A DNA stretch of 64,000 nucleotides. Origin: an uncultured Opitutia bacterium (lineage in GTDB: Bacteria > Verrucomicrobiota > Verrucomicrobiia > Opitutales > Opitutaceae). How positions within the stretch are numbered: the first letter of the stretch is position 1; every line of letters starts with the position of its first letter. Shown piece by piece: positions 1 through 64,000 of this stretch. Position numbers and translations under genes: made by a program. The notes beneath the pieces are model-generated. The model worked only from the letters and a program-made list of their open reading frames with translations. It was not told the DNA's origin and ran no database searches. Location: assembly GCA_903900845.1 (NCBI GenBank), contig CAIUOU010000167.1:1-64000 (forward strand). The letters are read 5' to 3'.

Positions 1-143
1 CAGCGGGGTGAGATGGCGAGGACATTTTCAGAGGCGAAAGACCGAGGCATACCCGGAGGCTATGGCGACGGGAGAGAGCCACTGAAAGGTGCCGTCAGAT
101 CACCTCGATGCGACCTGATCAACTGCATGAGTCCGGCTAAGCC

Positions 144-434
144 GTGAGCGCCCAAGGAGAATTCATTTTTGAGCCGGGTGCCGCATCGCCCGTTCCCGAC
201 GCTCATCCCCTCGCCGGCCTGATCGGGGAAATCAGCCGGGGCTGGTCATTGCCCGTGGGGCGCCAGGTGCGCGTAGACCTCGCCGGAGAGCCGATCGACG
301 AACTGCGCGGACGCCTCGAGCTCGCCGCCCCACCCGACCTGCCGCTCGACCCGCGGCAGCCGCTCAGGCTTCGCATCGGGAAAGTGGCGTTTTCGAGCCG
401 GCAGATCACGGGGTGGGCCGAGTTGGCGGAATGA
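144..434 (+). CDS. hypothetical protein (96 aa)
   Basis: GTG-start ORF with protein-like composition; no family recognised; overlapping antisense ORFs look less protein-like. Confidence 0.45.
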   Translation: MSAQGEFIFEPGAASPVPDAHPLAGLIGEISRGWSLPVGRQVRVDLAGEPIDELRGRLELAAPPDLPLDPRQPLRLRIGKVAFSSRQITGWAELAE

Positions 435-694
435 CCGGCAATCTTCCTTTGGATGGGTCCGGTTATAGCCGAGGGCGCCCCCACCTAGGAGATAAGGATT
501 CCGGTTTCGAAATTCTCCTGCCCAGGCAGGCCGGAACACACTTCGGGGATTCGTCCGTGGAGAATACCGGATCTCGTAATCGCCTCCGGCCGTGAAGCCC
601 TCGGACCAATCCGAGGCGGGCGGCCTCGGCTGCACCAAACCACTCTCGCAAACGTCCCGCATGGGAAGGGGCCTCCGATGGCGCGTGAAGCGAC

Positions 695-1588
695 CTACCG
701 CTTTGCTCTCGGGGTGGGCTTTTTCGCTTCTGCCGCCTTGGCGGGATCCACTTCGGCGACAGGGATCGCGTTGGACTGCATGTACTCCACGACCGTCGGG
801 TCGCCGATCCGCACCTCGGCCTTGAACTTATCGGTCGCCTTCACGGCAACCGGCCTCGCCGTCTCGCGTCCGATGTTCGGACCAGCCAGGGCCAGCATCA
901 CCGGCAACGTCTCTGGCATGCCCAGGCCGCGCGACGGGCAGCTGATCTTGGTCGTCCAGAGCAGGACTTTTTCCTTTCTCGTCGCAGCGGCGTAGTCGTA
1001 GGCGGCGATCGCCGCAACGTAGAGATCCTCCGTCGAGAGGTCGTTGATGAGATCCTGGTCGGCGTCGCGGAAGATCACGCCCTGCATCAGGGTGTCGTCC
1101 AACATCGCGTTAGGCTCCTTTGCCACCAGACCCAGCTTGTAAGCGCCCATGAACCGCAACAACTGGCGACGGTTCACTTGGCGCCCCTCGGTGTCGTCGG
1201 GGTTGAAGCTGTAGACCCGGTCCGTGTTCATCGTGCCCCAAGTCCAGAGGAGAAGGAGCGACGCCGGCTTGCCCTCGCCCGCCGGAAGGTAGCCCTGCTT
1301 CGCGAGCACTTTGCCCATCGCTTGGTAGACCGCCTCCTTCGGCGGAGCCTTCTCCCCGGCCACGATTCCGCCGAAGTCGCGGAACCCGGCGCTCACGGCC
1401 GCATAGTAGACCGGGTTGGCCGCCGAAACCGGACGGCGCAGGGCACCCAACGGAGTGGTGTCCGTAACTGTGACGACCTGGATGTCGTGCTTGGGGAAAA
1501 GCCAGTCGAGGACGCCGGCGCGCACCAGCCCGGTGCAAACAAGCAGCGCCAGCCCGAAGCGGAGTCGGCGTGCGGTTCCCACGGTCAA
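695..1588 (-). CDS. secreted hypothetical protein (297 aa)
   Basis: Hydrophobic N-terminus (LRFGLALLVCTGLVRAG) followed by a globular-looking sequence; probable TTG or downstream GTG start. Confidence 0.7.
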   Translation of the reverse strand: MTVGTARRLRFGLALLVCTGLVRAGVLDWLFPKHDIQVVTVTDTTPLGALRRPVSAANPVYYAAVSAGFRDFGGIVAGEKAPPKEAVYQAMGKVLAKQGYLPAGEGKPASLLLLWTWGTMNTDRVYSFNPDDTEGRQVNRRQLLRFMGAYKLGLVAKEPNAMLDDTLMQGVIFRDADQDLINDLSTEDLYVAAIAAYDYAAATRKEKVLLWTTKISCPSRGLGMPETLPVMLALAGPNIGRETARPVAVKATDKFKAEVRIGDPTVVEYMQSNAIPVAEVDPAKAAEAKKPTPRAKR

Positions 1589-1604
1589 AGCCGGCGGGGC
1601 AAAC

Positions 1605-4358
1605 TCAGAGCCTCACCGTGACGCTGAAGGTCCAGGTGGTCGGTTCGGCGTAGCGGTAGATGAAGTTCGGGCGATTCTGCGTGGTGTTGAACGAAGTGGC
1701 GCCCGTGACGCGGTAGCGGCCGTCGCCGACCATCACGTCGTAGAGGTTGTTCACGCCGAGGCGGAAGGTCGTCTGGTAGCGCTGCAGGATCCGGCGGTCG
1801 TACATGAGGTAGCCGTTGAGCGGGAAGGAGGCGCCGGCGCGGTAGGGCTGTCCCTCGCGGATGTAGACGTTGTAGTCCGGCGTGAAGACGCCGTTAAGGC
1901 CCACGCGAAAGCCGCGGACGCGCGGCACCTGGTAATCGAGCACGAAGCTACCCGTGTAGGGAACGCTGCGGCGGCCGGCCACCTGGTCGGTCAGGGTGTT
2001 CGAGGTGAGGACATTCCGGGCGTTGGCCAGCACCGCGGGCTGCTCGGCCATGGTGCGATCGCCTCCCGGCGCGTTGGCGGCGGCGGTGCGCTCCTCGGCG
2101 GCCTTCAAGTAGGCGCTGAACTGCGAGAAGTCGGCCTGCGCCCGGACGCGGTTGGCGGAGAACGAGAAGCGCGTCTGCAGGCCGAGCCAGCGCTGGCTCT
2201 GGAGCGTCACCTCGACGCCGCGCGACTGCTCGTTGGAGTTCACAGTGCGCCGCTCGTTATTGAGTCCGTTCACCACCTCGAGGTACCGGGGGTCGGCCGG
2301 GAGGAGATTATTCGGATTTATCAGGTCCTCGAGCTGGGCGAGGTTGAGCACGTCGGGATTCCACGCGTAGGCAGCGTTCACGCGCTTGGTGTCGTACAAC
2401 GAAACGGAGGCCGTGAATTTCCGCGGCAGCTCGAGACGGAGCCCAACCTCGTTCGTCTTGCCGCGGACCGGACCGATGTCGGGCCCGTAGAACACCTGGC
2501 GCGACTGCCAGTTGAACGACTCGGAGGCCGAGGCAATCGCGACGAGGCGGGCCACGTCGCTCCGCCACACCTCCACCGTGAGACCGGCCATCTTGCTCTG
2601 CGCGGAGAGATCGAAACGCGGGTCGTATTCGTAGGCACCGGGGTTCTGGTGCGGCATGCCCGGGTGGACGAAGATGCCGCGAGCATCGGTCGCGTAGGCG
2701 GACTCCCTCGGGATCTTGCGGGTCAGGGCGTTCCAGCTGACGCCGATGAGCGTGTTGACACGACCCTTGAAGTACTCGCCCGAGAGCGAGGCCGTCTGGG
2801 TGCGCGCGTAGCGGATGTCGACGAAGGGACCGGTGATCGTCGTGCTGTGGTAGAAGGCGGGCTTGAAGTCGGCGGTCACGGGCAGGTTAGGCACGAGGAA
2901 CTGGTCGAAGAACTTCTCCGAGCCGAAGGCCGGGTCATCGAGGTAGGCGCGCAGGCGGATGCCGTTGTTGACGGCGAGGCCGGGAGCGGCCGAGTTGTAG
3001 AGGCCGAAGCGCTCGGAAAGCTTGAGGTCCTTCTGGTGCAGGGCGGTGACGACGAGGAGCTGTTTACCGAGGCGGCCGAAGTCGAACGGGTACACGGCGG
3101 CGACTCGGCCGGCCTTGACCACATTGCCGAACACCTTGAAGGCGGCGCCGCCGAAGGCCGCGTCGATATAGGGGCGGCCGGCGCCATCCACGCTCAGCAC
3201 GGGCGGGGTCTGGCTCGTCCCGAAGGAGTTGTCGTTCCGGTCCTCGTGCTGGAACTGCTGGTTGTAGGCGAACTCGAGCGCGAGCTTCCCGATGCGCTGC
3301 TCCACCGTGACGTTGGCGACGTTGAAGATGCGGTTGTTGTAGTCCACCGCGCCGAGCATGTTGCTGTACTGGTCGAAGCCGGTGAAGGAGCGGAAGGTGC
3401 CGTTGGGCAGACGCACGGCCTGCGTCTGCCCCTGCAGCAGCGAGACCTGGTTGCCGGTGGGGCCGCTGCGGTCGATCGCCAACGGCGGGTTGGTGGCGGT
3501 GCGCTGGATGATCTCCCGGTCGGAGGTGACGTACCACTGGTTGTTCGTGCTGAAGCCGCGGCCGGCGGCGGCCACGTCGTTGATCGCCAGCGCGCTGTCA
3601 GCGCGCATCCGGAAGGTGGAACCGCGTTCGGCCTCGAGGCGGATCGTTGTTGTCCGGAACGGCTCGTACGTCAGCGCGATGTGCCCGGCGCGGAAAACAT
3701 CGTTCGTGCCCCGCACGTAGGTGCGGTTACGGCGGTTGGCGAGATTCACCCGCAGGAAGACGCGGTCGTGCAGCTTGCGGTTCTCGTCCAGCTGGAACCG
3801 GAAGGTGTCGTAGGAGCCGTAGCTGGCGAACAGCTCGGTCGCGTTGCGGGCCCGGGCGCGCTTGGTGTAGACCGTCGCCTGGCCGCCCGGGGAGGAGTCG
3901 CCGAACATCAGCGAGTTCGAGCCTTTGGAGAAATCGTAGCGCTCCACGTTGTAGGCGTCGGACGGCACATACCAGGTGAAGAAGTTGCGCGAGATACCGC
4001 CGGTGCTGAGACCGCGGTAGTTCACGCGCTCGTCATTGCGCGACTCTAGGCGCGGGGTGACGTCCACCCCCGCGACGAAACGAGCGGCGTCGTCGAGGCT
4101 GAACGCGCCGAGGTCGCGCATGAACTCGGAAGTGATCACATCGACGTTCACCGGCACCTTGAGAAGTTCCTGGCTCGTGCGGCTGCCGATCAGCGTGGTC
4201 GTGGCCTGCCACGACTTGTCGTCCGTGTCCGACACCGTGAACGGTGAAAGCGTGACGACCTCGGCGGGCGACGGGGCCTTCACGGGATCGGCGGCGCGGA
4301 GGCCGGCGACGGCGAGGGTCGCGACGAGGCAGGGGATGATCGAGCGGGGAGCAGGCAT
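1605..4358 (-). CDS. TonB-dependent receptor (plug plus beta-barrel)
   Basis: Signal peptide, plug-like VPVNVDVITSEFMRDLGAFSLDDAARFVAGVD, repeated aromatic beta strands, C-terminal ...TFSVTVRL; 'VVTLSPFTVS' N-terminal motif. Confidence 0.93.
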   Translation of the reverse strand: MPAPRSIIPCLVATLAVAGLRAADPVKAPSPAEVVTLSPFTVSDTDDKSWQATTTLIGSRTSQELLKVPVNVDVITSEFMRDLGAFSLDDAARFVAGVDVTPRLESRNDERVNYRGLSTGGISRNFFTWYVPSDAYNVERYDFSKGSNSLMFGDSSPGGQATVYTKRARARNATELFASYGSYDTFRFQLDENRKLHDRVFLRVNLANRRNRTYVRGTNDVFRAGHIALTYEPFRTTTIRLEAERGSTFRMRADSALAINDVAAAGRGFSTNNQWYVTSDREIIQRTATNPPLAIDRSGPTGNQVSLLQGQTQAVRLPNGTFRSFTGFDQYSNMLGAVDYNNRIFNVANVTVEQRIGKLALEFAYNQQFQHEDRNDNSFGTSQTPPVLSVDGAGRPYIDAAFGGAAFKVFGNVVKAGRVAAVYPFDFGRLGKQLLVVTALHQKDLKLSERFGLYNSAAPGLAVNNGIRLRAYLDDPAFGSEKFFDQFLVPNLPVTADFKPAFYHSTTITGPFVDIRYARTQTASLSGEYFKGRVNTLIGVSWNALTRKIPRESAYATDARGIFVHPGMPHQNPGAYEYDPRFDLSAQSKMAGLTVEVWRSDVARLVAIASASESFNWQSRQVFYGPDIGPVRGKTNEVGLRLELPRKFTASVSLYDTKRVNAAYAWNPDVLNLAQLEDLINPNNLLPADPRYLEVVNGLNNERRTVNSNEQSRGVEVTLQSQRWLGLQTRFSFSANRVRAQADFSQFSAYLKAAEERTAAANAPGGDRTMAEQPAVLANARNVLTSNTLTDQVAGRRSVPYTGSFVLDYQVPRVRGFRVGLNGVFTPDYNVYIREGQPYRAGASFPLNGYLMYDRRILQRYQTTFRLGVNNLYDVMVGDGRYRVTGATSFNTTQNRPNFIYRYAEPTTWTFSVTVRL

Positions 4359-4481
4359 GGGAGACAGGACTCGCGGGGGTGGAAAGTGCGGCGGGCGGCG
4401 ACCTGGGTCGCAACGCCATGGAGATTTGATGGCGGAAGGAGGACGCGAAGGGCCGCGAAAGGTTCCGCGCCGCCGGCTGGG

Positions 4482-4516
4482 AAAAAAACGCCCGCCGGGC
4501 TTTCGCCAGGCGGGCG
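4482..4516 (-). terminator. Rho-independent terminator
   Basis: CGCCCGCC (4489-4496) / GGCGGGCG (4509-4516) hairpin followed on the minus strand by a run of 7 T; lies just downstream of the Gfo/Idh gene. Confidence 0.85.
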
Positions 4517-4529
4517 CGAGAGGAGGGAC

Positions 4530-5870
4530 TCAGCCGTTGATCGCCCAGCCGTCGCGGTACTTGCGGCCGAGGAACTGGTTCGCGCCGGCATCGTCGGTGA
4601 GACCCGTCTTGCCGTCGTATTTCAGCTTCTTGCCCGCGCGGTAGGCCACGAGGCCGAGCGCCATCTGCTCGGTCATGAGGCCGTTGTAGTCAAAGTTGCA
4701 CGAGGTCTTCGTAGGGTCGCCCTTGCAGGCGTTGATCCACTCCTCCTGGAAGTCGCCCACCTCGGGCAACTGAGCCTCCCTCGGGCGGATCTTGTAGTCC
4801 GTGAGGTCGGCCTTGGCATCGGGGATGAGCATCCGCGAATTGAAATCCGACAAGAGCACGCCCTTGTTGCCCTTGAACATCGCGCCGTGGCCGATGCCGT
4901 CGAGGTCGATGTACTTCTTCGGCGAAGTGGGGAATACCTTGCCTTGGTACCAGCTCACGCGGATCGGCCCGCGCCAGTCGTTAGCGGGGTGCTCGAAGTG
5001 CGCCTCGAGTTTCACCGGCGTGACATCGGGGTTGAAGGCATCGCCCTTCGCCTCAACGGCGGTGGGGTACTTCGCGTCGATGGCGTTCCACGCGAGGTCC
5101 ATCGTGTGCGCGCCCATGTCGCCGATCTGGCCCGTGCCGAAGTCCCAGAACATGTTCCACTGAAGGCAATTCGCCCCCGGCCCGCCGGAGAAATAACCGG
5201 GGTTGTACGGGTGGTAGGGCGAAGGCCCGATCCACTGGTCGTAATGGAGCGACTTCGGAGGCGAACCCTCGGCGGGCAGGTAACCGGGACGCGGCAGCTG
5301 GCGGTTGCCCCAGGCGAAGACGCCCTGCAGGTTTCCGACGGCACCGTCGCGCACCATTTCCTTCACGCGGTTGAAATTGGGGAGCGCATGGCGCTGCGTG
5401 CCGGCCTGGGTGGCGAGCTTCGAGCGCTTCTCCAGGTACTTGGCGCGGACCAGGCGCGACTCCTCGACGGTGAGCGCGATCGGCTTCTCCATGTACACGT
5501 GCTTGTCGCGGTTCATGGCCCAGATCGCGATGTGGGCGTGATGGTGGTCCGGCGTGCAGCAGACGACGGCGTCGATGTTCTTCGACTCCTTGTCGAACAG
5601 CTGGCGCCAGTCGGTGTAAGTCCTCGCGCCGGGGAACGCCTTCAGCGCGTCCGGGAATCGCAGCTCGTTCACGTCGCACAACGCGACGACGTTTTCCTTC
5701 CGCAGCGTGTTGTAATGCGCGAGGCCTCGGCCCCAGACGCCGATCAGGGCGACGTTGAGCTTGTTGCTCGGACGATTCTGGCCGAAGAGCGTCCCGGTGG
5801 GGAGAAGCAGGAGGCCGGCGCCGGAGGCGGAGGCCGACTTCAGGAAGTGGCGGCGATTGAGGGGTTTCAT
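4530..5870 (-). CDS. Gfo/Idh/MocA family oxidoreductase, Tat signal
   Basis: Twin-arginine N-terminus NRRHFLKSASASGAGLLLLPTG; VALIGVWGRG Rossmann start; EKPIALTVEE motif. Confidence 0.93.
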   Translation of the reverse strand: MKPLNRRHFLKSASASGAGLLLLPTGTLFGQNRPSNKLNVALIGVWGRGLAHYNTLRKENVVALCDVNELRFPDALKAFPGARTYTDWRQLFDKESKNIDAVVCCTPDHHHAHIAIWAMNRDKHVYMEKPIALTVEESRLVRAKYLEKRSKLATQAGTQRHALPNFNRVKEMVRDGAVGNLQGVFAWGNRQLPRPGYLPAEGSPPKSLHYDQWIGPSPYHPYNPGYFSGGPGANCLQWNMFWDFGTGQIGDMGAHTMDLAWNAIDAKYPTAVEAKGDAFNPDVTPVKLEAHFEHPANDWRGPIRVSWYQGKVFPTSPKKYIDLDGIGHGAMFKGNKGVLLSDFNSRMLIPDAKADLTDYKIRPREAQLPEVGDFQEEWINACKGDPTKTSCNFDYNGLMTEQMALGLVAYRAGKKLKYDGKTGLTDDAGANQFLGRKYRDGWAING

Positions 5871-5923
5871 CGGGGCGCAATCGTGACGCGCCCCGGACGC
5901 GCGGTCAACGCCGCGCCCTTTGC

Positions 5924-7368
<1,445 letters not shown>

Positions 7369-7372
<4 letters not shown>

Positions 7373-10300
7373 GGCTTCATGAGGAACTCATCGAGGTTCA
7401 GGAGCACGTTGGCCACGGCGGTCCACGCCGCCAGCTCCGCCGGCGCGAAAGTCGCGGGCGGGGGATTCGCGGGGTTGGCGATCATCGCCGCCGCCAACTC
7501 GGGCTCGCGAGTGTAGGTCGCGTGCGAGGACCGGTACAGCGCGGCCAGCGGGGCGACCTCCGCGTCCGCCGCCGGACGCAGTAGCACCCGGCGCAGGCCG
7601 TCGCGCACCTTTTCCTCCACCGCCGCCGGGCCATGGCCGATCAGGCGAGCAAGCGATTGCGCCGCCTCGACGTAGACCGGGTCGTTCAGGGTCACCAGCG
7701 CCTGCAGCGGGGTGTTGGTGCGGTTGCGGCGCAACGTGCACACCTCGCGATTCGGAGCGTCAAAGGTCACCATTGACGGGTACGGGCTGCTGCGCCGCCA
7801 CTCCGTGTAGAGCCCTCGCCGGTACTTGTCCTCCCCCTCGCTGGTCTTCCAATCAAGCGCGCCACCAAAGGCGGCCCTGAGGTCGAAGGCCGGCTGGTAG
7901 GGACGCGCCGGCGGACCGTACAGCTTGGGGCTGAGTAACGCGCTCGCGGCCAGAGTCTGGTCCCTCACCACCTCGGCGGCCGCCCGGTGACGCGGGCCGC
8001 GCGAAAGGAGGCGGTTGTCGGGGTCGGCCGCCAGCGTCTCCGGGGTCACCCGCGAACTCTGCCGGTAGGTGGACGAAGTCACGAGCAGACGGAGGAATTT
8101 TTTCTGGTCCCAGCCGCCCGCGACCATCTCCATCGCAAGCCAGTCGAGCAGCTCCGGGTGCGACGGCAGCTCGCCCTGCGAACCGAATTCCTCGCTGGTG
8201 CGGACGAGACCGGTGCCGAAGATCGACTCCCAGAGCCGGTTTGTGAGCACGCGGGCGGTGAGCGGGTTGGCGGGGTCGACCAGCCAGCGGGCCAGCGCCA
8301 GCCGATCGGCGGGCGCGCCGGCCGGCAGCGGGTGGAAGGCGGCCGGCACCCCGGGCGCGACCTCGTCGCCAAGCGTGAGGTGGTTGCCGCGCAACTGGAC
8401 GTGGGTTTTGCGACGCTGGTCGGCGGCGAGCTCGCGCAGGATCGGCGTACTGGTGGGATCCTGGGCTTCCACCTGTTTTCGCAACACGGCGAGGCGCCGA
8501 CGGTCCGCCTCCCGTTCCGGCGCCACCTCGCGCACGTAGTGATCCAGCAGCCGTTCCTCCTGCTCGGCGGTGCGCTCGACCCCGGGAACGCGGAGCAGGG
8601 CAAGTTCCGCGGGCGGCGTGCGCAAAAACTCAGCGATACGCGGCTCCCCGGTGAGACCCACGCGGAAATGATTCAGCGTCGCCTTCGCCACGGCCGACTG
8701 TTGCTCGATCGTGATCACCAGCCGCTCGCCTTCCGCCAAGGTGAAGGCCTGCTTCGTCTGCACCATGAGGACGTGCGGGGCCTGCTTGGCGCCTCCAACC
8801 GCCCAGCCCTTGCGCGGCGGCGCCTTCTTGCCGCGTGCCGGACGCGCGGGCTCCGTGTCGCCGATGACCAGAGAGGCGTCGTAAGCCGCCTGGGTGAAAT
8901 CCGCCGCGGCGCGAGCCAGCGGGATCTCCCGCGGACCTCCGACATCCGCGGTCTCGCTGGGTCGCGGCGCATCGCGCAGCACCGTCTCAAAGACCGGTTG
9001 GCGTTGCGCGTCGAGCGCGAGGACCCGCACGCCCGCGGGCGTCGCGTCCTCGCCCAAGCGGCCCCACACCACCACCCGCTCGATGGGAAGCGGGGCCCCG
9101 AGATCGACTTCCCACCAGGGATCGTCGCCCGCGGCGGTCTGCGCGATCGATCCGGCCGCCGGATTCCCCGCGGTGTCGCCATCGATCGCCCGCGCCGGAG
9201 CCATCCCGCCGGCCGTCGGCCCCTGGGAGGCGGAGCCCGTCACGGCAACGTTGCGCCCCCCCGAAAAAACCTCGACCTCCGCCAGCGGCAAAATCCGCGC
9301 CTTGCCGGGCAACTCGACGCGCACGAAACGGGCGACGCGATGCGGCAGGGCGGGCCGGATGCCCGCCCGCACCCGGGTGACCACAAAATTTCCGTCAGCT
9401 CCACCCGCTCCTTTACCGGGGAGGTCGGCGGCGGGGAGCGACTCCAGCCGGAAGGCCGTGAACGCCTCACCCGCGGGTGCGGCGATCTCCACGGTCGTCG
9501 TGTCCTTGGTCTGCCCCGGGGTCACCTTCACGCGTGATTCCGCGTCGATCGCGACCGCGGCTCCGGCGGAGCTGCGCGCCTCCACCGGAAGCGGGGTGCT
9601 CCACCCGGGGCTGGCGGGAAACTCCCGGGCCCAGCGTCGGGCCGCCTCCGCGTGCGCGGGCCGGGCGGCGTTCATTTTCGCCCCCAGCGCGGCGATCTCC
9701 GACTCCCACCCTTCGCGGGTCCGTTGTTGCGCGGGGGTGAAAAATTCCAACACCGGCGACTCGTCGTTCCGGTCGGCGTCCTCCGTCTGATTGAAGAACG
9801 CGTACATCCGGAAATAGTCGTGCAAAGAAATCGGGTCGTACTTGTGCGTGTGGCACTGGGCGCACGCCATCGAGGTGCCCATCCACACCGCCATGGTGGT
9901 GTTGGCCCGGTCGATCACCGCCACCGTGCGGAACTCCTCGTCGTCGGTGCCGCCCTCGGTGTTGTTCATCGTGTTCCGGTGGAATCCGGTCGCGATCCGC
10001 TGCGCGCGGGTCGGCTCCGGCAGCAGGTCGCCGGCGATCTGCTCGATGGTGAAACGGTCAAAGGGCAGGTTGTTGTTGAACGCGTCGATCACCCAGTCGC
10101 GGTACGGCCAGATGCTGCGGGGCTGGTCGTCGGCGTAACCCTTCGAGTCGGCGTAGCGCGCGAGGTCGAGCCAGCCGCGGGCCCAATGCTCGCCGTAGGC
10201 GGGCTTCGCGAGCTGCCGGTCGACGTATCGCTCGTAGGCGCCGGGCGCCGCATCGGCGACGAACGCCTCCACCTCATCGAGCGAGGGCGGGACACCCGTG

Positions 10301-10887
10301 AGATCAAGCGCGACCCGGCGCGCCAGGACGTGGCGACCAGCCTCGGGTTGCGGCCGCAGTCCGGCGCGTTCGAGATGGGCCAGAATGAAGCGGTCGACCG
10401 CATTACGCGCCCACCCGGCATCCCGCCCGACCGGCGGCTCCGGTCGCACCGGCGGCTCGTAGGACCAATGCCGGGCGTAGGGCGCCCCGCCCGCGATCCA
10501 GCGCCGGAGGATGTCGATCTCCGCCGCCGCCAATTGCTTCCCGGACTTCGGCGGCGGCATCAGTTCATCGGCCTCGGTGGTGATCAGCCGCTTCAGCAGC
10601 TCACTCTTTTCCGGCTGGCCGGGGACGATCGCAAAGGCCCCGCCGCCCAGGTCCTCCATCGCGCCTTCACGGGTGTCGAGTCGCAGCCCCTTCTGGCCGC
10701 CCTTCCGGCCCTCCTCGTCGGGACCATGGCACAGGAAACAGTTGTTCGAGAGGATCGGGCGGACTTCGCGGTTGAAATCGGGCACGTCGGCCGCGGGCAG
10801 GGACGAGGCGGCCGCGAGCAGGGTAATCGCAACGGTGAACAACCGCATGGGAGGACAAAGTGGGCGCCCGCTCCGCCGCCGCGTCAA
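7369..10887 (-). CDS. PSD1 domain-containing protein (cytochrome c-like, DUF1549, F5/8-type C-like, DUF1553)
   Basis: CFLCHGPDE heme-type motif; GWLDLARYADSKGYADDQPR; ACAQCHTHKYDPI; NRLWESIFGTGLVRTSEEFGSQGELPSHPELLDWLA; discoidin-like insert. Confidence 0.93.
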
Positions 10888-11009
10888 CTCCGCCGTCTTG
10901 ATATTACCGGAAGCTGCCGGGCCTTACCGACCTCCCCGATCGGCCATCACCTCCGGCGCCACCCAGCTCCGTTGACATCAAGCGGCCGGATTTCACGGTC
11001 GGCCCCACC

Positions 11010-12536
11010 ATGCCCCGCCCCGTCCGGCTCCACCTTTTCACCGCCTTGATTCCCGCGCTGGTGTTCCTGATGGCGCCGGCCGCACCGGCGGCGGACTCAA
11101 GGCCGAACGTCATCCTCTTCATCGCCGACGACATCAGCTGGGACGACCTCGGTTGCACAGGAAATCCGACGGCGCGCACGCCGCATCTCGACCGTCTCGC
11201 GGCGGGCGGGCGTCGCTTCGACGCCGCCTTCCTCACCGCCAGCAGTTGCAGCCCGAGTCGCAGCAGCATCGTGACCGGAAGGTATCCGCACAACAACGGC
11301 CGCGCTTCCGAACTTCATGAGCCGATCGCGTCCCACCTGCCGTGGTTCCCACGCCTGCTCCGCGAGGCGGGTTACCACACGGTGCTGAGCGGGAAAAACC
11401 ACCTGAGCTCCGCGCCGCCCGCGCCGGGTGAGCAGTCCCAGCCGAAGGCTTTCGACGTGATCGATGCCGGCAAGGCGGAGGGCAACGGCGGGGGCCACGC
11501 CAACTGGGTGCGCCTCCTGCGCGAACGTCCCGCGGACCGGCCCTTCTTCGGCTGGTACGCCGCGCTCGACGCCCATCGCGGGTGGGAGGCCGACGCCGAG
11601 TGGAGGGAGGAAGCCTACGGGCCCAAGCACGATCCCGCCAAGGTGCGCGTACCACCGTTTCTGCGCGACGACGTCCCGACCCGGGCCGACCTCGCCTCGC
11701 ATGCGAACGAGGTGACGCGATTCGACCACTTCGTGGGCCTCGTCGTCGCGGAGTTGGAACGTCAGGGCCAGCTCGCCAACACCCTTATCCTCGTGATGGC
11801 GGACAACGGACGTCCCTTTCCGCGGGCGAAGACGCGGCTGCACGACTCCGGCATGAAGACCTACCTGATCGCGCACTGGCCGGCCGGCATCGCCCGGCCC
11901 GGGATTCCTGCCACCGGTCTGGTGAGCGCGATCGACCTTGCGCCAAGCATCCTTGAGGTCGCGGGCGTACCCGCCGCGCCCACGATGCAGGGCGTGAGCC
12001 TCCGGCCGATGCTCCGGGATCCCGCGGCCACGGTGCGGCGCGCGGCGTTCTCCGAGCACAATTGGCACGACTACGAGGCGCATGGTCGCGCCGTGCGCGC
12101 CGAGGGCTACCTCTACATTCGCAACCACCGGCCCGGCCAACCCTGGCAGGGTCCGGCGGATTCCGTGCGATCCCCCTCGCACCAGGCGCTGCGGCAGGCG
12201 CGCGAAGCCCGGGAACTCACACCGGCGCAGGCCGATGTCTTCCTCGCCCCGCGACCCGCGGAGGAACTCTACCAGACGGCCGAGGATCCTCATCAACTGC
12301 GGAACCTTGCCGGCGACCCCGCGCATGCCGCGGCCCGGGCGCGGCTGGCCCGACTGCTCGCCGAATGGACCACGGCGACCGGAGACACGGTCCCCGCGCA
12401 GCTCACCCCGGATCTTTTCGACCGCGACACCGGCGCCGCGGCCGCGAAGGGAAAAAAGGGTCGCGGTAACTCCCGAGGAACCCCCGCCGGTGCCGAGCGG
12501 CAGGCCGACCGCATCAACGCTCCTGGTCCGCGCTAG
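11010..12536 (+). CDS. sulfatase (arylsulfatase A family)
   Basis: NVILFIADDISWDDLGCTGNP; formylglycine motif SSCSPSRSSIVTGRYP; signal peptide. Confidence 0.93.
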   Translation: MPRPVRLHLFTALIPALVFLMAPAAPAADSRPNVILFIADDISWDDLGCTGNPTARTPHLDRLAAGGRRFDAAFLTASSCSPSRSSIVTGRYPHNNGRASELHEPIASHLPWFPRLLREAGYHTVLSGKNHLSSAPPAPGEQSQPKAFDVIDAGKAEGNGGGHANWVRLLRERPADRPFFGWYAALDAHRGWEADAEWREEAYGPKHDPAKVRVPPFLRDDVPTRADLASHANEVTRFDHFVGLVVAELERQGQLANTLILVMADNGRPFPRAKTRLHDSGMKTYLIAHWPAGIARPGIPATGLVSAIDLAPSILEVAGVPAAPTMQGVSLRPMLRDPAATVRRAAFSEHNWHDYEAHGRAVRAEGYLYIRNHRPGQPWQGPADSVRSPSHQALRQAREARELTPAQADVFLAPRPAEELYQTAEDPHQLRNLAGDPAHAAARARLARLLAEWTTATGDTVPAQLTPDLFDRDTGAAAAKGKKGRGNSRGTPAGAERQADRINAPGPR

Positions 12537-12545
12537 CGCCCCACT

Positions 12546-12944
12546 TCACTTCGCGGCGGCCTTGATCAGCGGCTTTTCCAGCAGGGTCCGGTACCAGGAC
12601 CAGCGTCGGTACAGCAGGACCGCGACCGCCGCACCCGTCGTGTCCGCGACCCAATCCCCCAGCTCCGTCTCACGGCCGGGCACGAAACTTTGGTGCCACT
12701 CGTCGGTCGCCCCGTAGGCGGAGACGGCGACCAGCGCCCACCATGGGCCCCCGCGCCCCGGCGCCGTGCGGCAGGCCAGGGTACCAAGCAGGCCGTAGAC
12801 GCAGAAGTGGACCACCTTGTCGAAATGCAGTATCCGGGGTCCGGCGACGCTGGGACGGCTTGACGCCGAGAAGATCAGGGCCGCCATCACCAGCGGCCAG
12901 AGCCAGGCGCGACGCTCCCTGGAAAACCACCGCTGGCGGCTCAT
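12546..12944 (-). CDS. VanZ family protein
   Basis: Starts MSRQRWFSRERRAWLWPLVMAALIFSASS; HFDKVVHFCVYGLLGTLACR and DEWHQSFVPGRETELGDWVADTTGA are VanZ-like. Confidence 0.85.
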   Translation of the reverse strand: MSRQRWFSRERRAWLWPLVMAALIFSASSRPSVAGPRILHFDKVVHFCVYGLLGTLACRTAPGRGGPWWALVAVSAYGATDEWHQSFVPGRETELGDWVADTTGAAVAVLLYRRWSWYRTLLEKPLIKAAAK

Positions 12945-13855
12945 GGCGTCGCGCCCCGGGGGGATTCCGTCCAGCCGACGGCGCGGTTTCTCCCCTCCCC
13001 CTTGGCCGCGTAGAGCGCGCGGTCGGCCGCCGCCAGCAGGGCATCGGCGGAACATGCCTCCCCGGAAAGCGAGGCCGCTCCCGCGCTGACCGGGAACCCC
13101 GCCCCGGCCGCCACGGCGCACATTCTTCGCGCCGCCGCAAGCGCTCCCGCCCCGTCGGCCGCCGGCAGGATCATCCCCAACTCGTCCCCGCCGACGCGCG
13201 CCACGCGGTCGATTTCCCGCCCCGTGGCGGGCAGGCGCTCCGCGAGCGCGCGCAGCGCGGCGTCTCCCGCGGCGTGGCCGCGCGTGTCATTGATGCGCTT
13301 GAAGTGGTCCACATCGGCGAGCACGAGGCCGAGCGGCTGCCCCAGCCGCCGCGCACGCTCCGCCTCGAGCGCCAGCAGGCGATCGAACTCCCGGCGGTTG
13401 AGCAACCCGGTGAGGGCGTCGCGTGTCGCCAGCCGGCGCAACTCCGCCAGGGTCGCCCCCAGCCGCAGGGCGTAACGCAACGCGCGCTCCAGGAGGCGCG
13501 GCGTGATCTCGCCCTTCACCAGGTAATCCAGCGCCCCGGCCTCCATCGCGGCGAGATCGACGCGCTCGGCGGACTCGGCCGTGAGAAAGATGATGGGCGT
13601 CTCGCAGCCGCGGGCCGCGGCCTCGCGGATCAGCTGCAGGCCGTCGCGCGCTCCCAGCTGGTAATCCAGCAGGCACACGGCGTGCCCGGCCGTAAGCAGC
13701 CGCGCGAGGCCGTCCTCGTAACTCCCCGCCCATTCCAGCTCGAAATGCTCACCTTGGAACGCGGCGAAATGCGCGGCGGTCAGACGGTGCTGCAGCCGGT
13801 CGTCGTCGATCAGCAGGACTCTGCGCGCCATGGCCGAGACGGGGTCGCCGGACAA
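12941..13855 (-). CDS. response regulator with GGDEF (diguanylate cyclase) domain
   Basis: RRVLLIDDDRLQHRL...LLDYQLGARDGL receiver; RDALTGLLNRREFDRLL; RVGGDELGMILP; start may be internal Met (MARRVLLIDDD); ATGA overlap with the vanZ-like gene. Confidence 0.92.
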   Translation of the reverse strand: MSGDPVSAMARRVLLIDDDRLQHRLTAAHFAAFQGEHFELEWAGSYEDGLARLLTAGHAVCLLDYQLGARDGLQLIREAAARGCETPIIFLTAESAERVDLAAMEAGALDYLVKGEITPRLLERALRYALRLGATLAELRRLATRDALTGLLNRREFDRLLALEAERARRLGQPLGLVLADVDHFKRINDTRGHAAGDAALRALAERLPATGREIDRVARVGGDELGMILPAADGAGALAAARRMCAVAAGAGFPVSAGAASLSGEACSADALLAAADRALYAAKGEGRNRAVGWTESPRGATP

Positions 13856-13865
13856 ACGGGGGCGA

Positions 13866-14669
13866 TCAGGTGCGGGCGGTACCGGCGGAAAGGTCCGCCG
13901 CCCGCGCGCCGAGCTTCCCGGGCAGCCCCGCGCGATCGCCGAGATTATCCCGGATGCAGTTCACCAGCGCGCTGCCGACGACCACACCGTCGGCGTGGGC
14001 CGCGACCTCCGCCACCTGGGCCCGCGTGCCGATCCCGAAACCGACCACCGTCGGCAGATCCGTCCGCGCGCGGATGCGCTTCATCGCCTCGGGAATGTTA
14101 CCCGCCACCTGGTCCCGCACCCCGGTCACGCCTTCCCGGGAAACGTAGTAAAGGAACCCCGTCGTGACGGAAGCGATCCGGGCGATCCGTTCGTCCGGGG
14201 TGGTCGGCGCGACGATGAAAACGGTGTCGACCCCGTGTTTTCGGCCGGCCTCCAGCACCTCCCCCGCCTCCTCGGGAGGCAGGTCGAGCGTGAGAATGCC
14301 GTCCACTCCCGCCGCGCGTGCGGCGCCGACGTAGGCGTCGACGCCGTTGGCAAAGACGAGGTTGTAATAGGTGTAGAACACGACCGGCGCGTCGCTGAAT
14401 TCGCGGATACGGCGCACAAGCTCAAAGACGCGCGCCGCGGTCATCCCGCCCTCGAGCGCCCGCTGCGCCGCGAGCTGGTTGGTGAGACCGTCGGCCAGCG
14501 GATCCGAGAACGGCACGCCGAGCTCGAGAATGTCGACTCCGTTGGCGAGCAGCGCGCGGCAGACCTCGACCGACGTCTCGAAGTCAGGGTCGCCCGCGCA
14601 GACATAGGCGACGAAAGCCGCGCGACGCGCGGCGCGGCACTGGGCGAAGACCGGCTGGAGACGGGACAT
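13866..14669 (-). CDS. trpA: tryptophan synthase alpha chain
   Basis: AFVAYVCAGDPDFETSVEVCRALLANGVDILELGVPFSDPLADG; VVFYTYYNLVFANGVDAYV; VVGFGIGT; start set at MSRLQPVF. Confidence 0.95.
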   Translation of the reverse strand: MSRLQPVFAQCRAARRAAFVAYVCAGDPDFETSVEVCRALLANGVDILELGVPFSDPLADGLTNQLAAQRALEGGMTAARVFELVRRIREFSDAPVVFYTYYNLVFANGVDAYVGAARAAGVDGILTLDLPPEEAGEVLEAGRKHGVDTVFIVAPTTPDERIARIASVTTGFLYYVSREGVTGVRDQVAGNIPEAMKRIRARTDLPTVVGFGIGTRAQVAEVAAHADGVVVGSALVNCIRDNLGDRAGLPGKLGARAADLSAGTART

Positions 14670-14733
14670 GGAGGATGCACCGTGGCCGCTCCTGCGCGCG
14701 AAGGAAACCGCAATTTTGCGGCGCGCCGGCGGC

Positions 14734-15504
14734 TCAGAAGGAAAACTCCGCCCAGACCGGCAGATGGTCCGAAAGCAGGGAGGCCACGACCTCGGAGCGC
14801 ACCTCGGTGCAACCCTCGGGCAGGAAAACGAAGTCGAGGGCCCGGCGCGGCAGGGGTGACGGGAAGGTGCGGCCCGCGACCGGATGCAGGGAGTACTCGC
14901 AGTAATCGGAGAGGTGGCTGAGCAGCGACGCGGTGGCGTCGTCCCGCGAACGGGGGTTGTTGAAGTCCCCGCAGATGATCGGGGGGATGGCCCAACGTTT
15001 CCCGTGCAGCCGGTGTTTCTCCCGCAGCCAGTCCACGAGATGGTCGAGCTGCCGCAGCCTTTGCTGCCGCGATCCGAAATGGAGGTGCAGGTTGACGAGC
15101 GGCACGCAGCGACCCGCGACCTCGAGTTCGGCGTAAAGGAAACCCTTCTCGCCGAGCCGCCGCTGGCCGAACACGACCGTCTCCGCGGCGCGGATATCAT
15201 GCCGCGAGAGCAGCGCGTTGCCGTAGGAAAGGTTGATCAGCCCGGACCGCCGGTTGTTGATGCCGAACACCGAATGCGGGAAGCGCGTGTGCACCCGGAG
15301 GTAGTCGAGGTGGTCGAAATTGCCCGCCCAGCTCGAGCGTTCGTCGATCTCCTGCAGCGCCACCACGTCGGGCTTCAGCCGGTCGAGCAGCGCCGCGATG
15401 CGGCGCAGGTTGGCGCGGAGCTTCCGCGGCGTGGTCAGTCCCTGGATCGGGTTCAACCCGCGTCCGTGCGCGATGTTGAACGTGAGCAGGCGAAGTCTCG
15501 GCAT
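14734..15504 (-). CDS. endonuclease/exonuclease/phosphatase family protein
   Basis: LRLLTFNIAHG; DVVALQEIDERS; PPIICGDFNNP; LLSDHLPVWAEF. Confidence 0.9.
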   Translation of the reverse strand: MPRLRLLTFNIAHGRGLNPIQGLTTPRKLRANLRRIAALLDRLKPDVVALQEIDERSSWAGNFDHLDYLRVHTRFPHSVFGINNRRSGLINLSYGNALLSRHDIRAAETVVFGQRRLGEKGFLYAELEVAGRCVPLVNLHLHFGSRQQRLRQLDHLVDWLREKHRLHGKRWAIPPIICGDFNNPRSRDDATASLLSHLSDYCEYSLHPVAGRTFPSPLPRRALDFVFLPEGCTEVRSEVVASLLSDHLPVWAEFSF

Positions 15505-15550
15505 CCCGGGCGGTGAGACTACCGGGCCGACCCGGCGCGGCAAGCCGAGG

Positions 15551-16426
15551 TCACGGCCGCGCGGTGCCGAGAAACCCGCGGTCGCCCAGCCAATCGTGGA
15601 ACCGCGATATCCACGCGCCCGCGGGCCCCTTGTTCGTTTCCCTGACGCCAAAGCCGTGCCCGGCCCCGGCGTAGATATGCAGTTCCGCGGAGGCCCCGGC
15701 GCGCTTCGTCCGGAGATAGAATTCAGCGAGTCCCTCGGAGATGTTCTGCCGGTCCCCGTAACCCGCCGCCAGAAACACGGGCGGCGTGGACTTCGCCACC
15801 TGGATGTCGGTGCGCGGCAGCCCGCCGGGATAGACGAGAGCGTAGAAGTCCGGCCGCGCGTCGAGACGGTCCACCGCGTCGGTCGCCGCGGAGGCGGGGA
15901 CTTCCGGCCGGGTCGCCGCGAGCAGCGCGACCTCACCCCCGGCCGAGAAACCGATGATGCCCACCGCGCCCGGGTTGACTCCCCACTCGGCGGACCGCGC
16001 CCGCACCAGCCGGACCGCTCGCCGCGCGTCGGCCAGGGCGTCGCGATCCACCGTATAGGGCTGGAGCGCGCCCGGGGGCGCGGCGTCATCCTTGGCGAGC
16101 CGGTATTTCAGGACGAAAGCCGCGACCCCCCGCTCGGCGAGCCACCGCGCGACATTCCACCCTTCATGCTGGATCGCGAGCCGCGCATGGCCGCCGCCCG
16201 GCGCGACAATCACCGCGCAGCCCGTCGCCCGGCCCGCTTCCGGCAGGTGCACGGTGAGGGAGGGATGGTGGATGTTCGAAAGGTTGGACCCGGCGGTCTT
16301 TTCCGGCTCGGCACGACGCTCGACGGAACCAGGGGCGCCGGTCGGCCAGAGGGGCACCGCCTCGGCCGGTTCAGCCCCCGCCAGAACACCGGCGCCGGCC
16401 AGCCAAAATACAAACGCGGCACGCAT
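15551..16426 (-). CDS. alpha/beta hydrolase (acetylxylan-esterase-like)
   Basis: Signal peptide; oxyanion VAPGGGHARL; nucleophile elbow GIIGFSAGGEVALL; GAGHGFG. Confidence 0.9.
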   Translation of the reverse strand: MRAAFVFWLAGAGVLAGAEPAEAVPLWPTGAPGSVERRAEPEKTAGSNLSNIHHPSLTVHLPEAGRATGCAVIVAPGGGHARLAIQHEGWNVARWLAERGVAAFVLKYRLAKDDAAPPGALQPYTVDRDALADARRAVRLVRARSAEWGVNPGAVGIIGFSAGGEVALLAATRPEVPASAATDAVDRLDARPDFYALVYPGGLPRTDIQVAKSTPPVFLAAGYGDRQNISEGLAEFYLRTKRAGASAELHIYAGAGHGFGVRETNKGPAGAWISRFHDWLGDRGFLGTARP

Positions 16427-16440
16427 GACCCGGGCCGCCT

Positions 16441-16911
16441 TCAGGAACCGACCTTCGGGGCGGGCTTGGCGGCCACGTCGGGCGCGGCTCCCGGCTCGCC
16501 GCGCTTCTCCTTCTCCCGGCGCACGCGTTCGCGCATCTCCTGCCGCATCTTGTCGAGCTTCGAGCGCTGAACGGGGGTGAGCACGGCGGCCACATCCTCG
16601 TACATGCGTTCCGTGGTGCGGGAGGTGTCGGCCAGGTGCTCCCGCTGCATGCGTTGCAGATCCTCGGCCGCCCTCGCGACGATCGGCGTGATCGCCTTTT
16701 GCTGCTCCGCGGTCGGATTCAACCGCTGCGTGAATTGACGCATGAGCTGCGGATAGATCCTCCCTCCCGGCTCCTTGGCGGCCTGCTTGGCCGCCTTGCC
16801 CGCGCGCTCCGGAGCCCCGTCCGCCGACCGCAGGCTGAAAACCCCGCCGAAAATCGCGCCCGCGATGAAGACGCCGACAAACGCGAGGATGACCTTCCAA
16901 GGGCGGTCCAT
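16441..16911 (-). CDS. membrane-anchored periplasmic Spy/CpxP/CnrX-like sensor
   Basis: Single N-terminal TM (VILAFVGVFIAGAIFGGVFSL), helical periplasmic region with LNPTAEQQ and LTPVQRSKL (LTxxQ-type). Confidence 0.7.
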   Translation of the reverse strand: MDRPWKVILAFVGVFIAGAIFGGVFSLRSADGAPERAGKAAKQAAKEPGGRIYPQLMRQFTQRLNPTAEQQKAITPIVARAAEDLQRMQREHLADTSRTTERMYEDVAAVLTPVQRSKLDKMRQEMRERVRREKEKRGEPGAAPDVAAKPAPKVGS

Positions 16912-16913
16912 GG

Positions 16914-17225
16914 TCAGTCCGCGAGGGCGAGCACGACCGCGACCGTGTCGTTGAGACCGAGCAGATCGTCGCCGGATCCGAACCAGAGGCCGTCACCCAG
17001 GCCGATGGCGAGGCTGAGGACCGCCACGAGACCGGCGAGGCCGACGGCGCGAAGCGCGAAGGCTTCGAGCAGGGCGCGGCCATCGGGGGCGACCGCCAAT
17101 CCGAGCGCCGCCACGCGCGTGGCGAATCCGAAGGGCGCGGCCTCGGGCGGCGTTTCGCCGGCTGGGCGGGCCGCGCGGGCGAGGCGCGACCATGCCGAGA
17201 GCGGACCGGATGATGCGGATTTCAT
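16914..17225 (-). CDS. single-TM small protein in anti-sigma position (103 aa)
   Basis: ATGA overlap with the ECF sigma gene upstream; one C-terminal hydrophobic segment AVGLAGLVAVLSLAIGLG; about 60 aa N-terminal soluble part. Confidence 0.6.
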   Translation of the reverse strand: MKSASSGPLSAWSRLARAARPAGETPPEAAPFGFATRVAALGLAVAPDGRALLEAFALRAVGLAGLVAVLSLAIGLGDGLWFGSGDDLLGLNDTVAVVLALAD

Positions 17226-17821
17226 GATTTTTCCCTCCTCTTAAGCTCCTGGAATAATTTCTGCAACTTGCGCCGGGCCCGGAAGGCCCGGACTTTGACC
17301 AGCGACTGGTTCCACCCCGTCGCGGCCGCGATTTCGGCGATGCTGCGCTGCTCGAGGTCGAGCATGCGCACCACGAGCTGGTCCTCAGGCTTGAGCTGGG
17401 AAAGAAGCTTGTGGACCAGTTCGCGGGCGGCGAGCGCGTCGTTCGCGGCGACCTCGTTCTCGCTGGTGAGCACGGCGTCGAGGACCTGCGCCTCGTTCTC
17501 GGACAAGTCGGCCCAGCGGAACTCCGGCCGGCGCCGTTGCGCCCGCAGGTGGTCGATGCAGGTGGTCACCGCGATCCGCGACACCCAATGCGTGAAGGGT
17601 ACGGCCCCCTGGTACTGTCCGAGCCGGGAGAACATTTTCAGGAAAACCTCCTGGCAGAGATCCTCCTCGGCGACGCGCCGCGGCAGATGCGCGCGCACGA
17701 TGCGGACCACCAACGGGTAGAGGTGCTCCACCAGTTCCCGCGCCGCCTGCTGGTCGCGACGGCGCACCCGCTCGAGACACGCCGCCACGTCGATGGGCGG
17801 CGGGTCGACGGCGTCGGGCAT
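17222..17821 (-). CDS. ECF-type RNA polymerase sigma factor
   Basis: DLCQEVFLKMFSRLGQYQGAVPFTHWVSRIAVTTCIDHLRAQRRRPEF (region 2) and LKPEDQLVVRMLDLEQRSIAEIAAATGWNQSLVKVRAFRARRKLQKL (region 4). Confidence 0.95.
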   Translation of the reverse strand: MPDAVDPPPIDVAACLERVRRRDQQAARELVEHLYPLVVRIVRAHLPRRVAEEDLCQEVFLKMFSRLGQYQGAVPFTHWVSRIAVTTCIDHLRAQRRRPEFRWADLSENEAQVLDAVLTSENEVAANDALAARELVHKLLSQLKPEDQLVVRMLDLEQRSIAEIAAATGWNQSLVKVRAFRARRKLQKLFQELKRREKS

Positions 17822-18178
17822 CCGGCTATCGATGCAAGGGTGATCACGTCACGCAAGACGCGGCTTGGTGGAGCGGGTTACAGGAGCGCGCCGCGCCCGC
17901 GGACGGCGGAAAACCCGGCGACAGACCGCCGGTCCGGGCGCGGACCTTGACTTCAGGTTGACGCCGCCGCTACCTCTCCGCGCCCATGGCAACGCGGCCG
18001 CCAGCCCTTCGACTTACGAGCGCGCACGACCTCTGAGCAGCCGTTCGCGGCGGGTCGTGCGTGGGAGCCCCGCGCGCCGGAAATCCGGTCCGCGTCGTGT
18101 CAGCCAAAGACCGTTTCTTCACGGGAACGGACCGTAGACCGCCCTCAACCAACCACTTTGTCAGTCGATTTCCCGGCC

Positions 18179-19846
18179 ATGCAACCCGCCCCTGTCACCA
18201 AGTACCGGCCTTTCCCGCCGGTCCACCTCCCCGACCGCCAGTGGCCGTGCCGCACGCTCACGCGCGCGCCGCTCTGGTGCAGCGTCGACCTGCGGGATGG
18301 CAACCAGGCGCTCGCCCAGCCGATGAGCGTGGAGGAGAAGCTGGAGTACTTCGCGATGCTTGTGCGCATCGGCTTCAAGGAGATCGAGGTCGGCTTCCCC
18401 AGCGCCTCGCAGATCGAGTTCGATTTCTGCCGGCGCCTGATCGAGGGAGGGCTCATCCCCGACGACGTCGCCATCCAGATCCTCTGCCAGTGCCGCGAGG
18501 AACTGATCGTGCGCAGTCTCGAGGCGCTCCGCGGCGCCCGGCACGCCATCTTCCACCTCTACAACTCCACCTCGCCCGCGCAGCGACGCCATGTCTTCAA
18601 CGCCTCACGCGACGACATCCGCCGCATCGCCGTGCAGGGCACCGCGTGGGTGAAACGCCACTCGGCTCCGCTGATCGCCGCCGGCACCCGCCTGCGCCTC
18701 GAGTACTCGCCGGAGAGCTTCACCAGCACCGAGCTGGATTTCGCCCTCGAGGTCTGCGAGGCCGTCACCGACGCTTGGGGACCGACCGTCGAGGACAAGA
18801 TCATCCTGAACCTGCCGGCGACGGTGGAGTACGCCACGCCCAACGTGCATGCCGACCAGATCGAGTGGATGTGCCGCCGCCTCACGCGGCGCGACCGCAC
18901 GCTGGTGTCGCTCCACACCCACAACGATCGGGGCACCGGCGTCGCCGCGACCGAGCTCGCGTTGCTCGCCGGCGCCGACCGCGTCGAGGGCACGCTCTTC
19001 GGCAACGGCGAGCGCACCGGCAACCTCGACGTCGTCACCGTCGCCCTGAACCTTTACACCCACGGCATCCACCCGGGCCTCGACTTCGGCGACATCAACG
19101 GCCTCCGCGAGGTCTACGAGCGCTGCACCCGCCTGGAGGTGCCGCCGCGCCAGCCCTACGCCGGCGAGCTCACCTTCACGGCCTTCAGCGGTTCCCACCA
19201 GGACGCCATCAAGAAATCCTGGGCCGCCCAGAAGGCCGGCGAGCCGTGGGATGTGCTCTACATCCCGATCGACCCGGCCGACATCGGCCGCAGCTACCGC
19301 GCGATCATCCGTATCAATGCCCAGTCGGGCAAGGGTGGCGTCGCTTACGTGCTGGAGAACGAGTTCGGCTACTGCCTGCCGAAGGCGATGCACAAGGAAA
19401 TCGGCCGCATCGTGAACGATGTCGCCGACGCCAAGGGCACCGAGCTTCCGCCGGCCGAGATCCTCGAGGTCTTCCGCCGCGAGTACCTCGACCGGACCGA
19501 GCCGGTTTCCCTCCGCCACTTCAAGAGCACCGAGAGCGACCACGCCGTGAACTGCGAGGCGGATCTCGTCATCGACGGAACCGCGCAACGCCTCACCGGA
19601 GCGGGCAACGGCCCGATCGACGCGTTCACCCGCGCGCTGGCATCGACCGCGCTGCCGCGCCTGGAAGTGCTCAGCTACGCCGAGCACTCGCTCGGGCAGG
19701 GCTCCGAGGCTCGCGCCGTGAGCTACATCCAGATCCGCACCGACCGCGGCCAGTCCCTCTTCGGCGCCGGTATCGACACCAACATCGAGCTCGCGTCGAT
19801 CAAGGCGATCATCAGCGCCCTCAACCGCGCCTTGGCGCCGGACTGA
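18179..19846 (+). CDS. leuA: 2-isopropylmalate synthase (long LeuA type)
   Basis: WCSVDLRDGNQALAQPM; EIEVGFPSASQIEFDF; SLHTHNDRGTGVAATELALLAGADRVEGTLFGNGERTGN; C-terminal LeuA dimer/regulatory domain; a TTG 21 nt upstream is also possible. Confidence 0.95.
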   Translation: MQPAPVTKYRPFPPVHLPDRQWPCRTLTRAPLWCSVDLRDGNQALAQPMSVEEKLEYFAMLVRIGFKEIEVGFPSASQIEFDFCRRLIEGGLIPDDVAIQILCQCREELIVRSLEALRGARHAIFHLYNSTSPAQRRHVFNASRDDIRRIAVQGTAWVKRHSAPLIAAGTRLRLEYSPESFTSTELDFALEVCEAVTDAWGPTVEDKIILNLPATVEYATPNVHADQIEWMCRRLTRRDRTLVSLHTHNDRGTGVAATELALLAGADRVEGTLFGNGERTGNLDVVTVALNLYTHGIHPGLDFGDINGLREVYERCTRLEVPPRQPYAGELTFTAFSGSHQDAIKKSWAAQKAGEPWDVLYIPIDPADIGRSYRAIIRINAQSGKGGVAYVLENEFGYCLPKAMHKEIGRIVNDVADAKGTELPPAEILEVFRREYLDRTEPVSLRHFKSTESDHAVNCEADLVIDGTAQRLTGAGNGPIDAFTRALASTALPRLEVLSYAEHSLGQGSEARAVSYIQIRTDRGQSLFGAGIDTNIELASIKAIISALNRALAPD

Positions 19847-19936
19847 CCCCGGCGTCGCCCTCCTCCTGCCCGGCTTGGACTGTCCGGGCGGGCGTTCCGT
19901 TGTCGCGCGCGGCGCGGCGCGCCCTATTCCAGGATC

Positions 19937-22507
19937 ATGCGCCTCTTCGCCCTGCCCGCGTGGCTGCTCATGCTCGCCCTCTCCGTCATGGTCCGCGCGG
20001 CGGGTTCGCCGTGGCCGGAAATCACCCGGGAGAACAAGCCGTGGACGCGCTGGTGGTGGCCGGGCAGCGCGGTGGACCGCGCGAGCCTGACGGCCCAATT
20101 GGAGCAACTGGCCGCCGCTGGTCTCGGCGGCGTGGAGATCACGCCGATCTACGGTGCGAAGGGCGGCGAGTCGCGCTACCTGAATTTTCTCTCGCCGGAG
20201 TGGATGGCGATGCTCGAGCACGCCGGGCGCGAGGCGCGACGCCTCGGCCGCGGCGTCGACATGGCGACGGGCACCGGCTGGCCTTTCGGCGGCCCCTGGA
20301 TCGATGAGACCCATGCGTTGCAGCGCGCCGTGCTGCGCGAGGGGCGCGTGGCCGGCGAACCAGGCCGCATGATGGTCAAACGCGCGGCGCCGGGCGGCGA
20401 GGGGCTCGTCGTGGATCCCTTCTCCACCACCGCGCTGGAAAAGTACCTAGCGCCGTTCGACCGCGCTTTCGCGGCCTTCCCCCGCGATCTCGTGCGCGGG
20501 CAATTCCATGATTCCTTCGAGTACTTCAACGCGAGCTGGACGAGCCGTCTGCCCGAAGTTTTCCGGCAAAGGCACGGCTACGATCTGCAGGAGTACGCGG
20601 CGGAACTGCTCGCGCGGGACCCGGCCGCGGTGACGAGGATCGACCGCGAAACCCTCGCCCGCGTGAAGGCCGACTACCGCGAGACGTTGGGGCTCCTTCA
20701 CCTCGATTACCTGCGGGCCTGGGTGGCCTGGTCGCACCAGCGGGGCTGGAAGGTGCGCAACCAGTCGCACGGAGCGCCCGCCAACCTCCTCGACCTTTAC
20801 GGCGCGGTCGACATCCCGGAGACGGAGATCTTCGGCTCCACCCCGTTCCCCATCCCCGGACTGCGCCGCGAGGCGGACGAGGTGCGGCACGACCAGGATC
20901 TGCCCGAGCCGCTGGTGGTGCGCATGGCGTCGTCCGCCGCCCACGTGATGGGCCGCCCGCTCGCCTCGAGCGAGAGCGCGACCTGGCTGCGCGATCACTG
21001 GAAAGAGTCCCTCGCCTACGTGAAGCCCGAGTTGGACCGCATCCTCGTCGAGGGCATCAACCACATCTTCTACCACGGCACTGTCTTCTCCCCGCGGGAC
21101 GCCCCGTGGCCCGGCTGGCTCTTCTACGCTTCCACGCAATTCAACCCGAACAACACCTGGTGGCGCGACTTCGCGGAGCTCAACCGCTACGTGGCCCGCG
21201 TGCAGTCGGTGCTGCAGCGGGGACGGCCCGACAACGACCTCCTGCTCTACTGGCCCGCGGCGGACGTCTGGGACGACCCGAAGGGGCTGGCGAAGACGCT
21301 GACGGTCCACCATGTCGGGTGGCTGACGGAGGAACCGGCGGGGAAACTCGCGCGCGTCCTCGGGGAGCGGGGCCACACGTTCGACTACGTCTCCGACGGG
21401 CAGCTCGCGGCGACCCGCGTCGAGAACGGCGCGCTCGTGACTCCCGGCGCGCGTTATCGCGCGCTCGTGGTGCCCGCGTCACGCCGGATGCCGGAGTCGA
21501 CGATGCGGCGGATCGCGGATCTCGCGCAGGCCGGCGCCGAGGTGATCCTCGAGCGCCTGCCGGAGGATGTGCCCGGCCTCGGCCGGCTCGCGGAACGCCG
21601 GGCCGAATTCCAAGCGGCGCGCGCGGCGGCGACGAAGGCGGGCGTGACCGTCGCACCCGATGTCACCGCCGCGCTCGCCCCGGTGGCGCGGCGCGAGGCC
21701 CTCGCCACGGCCGGACTTCATTTCATCCGCCGCGCGACGGAGCACGGGCACGACTACTTTGTCGCCAACCTCGGGGCCCGGGGGCACCGCGGATGGATCC
21801 CGATCGCGGAAGCCGCGGACCTGCTGGTGATGGACCCGCTCGACGGCGGCACGGGGCTCGCCCCGCGGCGGCCGGCGGCGGCCGGCGGGAACGAATTCCT
21901 GCTGCACCTCGAACCCGGAGAGTCCCTCGTGCTGCGCGGGACCCGCGCGTCGGCCACCGGGGCGGGGCCCCGGCCGCCGACGGAACCGGCGGGAACGCCG
22001 GTGGCGCTTCGGGGCGAGTGGCGGGTGGAGTTCATCGCCGGGGGGCCGGAGCTGCCGCCGCCGTTCACAACCGCGATCCTGAAAACCTGGACGGAACCGG
22101 GTGGAGAGGCCGCGCAACGCTTCGGCGGGACGGCGCGCTACACCCTCGAGTTCGACGCGCCGGCCGTTCCCGCCGACGATTGGCGGCTGGATCTGGGCGA
22201 CGTACGGGAGAGCGCGCGCGTGACCATGAACGGGACGCCGGCCGGAACCGCCTGGTCCGTGCCGTTCCAGTTGCGCGTCGGCCCGCTGCTCCGTCCCGGG
22301 CGCAACCGCCTTGAGATCGAGGTGACCAACCTAGCGGCCAACCGCATCCGCGATCTCGACCGCCGGAAGGCGGCCTGGAAGGTCATGCGCGAGATCAATT
22401 TCGTGAACATCAACTACCAGACCTTCGACGCCGCAGGCTGGCCGTTGACCCCCTCGGGCCTCCTCGGCCCGGTGACGCTCACCCCGCTGCGCGCCGCGCG
22501 CCCGTGA
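19937..22507 (+). CDS. GH106-like alpha-L-rhamnosidase / glycosyl hydrolase
   Basis: PWTRWWWPGSAVDRASLTAQLEQLAAAGLGGVEITPIYG; RRLGRGVDMATGTGWPFGGPWID; VEGINHIFYHGTVFSP; C-terminal beta-sandwich-like galactose-binding module. Confidence 0.85.
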   Translation: MRLFALPAWLLMLALSVMVRAAGSPWPEITRENKPWTRWWWPGSAVDRASLTAQLEQLAAAGLGGVEITPIYGAKGGESRYLNFLSPEWMAMLEHAGREARRLGRGVDMATGTGWPFGGPWIDETHALQRAVLREGRVAGEPGRMMVKRAAPGGEGLVVDPFSTTALEKYLAPFDRAFAAFPRDLVRGQFHDSFEYFNASWTSRLPEVFRQRHGYDLQEYAAELLARDPAAVTRIDRETLARVKADYRETLGLLHLDYLRAWVAWSHQRGWKVRNQSHGAPANLLDLYGAVDIPETEIFGSTPFPIPGLRREADEVRHDQDLPEPLVVRMASSAAHVMGRPLASSESATWLRDHWKESLAYVKPELDRILVEGINHIFYHGTVFSPRDAPWPGWLFYASTQFNPNNTWWRDFAELNRYVARVQSVLQRGRPDNDLLLYWPAADVWDDPKGLAKTLTVHHVGWLTEEPAGKLARVLGERGHTFDYVSDGQLAATRVENGALVTPGARYRALVVPASRRMPESTMRRIADLAQAGAEVILERLPEDVPGLGRLAERRAEFQAARAAATKAGVTVAPDVTAALAPVARREALATAGLHFIRRATEHGHDYFVANLGARGHRGWIPIAEAADLLVMDPLDGGTGLAPRRPAAAGGNEFLLHLEPGESLVLRGTRASATGAGPRPPTEPAGTPVALRGEWRVEFIAGGPELPPPFTTAILKTWTEPGGEAAQRFGGTARYTLEFDAPAVPADDWRLDLGDVRESARVTMNGTPAGTAWSVPFQLRVGPLLRPGRNRLEIEVTNLAANRIRDLDRRKAAWKVMREINFVNINYQTFDAAGWPLTPSGLLGPVTLTPLRAARP

Positions 22508-22676
22508 GCGCGAGCCGCGGGCTTGTGACGTATTGCGTCACGAACCCGGGAGGGTCGCTTCCGGACGGAGGAGCAGGCGGTGGGCAGGGCGGATGGAAAT
22601 CGTTTGAGGGGGGGCGCGGGAGCGGCATGGTGGCGGCGGTGAGGAACCTGCATTCCAAACCCGGGACCTGCTGAAC

Positions 22677-23993
22677 GTGGAGACGCTGCACGTATCGCTG
22701 GAGATCATGCTGGTCCTGGGTCTCGTGGCGGCCAACGGCTTCTTCGTGGCGGCGGAGTTCGCGCTGGTGAAGATCCGCGCGAGCCAGCTGCGGCCGATGG
22801 CGAAGACCGGCGGATGGCGCGTACGGATGGCGTTGTTCGCCACGAGCCACCTGGACGCGGTGCTTTCCTCGACCCAGCTCGGCATCACGCTGACCAGCCT
22901 CGGCCTCGGCTGGATCGGCGAACCTGTCATCGGCCGGCGGATCGAGCCGCTGCTCGGCGGTTTCGGGGTGTCGGATCCGGCGGCGGTGAAATCAGTCTCC
23001 TTCGCCCTCGCCTTCTCCGTGATTACCTTCCTGCACATCGTGCTCGGCGAACTGGCGCCGAAGTCGCTGGCGATCCAGCGGCCGAAATCCGTCTCCCTGC
23101 ACGTCGCGGGGCCGCTGGTCGTCTTCTACCGCGCGTTCTTCCCCTTCATCTGGCTCCTCAACGGGGCGGCCAACCGAATCCTGCGCCTGGCCGGCCTGCA
23201 GCCCGCCCGGGAGGGGGAGCACGGCTTCAGCCCCGAGGAGCTCGAATACGTCTTCAGCCAGGCCCGCCACACCCACCCCGGCGACGCGCTGATCAACCGC
23301 ATCATGGTGAGCTCCCTCCGAATCCGTTCGGTCACCGCCCAGCAGGTCATGCGTCCCCGCGAACAGATCGTGGCCCTGTGGCTCGACCAGCCCATGACCG
23401 AAAACCTCCGCATCGCGCAGACCGCCGGCTTCAGCCGCTTTCCCGTCTGCCGCGGCTCACTCGACAACGTGCAGGGCGTGGTGCTGGTGCGCGAGTGGCT
23501 CTGGCAAGGCCACTTGCTCGGGCCCGAGACTTCTTTCGAGCCGCTGCTGCGCCCCGTGCTCACCTTCATGCTCAAGACGCCGGTGCACACGATGATCGAG
23601 ATGTTCCGCAGCTCCCGCGTGCACCTCGCGCTCGTGCTCGACGCGGATCTGCGGACGGCGGGGCTGGTGAGCCTCGAGGACGTGCTGGAGGAGATCGTGG
23701 GCGACATCCGCGACGAGCTCGACATCGGCCGGGGCCCCGTCTTCGACCGCGACGAGACCTCCATCACCGTGAGCGGGCGGTTCACGATGCGCGAATTGCA
23801 GGCCGAGACCGGCTGGATGTTCGACTGGCAACCGCGCGAGACCGTCGCCGTCTGGGCGGAACGGAACCGCGGCCAACCGCTGCGCCGCGGCGAGTCCTTC
23901 GTCACGGGGGAATTCCGCGTCACCGCGAACGAGGTCGGCGCGGAGACCGCGCGCCGGGTGCGCGTGGAGCGCCTGCCGGCGTCGGGCGCCTGA
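22677..23993 (+). CDS. hemolysin-family (CNNM/DUF21 plus CBS) transporter
   Basis: ANGFFVAAEFALVKIRASQL; SSTQLGITLTSLGLGWIGEP; HIVLGELAPKSLAIQ; CBS and CorC_HlyC C-terminus; GTG start. Confidence 0.93.
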   Translation: METLHVSLEIMLVLGLVAANGFFVAAEFALVKIRASQLRPMAKTGGWRVRMALFATSHLDAVLSSTQLGITLTSLGLGWIGEPVIGRRIEPLLGGFGVSDPAAVKSVSFALAFSVITFLHIVLGELAPKSLAIQRPKSVSLHVAGPLVVFYRAFFPFIWLLNGAANRILRLAGLQPAREGEHGFSPEELEYVFSQARHTHPGDALINRIMVSSLRIRSVTAQQVMRPREQIVALWLDQPMTENLRIAQTAGFSRFPVCRGSLDNVQGVVLVREWLWQGHLLGPETSFEPLLRPVLTFMLKTPVHTMIEMFRSSRVHLALVLDADLRTAGLVSLEDVLEEIVGDIRDELDIGRGPVFDRDETSITVSGRFTMRELQAETGWMFDWQPRETVAVWAERNRGQPLRRGESFVTGEFRVTANEVGAETARRVRVERLPASGA

Positions 23994-24076
23994 AACCCTC
24001 CGGGGAGACCGACCGGACGCGTCGCTTGATTTTTGAGGGCGGCCGTTAAACTCGCCGTTCACCTTTTTAACCAACC

Positions 24077-25918
24077 ATGTCCAACACCACGCCGCAGACG
24101 TTCGAATTCCAGGCCGAGATCAAGCAGCTGCTCGATATCGTCATCCACTCGCTCTACACGGAGAAGGAGATCTTCGTGCGCGAGCTGATCTCGAACGCCT
24201 CCGACGCCCTGGAGAAACTCCGGCACACGCGGATCACCGAACGGGACGTCCACGACGAAAAACTGGAGCCGGAGATCAACGTCACGACGGACGACAAGGC
24301 AAAGCGCATCACGATCCAGGACTTCGGGATCGGGATGACACGTGAGGAGCTGACGCGGAACCTTGGCACGATCGCGCATTCGGGCTCAAAGGCCTTCCTG
24401 AAGGCCCTCGGGGAGGGCGCGCAGAAGAACAGTAACCTCATCGGGCAGTTCGGCGTGGGCTTCTACTCGGCCTTTATGGTCGCCAAGTCCGTGAAGGTCT
24501 ACGCGCGCTCGTGGCGGAAGGACGAGCCGGGTCACGTGTGGTCGAGCGAAGGCGCGGGCAGCTACACCATCGAACCCAGCGAGGGCGAGCGGCGCGGGGC
24601 GAAGATCGTGATCGAGCTGAAGGACGACTGCGGCGAGTTCGCGCAGGACTGGCGCATGAAGGAGATCCTCGAGCGGTACAGCGCGTTCGTGTCGTTCCCG
24701 ATCAGCCTGAACGGCAAGCGCGTGAACACCGTCCAGGCCCTCTGGCTGCGCAACAAGAATGAGATCAAGGAGGAGGAGTACACCGAGTTCTACAAGTTCC
24801 AGGCCCATGCGCACGACGAGCCGCGCCTGCGGCTGCACTTCAGCGCCGACGCGCCGCTGACGATCAACGCCCTGCTGTTCACTCCGAAGGAGAACACGGA
24901 GAAACTCGGATTCTCCCGTTTGGAGCCGTCGGTGGCGCTCTACTGCCGCAAGGTGCTGATCGACGCGAAGCCGAAGGACCTGCTCCCGGAGTGGCTGCGG
25001 TTCCTCAAGGGCGTCGTCGACAGCGAGGACCTGCCGCTGAACATTTCGCGAGAGACGATGCAGGACAAGTCACTCGTCGAGAAACTGAACCGCGTCATCA
25101 CGAAGCGCTTTCTGAAGTTTCTCGACGAGGAAGCGCGCAACCGCGCCGAGGGCTACGAAGCGTTCTACCAGGAGTTCGGGGTCTTCCTGAAGGAGGGAGC
25201 CGCGCTCGATTTCACCCACAAGGAGCAGCTGACGAAACTCCTGCGGTTCGAGTCGTCGCTCACCGAAAAGGGCAAGACCACCTCGCTGGCGGACTACGTG
25301 TCGCGGATGAGCTCCGAGCAAAAGGAGATCTATTACCTCGTGGGGCCGAGCCGGGCCGCGATCGAGAGCGGGCCGTACCTGGAGGGCTTCAAGGCCCGTA
25401 ACCTCGAGGTGCTGCTCTGCTACGAGGCGGTCGACGAGTACGTGATGAACAACGTGCGCGAGTTCGACGGCCGGAAGCTGACCGCCGCCGACCACGCCGA
25501 CGTGAAACTCGCTGATCTGCCCAAGCCCGAGGGCGCCTTGGGTGAAAGGGAAATCAAGGACCTCGCGAACTGGCTGAAGGACACGCTCGGCGAACGCGTC
25601 TCCGAGGTGAAATCGAGCGACCGCCTGGTCGACTCCCCGGTGCTGGCCTTGAACGCCGACAAGTTCATGTCGCCGCACATGCGCCGGATGATGAAGGCGA
25701 TGAATCGGGATGGTGCCGAGAACCCGCTGCGGGTGAGTCTGGAATTCAACCCCCGCCACGCCGTCATCAAAAGGCTCTTCGAGACGCACACCGCCCACCC
25801 GGAACGTGCGAAGCTGGTGGCGGAACAATTGCTCGATAATGCCCTGATCGCCGCCGGACTACTGGAGGACCCCACCTCGATGGTAGCGCGGCTCAACAAG
25901 TTGCTGGAGAGCGTTTAA
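24077..25918 (+). CDS. htpG: molecular chaperone HtpG (Hsp90)
   Basis: FQAEIKQLLDIVIHSLYTEKEIFVRELISNASDALEKLR; IGQFGVGFYSAFMVA; DLPLNISRETMQ. Confidence 0.98.
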   Translation: MSNTTPQTFEFQAEIKQLLDIVIHSLYTEKEIFVRELISNASDALEKLRHTRITERDVHDEKLEPEINVTTDDKAKRITIQDFGIGMTREELTRNLGTIAHSGSKAFLKALGEGAQKNSNLIGQFGVGFYSAFMVAKSVKVYARSWRKDEPGHVWSSEGAGSYTIEPSEGERRGAKIVIELKDDCGEFAQDWRMKEILERYSAFVSFPISLNGKRVNTVQALWLRNKNEIKEEEYTEFYKFQAHAHDEPRLRLHFSADAPLTINALLFTPKENTEKLGFSRLEPSVALYCRKVLIDAKPKDLLPEWLRFLKGVVDSEDLPLNISRETMQDKSLVEKLNRVITKRFLKFLDEEARNRAEGYEAFYQEFGVFLKEGAALDFTHKEQLTKLLRFESSLTEKGKTTSLADYVSRMSSEQKEIYYLVGPSRAAIESGPYLEGFKARNLEVLLCYEAVDEYVMNNVREFDGRKLTAADHADVKLADLPKPEGALGEREIKDLANWLKDTLGERVSEVKSSDRLVDSPVLALNADKFMSPHMRRMMKAMNRDGAENPLRVSLEFNPRHAVIKRLFETHTAHPERAKLVAEQLLDNALIAAGLLEDPTSMVARLNKLLESV

Positions 25919-25924
25919 AACGCG

Positions 25925-25966
25925 TATTAATTACCTAAGTTCATCATCGGAAGCCGCTAATTAATA
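25925..25966. repeat. AT-rich inverted repeat TATTAATTA / TAATTAATA
   Basis: Perfect 9-bp arms at 25925-25933 and 25958-25966 separated by 24 nt. Confidence 0.6.
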
Positions 25967-25987
25967 GTATGGCTTTAATGCCATACT
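25966..25987. promoter_or_regulatory. candidate VapB operator 1
   Basis: Perfect inverted repeat AGTATGGC-TTTAAT-GCCATACT upstream of vapB. Confidence 0.7.
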
Positions 25988-25999
25988 TAAAAATTGATC

Positions 26000-26019
26000 G
26001 TATGGCATTGATACCATAT
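26000..26019. promoter_or_regulatory. candidate VapB operator 2
   Basis: GTATGGC-ATTGAT-ACCATAT, same arm and spacer architecture as operator 1, 33 bp downstream centre to centre. Confidence 0.65.
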
Positions 26020-26030
26020 CCAGGGCCGCG

Positions 26031-26306
26031 ATGAAGATGACGATGCACATCGAGGAGAATGTCTTGGAACGCGTGATGGAGATCACCGGTGCGCCCACCA
26101 AGACCGCCGCGGTCAAGATCGCACTGCACGAGATGGCCCGGCGTCAAAAGATGAAGGATTTGTTCAACGCGGGGCTGGGCATGAGCCCCGAGGCATTGCG
26201 CAACGCGATTGATCCCGCCTCCTACCCGGATCCCGAAGCCAAGGTCCCGCTGATCGCCGAGCCGCCTTCCCCGCCCAAAGATGGCCCCCGTAATCCTGCC
26301 GGATAG
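26031..26306 (+). CDS. vapB: VapB-family type II antitoxin
   Basis: MKMTMHIEENVLERVMEITGAPTKTAAVKIALHEMARRQKMKDLF (ribbon-helix-helix-like); overlaps a PIN toxin gene; in-frame Met codons at 26037 and 26043 are alternative starts. Confidence 0.88.
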   Translation: MKMTMHIEENVLERVMEITGAPTKTAAVKIALHEMARRQKMKDLFNAGLGMSPEALRNAIDPASYPDPEAKVPLIAEPPSPPKDGPRNPAG

Positions 26307-26673
26307 CAGCATCTTCATCGGCGACCTGCGGGAGGGGCGCGATCCGTTCGCGCGCTTCGCCCCCTGCCCCGACGACTGCGAGTTCGCGACCTGCGGCATG
26401 GTCATGACGGAGGTTTGCCGCGGCGTGCGCGACCCGGATCTGCTGCGACGCGTGCGGGCGCGCTTCGAGGTGATGGTCTACATTCCCACCTCGAACGTGA
26501 TCTGGGAGCGGGTGACCCAGCTCTCGTGGGCGCTGGACCGCCGGGGAGTCGCGCTGCCCGCGAGCGATCTGTTGATCGCGACCTGCGCGCTCCACGTGCG
26601 CGCGGCGATCTTCACGCACGACGCGCACTTCAATCACATTCCAGGCCTGGAGGTGATCCACTCCCTGGAGTGA
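26281..26673 (+). CDS. vapC: VapC-family PIN-domain toxin
   Basis: PIN acidic residues: LPDSSIFI, MTEVCRG, ASDLLIATCA, THDAHFNHI; 26-nt overlap with vapB. Confidence 0.9.
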   Translation: MAPVILPDSSIFIGDLREGRDPFARFAPCPDDCEFATCGMVMTEVCRGVRDPDLLRRVRARFEVMVYIPTSNVIWERVTQLSWALDRRGVALPASDLLIATCALHVRAAIFTHDAHFNHIPGLEVIHSLE

Positions 26674-26680
26674 CGACATG

Positions 26681-26706
26681 AAAAAGGCCGCCTGGAAGGC
26701 GGCCTT
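26681..26706 (-). terminator. Rho-independent terminator between convergent genes
   Basis: AAGGCCGCC-TGGAA-GGCGGCCTT perfect stem; minus-strand U-run (complement of AAAAA 26681-26685) fits termination of the DUF1080 gene, possibly bidirectional with vapC. Confidence 0.85.
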
Positions 26707-26729
26707 GAGAGCTGGGCTTGAAACGCCGC

Positions 26730-27389
26730 TCAGGGCAGGACGCGCACCTTGATGTTGCGATAGAGCACGCGGCTCTCCGGGTCGTGTCCCTGGATGGCGA
26801 AAGTGCCGCTGGAAAGCATGCGGCCCTTCATGTTGGGCGGCGGCGCGGGCGGGGTCGGCTCGGTGAAGTCGATGATCTGCTTCCCGTTCACGAAAGTCTG
26901 GATGCGTTTGCCCTCCACGCGCACGACCATCGTGTACCACTCGCCGTCCTTGGCCGGCGCCTCGGCGTTGTCCTTGATGGCGTACAAACCGGCGCCCTTC
27001 TTCACATCCTTGTGGGTGTTGTTGACCTGCACCTCGTACCCTTTGTCGGGCCAGCCGGTCTCCTGGTAGGCGGTGTGGATGTAGACCCCGGAGTTCGCCT
27101 TGGGGAACGTCTTGATCTCGAGGCTGAGCTCGAAGTTGCGGAAGTTGGCGCCGTTCACCGGGCCGGTGTAAAAGAGGTGCGAGCGTTTGCCGAAGACGAC
27201 GAGCTCGCCGTTCTGCACGGAAAACGTCCCTTGGTTCTCGCTGGATTTCCAGCCGTTGAGGGATTTGCCGTCGAACAGGAGCTGCCAGCCGGAGGATTTC
27301 TCGGCGGACGACAGCGTGTTGCTTTCAGCGGCGGCGAGGCGCGCGCCGAGAAACAGGGCGAGGAGCGACAGGGTCAGGATGGGTTTCAT
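26730..27389 (-). CDS. DUF1080 (3-keto-disaccharide hydrolase-like) protein
   Basis: Signal peptide; WQLLFDGKSLNGWKSSENQGTFSVQNGELVV; SGVYIHTAYQETGWPDKGYEVQVNNTH. Confidence 0.92.
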   Translation of the reverse strand: MKPILTLSLLALFLGARLAAAESNTLSSAEKSSGWQLLFDGKSLNGWKSSENQGTFSVQNGELVVFGKRSHLFYTGPVNGANFRNFELSLEIKTFPKANSGVYIHTAYQETGWPDKGYEVQVNNTHKDVKKGAGLYAIKDNAEAPAKDGEWYTMVVRVEGKRIQTFVNGKQIIDFTEPTPPAPPPNMKGRMLSSGTFAIQGHDPESRVLYRNIKVRVLP

Positions 27390-27465
27390 GGTGGGGAAGA
27401 AAGCGGACGCTAGAACGCGAGGCGCGGAAAGGGCGAGTCCGGACCGGCACAGCCGCCGGGCCGCC

Positions 27466-27975
27466 TCAGCGCGCCCGGGCGGGACGCCGACGCCACGTGT
27501 GGAAGAGCACGGCGTAGCCGATGACACCGCCGAGGAGGCCGACCACCACCGAACCGACGTAAAGGGAGATGGCGGCGTCCCCTGAGAGTAGACTGCTCGT
27601 TTCCTCCGTCACGCCCTGCCACACGCGCGCGATGCCGCGCCCGCGCACCAGTTCGCCCACGAAGTAGCACACCGGCAGGTGCACGGGAGCGGTGAGCGGC
27701 GTGGAGAGGAACTGCATCGCGATGCAAAGCAGGAGATTCCCTCGGACCATCAGCGCCGCGATCGTGGCGAACACCGACTGCAGCGGGAGAAACGGCGTGA
27801 CGGTGATCGGGAAGCCCACGAGCCAAGCGCGGGCGAGCGACTGGTGAGTCGGCAACCAGAGGTCCTTGGCGAGAACGCGATCGCCGAACCATCGGTGAAG
27901 CCGGCTGCCGCGCATGTGGCGCCGCGACAACTTCTGGCGATGAAGCCAGCGGAGAGTTTTCAGCGGAAGCCGCAT
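27466..27975 (-). CDS. DUF2062 domain-containing membrane protein
   Basis: ARAWLVGFPITVTPFLPLQSVFATIAALMVRGNLLLCIAMQFLSTPLTAPVHLPVCYFVGELV; start at MRLPLKTLRW. Confidence 0.78.
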   Translation of the reverse strand: MRLPLKTLRWLHRQKLSRRHMRGSRLHRWFGDRVLAKDLWLPTHQSLARAWLVGFPITVTPFLPLQSVFATIAALMVRGNLLLCIAMQFLSTPLTAPVHLPVCYFVGELVRGRGIARVWQGVTEETSSLLSGDAAISLYVGSVVVGLLGGVIGYAVLFHTWRRRPARAR

Positions 27976-28154
27976 GGGGTGGGAAGGGGGCCGCGACCGT
28001 AGGAAGCCCGTCGGGCAATGCAACGGAAGAGAACGCCGGACGCTCGGCAGATTCGGGTTGCGGCATCACCGCGCAAAATCACGATCCTGACCTCCCCGAT
28101 TTCCGGCGGAAACCGCGCCCCGTGTTTTCCGTCATGAAGCATTGATCCCCTCTT

Positions 28155-29534
28155 ATGTCCGCCCGCCTCCTCCTCGCCTCCCTACTCCTTTTCACCGCGG
28201 CCCGCGCCGCCCAGCCGCCCGCCGGCTTCACGCCGTTGTTCAACGGCAAGGACCTCGCCGGCTGGCGCGGCGGCAGCACGTTCGACCACCGCAAGCTGCT
28301 CGCGATGCCCGCGGCGGAGCGCGAGGCGCAGATCGCGAAATGGTCCGCGACCATGATCGCGCTCAAGGACGGCCAGCCCCACTGGCGCGCCGAGGGCGGC
28401 GTGCTGGTCAACGACGGCCAGGGCGACTACGCCACGACGGAGAAGGATTACGGTGACTTCGAGCTGCTGCTCGACTTCAAGCTCGCGCCTGGCGCCGACT
28501 CGGGCGTGTACCTCCGCGGTGTGCCGCAGGTGCAGATCTGGGACTTCACGATGCCCGACCCGAAGGGCCACGGTTACGCGCTCGGATCCGGCGGACTATG
28601 GAACAACACAAAGGGAACGCCGGGACGCGATCCGCTGGTGAAGGCCGACCAGCCGGTCGGCGAGTGGAATTCCCTGCGCGTCCTCATGGTGGGCAGCCGC
28701 GTGAGCGTGTGGCTCAACCAGAAGATGGTCGTCGACCACGCGATCCTCGAGAATTTCTACGACAAAAACGACAAGAAGCTTAAGCCCGAGGAGCGCCGCC
28801 CCGTGCCGGCGCGCGGGCCGATCCAGCTGCAGACCCACGGCGGGGCGACCCATTGGCGCAACGTCTACATCCGCGAGATCGGCGGCGACGAGGCCAACCG
28901 CCTCCTCGCCGGCCGCGGCGGGGAAGGCTTCAAGCCGATCTTCAACGGCCGCGACTTCACCGGCTGGAAGATCGAGGAGAAGGGCGGCAACAAAGGCGCC
29001 GGCGACGTGATGGAGGTGAAGGACGGCGCGATGGTCTGGCGCAACGGCAAGGGCGGCACCCCCTACTGGCACGAGGAGCTCGCTGACTTTCAGGCGCGCC
29101 TGATGTTCCGCATCCCACCCGGCGGCAACAACGGCCTCGCCATCCGCTATCCTGGCAAGGGCAACGCCGCCTACGACGGCGTGACCGAGCTGCAGATCAT
29201 CGACGAGAACTACTACGCCGCGCGGAAACAGCCCGAGAAGAAGCTCGATCCCCGGCAATACCACGGCTCGGCCTACGGCATGGTGCCCGCGGCGCGCGGA
29301 TACCTGCGCCCCTCCGACCAGTGGAATTTCCAGGAGGTCACCGTGAAGGGCTCCCAACTCCGCGTGGAGCTCAACGGCAGCGTCATTCTGGACGCCGACG
29401 TCTCCAAGGTCGACCTCGCGACGGTGATGGGGAAGACAGCCCACCCCGGCAAGGATCGCCGGGCCGGCTACTTCGGGCTCGCCGGTCACAGCGACCCGGT
29501 CGAGTTCAAGGATCTGTCGATCAAGCGTCTCTGA
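28155..29534 (+). CDS. secreted protein with two DUF1080 (3-keto-disaccharide hydrolase-like) domains
   Basis: GFTPLFNGKDLAGWRGGS and GFKPIFNGRDFTGWKIEEKGG repeat starts; DSGVYLRGVPQVQIWD and NNGLAIRYPGKGNAAYDGVTELQIID. Confidence 0.92.
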   Translation: MSARLLLASLLLFTAARAAQPPAGFTPLFNGKDLAGWRGGSTFDHRKLLAMPAAEREAQIAKWSATMIALKDGQPHWRAEGGVLVNDGQGDYATTEKDYGDFELLLDFKLAPGADSGVYLRGVPQVQIWDFTMPDPKGHGYALGSGGLWNNTKGTPGRDPLVKADQPVGEWNSLRVLMVGSRVSVWLNQKMVVDHAILENFYDKNDKKLKPEERRPVPARGPIQLQTHGGATHWRNVYIREIGGDEANRLLAGRGGEGFKPIFNGRDFTGWKIEEKGGNKGAGDVMEVKDGAMVWRNGKGGTPYWHEELADFQARLMFRIPPGGNNGLAIRYPGKGNAAYDGVTELQIIDENYYAARKQPEKKLDPRQYHGSAYGMVPAARGYLRPSDQWNFQEVTVKGSQLRVELNGSVILDADVSKVDLATVMGKTAHPGKDRRAGYFGLAGHSDPVEFKDLSIKRL

Positions 29535-29536
29535 CC

Positions 29537-30439
29537 ATGCTGCGCCGCGAATTCGTCCGTTCCTCCGCCGCGCTCGCCGCCTTCGCCCCGCTGGCCGTGG
29601 GCGCCGCCGAAAAGCCGAAGCGCCGGCTGCGCAAGGGATATATGTTCGGCGGGCTCCGGCCCAACGCCAAGAACGGCGGCTCGCTCCTCGATCGATTCAA
29701 GCTGCTGAAGGACGCCGGCTTCGACGGCGTCGAGGTCAGCGGCGCGATGGACCAGAAAGAGGTTCTCGCCGCCCGCGACGCCGCCGGTCTGGAAATCCCG
29801 AGCGTCGTCATCCACAACCATTGGACACACCCGATCACCTCCCCCAACCCGGGCGCGAGGGAGATAGGGCTCGAGGGCCTCCGGCAAGGGCTGCGCGACG
29901 CGAAGGCCTACGGCGCCAGCTCCGTGCTCTTCGTGCCGGCGGTGGTCAACCAGGACACCTCTTACGCCGACGCCTACACCCGTGCGGTCGAGGGAATCCG
30001 CCAGGCGATCCCGCTGGCGGAGGAACTCGGTGTCGCGATTGCGATCGAGAACGTGTGGAACAAGTTCCTCCTGAGCCCGCTCGAGGCGGCGGCCTTCGTC
30101 GACCAGTTCAAGACCCCCGCGGTGAAGTGGCACTTTGACGTTGGTAACGTGGTCGATAGCGGCTGGCCCGAACAGTGGATCCGGATCCTCGGTTCGCGGA
30201 TCGTGAAAATCCACGTGAAGGAATACAGCCGCAAGCTGCGCGACAAGGAGGGCCCCTACGCCGGCTTCCGCACGGAGCTGTTCTCCGGCGACAGCAACTG
30301 GCCCGCCGTGGTATCCGCGCTCGATGCGGTCGGCTATTCCGGCTGGCTCATCTCCGAGCAATACCGCACCCCGGGGCTTTCCGACCCCGAGTGGCTGAAG
30401 AACCTCGCCGGCCAGATGGACCGAATCATCGCCCTTTGA
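29537..30439 (+). CDS. sugar phosphate isomerase/epimerase (xylose isomerase-like TIM barrel), Tat signal
   Basis: RREFVRSSAALAAFAPLAVGA; DRFKLLKDAGFDGVEVSG; VAIAIENVWNKFLLSP; WHFDVGNVV; KIHVKEYSR. Confidence 0.9.
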   Translation: MLRREFVRSSAALAAFAPLAVGAAEKPKRRLRKGYMFGGLRPNAKNGGSLLDRFKLLKDAGFDGVEVSGAMDQKEVLAARDAAGLEIPSVVIHNHWTHPITSPNPGAREIGLEGLRQGLRDAKAYGASSVLFVPAVVNQDTSYADAYTRAVEGIRQAIPLAEELGVAIAIENVWNKFLLSPLEAAAFVDQFKTPAVKWHFDVGNVVDSGWPEQWIRILGSRIVKIHVKEYSRKLRDKEGPYAGFRTELFSGDSNWPAVVSALDAVGYSGWLISEQYRTPGLSDPEWLKNLAGQMDRIIAL

Positions 30440-30458
30440 GAATCATCCCCCGAACATC

Positions 30459-31754
30459 ATGAACACAAACAAACCCGCCGTCGCCCGCCGCCAATTCCTT
30501 CGGACCTCCACCGGCCTGGCCGCCGGCGCCGCGATCACCGCGGCCACTCCCCGCTTCCTCACCGCCGCGGAGCGCGCCCGCTCCATCGGCGCCAACTCCC
30601 GCATCCGCATCGCCCAGATCGGCTGTGGCAGCCGCGGTGTCGGCGCACACATGTCCGGCATCCAGAAGCACGCGGCCGCGACAAACATCGAGGTCGTGGC
30701 CGTCGCCGACACCTGGAGCCAGGCCCGCGAGAAGGCAAAGGCTCGTGCGAAGGAGTGGTTCGGCAGCGACGCCAAGGCGTTCTCGTCCTACCGCGACGTG
30801 CTCGCGATGAAAGACGTCGACGCCGTGATGATCGCGTCCCCCGACCATCTGCACACGCTGCACCTCGAGGCCGCCGCCAACGCGGGCAAGCACATCTACG
30901 TCGAGAAGCCGCTGGCGACGGAGTTCGATAAGCTGCTGAAGGCTTACGACGCCGCCAAGGCCGCGCAGGGTCGCGGCAGCATCATCCAAGTCGGCACCCA
31001 GCTGCGCAGCCTTCCCGGCGTCGCCGGCGCCCGCGAGCTGGTGAAGAGCGGGATCCTCGGCAAGATCACGCGCGTCGACGAGACCCGTAACGCCGAGAAA
31101 CCCTATTGGTACAGTTACCTCGGCCGCGAGGTGAAGGAGTCGGAAGTGGACTGGAAGGAGTTCCTCAACGACCGGAAGCCCCGGGCGTTCGACGCCCGCC
31201 AGTACGCCGCATGGTACGGCTACTACGAATTCTGCCAGGGTCCCGTGCCCCAATGGGGCGCGCACTTCCTCGACCTGATGCACTACGTCACCGACTGCGG
31301 CCTCCCCGAGTCCTGCATGTGCATCGGTGGAGTGACCTATTGGAAGGACGAGAACAAGTTCACCACGCCCGACAACGTGATGGCCACGTGGATGTACCCC
31401 GACGGCATGGTCGTCACCAGTTCCAACAATTTCGGCAACAGCTCGGGCAACCTGCGGAAATTCTTCGGCGACAAGGGCACCCTCGACGTCGGCAACTGGA
31501 ACGTCCCGACCTACAGCGCCGAGGGCGGCCCGAAGCGCGACGGCAAAATCCGCGGTAAGCAGGAAGTCGCTCCCGTCGAGCGGCCCGACCACTTCCTCAA
31601 CTGGCTCCAGTGCATGCGCGACAACAAGACGCCGCATGCCTCGATCGACGCCGGCTACCAGCACGCCGTCGCGGTCCTGATGGCTGTCATCTCGTACGAT
31701 ACCGGCCGTAAGACGATGTACGACCGTGCCAATCGGCGGATCACGACCGCCTGA
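30459..31754 (+). CDS. Gfo/Idh/MocA family oxidoreductase, Tat signal
   Basis: ARRQFLRTSTGLAAGAAITAA; RIAQIGCGSRGVGAHM; HIYVEKPLATEFDKLLKAYDAA. Confidence 0.95.
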   Translation: MNTNKPAVARRQFLRTSTGLAAGAAITAATPRFLTAAERARSIGANSRIRIAQIGCGSRGVGAHMSGIQKHAAATNIEVVAVADTWSQAREKAKARAKEWFGSDAKAFSSYRDVLAMKDVDAVMIASPDHLHTLHLEAAANAGKHIYVEKPLATEFDKLLKAYDAAKAAQGRGSIIQVGTQLRSLPGVAGARELVKSGILGKITRVDETRNAEKPYWYSYLGREVKESEVDWKEFLNDRKPRAFDARQYAAWYGYYEFCQGPVPQWGAHFLDLMHYVTDCGLPESCMCIGGVTYWKDENKFTTPDNVMATWMYPDGMVVTSSNNFGNSSGNLRKFFGDKGTLDVGNWNVPTYSAEGGPKRDGKIRGKQEVAPVERPDHFLNWLQCMRDNKTPHASIDAGYQHAVAVLMAVISYDTGRKTMYDRANRRITTA

Positions 31755-31777
31755 TCCGGACCAGTCGACCAGCTCCC

Positions 31778-31813
31778 GGCCCTCGTCGCCCCAAGGCGCG
31801 AGGGCCTTTTTTT
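31778..31813 (+). terminator. Rho-independent terminator
   Basis: GGCCCTCG-T-CGCC-CCAA-GGCG-CGAGGGCC stem followed by TTTTTTT. Confidence 0.92.
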
Positions 31814-31854
31814 CGGACTACCGGCGGGGTGCGGCCGGAAACCCCTTTCAGGGA

Positions 31855-33198
31855 TCAGCGCTTCTTCTTGCCACCCTTCTTGCCGGCCCCAGCCGGAGCG
31901 TCGGGCGCGCTGGGCTCGGCCTGCTCCGCGCTCCATTTGTCCCATAGCGCCTGCAGTTCGCGGACCCGGGCGGGCTGGACGGCGGCGAGGTCCCGGGTCT
32001 CGCCGATGTCCTTTGAAAGATCGTACAACTCGGGCTTTCCACTTCCGCCCTTCGAGACGACCAGCTTCAGGTCGCCGTGGCGCACGGCCCATTGCGGACC
32101 GTACCGCCAGAAGAGCGTCTGGTGCGGCCGGGCGGGATTGGCGCCGGCCACGAAGGGCGCGAGGTCCACGCCGTCGAGCCGCCAGGAGGCTTCGGGTTTA
32201 CCTCCCGCGGCGGCGACCACCGTCGGGAGGACATCGAGGTTGAGCACGGGGAAATCGTAGACCTTGCCGGCGGGCCAGCGCCCCTTCCATCGCGCCACAA
32301 AAGGCACGCGCGGCCCGCCCTCGAAGGTGGTCATCTTGAAGCCCCGCAGCGCACCGTTGCCGGAGGTCGTGCTTTGCGTCGGCCCGCCATTGTCGGCGAT
32401 GAAGAAAACGATCGTGTTATCCTCCTGTCCAAGGGCCTTCACCTTTCCCATCACGCGGCCGACCGCGTCGTCCATTGAAGAGAGCATCGCGGCGAAGATC
32501 CGGCGCTTCTCATCCGTGATGCCGGAAAAACGATCGAGGTACTTCTTCGGCGCCTGGAGCGGGGCGTGCTGGGCGTTGAACGGGAGATAGAGGAACCACG
32601 GCCGGTCACGGCTGCGCTCGATCCAATCCACCGCCCGTTCGGCATAGGCATCGGTCGTGTAAAACGCGGGGTCCGCGACGGGCCGGACGTCGTCGGAGAT
32701 GCGCGAGTCGACGAAGTTCGTCGGATGGAAGAAGGGCGCGTTGGCGAGGGTGCCGTAGAACTCGTCGAAGCCGCGCCGCGTGGGCCGGTACTCCAGGCCG
32801 CCGCCGAGGTGCCACTTGCCAATGCAGGCCGTCGCGTAACCGAGGGAACGGAGCCGGTCGGCAATGGTCGTCTGGTCGAGGCGGAGGCCGGACCGGTTGG
32901 CGACGCTGTTGAACTCATGACCGAATCGCGTCGGGTAACGCCCGGTGAGCAGGCCGGCGCGCGACGGGCTGCAATACGTGGCGGCGACATAGCCGTTGGT
33001 GAACCGCACCCCTTCACGGGCAATGGCGTCAATGTGAGGTGTCGGGATCTGCGGGTTGCCTTGGCAGCCGAGTTCACCCCAGCCGAGGTCGTCGGCGAAA
33101 AAGATCACGACATTCGGCCGGGCGGCGAAGGAAACGGACGGAGGAAGGAGGCCGAGGAGGGCCACGAGGAGCGTGAGCAGGCGGGCACGGGGCATCAT
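31855..33198 (-). CDS. sulfatase
   Basis: NVVIFFADDLGWGELGCQGNPQIPTPHIDAIAREG; ATYCSPSRAGLLTGRYPTR; C-terminal Lys-rich tail. Confidence 0.95.
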   Translation of the reverse strand: MMPRARLLTLLVALLGLLPPSVSFAARPNVVIFFADDLGWGELGCQGNPQIPTPHIDAIAREGVRFTNGYVAATYCSPSRAGLLTGRYPTRFGHEFNSVANRSGLRLDQTTIADRLRSLGYATACIGKWHLGGGLEYRPTRRGFDEFYGTLANAPFFHPTNFVDSRISDDVRPVADPAFYTTDAYAERAVDWIERSRDRPWFLYLPFNAQHAPLQAPKKYLDRFSGITDEKRRIFAAMLSSMDDAVGRVMGKVKALGQEDNTIVFFIADNGGPTQSTTSGNGALRGFKMTTFEGGPRVPFVARWKGRWPAGKVYDFPVLNLDVLPTVVAAAGGKPEASWRLDGVDLAPFVAGANPARPHQTLFWRYGPQWAVRHGDLKLVVSKGGSGKPELYDLSKDIGETRDLAAVQPARVRELQALWDKWSAEQAEPSAPDAPAGAGKKGGKKKR

Positions 33199-33323
33199 GG
33201 TTATTGGGGGCGGCCGGATACAGCGGTGAAAACGGCCCGGAGGCGAGACGTGAGGCGGCGGTTGACTCCGCTCCGTCCCATGACCCGGTTTGCCACCGCG
33301 GCGGCGTTTACCATGCTCCTGCC

Positions 33324-34592
33324 ATGCCCCGCTCCCGTCCTACCCTGCCCGGCGGCGTCGCGCTGCTCGCACTGCTAGCACTGCTCGCCCTTGGTCCGCG
33401 GACCGACGCCGCGCCGCTGCACCAGAGCAACATCCTCTTCGCGCCCGAGTCATGGCACAACCACGCCTCCTGTGTGGTGGAACTGCCGAACGGCGACCTC
33501 CTCGCGTGCTGGTTCCACGGCTCCGGCGAGCGCACCGCCGACGACGTGAAGGTGGAGGGCGCGCGCCTACGCCGGGGCGCCAAGGAATGGGGCCCGCGCT
33601 TCAGCCTGGCGGACACCCCGGGTTTCCCCGACTGCAACCCGGCCATGTTCCTGGATCCGCGAGGCCGGCTCTGGCTCATCTGGATCACGATCCAGTCGAA
33701 CCGCTGGGAATCGTCGCTGCTCAAGTTTCGGCGCTCGGACGATTTCCTGGGTGACGGCCCGCCCCGCTGGCACGAAAGCGGAGTGATCCATCTCAAGCCG
33801 CCCGAGGAATTCGCCGCAGCCGCCCTCGCGCACTATGACCGCGTCGAGCCGGTCCGCCTAGCGGCGGCGGCCGACGAGGAAGCGCGCGGCAAGGTACGGG
33901 AGGAGTTCGCGACCTACCGCTCGCTCGCACGGGACCGCCTCTCGCAACGCCTCGGGTGGATGCCGCGCGCGCATCCGTTCGTGCTGGAGGACCGGCGGAT
34001 CATCCTGCCGCTCTACTCGGACGGTTTTGATTTCTCGCTGATGGCACTGAGTGACGATGGCGGGGAAACCTGGCGCACCAGCACGCCGGTCATCGGCGAG
34101 GGCAACATCCAGCCCAGCATCGTGCGCCGGCGCGACGGGAGCCTCTACACGCTGATGCGCGACAACGGACCGCCGCCGAAGCGCCTCCTGCAGTCCGAGT
34201 CGCGAGACGGCGGGGAATCCTGGTCGGCCGCGACCGACAGCGCGGTCCCGAATCCAGGCTCCGGCGCCGAGATCATCGGCCTGCGCGACGGCCTTTGGGC
34301 GTTGATCTCGAACGACACCGAAACGGGGCGCCACCGGCTCACGGTGAAGTTCTCGGACGACGAGGGCCGCACTTGGCGCTGGCAACGCGCGCTGGAGGAG
34401 GATCCCGCCGGGTCGTCGGGCGGGCGCTATCATTATCCCAGCCTGATCGAGGCGGCCGACGGGACGCTGCACGCGACGTACAGCCATCACGCGAACGCTG
34501 CGGCGGAGGCCGGCGGCGCCCAGCGCAAGACGATCAAGCACGCGCATTTCAACCGGGAGTGGGTCAAAGCGGGCGGCGCGACCGCCCGCTGA
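33324..34592 (+). CDS. exo-alpha-sialidase / BNR-repeat protein
   Basis: HNHASCVVELPNGDLLACWFHGSGERTADD; SDDGGETW, SRDGGESW, SDDEGRTW Asp-box repeats. Confidence 0.9.
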   Translation: MPRSRPTLPGGVALLALLALLALGPRTDAAPLHQSNILFAPESWHNHASCVVELPNGDLLACWFHGSGERTADDVKVEGARLRRGAKEWGPRFSLADTPGFPDCNPAMFLDPRGRLWLIWITIQSNRWESSLLKFRRSDDFLGDGPPRWHESGVIHLKPPEEFAAAALAHYDRVEPVRLAAAADEEARGKVREEFATYRSLARDRLSQRLGWMPRAHPFVLEDRRIILPLYSDGFDFSLMALSDDGGETWRTSTPVIGEGNIQPSIVRRRDGSLYTLMRDNGPPPKRLLQSESRDGGESWSAATDSAVPNPGSGAEIIGLRDGLWALISNDTETGRHRLTVKFSDDEGRTWRWQRALEEDPAGSSGGRYHYPSLIEAADGTLHATYSHHANAAAEAGGAQRKTIKHAHFNREWVKAGGATAR

Positions 34593-34641
34593 GGGACGGC
34601 ACGCTTGCCAAGCGAAAGGCCGCGCGCATCGTTCGCCTCCC

Positions 34642-35289
34642 ATGCATTTCGACCACCTGCAGGCCTCCCTTTCAGCCCCGGTCCCGCGTCTCGACGACGA
34701 GGAGGACGAGCCGGAGGAAGGCGGCGCGAAGAAGGCGCCGGGACCGGTCGCGATGATGATCGCGCGGAAGTTCCTGGAGCAACGGAAGATCTTCCTCTGG
34801 GGCGCGGTGACCGACGAAACCGCGAAGGATATCACCGAGAAACTGCTTTACCTCGAGAGCGCGGCGCCGGGGAAGGACATCACCTTCTACATCAACACGC
34901 CGGGCGGCTCGATCACCGCGGGCATGGCCGTTTACGACACCATGCAGCTGATCACGTCGCCAATCACCGTGGTGGTCACCGGCATGGCCGCGTCCATGGG
35001 TTCGATCCTCCTTTCCGGCGCGAAAAAAGGGCGCCGGCTGCTTTACCCGCACTCGCGCGTCCTGATCCACCAGCCGCTCATCTCCGGGCGCATGATCGGT
35101 CCGGCGAGCGACATCAACATCCAGGCCCGCGAGATGGAGAAGTTGCGCTCGGAGTTGAACCAGATCCTCGCCACCGCCTCCGGACAGCCGCTGGAGCGGA
35201 TCAACCGCGATACCGACCGCGACTTCTATCTGAACGCGACTGAAGCCATCGAGTACGGTCTCGCCGACCGGATCGTCGACAAGGTCTGA
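34642..35289 (+). CDS. clpP: ATP-dependent Clp protease proteolytic subunit
   Basis: FYINTPGGSITAGMAVYDTMQ; GMAASMGSILLSGAKKGRRLLYPHSRVLIHQP; DRDFYLNATEAIEYGLADRIV. Confidence 0.95.
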   Translation: MHFDHLQASLSAPVPRLDDEEDEPEEGGAKKAPGPVAMMIARKFLEQRKIFLWGAVTDETAKDITEKLLYLESAAPGKDITFYINTPGGSITAGMAVYDTMQLITSPITVVVTGMAASMGSILLSGAKKGRRLLYPHSRVLIHQPLISGRMIGPASDINIQAREMEKLRSELNQILATASGQPLERINRDTDRDFYLNATEAIEYGLADRIVDKV

Positions 35290-35298
35290 ACGCGGCGT

Positions 35299-36954
35299 TC
35301 ACCGCCCGGACGCGGCGGCCGGTGGCAGCCTGAGCAATTCCGCCTGCCACCCTTCCGCGTCCGACATTGAACCGGCGTCGCGCGCCGCGCGAATCGCTTC
35401 CGGCAGCCATTGGAGGCGGAGGTTCGCGCCGAGCGCCGGCAATGCTAGCAGCCGGCGCCACCACTCCAGCGCGGCGTCGCCCTTCCCCGCTGCTTGCAGC
35501 GTCACCGCCGCCTCCCGCCAAAGGGCCCACTCGTCCACCGGAACCTTCGCGGCCGGCCGTACCGAGGCGAGCGCGGCGGCCCCCTCGGCGGCGTCGCCGC
35601 GATCCAGCAGCCGCCTCGCCACCGCCAAGCCCAGCGTGAGTCCGGGCGCACGCCGATGCTCGATCCGCGCCAAATCCAGCGCCTCGTCGGCCCTGCCCTC
35701 GGCCTCCATCCGTTTCACCCGGCGCAACACGTTGTAGGCGTCAGGGGAGCCCGGCTCCGGAATCCGGGCGGACGGGAGCCGAAGATCATCCCGCGCGAAA
35801 GGCCGATACAGGGGATCACCGATCGCCACCGCCTGCCAGCTGAGCGCCGGCAGTGAGAAATAAACCGCCTCGACCCAGGTTGCTCCGCGCGCCAGGGCTC
35901 GCAGCAGAAGATGGGGCGCATGGGTGAATGAAAGGTAGGGCTCGTGCACGTTTCCCACGGTGGCCGTGACCCCGCGCGCGACAAACGGCCCCGTCCAGCC
36001 GGAATTCGGCGAGCGCAGCGTTGCCGCCGAGTAACTGTGCAGATGGAGCGCGATCGCCCCCGGGGGGAAACGAAAGCCAGGCAGAGCGAAAGGCCCCTCC
36101 ACCGAGCCGGCGTACCAACCGAAGTAAAGCACTGGTGCATCGAAGCGCGCATGCGCGGGAAACGTCCCGGGCTCCCGGTCGATGGTCGGATCGAACCCGA
36201 GATCAGCCAACTGCCGGGCCACCGCCTCGAACCATGCATCGCCGATCTCGTCGCGATTCGCGATGTCCACGTAAGCCCTGCCCCGGAGCCCGTCGCGTTC
36301 CGCCGCGAGCGCGCGTTCCACCAGCGCCGCGGCGTCGGCCGCCGTGGGCCCGTCGAGCCGCGCGACCCGCACCACCTGCCGGAGGTCGCCGCCGGCCGGC
36401 GAGGCGTTCTGGAAAAGCGGATTGGGAACGAACGCGTTGATCGGGTAATTGGGACTCGCGAGCAGGCTCAGCTCGGCGTCGACCGACCCCGCGTTGGTCC
36501 GGAACTCGCCGCGGCGCGTGAAGGGAGGCGCGTCGACGTAGAGCGACGGATCGTGCTCCAGCTTGAGCGGAACACCGCGGCAGACGACCAGCGCGGCGAT
36601 GCGGTGACCATTGGGCGCGTGCTTGCGCCGGCCCGCGGCGTCGCGCGTCGCCATCGGGATCGCGTCGATCCAGCGTTCCGCCACCAGCCGCTCCAGCAGC
36701 GGGTTCCAGATCGTGTTCACGAAATCCCGCCAGCCGATCGATTCGGCGACCGGCATCCTCCAGGCGAGCACGTTCGACTCCGGCACCGCCCGCGCGGCGA
36801 CATAACGGCGCGCGAGGTCGAGCGAGTCCGCGTCCGCCGCATTCGCGAGCACCAGGACGCGTGCGGGCACGGGGGAGCTCCCTGGGTCCCAATCCGCCGC
36901 CGGCGCCGCGAGGCCGAGCAGTCCCGGCAGCAGGAAGCGGAGGGTGCGCGGCAT
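35299..36954 (-). CDS. TIGR03790 family protein
   Basis: VLVLANAADADSLDLARRYVAARAVPESNVLAW...AALVVCRGVPLKLE; secreted; TPR-like C-terminus. Confidence 0.8.
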   Translation of the reverse strand: MPRTLRFLLPGLLGLAAPAADWDPGSSPVPARVLVLANAADADSLDLARRYVAARAVPESNVLAWRMPVAESIGWRDFVNTIWNPLLERLVAERWIDAIPMATRDAAGRRKHAPNGHRIAALVVCRGVPLKLEHDPSLYVDAPPFTRRGEFRTNAGSVDAELSLLASPNYPINAFVPNPLFQNASPAGGDLRQVVRVARLDGPTAADAAALVERALAAERDGLRGRAYVDIANRDEIGDAWFEAVARQLADLGFDPTIDREPGTFPAHARFDAPVLYFGWYAGSVEGPFALPGFRFPPGAIALHLHSYSAATLRSPNSGWTGPFVARGVTATVGNVHEPYLSFTHAPHLLLRALARGATWVEAVYFSLPALSWQAVAIGDPLYRPFARDDLRLPSARIPEPGSPDAYNVLRRVKRMEAEGRADEALDLARIEHRRAPGLTLGLAVARRLLDRGDAAEGAAALASVRPAAKVPVDEWALWREAAVTLQAAGKGDAALEWWRRLLALPALGANLRLQWLPEAIRAARDAGSMSDAEGWQAELLRLPPAAASGR

Positions 36955-36969
36955 CGCCGTCGGGCAGAC

Positions 36970-38016
36970 TCAGGGCGCGGTCTTCGCCGCGCCGGCCTGC
37001 CGGCGCACCAACGCGGCCCGCAGGTAGGTGTCGGGCACGGCGCCACGCCACGCGGTGAGCCAGATCGCGGACAACATGCGGCCGCCGTCCAGCATCCGCT
37101 GCTCCACGAAGGCGCGCGCCTCGTCGTGCACCCTCGCGCCCGCGGCCTGCCCAAGCTTGCCCTCCTTCTCCATGACGTAGAGCGGCTCGACCATCGTGTG
37201 CTGCCGGCGCAGGTAGTCGAAGACGGCGACAAACATGGGGTCGCGGCGATCCTCGCGCGGAGCGAGCGAGATCACGATCGCGGGCGGGACGCGCGGCAGA
37301 AGAGGCTCGAGACGGATGCCGGCCTTGGCGGCGAGACCCCCGTCGATCCAGGAGTGGATCCCGTTCCACGTGGTGTAGCCGCGGGGATTTTCACCCGCCC
37401 AGCCGTTGTAGTGCTTGGTGGTGTGGAGCGGCTGGGCGCAATCGCCGACAAAGTGGCCCAGGACGCCCATCATGTAGACGACGTTGGCCCGGGCGTTCTC
37501 CACCTCCTCCGGCGTCCCCAATTCCTCGTAGACGCGCAGGTAGGAGAATCCAGAGCGCAGGCGGCCGAAGTGTTCGGTGATGGCCCACGGCGCGAACCCC
37601 GGCCACTCCTGCGTGCGATCGGCGTTCCGCGCCGGATCGATCGGCTGAAAGTTGCGCGCGTTAGCGGCGCGGCCGGCCGCGAACTGCACGACGAACTCGT
37701 ACCGGAACGAGGACACGGTCTCGAGATCGAGCCCCGCCTCAGGAATATACTCCAGGTCACAGAAATGGTCGGTCCAGCTGCCGCCGGAATGCTTCACCGG
37801 CAGATCCGGCACGTTGCGCCAGCGGTCGGCCTCCCCGGAAAGGAAGGCGATGCGCTCGGCGTTGGCCGGCGTGCGCACGAACGCGGGGAACTCGGTCGGC
37901 AGCGCCGCGAGGGCCAGGTGGTGGACGATGCGGTGGCCCTCGTAGTCCCACGCGCGGGACACGGCGGCGGGGGACAGCGGGAGCAGGGCCGTCAGGGTGA
38001 GGAGGGCGGGCTTCAT
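36970..38016 (-). CDS. S1/P1 nuclease-like zinc-dependent hydrolase
   Basis: Signal peptide then AWDYEGHRIVHHLAL; GHFVGDCAQPLHTTKHYNGWAGENPRGYTTWNGIHSWIDGG. Confidence 0.75.
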   Translation of the reverse strand: MKPALLTLTALLPLSPAAVSRAWDYEGHRIVHHLALAALPTEFPAFVRTPANAERIAFLSGEADRWRNVPDLPVKHSGGSWTDHFCDLEYIPEAGLDLETVSSFRYEFVVQFAAGRAANARNFQPIDPARNADRTQEWPGFAPWAITEHFGRLRSGFSYLRVYEELGTPEEVENARANVVYMMGVLGHFVGDCAQPLHTTKHYNGWAGENPRGYTTWNGIHSWIDGGLAAKAGIRLEPLLPRVPPAIVISLAPREDRRDPMFVAVFDYLRRQHTMVEPLYVMEKEGKLGQAAGARVHDEARAFVEQRMLDGGRMLSAIWLTAWRGAVPDTYLRAALVRRQAGAAKTAP

Positions 38017-38050
38017 GGGTACGGTGGAATCGGCGCGGGCGCGGCGGACC

Positions 38051-39148
38051 TCACTTCGCCCGGGCGCGGGCGAGCACGGCGGCGTAATCGCGGAGACCGG
38101 CCGCGATGGCGACCGCCAACTGCTGGCGGTGGGCGGGAGAGGCGATCTTCCTCGCCTCGGCGTCGCTGCTGAGAAACCCGCACTCAACCAGCACGCCCGG
38201 GCAATCCAGCGGGCGCAGCACGGCCAGGTGCATGAGCTTCTTGCCACGGTCGTCGGATTTGAGGTCGTTGACGAAACGGCGGTGCAGCGCGTGGGCGAGC
38301 AACACGTTCCAATGGTCGTGCCGGTTGGCCGGCGAGGCGAACTCCTCGGTGTCGTCCCGCGCGCCGGCACCCCAGGCGTTGGTGGAACGTTGGAACCGCG
38401 GGGCGAAGGTGTAGACCTCGACGCCGGACGTGCGGTTGTCGCGCGGCACGGCGTTGAAATGAATGCTGACAAAAACGTCCGCCTTGGCGGCCCGTGCGGC
38501 CGCCGCGCGCTGGGGCAGGGCGACGAAGGAGTCGTCGTCCCGCGTGAGCAGCACGCGATGCCCGTCGGCCTCGAGGAGGCGTTGCGCGCGCCGGGCAACG
38601 TCGAGCGTGAGCGTCTTTTCGCTGATACCCAGCCGATCGTTGATCTTGCCGGGATCGGTCCCGCCGTGGCCGGGATCGAGCACGATCACTCGGGGCGCGG
38701 CCCGCGGGGCCTGACCGTGGCCCGGCCTTAGCAACGGCAGCAGGCAGCGCTCGTGATCGACGCGGCTCACGAAGGCGTCCCCACCGCTGGCGACGACCGG
38801 ATCACCGAGGAACACGCGCAGGCCGTTCACCGTGATCTCACGGCTGTCGGTCTCGACTTCCGCGCGACCACCCGGCCCCTTCAACTCGAGGCGGCGCCCG
38901 GCTTCCAGCCAGTTCAGCCGGGCGCCGAGCCGCGGCGCGGCGGCGGCGAGGGAAACGTATTCGATCCGCCCGAAGCGCTTTCCGGGCAGCGGCTTCTCGC
39001 CGGAGGGCGCGGCCGGAGCGGAGGCGGACGGCACCGCGGGGGACGCCGCGCCCGGCCGGGTGGGCGCGGATCGCACGGAGTTCTCGGCCGCCCCGGCGGG
39101 AAACGCCGGGACGATCGCGAGGAACAGCAGGAACGCCGCCCGGATCAT
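38051..39148 (-). CDS. N-acetylmuramoyl-L-alanine amidase (Amidase_3)
   Basis: RVIVLDPGHGGTDPGKINDRLGISEKTLTLDVARR; ADVFVSIHFNAVP; VLVECGFLSSDAEA. Confidence 0.92.
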   Translation of the reverse strand: MIRAAFLLFLAIVPAFPAGAAENSVRSAPTRPGAASPAVPSASAPAAPSGEKPLPGKRFGRIEYVSLAAAAPRLGARLNWLEAGRRLELKGPGGRAEVETDSREITVNGLRVFLGDPVVASGGDAFVSRVDHERCLLPLLRPGHGQAPRAAPRVIVLDPGHGGTDPGKINDRLGISEKTLTLDVARRAQRLLEADGHRVLLTRDDDSFVALPQRAAAARAAKADVFVSIHFNAVPRDNRTSGVEVYTFAPRFQRSTNAWGAGARDDTEEFASPANRHDHWNVLLAHALHRRFVNDLKSDDRGKKLMHLAVLRPLDCPGVLVECGFLSSDAEARKIASPAHRQQLAVAIAAGLRDYAAVLARARAK

Positions 39149-39161
39149 GGCGGCGACAACC

Positions 39162-39818
39162 TCAGGTCGGACCAGCGCCGGTAGCCTGGTTTTCCTCTTC
39201 GGGCTCCACGTCCTCGGTCTCCTGAAGGAACCTGGGCTTCCGCTTGTTGGCGGGCAGCGGCGTCAGCATCACGTGGATGTTGCGCCCGATAAGTTTGGGG
39301 TCGGCGTCGGGATGAGCCATCCCGGCGAGTTCGGTGACGGCGCGCTTCATCACGTCGAAACCAATCTCGGTGTGCGCCATCTCTCGGCCGCGGAACTTGA
39401 GGCGCATCTTCACCTTGTTGCCATGGTCGAGGAACTCCTCGGCATGGCGCAGCTTCGTCTCAAAGTCGTGCTGCGCGATGCGCGCGGTGAACTCGATCTC
39501 CTTGATCTTGCTGGCCGTGGACTTCGCGTTCGAGGTCTTCTTCTGCTCCTCGTACACGTACTTGCCGAAGTCCATGATGCGGCAGACCGGCGGCGTGGCG
39601 TTCGGAGCCACCTCCACGAGATCCAGGCCGTTCTCCAGCGCGAGATTGATCGCCTTGGTGGTGTCGATGATTCCCAGTTGCTTGCCCTCGGGGGAGATCA
39701 ACCGCACCTGAGGAACCTTGATCCGGTGATTGCGGCGGATGGCCGCGAAGGGGTCGACGTTGCGACGCTGGTAGGAACCGGGGCGGCCGCCTGGGGCGGA
39801 GGGAGACGATAGGGCCAT
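39162..39818 (-). CDS. infC: translation initiation factor IF-3
   Basis: NHRIKVPQVRLISPEGKQLGIIDTTKAINLALENGLDLVEVAPNATPPVCRIMDFGKYVYEEQKK; start set at MALSSPS. Confidence 0.96.
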   Translation of the reverse strand: MALSSPSAPGGRPGSYQRRNVDPFAAIRRNHRIKVPQVRLISPEGKQLGIIDTTKAINLALENGLDLVEVAPNATPPVCRIMDFGKYVYEEQKKTSNAKSTASKIKEIEFTARIAQHDFETKLRHAEEFLDHGNKVKMRLKFRGREMAHTEIGFDVMKRAVTELAGMAHPDADPKLIGRNIHVMLTPLPANKRKPRFLQETEDVEPEEENQATGAGPT

Positions 39819-39912
39819 CAATAGTTGCGGTAGTGAGACGGGACCAGACCTTGTCGCTCGAACCCTTCCTCTCGGCAAGGGTTATTTCCACCGGCCCCGC
39901 ACGACGCGGCGT

Positions 39913-40335
39913 TCAAACACTGAAACTCTCGCCGCAGGAGCAACTGGCCTTCGCGTTGGGATTGGAGAACTTGAACCCACCCGCCACCAACGCGGCGGAG
40001 TAATCAACCTCCGTGCCTTTGAGGTAGAGCGCGCTGCGGCTGTCCACCACGACCGCCACGCCGGCGGTCCGGACCAGGATATCACCCCGGCGCGGTTCGG
40101 GAACGAACTTCATCTTGTAACTGAGGCCGTTGCAGCCGCCGCCGGTAATCGCCACGCGCAGCAACTCGCCTTGGGCCTCACGCACGATCAAAGCGCGGAC
40201 CTTGTCGCCGGCCGACGGCGTCAGCCGCACCAGGCTCTCCCCACCTTCCCGGACCCCGTCGGGCAGACCGGGGCCGTTCACCCCCGGCGCGGAGGAAACG
40301 GGAGGAGTCAGGACGGCGGAGGACATCCACCACAC
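39913..40335 (-). CDS. HesB/IscA/ErpA-type iron-sulfur cluster assembly protein
   Basis: LRVAITGGGCNGLSYKMKFV and SCSCGESFSV conserved cysteines; start may be 40326. Confidence 0.93.
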   Translation of the reverse strand: MWWMSSAVLTPPVSSAPGVNGPGLPDGVREGGESLVRLTPSAGDKVRALIVREAQGELLRVAITGGGCNGLSYKMKFVPEPRRGDILVRTAGVAVVVDSRSALYLKGTEVDYSAALVAGGFKFSNPNAKASCSCGESFSV

Positions 40336-40433
40336 GAAATCGCCGGTTCAGGGCGGCGCAACTTTCGAGTGACAGCCCGGACCGGAAGATTTCGGCTGAC
40401 GCCCCGACGCGGACATGCGCGGCTGAGTCCGTC

Positions 40434-41396
40434 ATGAGAAACATCCAGCCGCCCGCCCGTTTCTCCGCCGGCACCGCGATCGTCCTCGTGCTCGGGGTCA
40501 TCGTCGTGGAGGCCGTGATGGAGGCCTTGTTCACGCGGGGGCTGCGGGCCGCGGCGGCGTACGGACGGTTCGCTTCGCCGGCGGGTTGGGAGGAGATCGA
40601 AGCGTCGCTTTTGATCGCGACCAAGCTGCTGGCGACCGCGCTGGTGGCGGGCTGGGCGTTGCGCCGCAACGACGAGACCTGGGGGTACGCGGGACGCATG
40701 GGGTTCCAACCCGGCCACCTGGCCGCTGCGTTCCTCCCGATCGTGGCGGGCATCATCGTGTGCCTGTCCGAGCTGGATAATCTTTTCCGCGCCGTGCTGC
40801 CGGGCGCGCTCCTCGAGCAGCTGGATTTCGCGCCCGACCTGGACGCGCTGGTCAACATCTCCTGGCAGGGCCCGGTGCTCGCCGTCGTGATCGCGCCCCT
40901 CACCGAGGAGCTTGTGTTCCGCGGACTGATCCTGCGCGGCCTGCTGGGGCGCTGGCGGCCCGCGGCGGCGGTCACGGCGTCCGCCCTGCTTTTCGCGGCC
41001 ACGCATCTCAATCCCGCGCAAGTGCCGGTGGCGATGCTGCTCGGGCTGATCCTGGGCTGGACCTACGTGCGCACGCGCTCGCTCGGGCTCTGCGTCGCGG
41101 GCCACGCCCTGAACAACGCCTCGACCTACGTGAGCGACTTCCCCTTCGAGGTTAGCGGCTTCAACTTTGTCCCGGAGGCAGCAGCGGTGGTCTTCCATCC
41201 CTGGTGGTTCAACGCGATCGGCGCGCTGCTGCTGGGCGCAGGCTTGTGGTGGATCCATCGTCACGCCCCGCCCGCCGCGCCATGGAGGCGCCCCGCCGAA
41301 CCCGGCCCGCGGAGGGAAGAACCGCCGCTACTCTCGCCGCCGCCACTCCTAGTTGGGGGTTGTCAGGCCGGGACCGCCCGCGACAGTGGCGGACCC
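40434..41396 (+). CDS. CPBP family intramembrane metalloprotease (module in frame with proA)
   Basis: APLTEELVFRGLILRGLLGRW (EExxxR), FAATHLNPAQ, AGHALNNAS; no stop codon before the proA start. Confidence 0.85.
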
Positions 41397-42671
41397 ATGT
41401 CCGGCGATCTCGGCCAGCTCGTCACGTCCATCGCGCGCCGCGCGCGTGCCGCCTCGTTCACGCTTGCGACGACGCCGCGGGCGACCAAGGACGACGCCCT
41501 GCTGCGATTGGCGGCCCTGCTGGAGGAGTCGACCGCCGAGTTGCTCTCCGCGAACGCCCGCGATCTCGCGTCGCCCGAGGCCGCCGCCCTCACGCCCGCG
41601 GCGCGGGACCGGCTGGTGCTCACCGAGGAACGCGTGCGGCACCTCGCCGAGTCAGTCCGGCAGGTCGCCGCCCTCCCGGACCCGGTGGGCACCGTGCTGG
41701 AGGAAACCAGGCCGGCGAACGGCCTGCGGCTGCGCAAGGTCCGCGTGCCGATCGGGGTGATCGGGATCATCTACGAGTCGCGCCCGAACGTGACCATCGA
41801 CTGCGCGGTGCTTTGCGTGAAAAGCGGCAACGCCGCTGTCCTGCGCGGCGGCAAGGAATGTTTCCATACGAACCTCGCGCTCGCGGCGCTGGTGCAACGC
41901 GCGCTCGCCGCCGCCGGTCTGCCCGCCGACGCGGTGCAACTCGTGCCGACGACCGACCGCGCGGCGCTCGCCGTGCTGCTGAAACTGAACGATCTCATCC
42001 ACTGCCTCATTCCCCGCGGCGGCGAGGGGCTTATCCGGCACGTCGCCGAGAACAGCACCATCCCGGTCATCAAGCACTACAAAGGCGTCTGCTTCGTCTA
42101 CGTCGACGCCGCGGCCGACCTCGGAATGGCGGAGACGATCACCGTCAACGCGAAGGTTTCCCGGCCCAGCGCCTGCAACGCGGCGGAGCAGCTGCTGGTG
42201 CACCGTTCAGTGGCGGAACGCTTCCTGCCGGCCGCCGGCCGCGCCCTCGCCGCCCGCGGGGTCGAGCTGCGCTGCGATCCGGCCGCCGCCGCCATCCTCG
42301 CCCGCGAGGGCATCGCCGCCGTGGCGGCGGGCCCCTCCGACTTCACCGCCGAGTTCCTCGGCCCGGTGCTGGCGGTGCGCGTGGTGGAGTCGCTCGACGA
42401 GGCGGTAGCGACGATCAACCGCGACGGATCCGCGCACAGCGACGCGATCATCACGGCCGACGCGGCGGTGGCGCGGCGCTTCCTCGCGGAGGTGGACAGC
42501 GCCGCGGTATTCTGGAACGCGAGCACGCGCTTCAACGACGGCTTCGAGTTCGGCTTCGGCGCGGAGATCGGCATCAGCACCGACCGGCTCCACGCGCGCG
42601 GCCCGATGGGCCTGCCCGAGCTCTGCAGCTACAAATACCTCGTCGAGGGCGACGGGCAGATCCGCGGCTGA
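41397..42671 (+). CDS. proA: gamma-glutamyl phosphate reductase
   Basis: VPIGVIGIIYESRPNVTIDCAVLCVKSGNAAVLRGGKE; LIPRGGEGLI; SACNAAEQLLVH; FWNASTRFNDGFEFGFGAEIGISTDRLHARGPMGLPEL; ATG at 41397 in frame with the upstream CPBP ORF. Confidence 0.95.
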   Translation: MSGDLGQLVTSIARRARAASFTLATTPRATKDDALLRLAALLEESTAELLSANARDLASPEAAALTPAARDRLVLTEERVRHLAESVRQVAALPDPVGTVLEETRPANGLRLRKVRVPIGVIGIIYESRPNVTIDCAVLCVKSGNAAVLRGGKECFHTNLALAALVQRALAAAGLPADAVQLVPTTDRAALAVLLKLNDLIHCLIPRGGEGLIRHVAENSTIPVIKHYKGVCFVYVDAAADLGMAETITVNAKVSRPSACNAAEQLLVHRSVAERFLPAAGRALAARGVELRCDPAAAAILAREGIAAVAAGPSDFTAEFLGPVLAVRVVESLDEAVATINRDGSAHSDAIITADAAVARRFLAEVDSAAVFWNASTRFNDGFEFGFGAEIGISTDRLHARGPMGLPELCSYKYLVEGDGQIRG

Positions 42672-42685
42672 GCGCCGCGGAACCT

Positions 42686-43627
42686 TCAGGCCGGGCCATC
42701 CCTGAAACCGCACGCGAGCAGCGTCTCGAAGTGCGGCTCGACCGGCTCGCGGGCCACCATGGTGACCTCGACCTTGGCGAAGCCCGCCTTCCGCAGGAAT
42801 CCGTGGAGGGCGCTCTCCTTGAAACCGAGCCAGCGGTCGGCGTAGAGCTCGCGCGCCTTGGCAAAGCCGTGCTCGTTGAGGTCGAGCACCAGCAGCTGGC
42901 CGCCCGGCCGCAGGATGCGCCACGCCTCGTCGACCGCCTTCTGCGGGTGCCGCGCATGGTGGAGCGCCTGGCTCAGGATCGCTAGGTCGACGGAGACATC
43001 GGGCAAAGGCACCTGCTCGATATCGCCGAGCTTGTAGGCGAGGTTTGCCAGCCCGTTGCGCCGGGCCAGCTCCGTGCCGACTTCGACCATGCGGGGAGAG
43101 CTGTCGATGCACCACACCTGCCGCGCCCGGCGCGCCAGCAGCTGCGACACGAGCCCCTCGCCCGCACCTAGGTCGGCGATATCGATCGCCGGGGCCAGCC
43201 GCAGCGCCAGGTGGCCGATCGCCTCCCATGATCGCCCCGGACAATAGTTCCGGCCCAGACGCCCCGCGATGAGGTTGAAATACTGCTCCTGCGTGCGGCG
43301 ACGCTTCTGGAGGATGCGGTCGAGATTCTCCCGGTCCTCCGCCAGGACCGGGAGATCGGCAACGGAGTCGAGCGCCGCGCGGGTCAGGGCCTGGGTGCGC
43401 GCCGGCTGCCGCGCGCGGAGCGAATAGAACGCGTTCTTTCCCTCCCGGCGGTCCGAAACGAGGTTGACGGTGCGCAGCAGAGCAAGCTGCGAGGAGATGC
43501 GCGACTGGCCCATCCCAAGGATCTCCTGCAGCTCCGCGACCGACAGCTCCTCGCGCGAGAGCAGGGCAAGCAGACGGAGCCGCGTGGGATCCGACAACGC
43601 CTTCAGGATGTCCCAGGATTCGTTCAA
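42686..43627 (-). CDS. ArsR-family HTH fused to class I SAM methyltransferase
   Basis: LKALSDPTRLRLLALLSREELSVAELQEILGMGQSRISSQLALL; DIADLGAGEGLVSQLLARRARQVWCIDSSP; start uncertain (TTG 43627 proposed; the open frame extends to 43774). Confidence 0.88.
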   Translation of the reverse strand: MNESWDILKALSDPTRLRLLALLSREELSVAELQEILGMGQSRISSQLALLRTVNLVSDRREGKNAFYSLRARQPARTQALTRAALDSVADLPVLAEDRENLDRILQKRRRTQEQYFNLIAGRLGRNYCPGRSWEAIGHLALRLAPAIDIADLGAGEGLVSQLLARRARQVWCIDSSPRMVEVGTELARRNGLANLAYKLGDIEQVPLPDVSVDLAILSQALHHARHPQKAVDEAWRILRPGGQLLVLDLNEHGFAKARELYADRWLGFKESALHGFLRKAGFAKVEVTMVAREPVEPHFETLLACGFRDGPA

Positions 43628-43689
43628 GCGAAGCCGAACGTGGGCGGCGCTACCGCCGAAGGCAATGGAGGAGACGGTCGCTCGGCCGC

Positions 43690-44145
43690 TCAACCCGCGG
43701 CGCCCTCGGTGGAGGCGGGGGCGACCTCGCCCTTCAGCGCGTTGAGGGCCGCGTGCCAGCCGAGGGTGGCACACTTGATTCGCGCCGGAAACGCATGCAC
43801 GCCGGCGAAGGCCGCCAGATCGCTGATCTCCTCCGGCGCCTCGCCGGTGGTGACGATCCGCTTGAACTCGTCGTACATCGAGCGGGCCTCGTCAGCCGTG
43901 TGGCCCTTGACCAGCGTGGTCATCAAGGACGCGCTGGCCTGGGAAATGGCGCAGCCGGCGCCGTCGAAGGAGATTTCCGCCACCCGGTCGCCCTCGATCC
44001 GCAGGTAAACACTGCACTGGTCGCCGCAGGTCGGATTCTCGCCATGCGCCACGCGATTAGCGGTCGGCAAACGGCCGCGATTACGCGGCCGCTTGTTGTG
44101 GTCGAGGATGACCTGCTGGTAGAGCTCGGAAAGGTCGCCGGACAT
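43690..44145 (-). CDS. sufU: SUF system NifU-like Fe-S scaffold
   Basis: LYQQVILDHNKRPRNRGRL; NPTCGDQCSVYLRIEGDRVAEISFDGAGCAISQASASLM; RIKCATLGWHAL-like ending. Confidence 0.93.
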   Translation of the reverse strand: MSGDLSELYQQVILDHNKRPRNRGRLPTANRVAHGENPTCGDQCSVYLRIEGDRVAEISFDGAGCAISQASASLMTTLVKGHTADEARSMYDEFKRIVTTGEAPEEISDLAAFAGVHAFPARIKCATLGWHAALNALKGEVAPASTEGAAG

Positions 44146-44201
44146 GCGAGACAAGGGTGGCGCCGCGCCGGGGAGGCGCAACGCGGGTTTTCAGGACCAG
44201 T

Positions 44202-44867
44202 CTAGCGCAGGCCGACCGGCGTTCCGAGCACCTCGCGAAGGATAACGGCGCGACGGACCGAGGCCGCGTCGCGCAATTCCTCCGCCAGCCCGCCCCGCGC
44301 GGACCGCACGGCCGCCGCGGCCGCGGCGGCCCCGGCCGAATCGCGTGCGGTACGCCGCCGCGCTTCCGCTCGTTCCGCCTCCAGCTGCCGCAGATCCTCG
44401 GCGAGCCGGCGCTGCCGCTCCAGCTCCGCGGCCCGGCGATCCGGCACCTCAAGGATGGTTGCGGCGGCGGCCGGTGGGGCGGCGGGAGCCGGAGCCGGCT
44501 CGGGCTCGGGGTTCAGCGCCCGCTCGAACTCACGCACCATGCGCCGCAGCGGATCCTCGAAAGGCTCCGGCCTGCGGGTGGTCTCGGGCGCCTCGACGGG
44601 AGCCTCCCGACGCGCGAGCGGCGGTGGTTCGGGCGCGGAAGCCGGCGGCGGCACCTCGCCGCGCCGTTCCGCGATCCGCCGGCGGATCTGCTCCTGGATC
44701 TCCTGGACCCGCCGCTCCTCGTCGAGGGCGTCGGGTTTGGAGGCGGGCGGCGGCGGCGTCTGCCGCCGCGCCTGGAGCAGGCCGCGGATGATCTGGACGA
44801 CAAAGATGACGACGAAGATGACGACCCCCAGGCGGTCGAGCAGCCAGTCGAGCAGCGACGCTTTCAC
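44202..44867 (-). CDS. membrane-anchored coiled-coil hypothetical protein
   Basis: N-terminal TM LGVVIFVVIFVVQIIRGLL followed by Pro-rich and Arg/Glu-rich helical region; 24 bp after floA on the same strand. Confidence 0.7.
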   Translation of the reverse strand: MKASLLDWLLDRLGVVIFVVIFVVQIIRGLLQARRQTPPPPASKPDALDEERRVQEIQEQIRRRIAERRGEVPPPASAPEPPPLARREAPVEAPETTRRPEPFEDPLRRMVREFERALNPEPEPAPAPAAPPAAAATILEVPDRRAAELERQRRLAEDLRQLEAERAEARRRTARDSAGAAAAAAAVRSARGGLAEELRDAASVRRAVILREVLGTPVGLR

Positions 44868-44891
44868 GCGCGAAGGCGAGAGATGGGCGGG

Positions 44892-45893
44892 TTACTTCTT
44901 GCCCTCGGGATGGGCGATGGAGGAGCGCATCTGGGTGTCGGCCTGGACGTTCTCCATGCGATAGAAGTCCATCACGCCCAACCGGCCGCTGCGGAAGGCC
45001 TCGGCCTGCGCGAGCGGCACCTGCGCCTGGGCCTCCACGACCTTGGCCTGCATTTCCTGCACGCGCGCCTTCATCTCCTGCTCCAGCGCCACCGCCGCGG
45101 CGCGGCGGATTTCAGCCTGAGCCTGCGCCATATTTTTGTTCGCCTCGGCCTGCGCCTCCTGGAGCTTGGCGCCGACGTTCTCGCCGACGTCGACGTCGGC
45201 GATGTCGATGGAAAGGATCTCGAACGCGGAGCCCACGTCCAGGCCGCGCTTGAGCACGGTCTTCGAGATGCTATCCGGCGACTCGAGCACGGTCTTGTAG
45301 GACTCGGCCGAGCCGATGGTCGTGACGATACCTTCGCCGACGCGCGCGATGATGGTCTCCTCCTTGGCGCCGCCGACGAAGCGGTCGAGGTTGGTCCGCA
45401 CGGTCACGCGGGCCTTCACCTTCACTTGGATGCCGTCCTTGGCGACGCCGTCGATCGTGGTGCGGCCGCCTTCGGGATTGGGGCAGTCGATGACCTTGGG
45501 GTCGACGGACGTGCGGACGGCCTCGACGACGCTCTTGCCGGAGCCCTTCGTCGCGAGATCGATGGCGCAGGCACGGTCCCAGCCGAGCTCGATGCCGGCC
45601 TTCTGGGCGGCGATCAGGGCCTGCACGGTGGGGACCACGTTGCCACCCGCCTGGAAATGCGACGCGATCTGGTCGGCGTCGATGTTGATACCAGCGCGGA
45701 CCGCGGTGATGCGGGCGTCGACGATCAGCCCGTAAGGGATGCTCGCGAACTTGAGGGCGACGAGTTTCGACAGAGGCACGGGGGCGCCGTTGAAAAGCGC
45801 CTTAACCCAGGCGCCGATAAGGCTGAAAATGATCGCCCCGACGACGAGGATGATCAGGCCGATTAGGACGAAACCGATGAGGGTCAGGCTCAT
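44892..45893 (-). CDS. floA: flotillin-like protein FloA
   Basis: [96 protein letters not shown]. Confidence 0.96.
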
Positions 45894-46387
45894 GATGGAG
45901 TTGGTTGGGAGGAGTTAGGGTTAGTGGAAAGGGTGACAATGACGCGAAAAGTATCGAAGCCGACGACCTCGACAGCGGAACCCGCCGGCACATGTCCGCT
46001 CCGGGCGAAGGCCTCGTAACGGCGTCCATCGCATTCGATCAGGCCGCTGGGGGCGAGCGTGGTGGCGGCGACCGCCTGACGGCCGACCAGGGAGGCTTCG
46101 GCCACGGCCGGCTGGCTCGTTCCGCCGACCGTGGCCGTCATGGAAAACCTCCGGGCGAGGCGGCTCCGCGGGAGCAGCACGAACTCGAGATAGAAAGCCA
46201 CTCCGCCGATGAGGAGCGCCGCGGCGCTGGCCAGCGCTCCGCCCTCGGCGCCAAAGCGGTCGAAGGAAAGACCGACTCCCACCATAAGGAGGATTCCTCC
46301 CACGATCCCCAGGACGGCGCCGGGCACGATGACCTCGAGGGCAAGCAGCAGGATACCGCAGGCGAAAAGCAGTACCACCGCGCTCAC
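45890..46387 (-). CDS. NfeD-like (short) membrane protein
   Basis: TMs then OB-like segment [52 protein letters not shown]; 4-nt overlaps with both neighbours. Confidence 0.82.
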
Positions 46388-47829
46388 GGACGTGTCTCCT
46401 TTTCGACCAGCAAACCAAAGTCGGTGCGCCGGCGGACCACAACCCGGGCTCCCGGCTCGGCCACGCCGAAAGCCAGCCGCGCCTCGAAGCGGCGGCCGTC
46501 GATTTCAACCTGTCCGCTGGGGAAAAGCCCCGTGGCGGTCACGGCGACGCGCCCCACGAACGCGTCGATCTCCGGCCAGGTCGTCGGATCGGCGCCAGCA
46601 ATCTGGGCGGATCCGGTGACGGGGCCGGCCACCGCGAGACGGGAAAAAAACCACCCCTTGGGGATGAGACGCGCGAACAGGAAGGCGAGTCCGACGGCGA
46701 TGGCCAGACCGAGGCCAAGGTCGGTGAGAGGGCCGAGGAAGAGATCGTCGCTAACCCGGACCGGCTGATCAGGCCAGATGTCAGCCATCGACCACACCAG
46801 CGAGCCGAGCATGAGGGCGAGCCCCGTCACCGCGAAGATCACCGCGCCGGGCATGAAGAAGATTTCCGCGAAAACGAGGGTGAGCCCGAGCCCGAAGACC
46901 AGCATGGGCTCCTGCCCGGAAAGCCCGGCCACGTAGTTGCTGAGGAACACGACCGCGAGGCAGGCGATGCCCACCGCGCCGAACACCCCGAAACCGGGCG
47001 TCTTGAATTCAACATACAGCGCGAGGAGGCCGAGGCCGAGCAGTACCGGGACCAGCGAACGCAGGAAAACGGCGAATTTCTCCGACCAGGTGATCTCCAG
47101 CGTGGTGACGGAGTGGCCGCCCTCGCCGAACTTCTGGCGGAGGAGTTCAGGGAGGTCTTTCGCGATTCCCGCCGCGAGCAGCGGCTGCGGCGGCTCGCCA
47201 TAGGTCTCGGCGGCCTCCTTTGCGGTGAGGGACAGCAACTCACCCTTCCCCTTCAAAACCTTGTCCTCGATCTTCAGCTCGTAGTCGGCGTCGATCATCG
47301 CGGAGATGACCTTGCCGCGGTAACCTCCCTTGCCCTCGCTCGTGGCGCGGACGCGCGCCTTGAGGTAGCTCACGATCTTCTGGCGCATCGTGGCGTCGAT
47401 CTCCTGGCCGGTGGACATCACCGGCGCCGCTGCCCCGATCACGCCCTCAGGGGAAAACCAGATCTCATCGGTGGTGGCGGAGATGAAGGCTCCGGCCGAG
47501 ATGGCCTCGTCGTTCACGAAGGTGAGGGTTTTCCCGGGGAACTTACCGATCGCCTCCATGATCTCGAAGGTGGAGTCGAGCGCCCCGCCGGGCGTCTTCA
47601 TGTCGAGAACCACGAGTTCCGCCTTGTCCTCGATCGCCTGCTTCAACCCGCGCCGGATGATGAACAGCATCGGCGAGTCGATCTGGTCGCGCACCGGGAT
47701 TACCACCACGCGCGGCGGCGGGGCGGAGGCGGACGCGTCACCGGCCACCGGCGCGGCCGCGGCGACTCCGGCGGTCATGAGGACCGCCAGGAGGGCGAGT
47801 GCGCGGGATTTGAGCCGGGACAAAATCAT
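46384..47829 (-). CDS. NfeD family (ClpP-class serine protease, long form)
   Basis: VVVIPVRDQIDSPMLFIIRRGLKQAIEDKAELVVLDMKTPGGALDSTFEIMEAI; NDEAISAGAFISATTDEIWFSPEGVIGAAAPV; C-terminal OB-like region. Confidence 0.9.
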   Translation of the reverse strand: MILSRLKSRALALLAVLMTAGVAAAAPVAGDASASAPPPRVVVIPVRDQIDSPMLFIIRRGLKQAIEDKAELVVLDMKTPGGALDSTFEIMEAIGKFPGKTLTFVNDEAISAGAFISATTDEIWFSPEGVIGAAAPVMSTGQEIDATMRQKIVSYLKARVRATSEGKGGYRGKVISAMIDADYELKIEDKVLKGKGELLSLTAKEAAETYGEPPQPLLAAGIAKDLPELLRQKFGEGGHSVTTLEITWSEKFAVFLRSLVPVLLGLGLLALYVEFKTPGFGVFGAVGIACLAVVFLSNYVAGLSGQEPMLVFGLGLTLVFAEIFFMPGAVIFAVTGLALMLGSLVWSMADIWPDQPVRVSDDLFLGPLTDLGLGLAIAVGLAFLFARLIPKGWFFSRLAVAGPVTGSAQIAGADPTTWPEIDAFVGRVAVTATGLFPSGQVEIDGRRFEARLAFGVAEPGARVVVRRRTDFGLLVEKETRP

Positions 47830-47948
47830 TACGCCACCGTAACAGCCCCGCCCCGCCCCGCAAGCGCCCCGGTCCTTTCGCCGCCCCTCGCGGGAAGCGG
47901 CGAACAAAACCTTTGCGCCCGCCCTGGCGCGCCGGTACCCCGCCGCGA

Positions 47949-48869
47949 ATGGAAAAAATCGCTTACCAGGGCCAGACCCTCACCCGGTGGCAGGTCGGCA
48001 ACTCGACGTTTCTCGCCCTGCCCGAGCGAGGCGCGCGGCTGATGAACTGGAATCTGCGGCTGGGCGACGGCTCCGTGCGAGATGTCATCTACTGGCCGGA
48101 GAACGCCGACTTCGGGGAAATCGCCAAGGTACGGGGAGGCAATCCGATCCTGTTCCCTTTCAACGGGCGATGCTTTGACCGCGGCGACATCTTCCACTGG
48201 CGGGCGCCGGACGGGGTGCGGCGCCCCATGCCCCTGCACGGGATCGCGCGCCAGGGGGATTTCAAGGTCACGCGGCTCGACGCCCGCGGGTTCGACGCCG
48301 TCTTGGTCCCGGGCGACGAGGCCCGCGCCTGCTACCCTTACGACTATGAGTTCGTCGTCGCCTACCGATTCGAGCCACTCGGACTGTCGTGCGAGTTTTC
48401 GTTGACCAACCTCGGCGCCGAGCCCCTGCCGTGGTCGGCCGGCCATCACTTCTACTTCACCCTCCCGTGGACCGAGGGAACCAGCCGGTCGGACTACTCC
48501 ATCCGCATCCCGTCGACCAAACGCCTGCGCCACGACCCCACTGGGGCTCTGGTTCAAGGCCCGGAACTCGGCGACAAGGAGACCTTCGGCAACGCTTCCC
48601 TGGTGGACTGCATTCACGGCGGTCTGCGTTCGCACGAGGCGGTTTTCAGCGAGGAGGGGCGCACCGGCTCAATCACCGTGCGTCTCGGCACCGATCCGGT
48701 GCCCCCGCCCGAAGCGGTCTTCGTCACGTGGACACTCGCCGAGACCTCGCCGTTCTTTTGCGTCGAACCTTGGATGGGGCCGCCTAACGCACCGGAAACC
48801 AAGACCGGCCTGCATTGGGTGAAAAAGGGCGAGACACGGAAATTCTCGGTTTCGGTGAATCTGCGTTGA
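47949..48869 (+). CDS. aldose 1-epimerase family (glucose-6-phosphate 1-epimerase-like) protein
   Basis: FLALPERGARLMNWNLRLGDGS; PILFPFNGRCFDRGDIFHW; PWSAGHHFYFTLPW; VEPWMGPPNAPET. Confidence 0.9.
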   Translation: MEKIAYQGQTLTRWQVGNSTFLALPERGARLMNWNLRLGDGSVRDVIYWPENADFGEIAKVRGGNPILFPFNGRCFDRGDIFHWRAPDGVRRPMPLHGIARQGDFKVTRLDARGFDAVLVPGDEARACYPYDYEFVVAYRFEPLGLSCEFSLTNLGAEPLPWSAGHHFYFTLPWTEGTSRSDYSIRIPSTKRLRHDPTGALVQGPELGDKETFGNASLVDCIHGGLRSHEAVFSEEGRTGSITVRLGTDPVPPPEAVFVTWTLAETSPFFCVEPWMGPPNAPETKTGLHWVKKGETRKFSVSVNLR

Positions 48870-48903
48870 GCGGGATGCGTCCTTTGATTTCTCTTCCCCC
48901 CGC

Positions 48904-49326
48904 ATGATGTCCGTCTCCGTGCCGACCAACCTGCTTCCGCCGCTCGCTTTCATCGACGGGCTCGGCGGGCCGGAGATGCTGCTCGTCCTGGTGATCGTGC
49001 TGCTGCTCTTCGGCGGCGATAAGCTGCCAGAGTTCGCCCGCGGGATGGGCAAGACGATGCGGGAGCTGAAAAAGGCCGCCTCCGGCGTCGAGGACGAGTT
49101 TCGCCGCGCCATGGAAGATGATGAAAAGAAGAAGGCGGCCGCGGCCTACGCCGCGGAAAACCCCTCCCCTCCCCCGGCCGAAACCGGCGTGGAGCCGGCG
49201 GCATCCGCGACCACCGAATCGGGACCAACTGCAGCAGGTCCCGAGGCCCCCGCGGCCCCGGAGCCCGCGCCCGCGCCTTCACCCGCCCCGGCCAAGCGAG
49301 TCATAGCGAGCGAAGACTGTCCGTGA
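48904..49326 (+). CDS. tatA: Sec-independent translocase TatA/TatB-type protein
   Basis: GGPEMLLVLVIVLLLFGGDKLPEFARGMGKTMRELKKAASGVEDEF; Pro/Ala-rich tail. Confidence 0.88.
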   Translation: MMSVSVPTNLLPPLAFIDGLGGPEMLLVLVIVLLLFGGDKLPEFARGMGKTMRELKKAASGVEDEFRRAMEDDEKKKAAAAYAAENPSPPPAETGVEPAASATTESGPTAAGPEAPAAPEPAPAPSPAPAKRVIASEDCP

Positions 49327-49622
49327 TCGCGCCGAGGATGACCGGTGAGGCCATGCCCGACCCGGTGCCGGTGCCGATCACCGGGGAGCTGGACCTGCAC
49401 ATGTTCCGGCCCTCTGACCTCGGGGAATTGTTGCCAGCCTACTTCACGGAGTGCCGCGCGCGTGGCATTCACCGTGTCCGGGTGGTCCACGGCAAGGGCA
49501 CTGGTACGCTCCGCACGACCGTCCACACCCTCCTCCGCCGCTGCCAACAGGTTCGGGGATTCAGCGCCTGCGACGAGATGAATGGTTCGTGGGGAGCCAC
49601 CTGGGTGGAGCTGCTCCCATGA
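49323..49622 (+). CDS. Smr domain protein
   Basis: ELDLHMFRPSDLGELLPAYFTECRARGIHRVRVVHGKGTGTLRTTVHTLL; GTGA overlap with tatA. Confidence 0.9.
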   Translation: MIAPRMTGEAMPDPVPVPITGELDLHMFRPSDLGELLPAYFTECRARGIHRVRVVHGKGTGTLRTTVHTLLRRCQQVRGFSACDEMNGSWGATWVELLP

Positions 49623-50851
49623 AAACGCTCACGACCCTCGGATTGGTCGTACTGCTGGCGGCGATCGCCGGCGAGAACCGCGGAGCGGGCGCCGATTCGC
49701 CGCTGATCCTGGTGTCGCTCGACGGTTTCCGCCACGATTACTGCGATCTTTACCCGGCCGAGAGCCCGACGCTGCGCGACATGCGCGCGGCGGGTTCATC
49801 CGCCCGCGGTCTTATACCGGTCTTCCCGTCCAACACTTTCCCGGGGCATTACTCGCTGGTGACCGGCCTGCATCCCGGCCGGCACGGGATCATCAACAAC
49901 GACTTCTTCGACGCGGAACGCGGCACGTTCTTCCACTACTTCCAGCCGTCCTCCTTCCGCGATGGATCCTGGTGGGGCGGCGAACCGATCTGGGCGACCG
50001 CCGAGCGCCAGGGGCGGAGGGCCGCTGCCCATTTCTGGGTGGGGTCGGAGGCCGTCATCGGCGGCCGGCGGCCGACTTTCTGGAAACCCTTCGATTACTC
50101 GGTGCCCTTCGCGCGCCGCTTGGACGAGGTGAGCGAATGGCTGCGGAAACCCGCCGCGGAAAGACCTTCCTTGGTCGCCTTCTATCTCGAGGAGGTGAAC
50201 GGCGCGGGCCACCGGTTCGGTCCCGACTCACCCGAGGTCGCCGCCGCCGTTCGCCAGGTCGATCATCATCTCGCCGAGCTTCGGCGGAGATTCCGCGAGC
50301 TCGGCCTCACGCCGAACTTCGTCGTGGTTTCCGACCACGGCATGACCGCCACCGCCTTGGAACGGGTGGTCGTGCTCGACGACATCCTCGATCCCCGCAC
50401 CGTGCAGATCGACTCCGACGGCAGCCTGCTGGCACTGCGCCCTCTGTCCGGAACCGCGGAGCAACTGGTGGAGAAGTTCCGGGACGTGCGTCACGTGCGC
50501 GCCTTCCAGTCGGCCGACTTGCCCGCGCACTTCGCGCTGAAACCGGGGCCACGGGTGGCGCCCGTCTGGGTGCTGCCCGAAGAAGGCTGGCACATCGCTC
50601 CGCGTTCCACGGTCGAGCGACTGCGCCGCAAGTACGCCGAGAAAGGCTATCTCGCGGGCGACCACGGCTATGACCCGCTGATCAGCTCGATGCACGGGAT
50701 CCTCATCGCCGAGGGCCCGGCGTTCCAGCGCGGGCGGGTCGCGGACGCGGCCTCCGCCGTCCATGTCTATCCGCTGCTGTGCATGGTGCTGGGACTGCAG
50801 CCCGCGCCGAACGATGGCGACGACCGGCTCGCGCGCGCGCTCCTCCGCTGA
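49619..50851 (+). CDS. ectonucleotide pyrophosphatase/phosphodiesterase family protein
   Basis: PLILVSLDGFRHDYCDLYPAESPTLRDM; FPSNTFPGHYSLVTGLHPGRHGIINNDF; VVSDHGM; ATGA overlap with the smr gene. Confidence 0.93.
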   Translation: MKTLTTLGLVVLLAAIAGENRGAGADSPLILVSLDGFRHDYCDLYPAESPTLRDMRAAGSSARGLIPVFPSNTFPGHYSLVTGLHPGRHGIINNDFFDAERGTFFHYFQPSSFRDGSWWGGEPIWATAERQGRRAAAHFWVGSEAVIGGRRPTFWKPFDYSVPFARRLDEVSEWLRKPAAERPSLVAFYLEEVNGAGHRFGPDSPEVAAAVRQVDHHLAELRRRFRELGLTPNFVVVSDHGMTATALERVVVLDDILDPRTVQIDSDGSLLALRPLSGTAEQLVEKFRDVRHVRAFQSADLPAHFALKPGPRVAPVWVLPEEGWHIAPRSTVERLRRKYAEKGYLAGDHGYDPLISSMHGILIAEGPAFQRGRVADAASAVHVYPLLCMVLGLQPAPNDGDDRLARALLR

Positions 50852-50918
50852 ACCGGGCAAGGAGCGACTTTTCGCCCTGCCGCGGGGTTATAGGGATAGG
50901 AACCAACCCGCACCACTG

Positions 50919-51110
50919 ATGAAAACCCTGATCGTTCTGGCAATCGCGAGCCTCTCCGGACTCGCCGCACTGGTGGCCGGCCTAGCCCTCGGGCTGGGCG
51001 TCGGACCGCTCTTCGCCCTGACGCTCGCGGCACTTTTGCTGTTGTTGTGGGCGGGAGACTACCGGACGTACCGACACTTGGGCGCCCACTTCATTCCGCG
51101 TCGGCCCTGA
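50919..51110 (+). CDS. small membrane protein (63 aa)
   Basis: [48 protein letters not shown] two TM segments. Confidence 0.6.
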
Positions 51111-51208
51111 CCGGGGAGACCGGGCTTTGTCGTGCTGATCTTTCCCGTTGGCTCCCAGTACAGCCCGCAGTCACGCTCCATTCGGAAACTGGCTTCCGGA
51201 CCTTATTC

Positions 51209-52033
51209 ATGATGAACCAACCGCCCCCGCTGGCGCCGCGCATGCACGCGATCCAGCATACCCTTCACGGCAGCGAGATGCAGTTCGTCGAGATCGAGCT
51301 TGACCCGGGGGAGTCCGTCGTGGCCGAGGCCGGAGGGATGATGTACATGGAGGATGGCATCGGCATGGAGACCATCTTCGGAGACGGGTCCGCCGTCGAA
51401 GGAGGCCTCGTGGGCAAGCTGCTGGGGGCGGGCAAGCGCCTGCTCACCGGCGAATCGCTCTTCATGACCCTCTTCGAGAACCGCTCGGCCGCCAAGCGGC
51501 GCGTCGCGTTCGGGGCGCCCTATCCCGGCCGGATTTTGCCCGTGAATCTCGCGGACCTCGGCGGTGAATTGCTGGCCCAGAAGGACTCATTTCTTTGCTC
51601 GGCCCGGGGCGTGACGATCGGCATTGCCTTCCAGAAGCGGATCGGCGCGGGACTCTTCGGCGGCGAGGGCTTCATCATGCAGCGCCTGCAAGGCGACGGC
51701 TGGGCGTTTGTGCACGCCGGCGGCACGCTCCACGAACGCACGCTCGCCGCGGGAGAGACGCTGCGGGTGGACACGGGCTGCATCGTGGCCTACCAGCCCA
51801 CGGTAGATTTCGACGTCCAGTACGTTGGCGGGATCAAGACCGCGCTCTTTGGCGGTGAGGGCCTCTTCTTCGCCACCCTGCGGGGCCCGGGCCGGATCTG
51901 GCTGCAATCGCTGCCGTTCTCGCGCCTCGCCGGTCGGATCATCGCCGCGGCGCCAGGCGTCGGGAAAGGCGGCCGGGAGGAAGGATCGGTGCTGGGCGGC
52001 CTTGGCCGGAGGCTCGACGGGGACAACTCCTAG
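51209..52033 (+). CDS. TIGR00266 / AIM24 family protein
   Basis: [89 protein letters not shown]. Confidence 0.93.
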
Positions 52034-52059
52034 CGGGACCGACCCGCACCGAACCTTAC

Positions 52060-52587
52060 GTGAGGACACCACTCGTCTACGGTGCAGGCATCGCGATCGC
52101 GAACGCGTTGGTCAATCTGGGTTTCTTCTTCGCCGGGGTGCATTCCAACTCCGAGCGCCTCGCGGCCATGCAATGGCTCGGTACCACGCTGGTCATAGCG
52201 ACCTTCAGCGTGGGACTGACTCTCGCGGTTCGCGAAAGACGGCAAACACTGCCGCCGGAGCAAGAGTGGGGGTTTGCGCGGGCCTTCGGCGCCGGCGTCC
52301 TCACGGGACTTTTCGCGACGCTGCTCGGGATCGTGCCGAGCTACCTGTATTTCGCGGTCATCAATCCCGGCTTCAGCGACGTACTGGCCGAGATGCAGCG
52401 CAACGCACTCCTAGACCGCGGGCTTTCCTCGGTCGAAGTGAACCGCTTGATGCCGATAATGGCCAAGTTTACCGGACCCGCGGTCCTCACGGCCTCCGGG
52501 ACCTTCATCGGCTTCATCTGGGCCAGCCTGACCGCGCTGGTCGTGGCCTTCTTCCTGCGGGGCCGCGCAGCCGCGGCCAAGGCGTGA
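52060..52587 (+). CDS. DUF4199 domain-containing membrane protein
   Basis: GTG start; multiple TMs; GAGVLTGLFATLLGIVPSYLYFAVINPGFSDVLAEMQRN. Confidence 0.75.
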   Translation: MRTPLVYGAGIAIANALVNLGFFFAGVHSNSERLAAMQWLGTTLVIATFSVGLTLAVRERRQTLPPEQEWGFARAFGAGVLTGLFATLLGIVPSYLYFAVINPGFSDVLAEMQRNALLDRGLSSVEVNRLMPIMAKFTGPAVLTASGTFIGFIWASLTALVVAFFLRGRAAAAKA

Positions 52588-52618
52588 ACCTAGGGGTCAG
52601 CGCCTTCAGCGCGAGGCC

Positions 52619-53305
52619 TCAAAGTGATTTTGGCTGAACCGGCTGGCCCGGATTTTCGGGCCGCGGGTAGTCGGGAGCCACGCTCCCTTCAGGCGCGGGC
52701 TCGACCGGACCCGGCTGGGAACGTGGCCCGCCGGGACCGCCACGCGGAAAGGCGCGCGGAGGCATCGGTACGGGCATGCCCCCAAGGGGATACTTGGGCA
52801 TATCCTGAGCGATCAACTTCACCTTGGCCGCGGCCTTGGTCCCGCCGCGCAGGTAAGTCAGCATCACCTCGTCACCCTCTTTGCGGTTGCGGACAAGCAC
52901 CATGAGTTGCCGCACGTCGATCAGGATCTGGTCGTCGAGATGGGTCAGGACGTCGTGCTCCTTGAGCACGCCCGCGACCGGACCGCGGGGCGCCAACCGT
53001 TCGACCACGAGACCGGTCCCCCTTGGTAATCCCAATTGGGCGCCCAAGGCGGGCTGTACCAACGTGACGTCGACGCCGAGAAAGGTGGTGCGCTCAACCT
53101 CAGACCAGTCCCGGCGCGGTCCCGGCTGCATCCTTCGTTCCATGCCAAGCCCGGCGTCGGGCCCACCTCGGCGGGAGCCCGGAGCTGGATTGGGGCCCCG
53201 CGGAGGGACATCCGTAGCCACGGTTTCCGCGGCCGGCAGCACGGAGAACAACAAACAGGAGCTGGCGAGCAGTGCCAGACGGCGGACGGGAGCGGGTAAT
53301 TTCAT
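52619..53305 (-). CDS. secreted PDZ-domain protein
   Basis: Signal peptide; LGVDVTLVQPALGAQLGLPRGTGLVVERLAPRGPVAGVLKEHDVLTHLDDQILIDVRQLMVLVR. Confidence 0.85.
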   Translation of the reverse strand: MKLPAPVRRLALLASSCLLFSVLPAAETVATDVPPRGPNPAPGSRRGGPDAGLGMERRMQPGPRRDWSEVERTTFLGVDVTLVQPALGAQLGLPRGTGLVVERLAPRGPVAGVLKEHDVLTHLDDQILIDVRQLMVLVRNRKEGDEVMLTYLRGGTKAAAKVKLIAQDMPKYPLGGMPVPMPPRAFPRGGPGGPRSQPGPVEPAPEGSVAPDYPRPENPGQPVQPKSL

Positions 53306-53400
53306 GGCGTGAATTCCTCTCTTGTTAAGACGACTGGAGCGGGCAGGACATCCGACGGGACGCGCCCTCGCGAAAAAAAGAACGCCCTTTCACGGAAAAG

Positions 53401-53433
53401 AAAAGGGGCCCGGATTTCTCCGGGCCCCGTTTT
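53401..53433 (-). terminator. Rho-independent terminator, possibly bidirectional
   Basis: GGGGCCCGG-ATTTCT-CCGGGCCCC stem flanked by AAAA and GTTTT; downstream of the minus-strand gene at 53464-53646. Confidence 0.8.
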
Positions 53434-53463
53434 AGGCGTCGTGGAAACGATGAGCGGCCGCGA

Positions 53464-53646
53464 TCAGGCGCGGGTGCTCGACCGACGCGTGACGACGCGA
53501 TAGTCGAGCATGGCCACGGCGAGCAAGGCGCCCACGCAGGTCCAGCCGATGACCGACTCGACCGTCACCTTGGAGTAGAAAGAAAGCACAGAAGCGGCGA
53601 CGGCGGAAAAGCCGAAGGGGACCGCGATGAGGACGTTATTTTTCAT
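53464..53646 (-). CDS. small membrane protein (60 aa)
   Basis: MKNNVLIAVPFGFSAVAASVLSFYSKVTVESVIGWTCVGALLAVAMLDYRVVTRRSSTRA; two TMs; AT-rich upstream region. Confidence 0.65.
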   Translation of the reverse strand: MKNNVLIAVPFGFSAVAASVLSFYSKVTVESVIGWTCVGALLAVAMLDYRVVTRRSSTRA

Positions 53647-53709
53647 GTTCTTGTTAGTTTGCCGGAGGCGACATCGCCTCAGCGGGGACAGACTACTCCA
53701 TTCTTTACG

Positions 53710-53733
53710 ATAGGTGAAATCGATCTTATCTAT
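53710..53733. promoter_or_regulatory. 24-bp LysR/OxyR-like dyad
   Basis: ATAGGTGAAATCGATCTTATCTAT: palindromic pattern ATAG.T.A.ATCGAT.T.A.CTAT in the divergent intergenic region. Confidence 0.6.
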
Positions 53734-53753
53734 TCTTCTCATCGCTTTTAACT

Positions 53754-54662
53754 ATGGAACTAACCCAACTTCGCTACTTTGTAGCCGTGGTTGAAGCCCA
53801 GAACTTCACCCGCGCCGCAGAGAAGAGCAACGTCACTCAACCATCTTTAAGTCAGCAGATTATAAATCTCGAGCGAGAGCTTGGACAGCGCCTGTTTCAC
53901 CGGCTTGGCCGCAAAGCTGTACCGACCGAGGCCGGGAATGCCTTTCTCCAACGCGCCAGGGGTATTCTTCGCGATGTCGAGGATGCCGCACGGGAAATGG
54001 GCGACCATTCCGGGCAAGGTCGTCGCATCGCGATCGGGGCAGTTCAGACCGTGATGCCCTACCTCATCAGCGACCTCGTCATCCAATGCCGAACGTCGCA
54101 CCCCCACCTGATGATCGACGCTCATGAGGGCTTCCGGGCCGACTTGGTTCGCGGGGTGCTCGAGGGCACCCTCGATTTGGCGGTGGTTCCCCTTCCGGTG
54201 AAGGATCGTCAGCTCGCGATCGAGCCGCTCCTTTCCGAGCCGCTGCTTCTCACCGTCGGGCGCGATCACCCTTTCGCCAGCCAGCCAGAAATCGACATCC
54301 GCGCGATCGCCGGGGAAACCTTCGTCGGATTGGGCGACTCCAGCGCGTTGGCGGCGCAAGTGCGCGCCTTCTTCGGCGATCAGAAGCTGGAGCCGCGCAT
54401 CGGCATCCGCTGCACGCAGGTCGCGACCCTGAAGCGCTTCGTCGCCGCGGGGCTCGGTATCTCGCTTCTGCCCCAACTCGCCCGACACGAGGAGGACCGC
54501 GAGTCGCTCGTCTACCTTCGCCTCACCGGCGACGAACCGCGCCGCGAACTGGTCGTAATCCGGCATCCGCAGCGCTACCAGACGCGAGGCGCCGAAGAGT
54601 TCCTCAAGCTGATGCGTCAGCACGTCCGTTCCCGATTCCCGGCTCCAGCCGGGCATGCCTGA
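53754..54662 (+). CDS. LysR family transcriptional regulator (OxyR/CysB-like subgroup)
   Basis: MELTQLRYFVAVVEAQNFTRAAEKSNVTQPSLSQQIINLERELGQRLFHRLGRKAVPTEAG; substrate-binding domain follows. Confidence 0.95.
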   Translation: MELTQLRYFVAVVEAQNFTRAAEKSNVTQPSLSQQIINLERELGQRLFHRLGRKAVPTEAGNAFLQRARGILRDVEDAAREMGDHSGQGRRIAIGAVQTVMPYLISDLVIQCRTSHPHLMIDAHEGFRADLVRGVLEGTLDLAVVPLPVKDRQLAIEPLLSEPLLLTVGRDHPFASQPEIDIRAIAGETFVGLGDSSALAAQVRAFFGDQKLEPRIGIRCTQVATLKRFVAAGLGISLLPQLARHEEDRESLVYLRLTGDEPRRELVVIRHPQRYQTRGAEEFLKLMRQHVRSRFPAPAGHA

Positions 54663-54703
54663 CGACGGTTGCGCTCGGGCGCGGGAGCGCCACCGTCCCC
54701 ACG

Positions 54704-57280
<2,577 letters not shown>

Positions 57281-57292
57281 CCCGCCGGCCGG

Positions 57293-57318
57293 CGCCCGGA
57301 TTCGCGCACGGGCGTTTT
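57293..57318 (+). terminator. candidate short Rho-independent terminator
   Basis: CGCCCG / CGGGCG stem (57293-57298 / 57309-57314) followed by TTTT after the U32 gene. Confidence 0.5.
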
Positions 57319-57364
57319 CCTTGTCTAATTCCAATCCGCTTCTCCCAATCTCCCAGACGCCGCC

Positions 57365-58582
57365 ATGCCCGCCGAGTCCAAGATCCACGCCTTGTCCCCC
57401 GCGGGCACGCCCAAGCTCACCGATCTGGAGATCAAAGACGCGCAGCTGATCTTCACCGCCCTGTGGCGGGACCTGGAGGCGGAAGTCGGCCGGCAAAACC
57501 TGCGTTTCCCAAAGGAAATCATCCTTCTGGGCGGCGCTCCGGGCGCCGGCAAGGGCACCAACACCGATTTCATCGCGAAGGCGCGCGGCCTGACCTGCCC
57601 GCCCATCGTGATGAGCGCGCTGCTCGACTCCCCGGAGGCACGCAAACTGAAGAACGCCGGCAACATGGTCGGCGACCGCGAAGCCGTCGGCCTGCTGCTG
57701 CGCGAGCTGCTTAAGCCGGACTACCGCGACGGGGTGATCATCGACGGCTTTCCCCGAACCAAGGTCCAGGTCGAGTGCCTGAAGCTGCTCGTCGACCGCA
57801 TGCAGGCGCTGCGGAAGGAATTCTACCAGACCCCGCTCAGCATCCACTTCCGTCAGCCGACGATCCACATCATGGTGCTCTTCGTCGACGAGAAGGAGTC
57901 GATCGTCCGCCAGCTGAAGCGCGGGCGCGAAACCCGCGCCCACAACGAGGAGGTCGCGCGGACGGGCATCGGGGAGCCGATGGAGGACCGGCCCACCGAT
58001 CACGACGAGGCGCTCGCGTCACGCCGCTACCGGGTCTTCAAGGAGCAGACTTGGGAGGCGCTGCAGTCCCTCAAGGAGATCTTCCACTACCATTTCATCA
58101 GCGCGCAGGGCCCGGTGCACGAGGTGGAGCGCAACATCCTCCATGAGCTGGAGTACCAGAGCACGCTGGAACTCGACCCGCGCACAGTGGACCGCTTGCG
58201 CGGCGTGCCGGTGGCGAGCGAGATCATCATCCACGCCCGGCAGGACCTGGTGAAACGCCTCGACGGCTACGAGCTGGAGCACCCCGAGCGCTTCGCGCGC
58301 GTCGTCAGCTTCATCGAGAAGAAGATCGTGCCGATCGTGTTGCGCCACGCGATTTCCGGAGTGGCGCACATCAACGCCGAGGACCCGGTGCTGGAAGACC
58401 CCCTCGCGCTAACCATGCTGATCGATGTTTTCTCAGAGCGCGGCTACCATGCGGTCGTAGACATCCACAAGATAGAGATCCCCGAGCACGTCGACCTCGC
58501 CACCGGTCAGATCCGCTGCCGCACGAAAAAGGTCTACCGGATCCAGATCCGTTTTCAGGGCTCCGAAATCCGGCGCGGCTGA
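57365..58582 (+). CDS. adenylate kinase-like nucleoside monophosphate kinase with C-terminal extension
   Basis: IILLGGAPGAGKGTNTDFIAKARGL; GVIIDGFPRTKVQVECLKLL; DEALASRRYRVFKEQTWEALQSLKE; about 140 aa further C-terminal domain not part of the Adk fold. Confidence 0.88.
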   Translation: MPAESKIHALSPAGTPKLTDLEIKDAQLIFTALWRDLEAEVGRQNLRFPKEIILLGGAPGAGKGTNTDFIAKARGLTCPPIVMSALLDSPEARKLKNAGNMVGDREAVGLLLRELLKPDYRDGVIIDGFPRTKVQVECLKLLVDRMQALRKEFYQTPLSIHFRQPTIHIMVLFVDEKESIVRQLKRGRETRAHNEEVARTGIGEPMEDRPTDHDEALASRRYRVFKEQTWEALQSLKEIFHYHFISAQGPVHEVERNILHELEYQSTLELDPRTVDRLRGVPVASEIIIHARQDLVKRLDGYELEHPERFARVVSFIEKKIVPIVLRHAISGVAHINAEDPVLEDPLALTMLIDVFSERGYHAVVDIHKIEIPEHVDLATGQIRCRTKKVYRIQIRFQGSEIRRG

Positions 58583-58600
58583 GTCCGCGCCCACGGGCCG

Positions 58601-59842
58601 TCACTCGTAACGGAGTGACTCGATCGGATCGAGGCGAGCGGCCTTCATGGCGGGGTAAAGGCCCGCCGACACCCCGATGACGGTGCAGGTGAGCAGGCCG
58701 ATCACGGCCCAGTCCCACGGGAAAACAACGGCGGCGTTGAGCCAGACGGCCAGGAGGTTGCCCGTGACGACCCCGATGGCGATCCCGACGACCCCGCCGG
58801 ACACGGAGAGCACGACGGCCTCGATGAGAAACTGCAGCAGGATGCTGCGGGACCGGGCGCCGATTGATTTCCGGATGCCGATCTCCTTGGTGCGCTCGGT
58901 GACGCTGACGAGCATGATGTTGGTGATGCCCACGCTGGCGGCCAGCAGCGCGATGGCGGAGATCACCAGGGCTCCGGCGCGCACGATGTCGGCCACCTGG
59001 GCGAAGACGGCGATCAGCGAATCGTTGGAGTAGAGTTCGAAATCGTTCTCCTGCTCGGCCTGGAGGCTGCGTACCATGCGCATCGCGGTGATCGCGCGGT
59101 CGACCGTCTCGTTGTAAACCTCCTGCGAGGGCGCCTGGGTGGCGATGTTGACCGAGAAACGCGCCGCGCCGTAGTCCGAGAGGAAACGCGTGATGGGTGT
59201 GATCACGATGTCATCCTGGCTCTGCCCGAAGTTGCTGCCCTTGGCGGCGAAGGTGCCGATGACGGTGTAGGTGCGCGAGCCGACCTTGATCATCTTCCCG
59301 AGCGGCGACTCGGCAGGGAAGAGCCGCCGCAGCACGTCCTGGCCGATGATCGCGAAGGGGCGGGCCAGATCGATGTCCTCCGGCGTGAAATTACGCCCCG
59401 CTTCGATGGAATACTGGTTTGCGACCAGGAAGTGCTCGTTGGTTCCACCGAAATTGACGCCCGGTTCGGTCTTGCGGTTGGCGTAGGTGACCTGGACGGG
59501 GCCGTCGCGGCCGAAGACCTTGAGGCACACGACATCGGTCCAGCCCTCCATGAGCTGGCGGTAGCGCTGGGCCTGCTCGAGGGTAATGTTGCGCCGCTGC
59601 TCGACCCGCCGCCGGTTCTCGCCGCTGAGCTGGATGCCGGTCGGGTTCTTGCCGATCTGGAACATGTTCACGCCGAGTATACTCAGCCCCGTCTCGATGG
59701 AGCCGCGCATCGCGGTGACGGTCGTCATCACGCCGATCACCGAGAACACCCCGATGGTGATGCCGGACATGGTGAGGAACGACCGCAGCTTGTTCACGCC
59801 CAGGGAGCCGAACGCCATGCGAAGGATCTCGGAGAAGAGCAT
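58601..59842 (-). CDS. MacB-like ABC transporter permease (FtsX domain)
   Basis: GVNKLRSFLTMSGITIGVFSVIGVMTTVTAMRG; VTERTKEIGIRKSIGARSRSILLQFLIEAVVLSVSGGVVGI; SAGLYPAMKAARLDPIESLRYE. Confidence 0.95.
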   Translation of the reverse strand: MLFSEILRMAFGSLGVNKLRSFLTMSGITIGVFSVIGVMTTVTAMRGSIETGLSILGVNMFQIGKNPTGIQLSGENRRRVEQRRNITLEQAQRYRQLMEGWTDVVCLKVFGRDGPVQVTYANRKTEPGVNFGGTNEHFLVANQYSIEAGRNFTPEDIDLARPFAIIGQDVLRRLFPAESPLGKMIKVGSRTYTVIGTFAAKGSNFGQSQDDIVITPITRFLSDYGAARFSVNIATQAPSQEVYNETVDRAITAMRMVRSLQAEQENDFELYSNDSLIAVFAQVADIVRAGALVISAIALLAASVGITNIMLVSVTERTKEIGIRKSIGARSRSILLQFLIEAVVLSVSGGVVGIAIGVVTGNLLAVWLNAAVVFPWDWAVIGLLTCTVIGVSAGLYPAMKAARLDPIESLRYE

Positions 59843-59849
59843 GGCGCGG

Positions 59850-61100
59850 CTACTCGTAACGGAGAGCGTCGACCGGATCGAGGCGGGAGGCTCCGAGCGC
59901 CGGGGCGAAACCGGAGATGATACCGGTGAGGATCGAGACCACCATGCTCACCAGCATGAGGCTGCTGGAGAACTCGACCGGAAGCTCCGGGAGGGCGCCG
60001 CTGATGCCGAGGCAGGTCACATAGGTGATGGCCAGACCGACGGCACCGCCGATCAGGCAGATGGAGACGGCCTCGATCAGAAACTGCAGCAGGATGGTGC
60101 GACGCCGCGCCCCGAGCGCCTTGCGCGTGCCGATCTCCTTCGTGCGTTCCTTCACGCTCACGAAGGTGATGTTCATGATCCCGATCGCGCCCACGAAGAG
60201 CGATAAACCGGTGATGAAGAGCCCCGCCACAGCGATGCCGGTCTTGACCGGGTCGAGCTGCTCCTTGAAAGCCTGCTGCTGGTTGATCGAGAAATTGTCT
60301 CGCTCGGCGGGGAGCTGCCCCCGCACGCGGCGCATGGCGCCGGTCAGCTCCTCCTCCGCCTCCATCAGTCGCGTCTTGTCGGTGACCTTCACCCGCAGCT
60401 GCAGGTCCATGCGGTTGCCCCAGAGCTTCCGCATGGCGTTCAGCGGAAGGATGATCTGGTTGTCGAAGCTGAACAGGCCGAGAAACTCGCCCTGCTTCGC
60501 CAGCACCCCCACCACGGAGAACTGCTGGCCGCGGATGTCGACCGACTGCCCCAGGGAGGGCCGCCCGGGGAACAGGTTCTCGGCCACGGCGGAGCCTAGG
60601 ACGCACACCGGACGCCCGGCGTTGGCCTCGAAATCGGTGAACAAACGTCCGTCCGCCACCTCGGCCGTGACGATCCGCGAGTAGTCGGCGTTCGTGCCGA
60701 AGAGCATGATGCCGCCGAGCTTCACGTCGCCGGCCTTGACGCTGGAGCCCCGGGCGCCGACGGGCACCGCCACCTCGAGGAGGGAATTGGGCGTCGCCTC
60801 GAAGATGCGGTTCAGCCGCTCCGCGTGCTCCACCTGGATGGCGGGCCGGTTCACGTAATTCCACCAGTCGGGCACGCGGCGCCACGGCCACCGCTGCACG
60901 TAGAGCACGTCGTCACCCAAAAGGGCGAGGCTACGGTTGAAGCCGATGTCGATCCCGTTGATCGCGGTCCCCATGAGGGTCACGGCGACGATGCCGATGA
61001 TGACGCCCAGCGCGGTCAGCACCGACCGCATCGCGTTGGCCCGGATCTGGCTGAAGGCGATGCGGAAGGACTCGGTGAACTCGTAGATCGCGCGGGTCAC
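59850..61100 (-). CDS. MacB-like ABC transporter permease (FtsX domain)
   Basis: ANAMRSVLTALGVIIGIVAVTLMGTAING; SVKERTKEIGTRKALGARRRTILLQFLIEAVSICLIGG; APALGASRLDPVDALRYE. Confidence 0.95.
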   Translation of the reverse strand: MTRAIYEFTESFRIAFSQIRANAMRSVLTALGVIIGIVAVTLMGTAINGIDIGFNRSLALLGDDVLYVQRWPWRRVPDWWNYVNRPAIQVEHAERLNRIFEATPNSLLEVAVPVGARGSSVKAGDVKLGGIMLFGTNADYSRIVTAEVADGRLFTDFEANAGRPVCVLGSAVAENLFPGRPSLGQSVDIRGQQFSVVGVLAKQGEFLGLFSFDNQIILPLNAMRKLWGNRMDLQLRVKVTDKTRLMEAEEELTGAMRRVRGQLPAERDNFSINQQQAFKEQLDPVKTGIAVAGLFITGLSLFVGAIGIMNITFVSVKERTKEIGTRKALGARRRTILLQFLIEAVSICLIGGAVGLAITYVTCLGISGALPELPVEFSSSLMLVSMVVSILTGIISGFAPALGASRLDPVDALRYE

Positions 61101-61102
61101 GC

Positions 61103-61837
<735 letters not shown>

Positions 61838-61889
61838 GGGCGGAAGGGGTAGGTTTCCGGAAAGAGACGCCGGCCAGGAAGGGCCGGCT

Positions 61890-63305
61890 TCAGCGCTTTT
61901 CGCCCTCCTTGGCCGGCTTGGCGATCGTGACGGCCATGCCTTCTTTCAGCTGCCGGCTGATCGCCGCGTAGCTGCCGGCGACCACCACATCGCCGGGCTT
62001 AACCCCGGACTTCACCTCGATGTGGGTGGTGTCGGCGATGCCGACCTCGACGCTCTGCTGGCGCACCTTGTCGCCCGTCTTGATGAAAACGACCTTGGAG
62101 AGAACCTCTCGCGTGCGGCGCGCCTCTCGCTTCTCCGCCGCGGCGTCCAGGCTGCCGCCAGATTTGTTCTCGGCATCCTTGGCGGCCTTCTTCTGCAGCT
62201 CCTCGGTCGTGAGGCCGCCGGTCGCCCGCACGGTCACGCTCTGGATAGGCACGGCGACCACATTCTCGACCGTCTGCGTCTCGATGTCGGCCGTGGCGCT
62301 CATGCCGGGCCGCAGCTGCACTCCGGGGTCGTTGACGCGGATCTTGACGAGGAAATTGGTCACGTCGTCGGACATCGCCGCGAGCTGGGAGGCCGCGCCG
62401 CCGCCCTGGGCCGAAGAGCTGATTTCAGAAACGGTGCCGCTGAATTTGCGCGTGGGATAGGCGTCGATCGAGATGACGGTGCGATCCCCCACCTTCACGT
62501 TCACGATGTCGTTCTCGTTGACGCGCACGCGGAGCTCCATCGCGACGAGGTTGGCCACGCGCATGATCTCCGTGCCGGCGAAGGAACCCGTGCCCACCAC
62601 CCGTTCACCGACCTCGCTGTTCTGGGAGCTGATCGTGCCGTCCATCGGCGAGTAGATGACGGTCTTGGAGAGTTGATCGCGCGCCTGGCTGAGCGAGCCC
62701 TCGGTGCGCTTGATCTGCGCCAGAGCGTTCTCGTAGGTGGCCTGGGCGACCTCGAGCGCGGTGCGGGAGGCCGTGAAATCGGAGTCGGAGATCAACCTCT
62801 TGCCGAAGAGATCCTCGGCGCGCTTAAAATCCTCCTGAGCCTTGGCCATCTGCGCGCGGGCCTGGACGGAGGACGCCTTGGCGGCGACCAGATTGGCGTC
62901 CTGCTGATCGACCTGGGCCTGGTAGATGTCCGGCTTAATGCGGACGAGCAGATCGCCCTTGCGGACCTTGGACCCCTCGGGAAACGGCATCTCGATGATT
63001 TCACCGGCAGCCTCCGTGGAGATCTTCACCTCGACCTCCGGCTGGATCTTCCCGCTGGCCGTGACGATCTGGGTGATGGTCTTGAGCACGGCCACGTCGG
63101 TGGTGACCGCGACCGGCTTGGTGGAGCCCTTGGAACGATAGTAGGCGGCTGTCCCCCCGCCGCCCAAGAGGAGTAACCCTGCCAGAAAGTACCACGCGAC
63201 GCGCGACTTACGAGGGGCGGGATCGGAGGGAGCGGAAGTGCCCGCATGTGCCCCGGGGGGCGGACTGGAAGTGGCTTTGGAGTGCAAGGTCAGCGAGGCG
63301 TGCAT
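61890..63305 (-). CDS. periplasmic adaptor subunit (HlyD/MacA-like)
   Basis: [47 protein letters not shown]; coiled coil; [44 protein letters not shown]. Confidence 0.95.
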
Positions 63306-63343
63306 CAGACGGAGGCGGACTTGGGAGGGGCGGAAGGAGCGAA

Positions 63344-63363
63344 GTTTGCCCGAAAGGGCAAAC
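63344..63363. other. 8-bp perfect hairpin (GTTTGCCC-GAAA-GGGCAAAC)
   Basis: GNRA-type loop on the plus strand; between greA and the efflux adaptor gene. Confidence 0.6.
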
Positions 63364-63441
63364 CTGCCGCCTAAAACCCTTACGGTGGCGAAAAGTCGCA
63401 GCTACTCGCCGCAGCCGGGTACGGCCACCGGAGACGGGAGC

Positions 63442-64000
63442 TCAACCCGCCTGATCGGCGAACCGGGCGATTTTCACCACCGAGTATTCTTCCTCAGCCG
63501 CGCCGGTCTTCACCCGCACCGCGTCGCCCGCCTTCCGGCCGAGCAGGGCGGCGCCCAGCGCGGTCTTGTACGAGATGATGTGGCGATCGGGATCACCGTC
63601 CCAAGCCCCGAGGATGGTGTAGGTGGTGGAGGTTCCAGAGGTCGCGTTGCGCACGTCGACGACGGTACCGACGCCGACCTGATCGGTGGATGCGTCCTTG
63701 AAGTCGGTCACACGGGCCCGGGCGAGATCGCGCTCCAGCTGGGCCTTCTGCGCCATGAGCACGCTCTGGTCCTGCTTGGCCATCTTGAACTCCGAGTTCT
63801 CGCGCAGGTCGCCGTGCTCGCGCGCGGCGGCGATCGCCTTGGAGTTCTCCGGAATCTTCTTGGAGACGATCGTCTCGTACTCCTCACGCTTGCGGTCGTA
63901 GCTGCCGCGCGAAACAAGCAGCTGCTCTTCGCGACCCTCGGCCTCCGCCGCCACCAGCGACTGGATGGTGGGGAAGATCTTGATGAAGCGCGCGAGCAGC
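63442..64000 (-). CDS. greA: transcription elongation factor GreA-type C-terminal region (gene truncated by window edge)
   Basis: IPENSKAIAAAREHGDLRENSEFKMAKQDQSVLMAQKAQLERDLARARV; frame remains open to 64000 (LLARFIKIFPTIQSLVAAEAEGREEQLLV...), so a longer protein is implied. Confidence 0.88.
   Translation of the reverse strand, partial: LLARFIKIFPTIQSLVAAEAEGREEQLLVSRGSYDRKREEYETIVSKKIPENSKAIAAAREHGDLRENSEFKMAKQDQSVLMAQKAQLERDLARARVTDFKDASTDQVGVGTVVDVRNATSGTSTTYTILGAWDGDPDRHIISYKTALGAALLGRKAGDAVRVKTGAAEEEYSVVKIARFADQAG

Follow-up and report, generated by a model that had tools for sequence, protein, structure and literature searches.

INTRODUCTION

The known systems closest to the locus analysed here include the CnrYXH system of Cupriavidus metallidurans and the copper YXH modules of sphingomonads, in which an ECF sigma factor is controlled by a single-TM anti-sigma factor of about 90-100 aa with a minimal cytoplasmic part and by a membrane-anchored periplasmic sensor. 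CnrH is wrapped by a pair of CnrY helices, of which the first lies on one of sigma4 and sigma2 and the second on the other (PMC7406223). Periplasmic chaperones of the Spy family are known as an envelope-stress output of the Cpx and Bae systems, with an LTxxQ protein, CpxP, as sensor or modulator; these are two-component systems, unlike the sigma/anti-sigma arrangement considered below.

The closest experimental parallel is the cirYZ-spy operon of Phocaeicola vulgatus, where an ECF sigma factor, its anti-sigma factor and a Spy-like protein share one operon, the sigma factor induces both its own operon and spy, and expression of cirY, of spy and of two downstream genes rises when the anti-sigma gene is deleted (PMC13114119). 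This likeness is one of description and reaches across to the Bacteroidota; moreover, the operonic Spy-like protein of our locus is membrane-anchored, and soluble Spy genes lie elsewhere in the genome. An RpoE8 operon of Azospirillum brasilense is described as encoding, one after another, an ECF sigma factor, a hypothetical protein and a periplasmic heavy metal sensor (PMC12826043), and so resembles our gene order, again by description only. A full-text literature search found no study of such signalling in the bacterial group to which our locus belongs.

RESULTS

The sigma-B-C cassette and its conservation

The window, meaning the whole 64,000-nucleotide stretch analysed, comes from an uncultured Opitutia bacterium of the Opitutaceae (contig CAIUOU010000167.1) and contains the following features.

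15551-16426, minus strand: secreted alpha/beta-hydrolase (DLH/BD-FAE), 14 nt past C
16441-16911, minus strand: C, a 156-aa inner-membrane-anchored periplasmic LTxxQ/Spy-like protein, candidate sensor
16914-17225, minus strand: B, a 103-aa single-TM protein with a conserved core next to the TM, candidate anti-sigma factor
17222-17821, minus strand: ECF sigma factor, 199 aa, matching Sigma70_r2, r4_2 and TIGR02937
17854-17882, minus strand: putatively autoregulatory ECF promoter, its core present in 80/80 loci

The sigma stop codon and the ATG of B overlap by 4 nt (ATGA). A sigma-based scan of genome contigs gave 80 related loci, named Opitutaceae, Opitutae or Verrucomicrobia, and the order sigma-B-C is kept in all 81 of these Opitutaceae-type loci when the window is counted, so the arrangement is not a product of chance. 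The same layout extends to distant B loci fetched from other families of the class, whose members live in soil and water: in 40/40 the B gene directly follows an ECF sigma gene and is itself directly followed by the gene of an LTxxQ-like protein. The original prediction, made from the letters of the window, was thus borne out in its coordinates, strands, overlap and single TM of B, in its expectation of synteny among relatives, and in its view of the locus as a three-gene CnrYXH-type ECF module of sigma factor, small TM protein and anchored periplasmic protein.

Domain searches of the sigma factor returned Sigma70_r2 (6.5e-15), r4_2 (2.9e-12) and TIGR02937 (1.4e-27); the protein carries regions 2 and 4 only, as an ECF-type factor does, and is the most conserved of the three, with 69-94% identity to the window across 28 aligned relatives. 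Sigma matches on Rhizobium and Microvirga plasmids were set aside, as their NrsF/DUF1109 partners represent a different architecture. The 4-nt overlap of B with sigma recurs in nearly all loci. A profile of B matches 106 of 120 Opitutaceae genomes, nearly always in one copy, while weaker matches, at one to three copies per genome, extend to numerous other families in the class. The regulator is therefore near-universal and usually single-copy in Opitutaceae, with repeated paralogues in the other families. With a wider profile, B-like proteins were also seen in other classes of the phylum (five genomes, E down to 5e-17).

In most relatives the cassette is flanked by leuA (57/76 testable loci) and dnaX (63/75 testable loci), and a bacterial small SRP RNA lies just downstream of C, before dnaX, in 6/6 loci tested; positions 14000-20000 of the window, unlike these relatives, gave no Rfam match. 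A secreted alpha/beta-hydrolase gene stands directly 3' of C both in the window and in one relative locus (L002), and is probably a lineage-specific extension of the operon. In five relatives the start of C overlaps or abuts the stop of B, a layout in which translation of the whole trio may be coupled.

A promoter shared by the operon and Spy-like genes

A GTAAC-N16/17-CGTC core is found upstream of sigma in 80/80 loci, with the consensus TGTAACC-N16-CGTCTTGC, and because of this the sigma factor probably drives its own operon; the own promoter expected of an ECF factor is thus present as a sequence motif, with an AAC-type -35 and a CGT-type -10. In the window, the -35 TGTAACC occupies 17876-17882 and the -10 CGTCTTG 17854-17860, with 16 nt between TGTAAC and CGTC and 32 nt to the sigma ATG. 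At a slightly wider spacer range the core occurs 86 times in all on both strands of the 1.28 Mb that these loci comprise, only six of them beyond those of sigma. Most distant sigma genes are likewise preceded by a GTAACC-type -35 (34/45 at p<0.05), the -10 being CGTC, TGTC, GGTC or CGTT. This promoter, and the Spy-like regulon described next, had been missed by the original prediction.

When the strict motif was searched for in 120 genomes of the family, it gave 54 sites against 19 for a reversed-pattern control. Judged by position and reading, 36 of these lie at the sigma gene; among the remaining 18, seven stand in front of genes for secreted LTxxQ-like proteins, at a distance of 12-55 nt, and two in front of genes for secreted EF-hand proteins; six of the seven LTxxQ-like proteins exceed the Pfam cut-off. 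For an independent check, a profile was made of the soluble Spy-like proteins, its matches in 61 genomes were collected, and the DNA preceding each gene was scored with a matrix derived from sigma promoters only. Outside the six discovery loci, the motif was found at p<0.05 for 20/24 soluble Spy-like genes with that of the window's own genome included, a count that is strictly 19 significant among 23 independent genes, as the own-genome protein formed a row of that profile and the promoter of its gene had already been inspected. The mean score upstream of these genes was 12.7 on the forward strand versus -6.1 on the reverse (Wilcoxon p=4e-7).

In the window's own genome the soluble Spy gene carries CGCAACT-N16-CGTCTTGC 57 nt before its start, and an EF-hand gene has a near-consensus copy of the motif; the relaxed pattern TGTAAC-N15-17-CGTC gave 12 sites there versus 7 for the control, mostly within genes. 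Five small secreted EF-hand proteins elsewhere were seen to have TGTAAC or TGAAAC-N16/17-CGTC promoters. EF-hand genes may form a second class of targets, or may be targets of a related ECF sigma factor. On these promoter statistics, our best reading is that the output consists of soluble Spy-type chaperones together with some secreted EF-hand proteins.

Protein B as a candidate anti-sigma factor

Protein B has a hydropathy peak at residues 56-74, its single TM, preceded by a cytoplasmic core of the form W-x2-L...AR...P-x-GF-x2-R (residues 12-37) and followed by a short periplasmic tail of about 25 residues. The alignment shows W12, L15, R20, P31, G33, F34, R37 and D93 as conserved; the GFxxR-type motif occurs in 81/81 proteins, W..L in 78/81 and D93, in the tail, in 77/81. 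Searches of Pfam, NCBIfam and PDB with B returned no match, and the HxxxCxxC motif of zinc-type class I anti-sigma factors (ZAS) is present in 0/81 B proteins and in none of 45 distant homologues.

CnrY- and CnrX-like sets were assembled from pMOL28 and twelve sphingomonad copper loci. The 35-residue cytoplasmic core of B weakly resembles the CnrY-like proteins of the sphingomonad modules (hhalign probability 83%, E=9e-6), and CnrY alone was not significant against the B profile (2.4%). The original prediction that B has no recognisable classical anti-sigma domain therefore stands as far as Pfam and NCBIfam domains go, and is qualified by this weak CnrY-like resemblance. Taken from its sequence features, B is best read as a candidate minimal CnrY-like anti-sigma factor of class II.

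Protein C belongs to the LTxxQ/Spy family

Protein C has an N-terminal TM at residues 7-25 and two LTxxQ-type motifs; two L[TSAKN]xxQ motifs are found in 67/81 C proteins. Its conserved residues are F15, G18 and G22 within the TM, together with Q70, L111 and Q115, which are invariant in the 55 aligned proteins, and the TM motif F-x2-G-x3-G is present in 80/81. Assignment of the 156-aa protein to the LTxxQ family, as first proposed, was upheld by its relatives: Pfam LTXXQ (PF07813) is matched by 38/55 members of the alignment (best 1.9e-7), with the window protein alone falling under the cut-off (16.4 vs 24.3 bits). The window C is recovered at E=4.1e-11 by the soluble Spy-like profile, and profile-profile comparison gives 4e-19, so the candidate sensor and the output belong to one family. 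The AF2 model of C is all-helical (mean pLDDT 82.9). Foldseek of this model against PDB gave no match at E<=0.001, NccX appearing only at E=6.8, while the C HMM matched PDB Spy at E=0.0024. We regard C as a candidate periplasmic sensor, which is our best reading of these features.

DISCUSSION

Proposed circuit

It seems likely that sigma-B-C is a circuit responding to protein-folding stress in the cell envelope. Sequence statistics back the conservation of the operon, its promoter, the sharing of that promoter with Spy-like genes and the kinship of C with Spy. In the resting state, the cytoplasmic segment of B, of about 50 residues, would keep the sigma factor sequestered at the membrane by two short helices, in the manner of CnrY and CnrH. 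Anchored next to B and exposing a Spy-like domain to the periplasm, C would maintain B in its sigma-holding state, the coupling probably running through packing of the TM segments (F-x2-G-x3-G) and the short conserved periplasmic tail of B. We infer that the signal engaging the Spy-like domain is envelope protein in an unfolded state or some comparable insult; C would then let go and B would free sigma, the direction of C's action being part of the same proposal. Freed sigma would transcribe its own operon from the TGTAACC-N16-CGTCTTG promoter and, from promoters of the same type, the soluble periplasmic Spy/LTxxQ genes and some secreted EF-hand genes, two steps for which the promoter counts argue. 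Free Spy-like chaperone would then take up the clients and close the loop.

A broader proposal, which we put forward tentatively and hold to be possible rather than probable, is that this is a class-wide verrucomicrobial ECF envelope-stress pathway in which sensor and induced chaperone are paralogues, the sensor being tethered to the membrane, and in which soluble Spy competes with this sensor for identical unfolded clients, titrating the response off. If the circuit works as proposed, minimal CnrY-like anti-sigma factors and LTxxQ sensors would serve envelope proteostasis besides the metal resistance in which they are known, and the pathway would offer a clean case of sensor and output drawn from one chaperone family. 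For the regulator, the analysis supplies a specific function that can be tested, together with a promoter and a regulon.

Alternative explanations

The original prediction spoke of an envelope or metal-sensing switch, and a CnrYXH-like working, in which C binds a metal ion and frees sigma for metal efflux, would fit the shared three-part architecture (in the order Y-X-H there and sigma-B-C here), the weak resemblance of the B and C profiles to CnrY- and CnrX-type proteins and the match of Pfam Metal_resist to 20/55 members of the C alignment. For C this similarity is to the CnrX-like set, at 91% probability over the TM and first LTxxQ segment, CnrX alone being not significant against the C profile. 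The CnrX-like set conserves H40, H44, E61, H117 and M121, positions which we take to be the metal ligands of CnrX, and these have no counterpart in C: the CnrX-type HxxxH occurs in 0/81 C proteins, 16/81 lack any His beyond the TM and 76/81 lack Cys. By this test the module would work in a CnrYXH-like manner and C would not be a metal sensor of the CnrX kind. Nor are metal efflux or resistance genes linked to the cassette, whose neighbours are leuA, the SRP RNA and dnaX, and the motif-bearing targets encode Spy-like and EF-hand proteins. The metal part of the prediction is consequently unsupported, with a metal switch now very improbable, and the envelope part is retained as the best reading, given the motif before Spy-like genes. 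Scarcely any weight attaches to the idea that B is an unrelated small membrane protein and no anti-sigma factor at all. It could draw on the lack of any domain match and on two results for the sigma-B pair, which count against the proposed circuit as well: the AF2 model of a sigma-B chain that occurs naturally as an in-frame read-through (L130) was confident for sigma and left residues 217-239, including B's second helix, at pLDDT <50, and MI covariation, with relatedness left in, exceeded that of permuted pairings and was unfocused on cytoplasmic B (24 of the top 50 vs 22.9 expected). Against it stand the coding overlap with sigma, the conserved core adjoining the TM, the resemblance to CnrY-like proteins and the invariable place of B as second gene in the distant cassettes.

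Two further alternatives concern C and the regulon. C might be an output chaperone or accessory, with B alone sensing stress, as could be so in the Bacteroidales cirYZ-spy operon, where spy is simply co-transcribed with the sigma/anti-sigma pair (PMC13114119); the homology of C to soluble Spy proteins would suit this too. C nevertheless retains a TM anchor with a conserved glycine motif and always shares its operon with B, the output is supplied by soluble Spy genes located elsewhere under promoters of their own, and the tail of B is short for a sensor. We consider this explanation unlikely, while giving it some credence, and keep C as the candidate sensor. AAC/CGTC-type promoters are common among ECF factors, so the Spy-like and EF-hand genes might instead answer to another ECF sigma factor with similar -35 and -10 preferences, leaving the present one to drive its own operon only; the occurrence of TGAAAC in place of TGTAAC before some EF-hand genes would agree with this. 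The Spy-gene promoters, on the other hand, match the matrix of this sigma factor's own promoters, including TGTAACC and CGTCTTG, and loss of B and loss of soluble Spy tend to coincide, which makes a separate sigma factor distinctly unlikely: in a hand-compiled table, Opitutaceae genomes lacking B more often lack soluble Spy as well (Fisher p=0.02).
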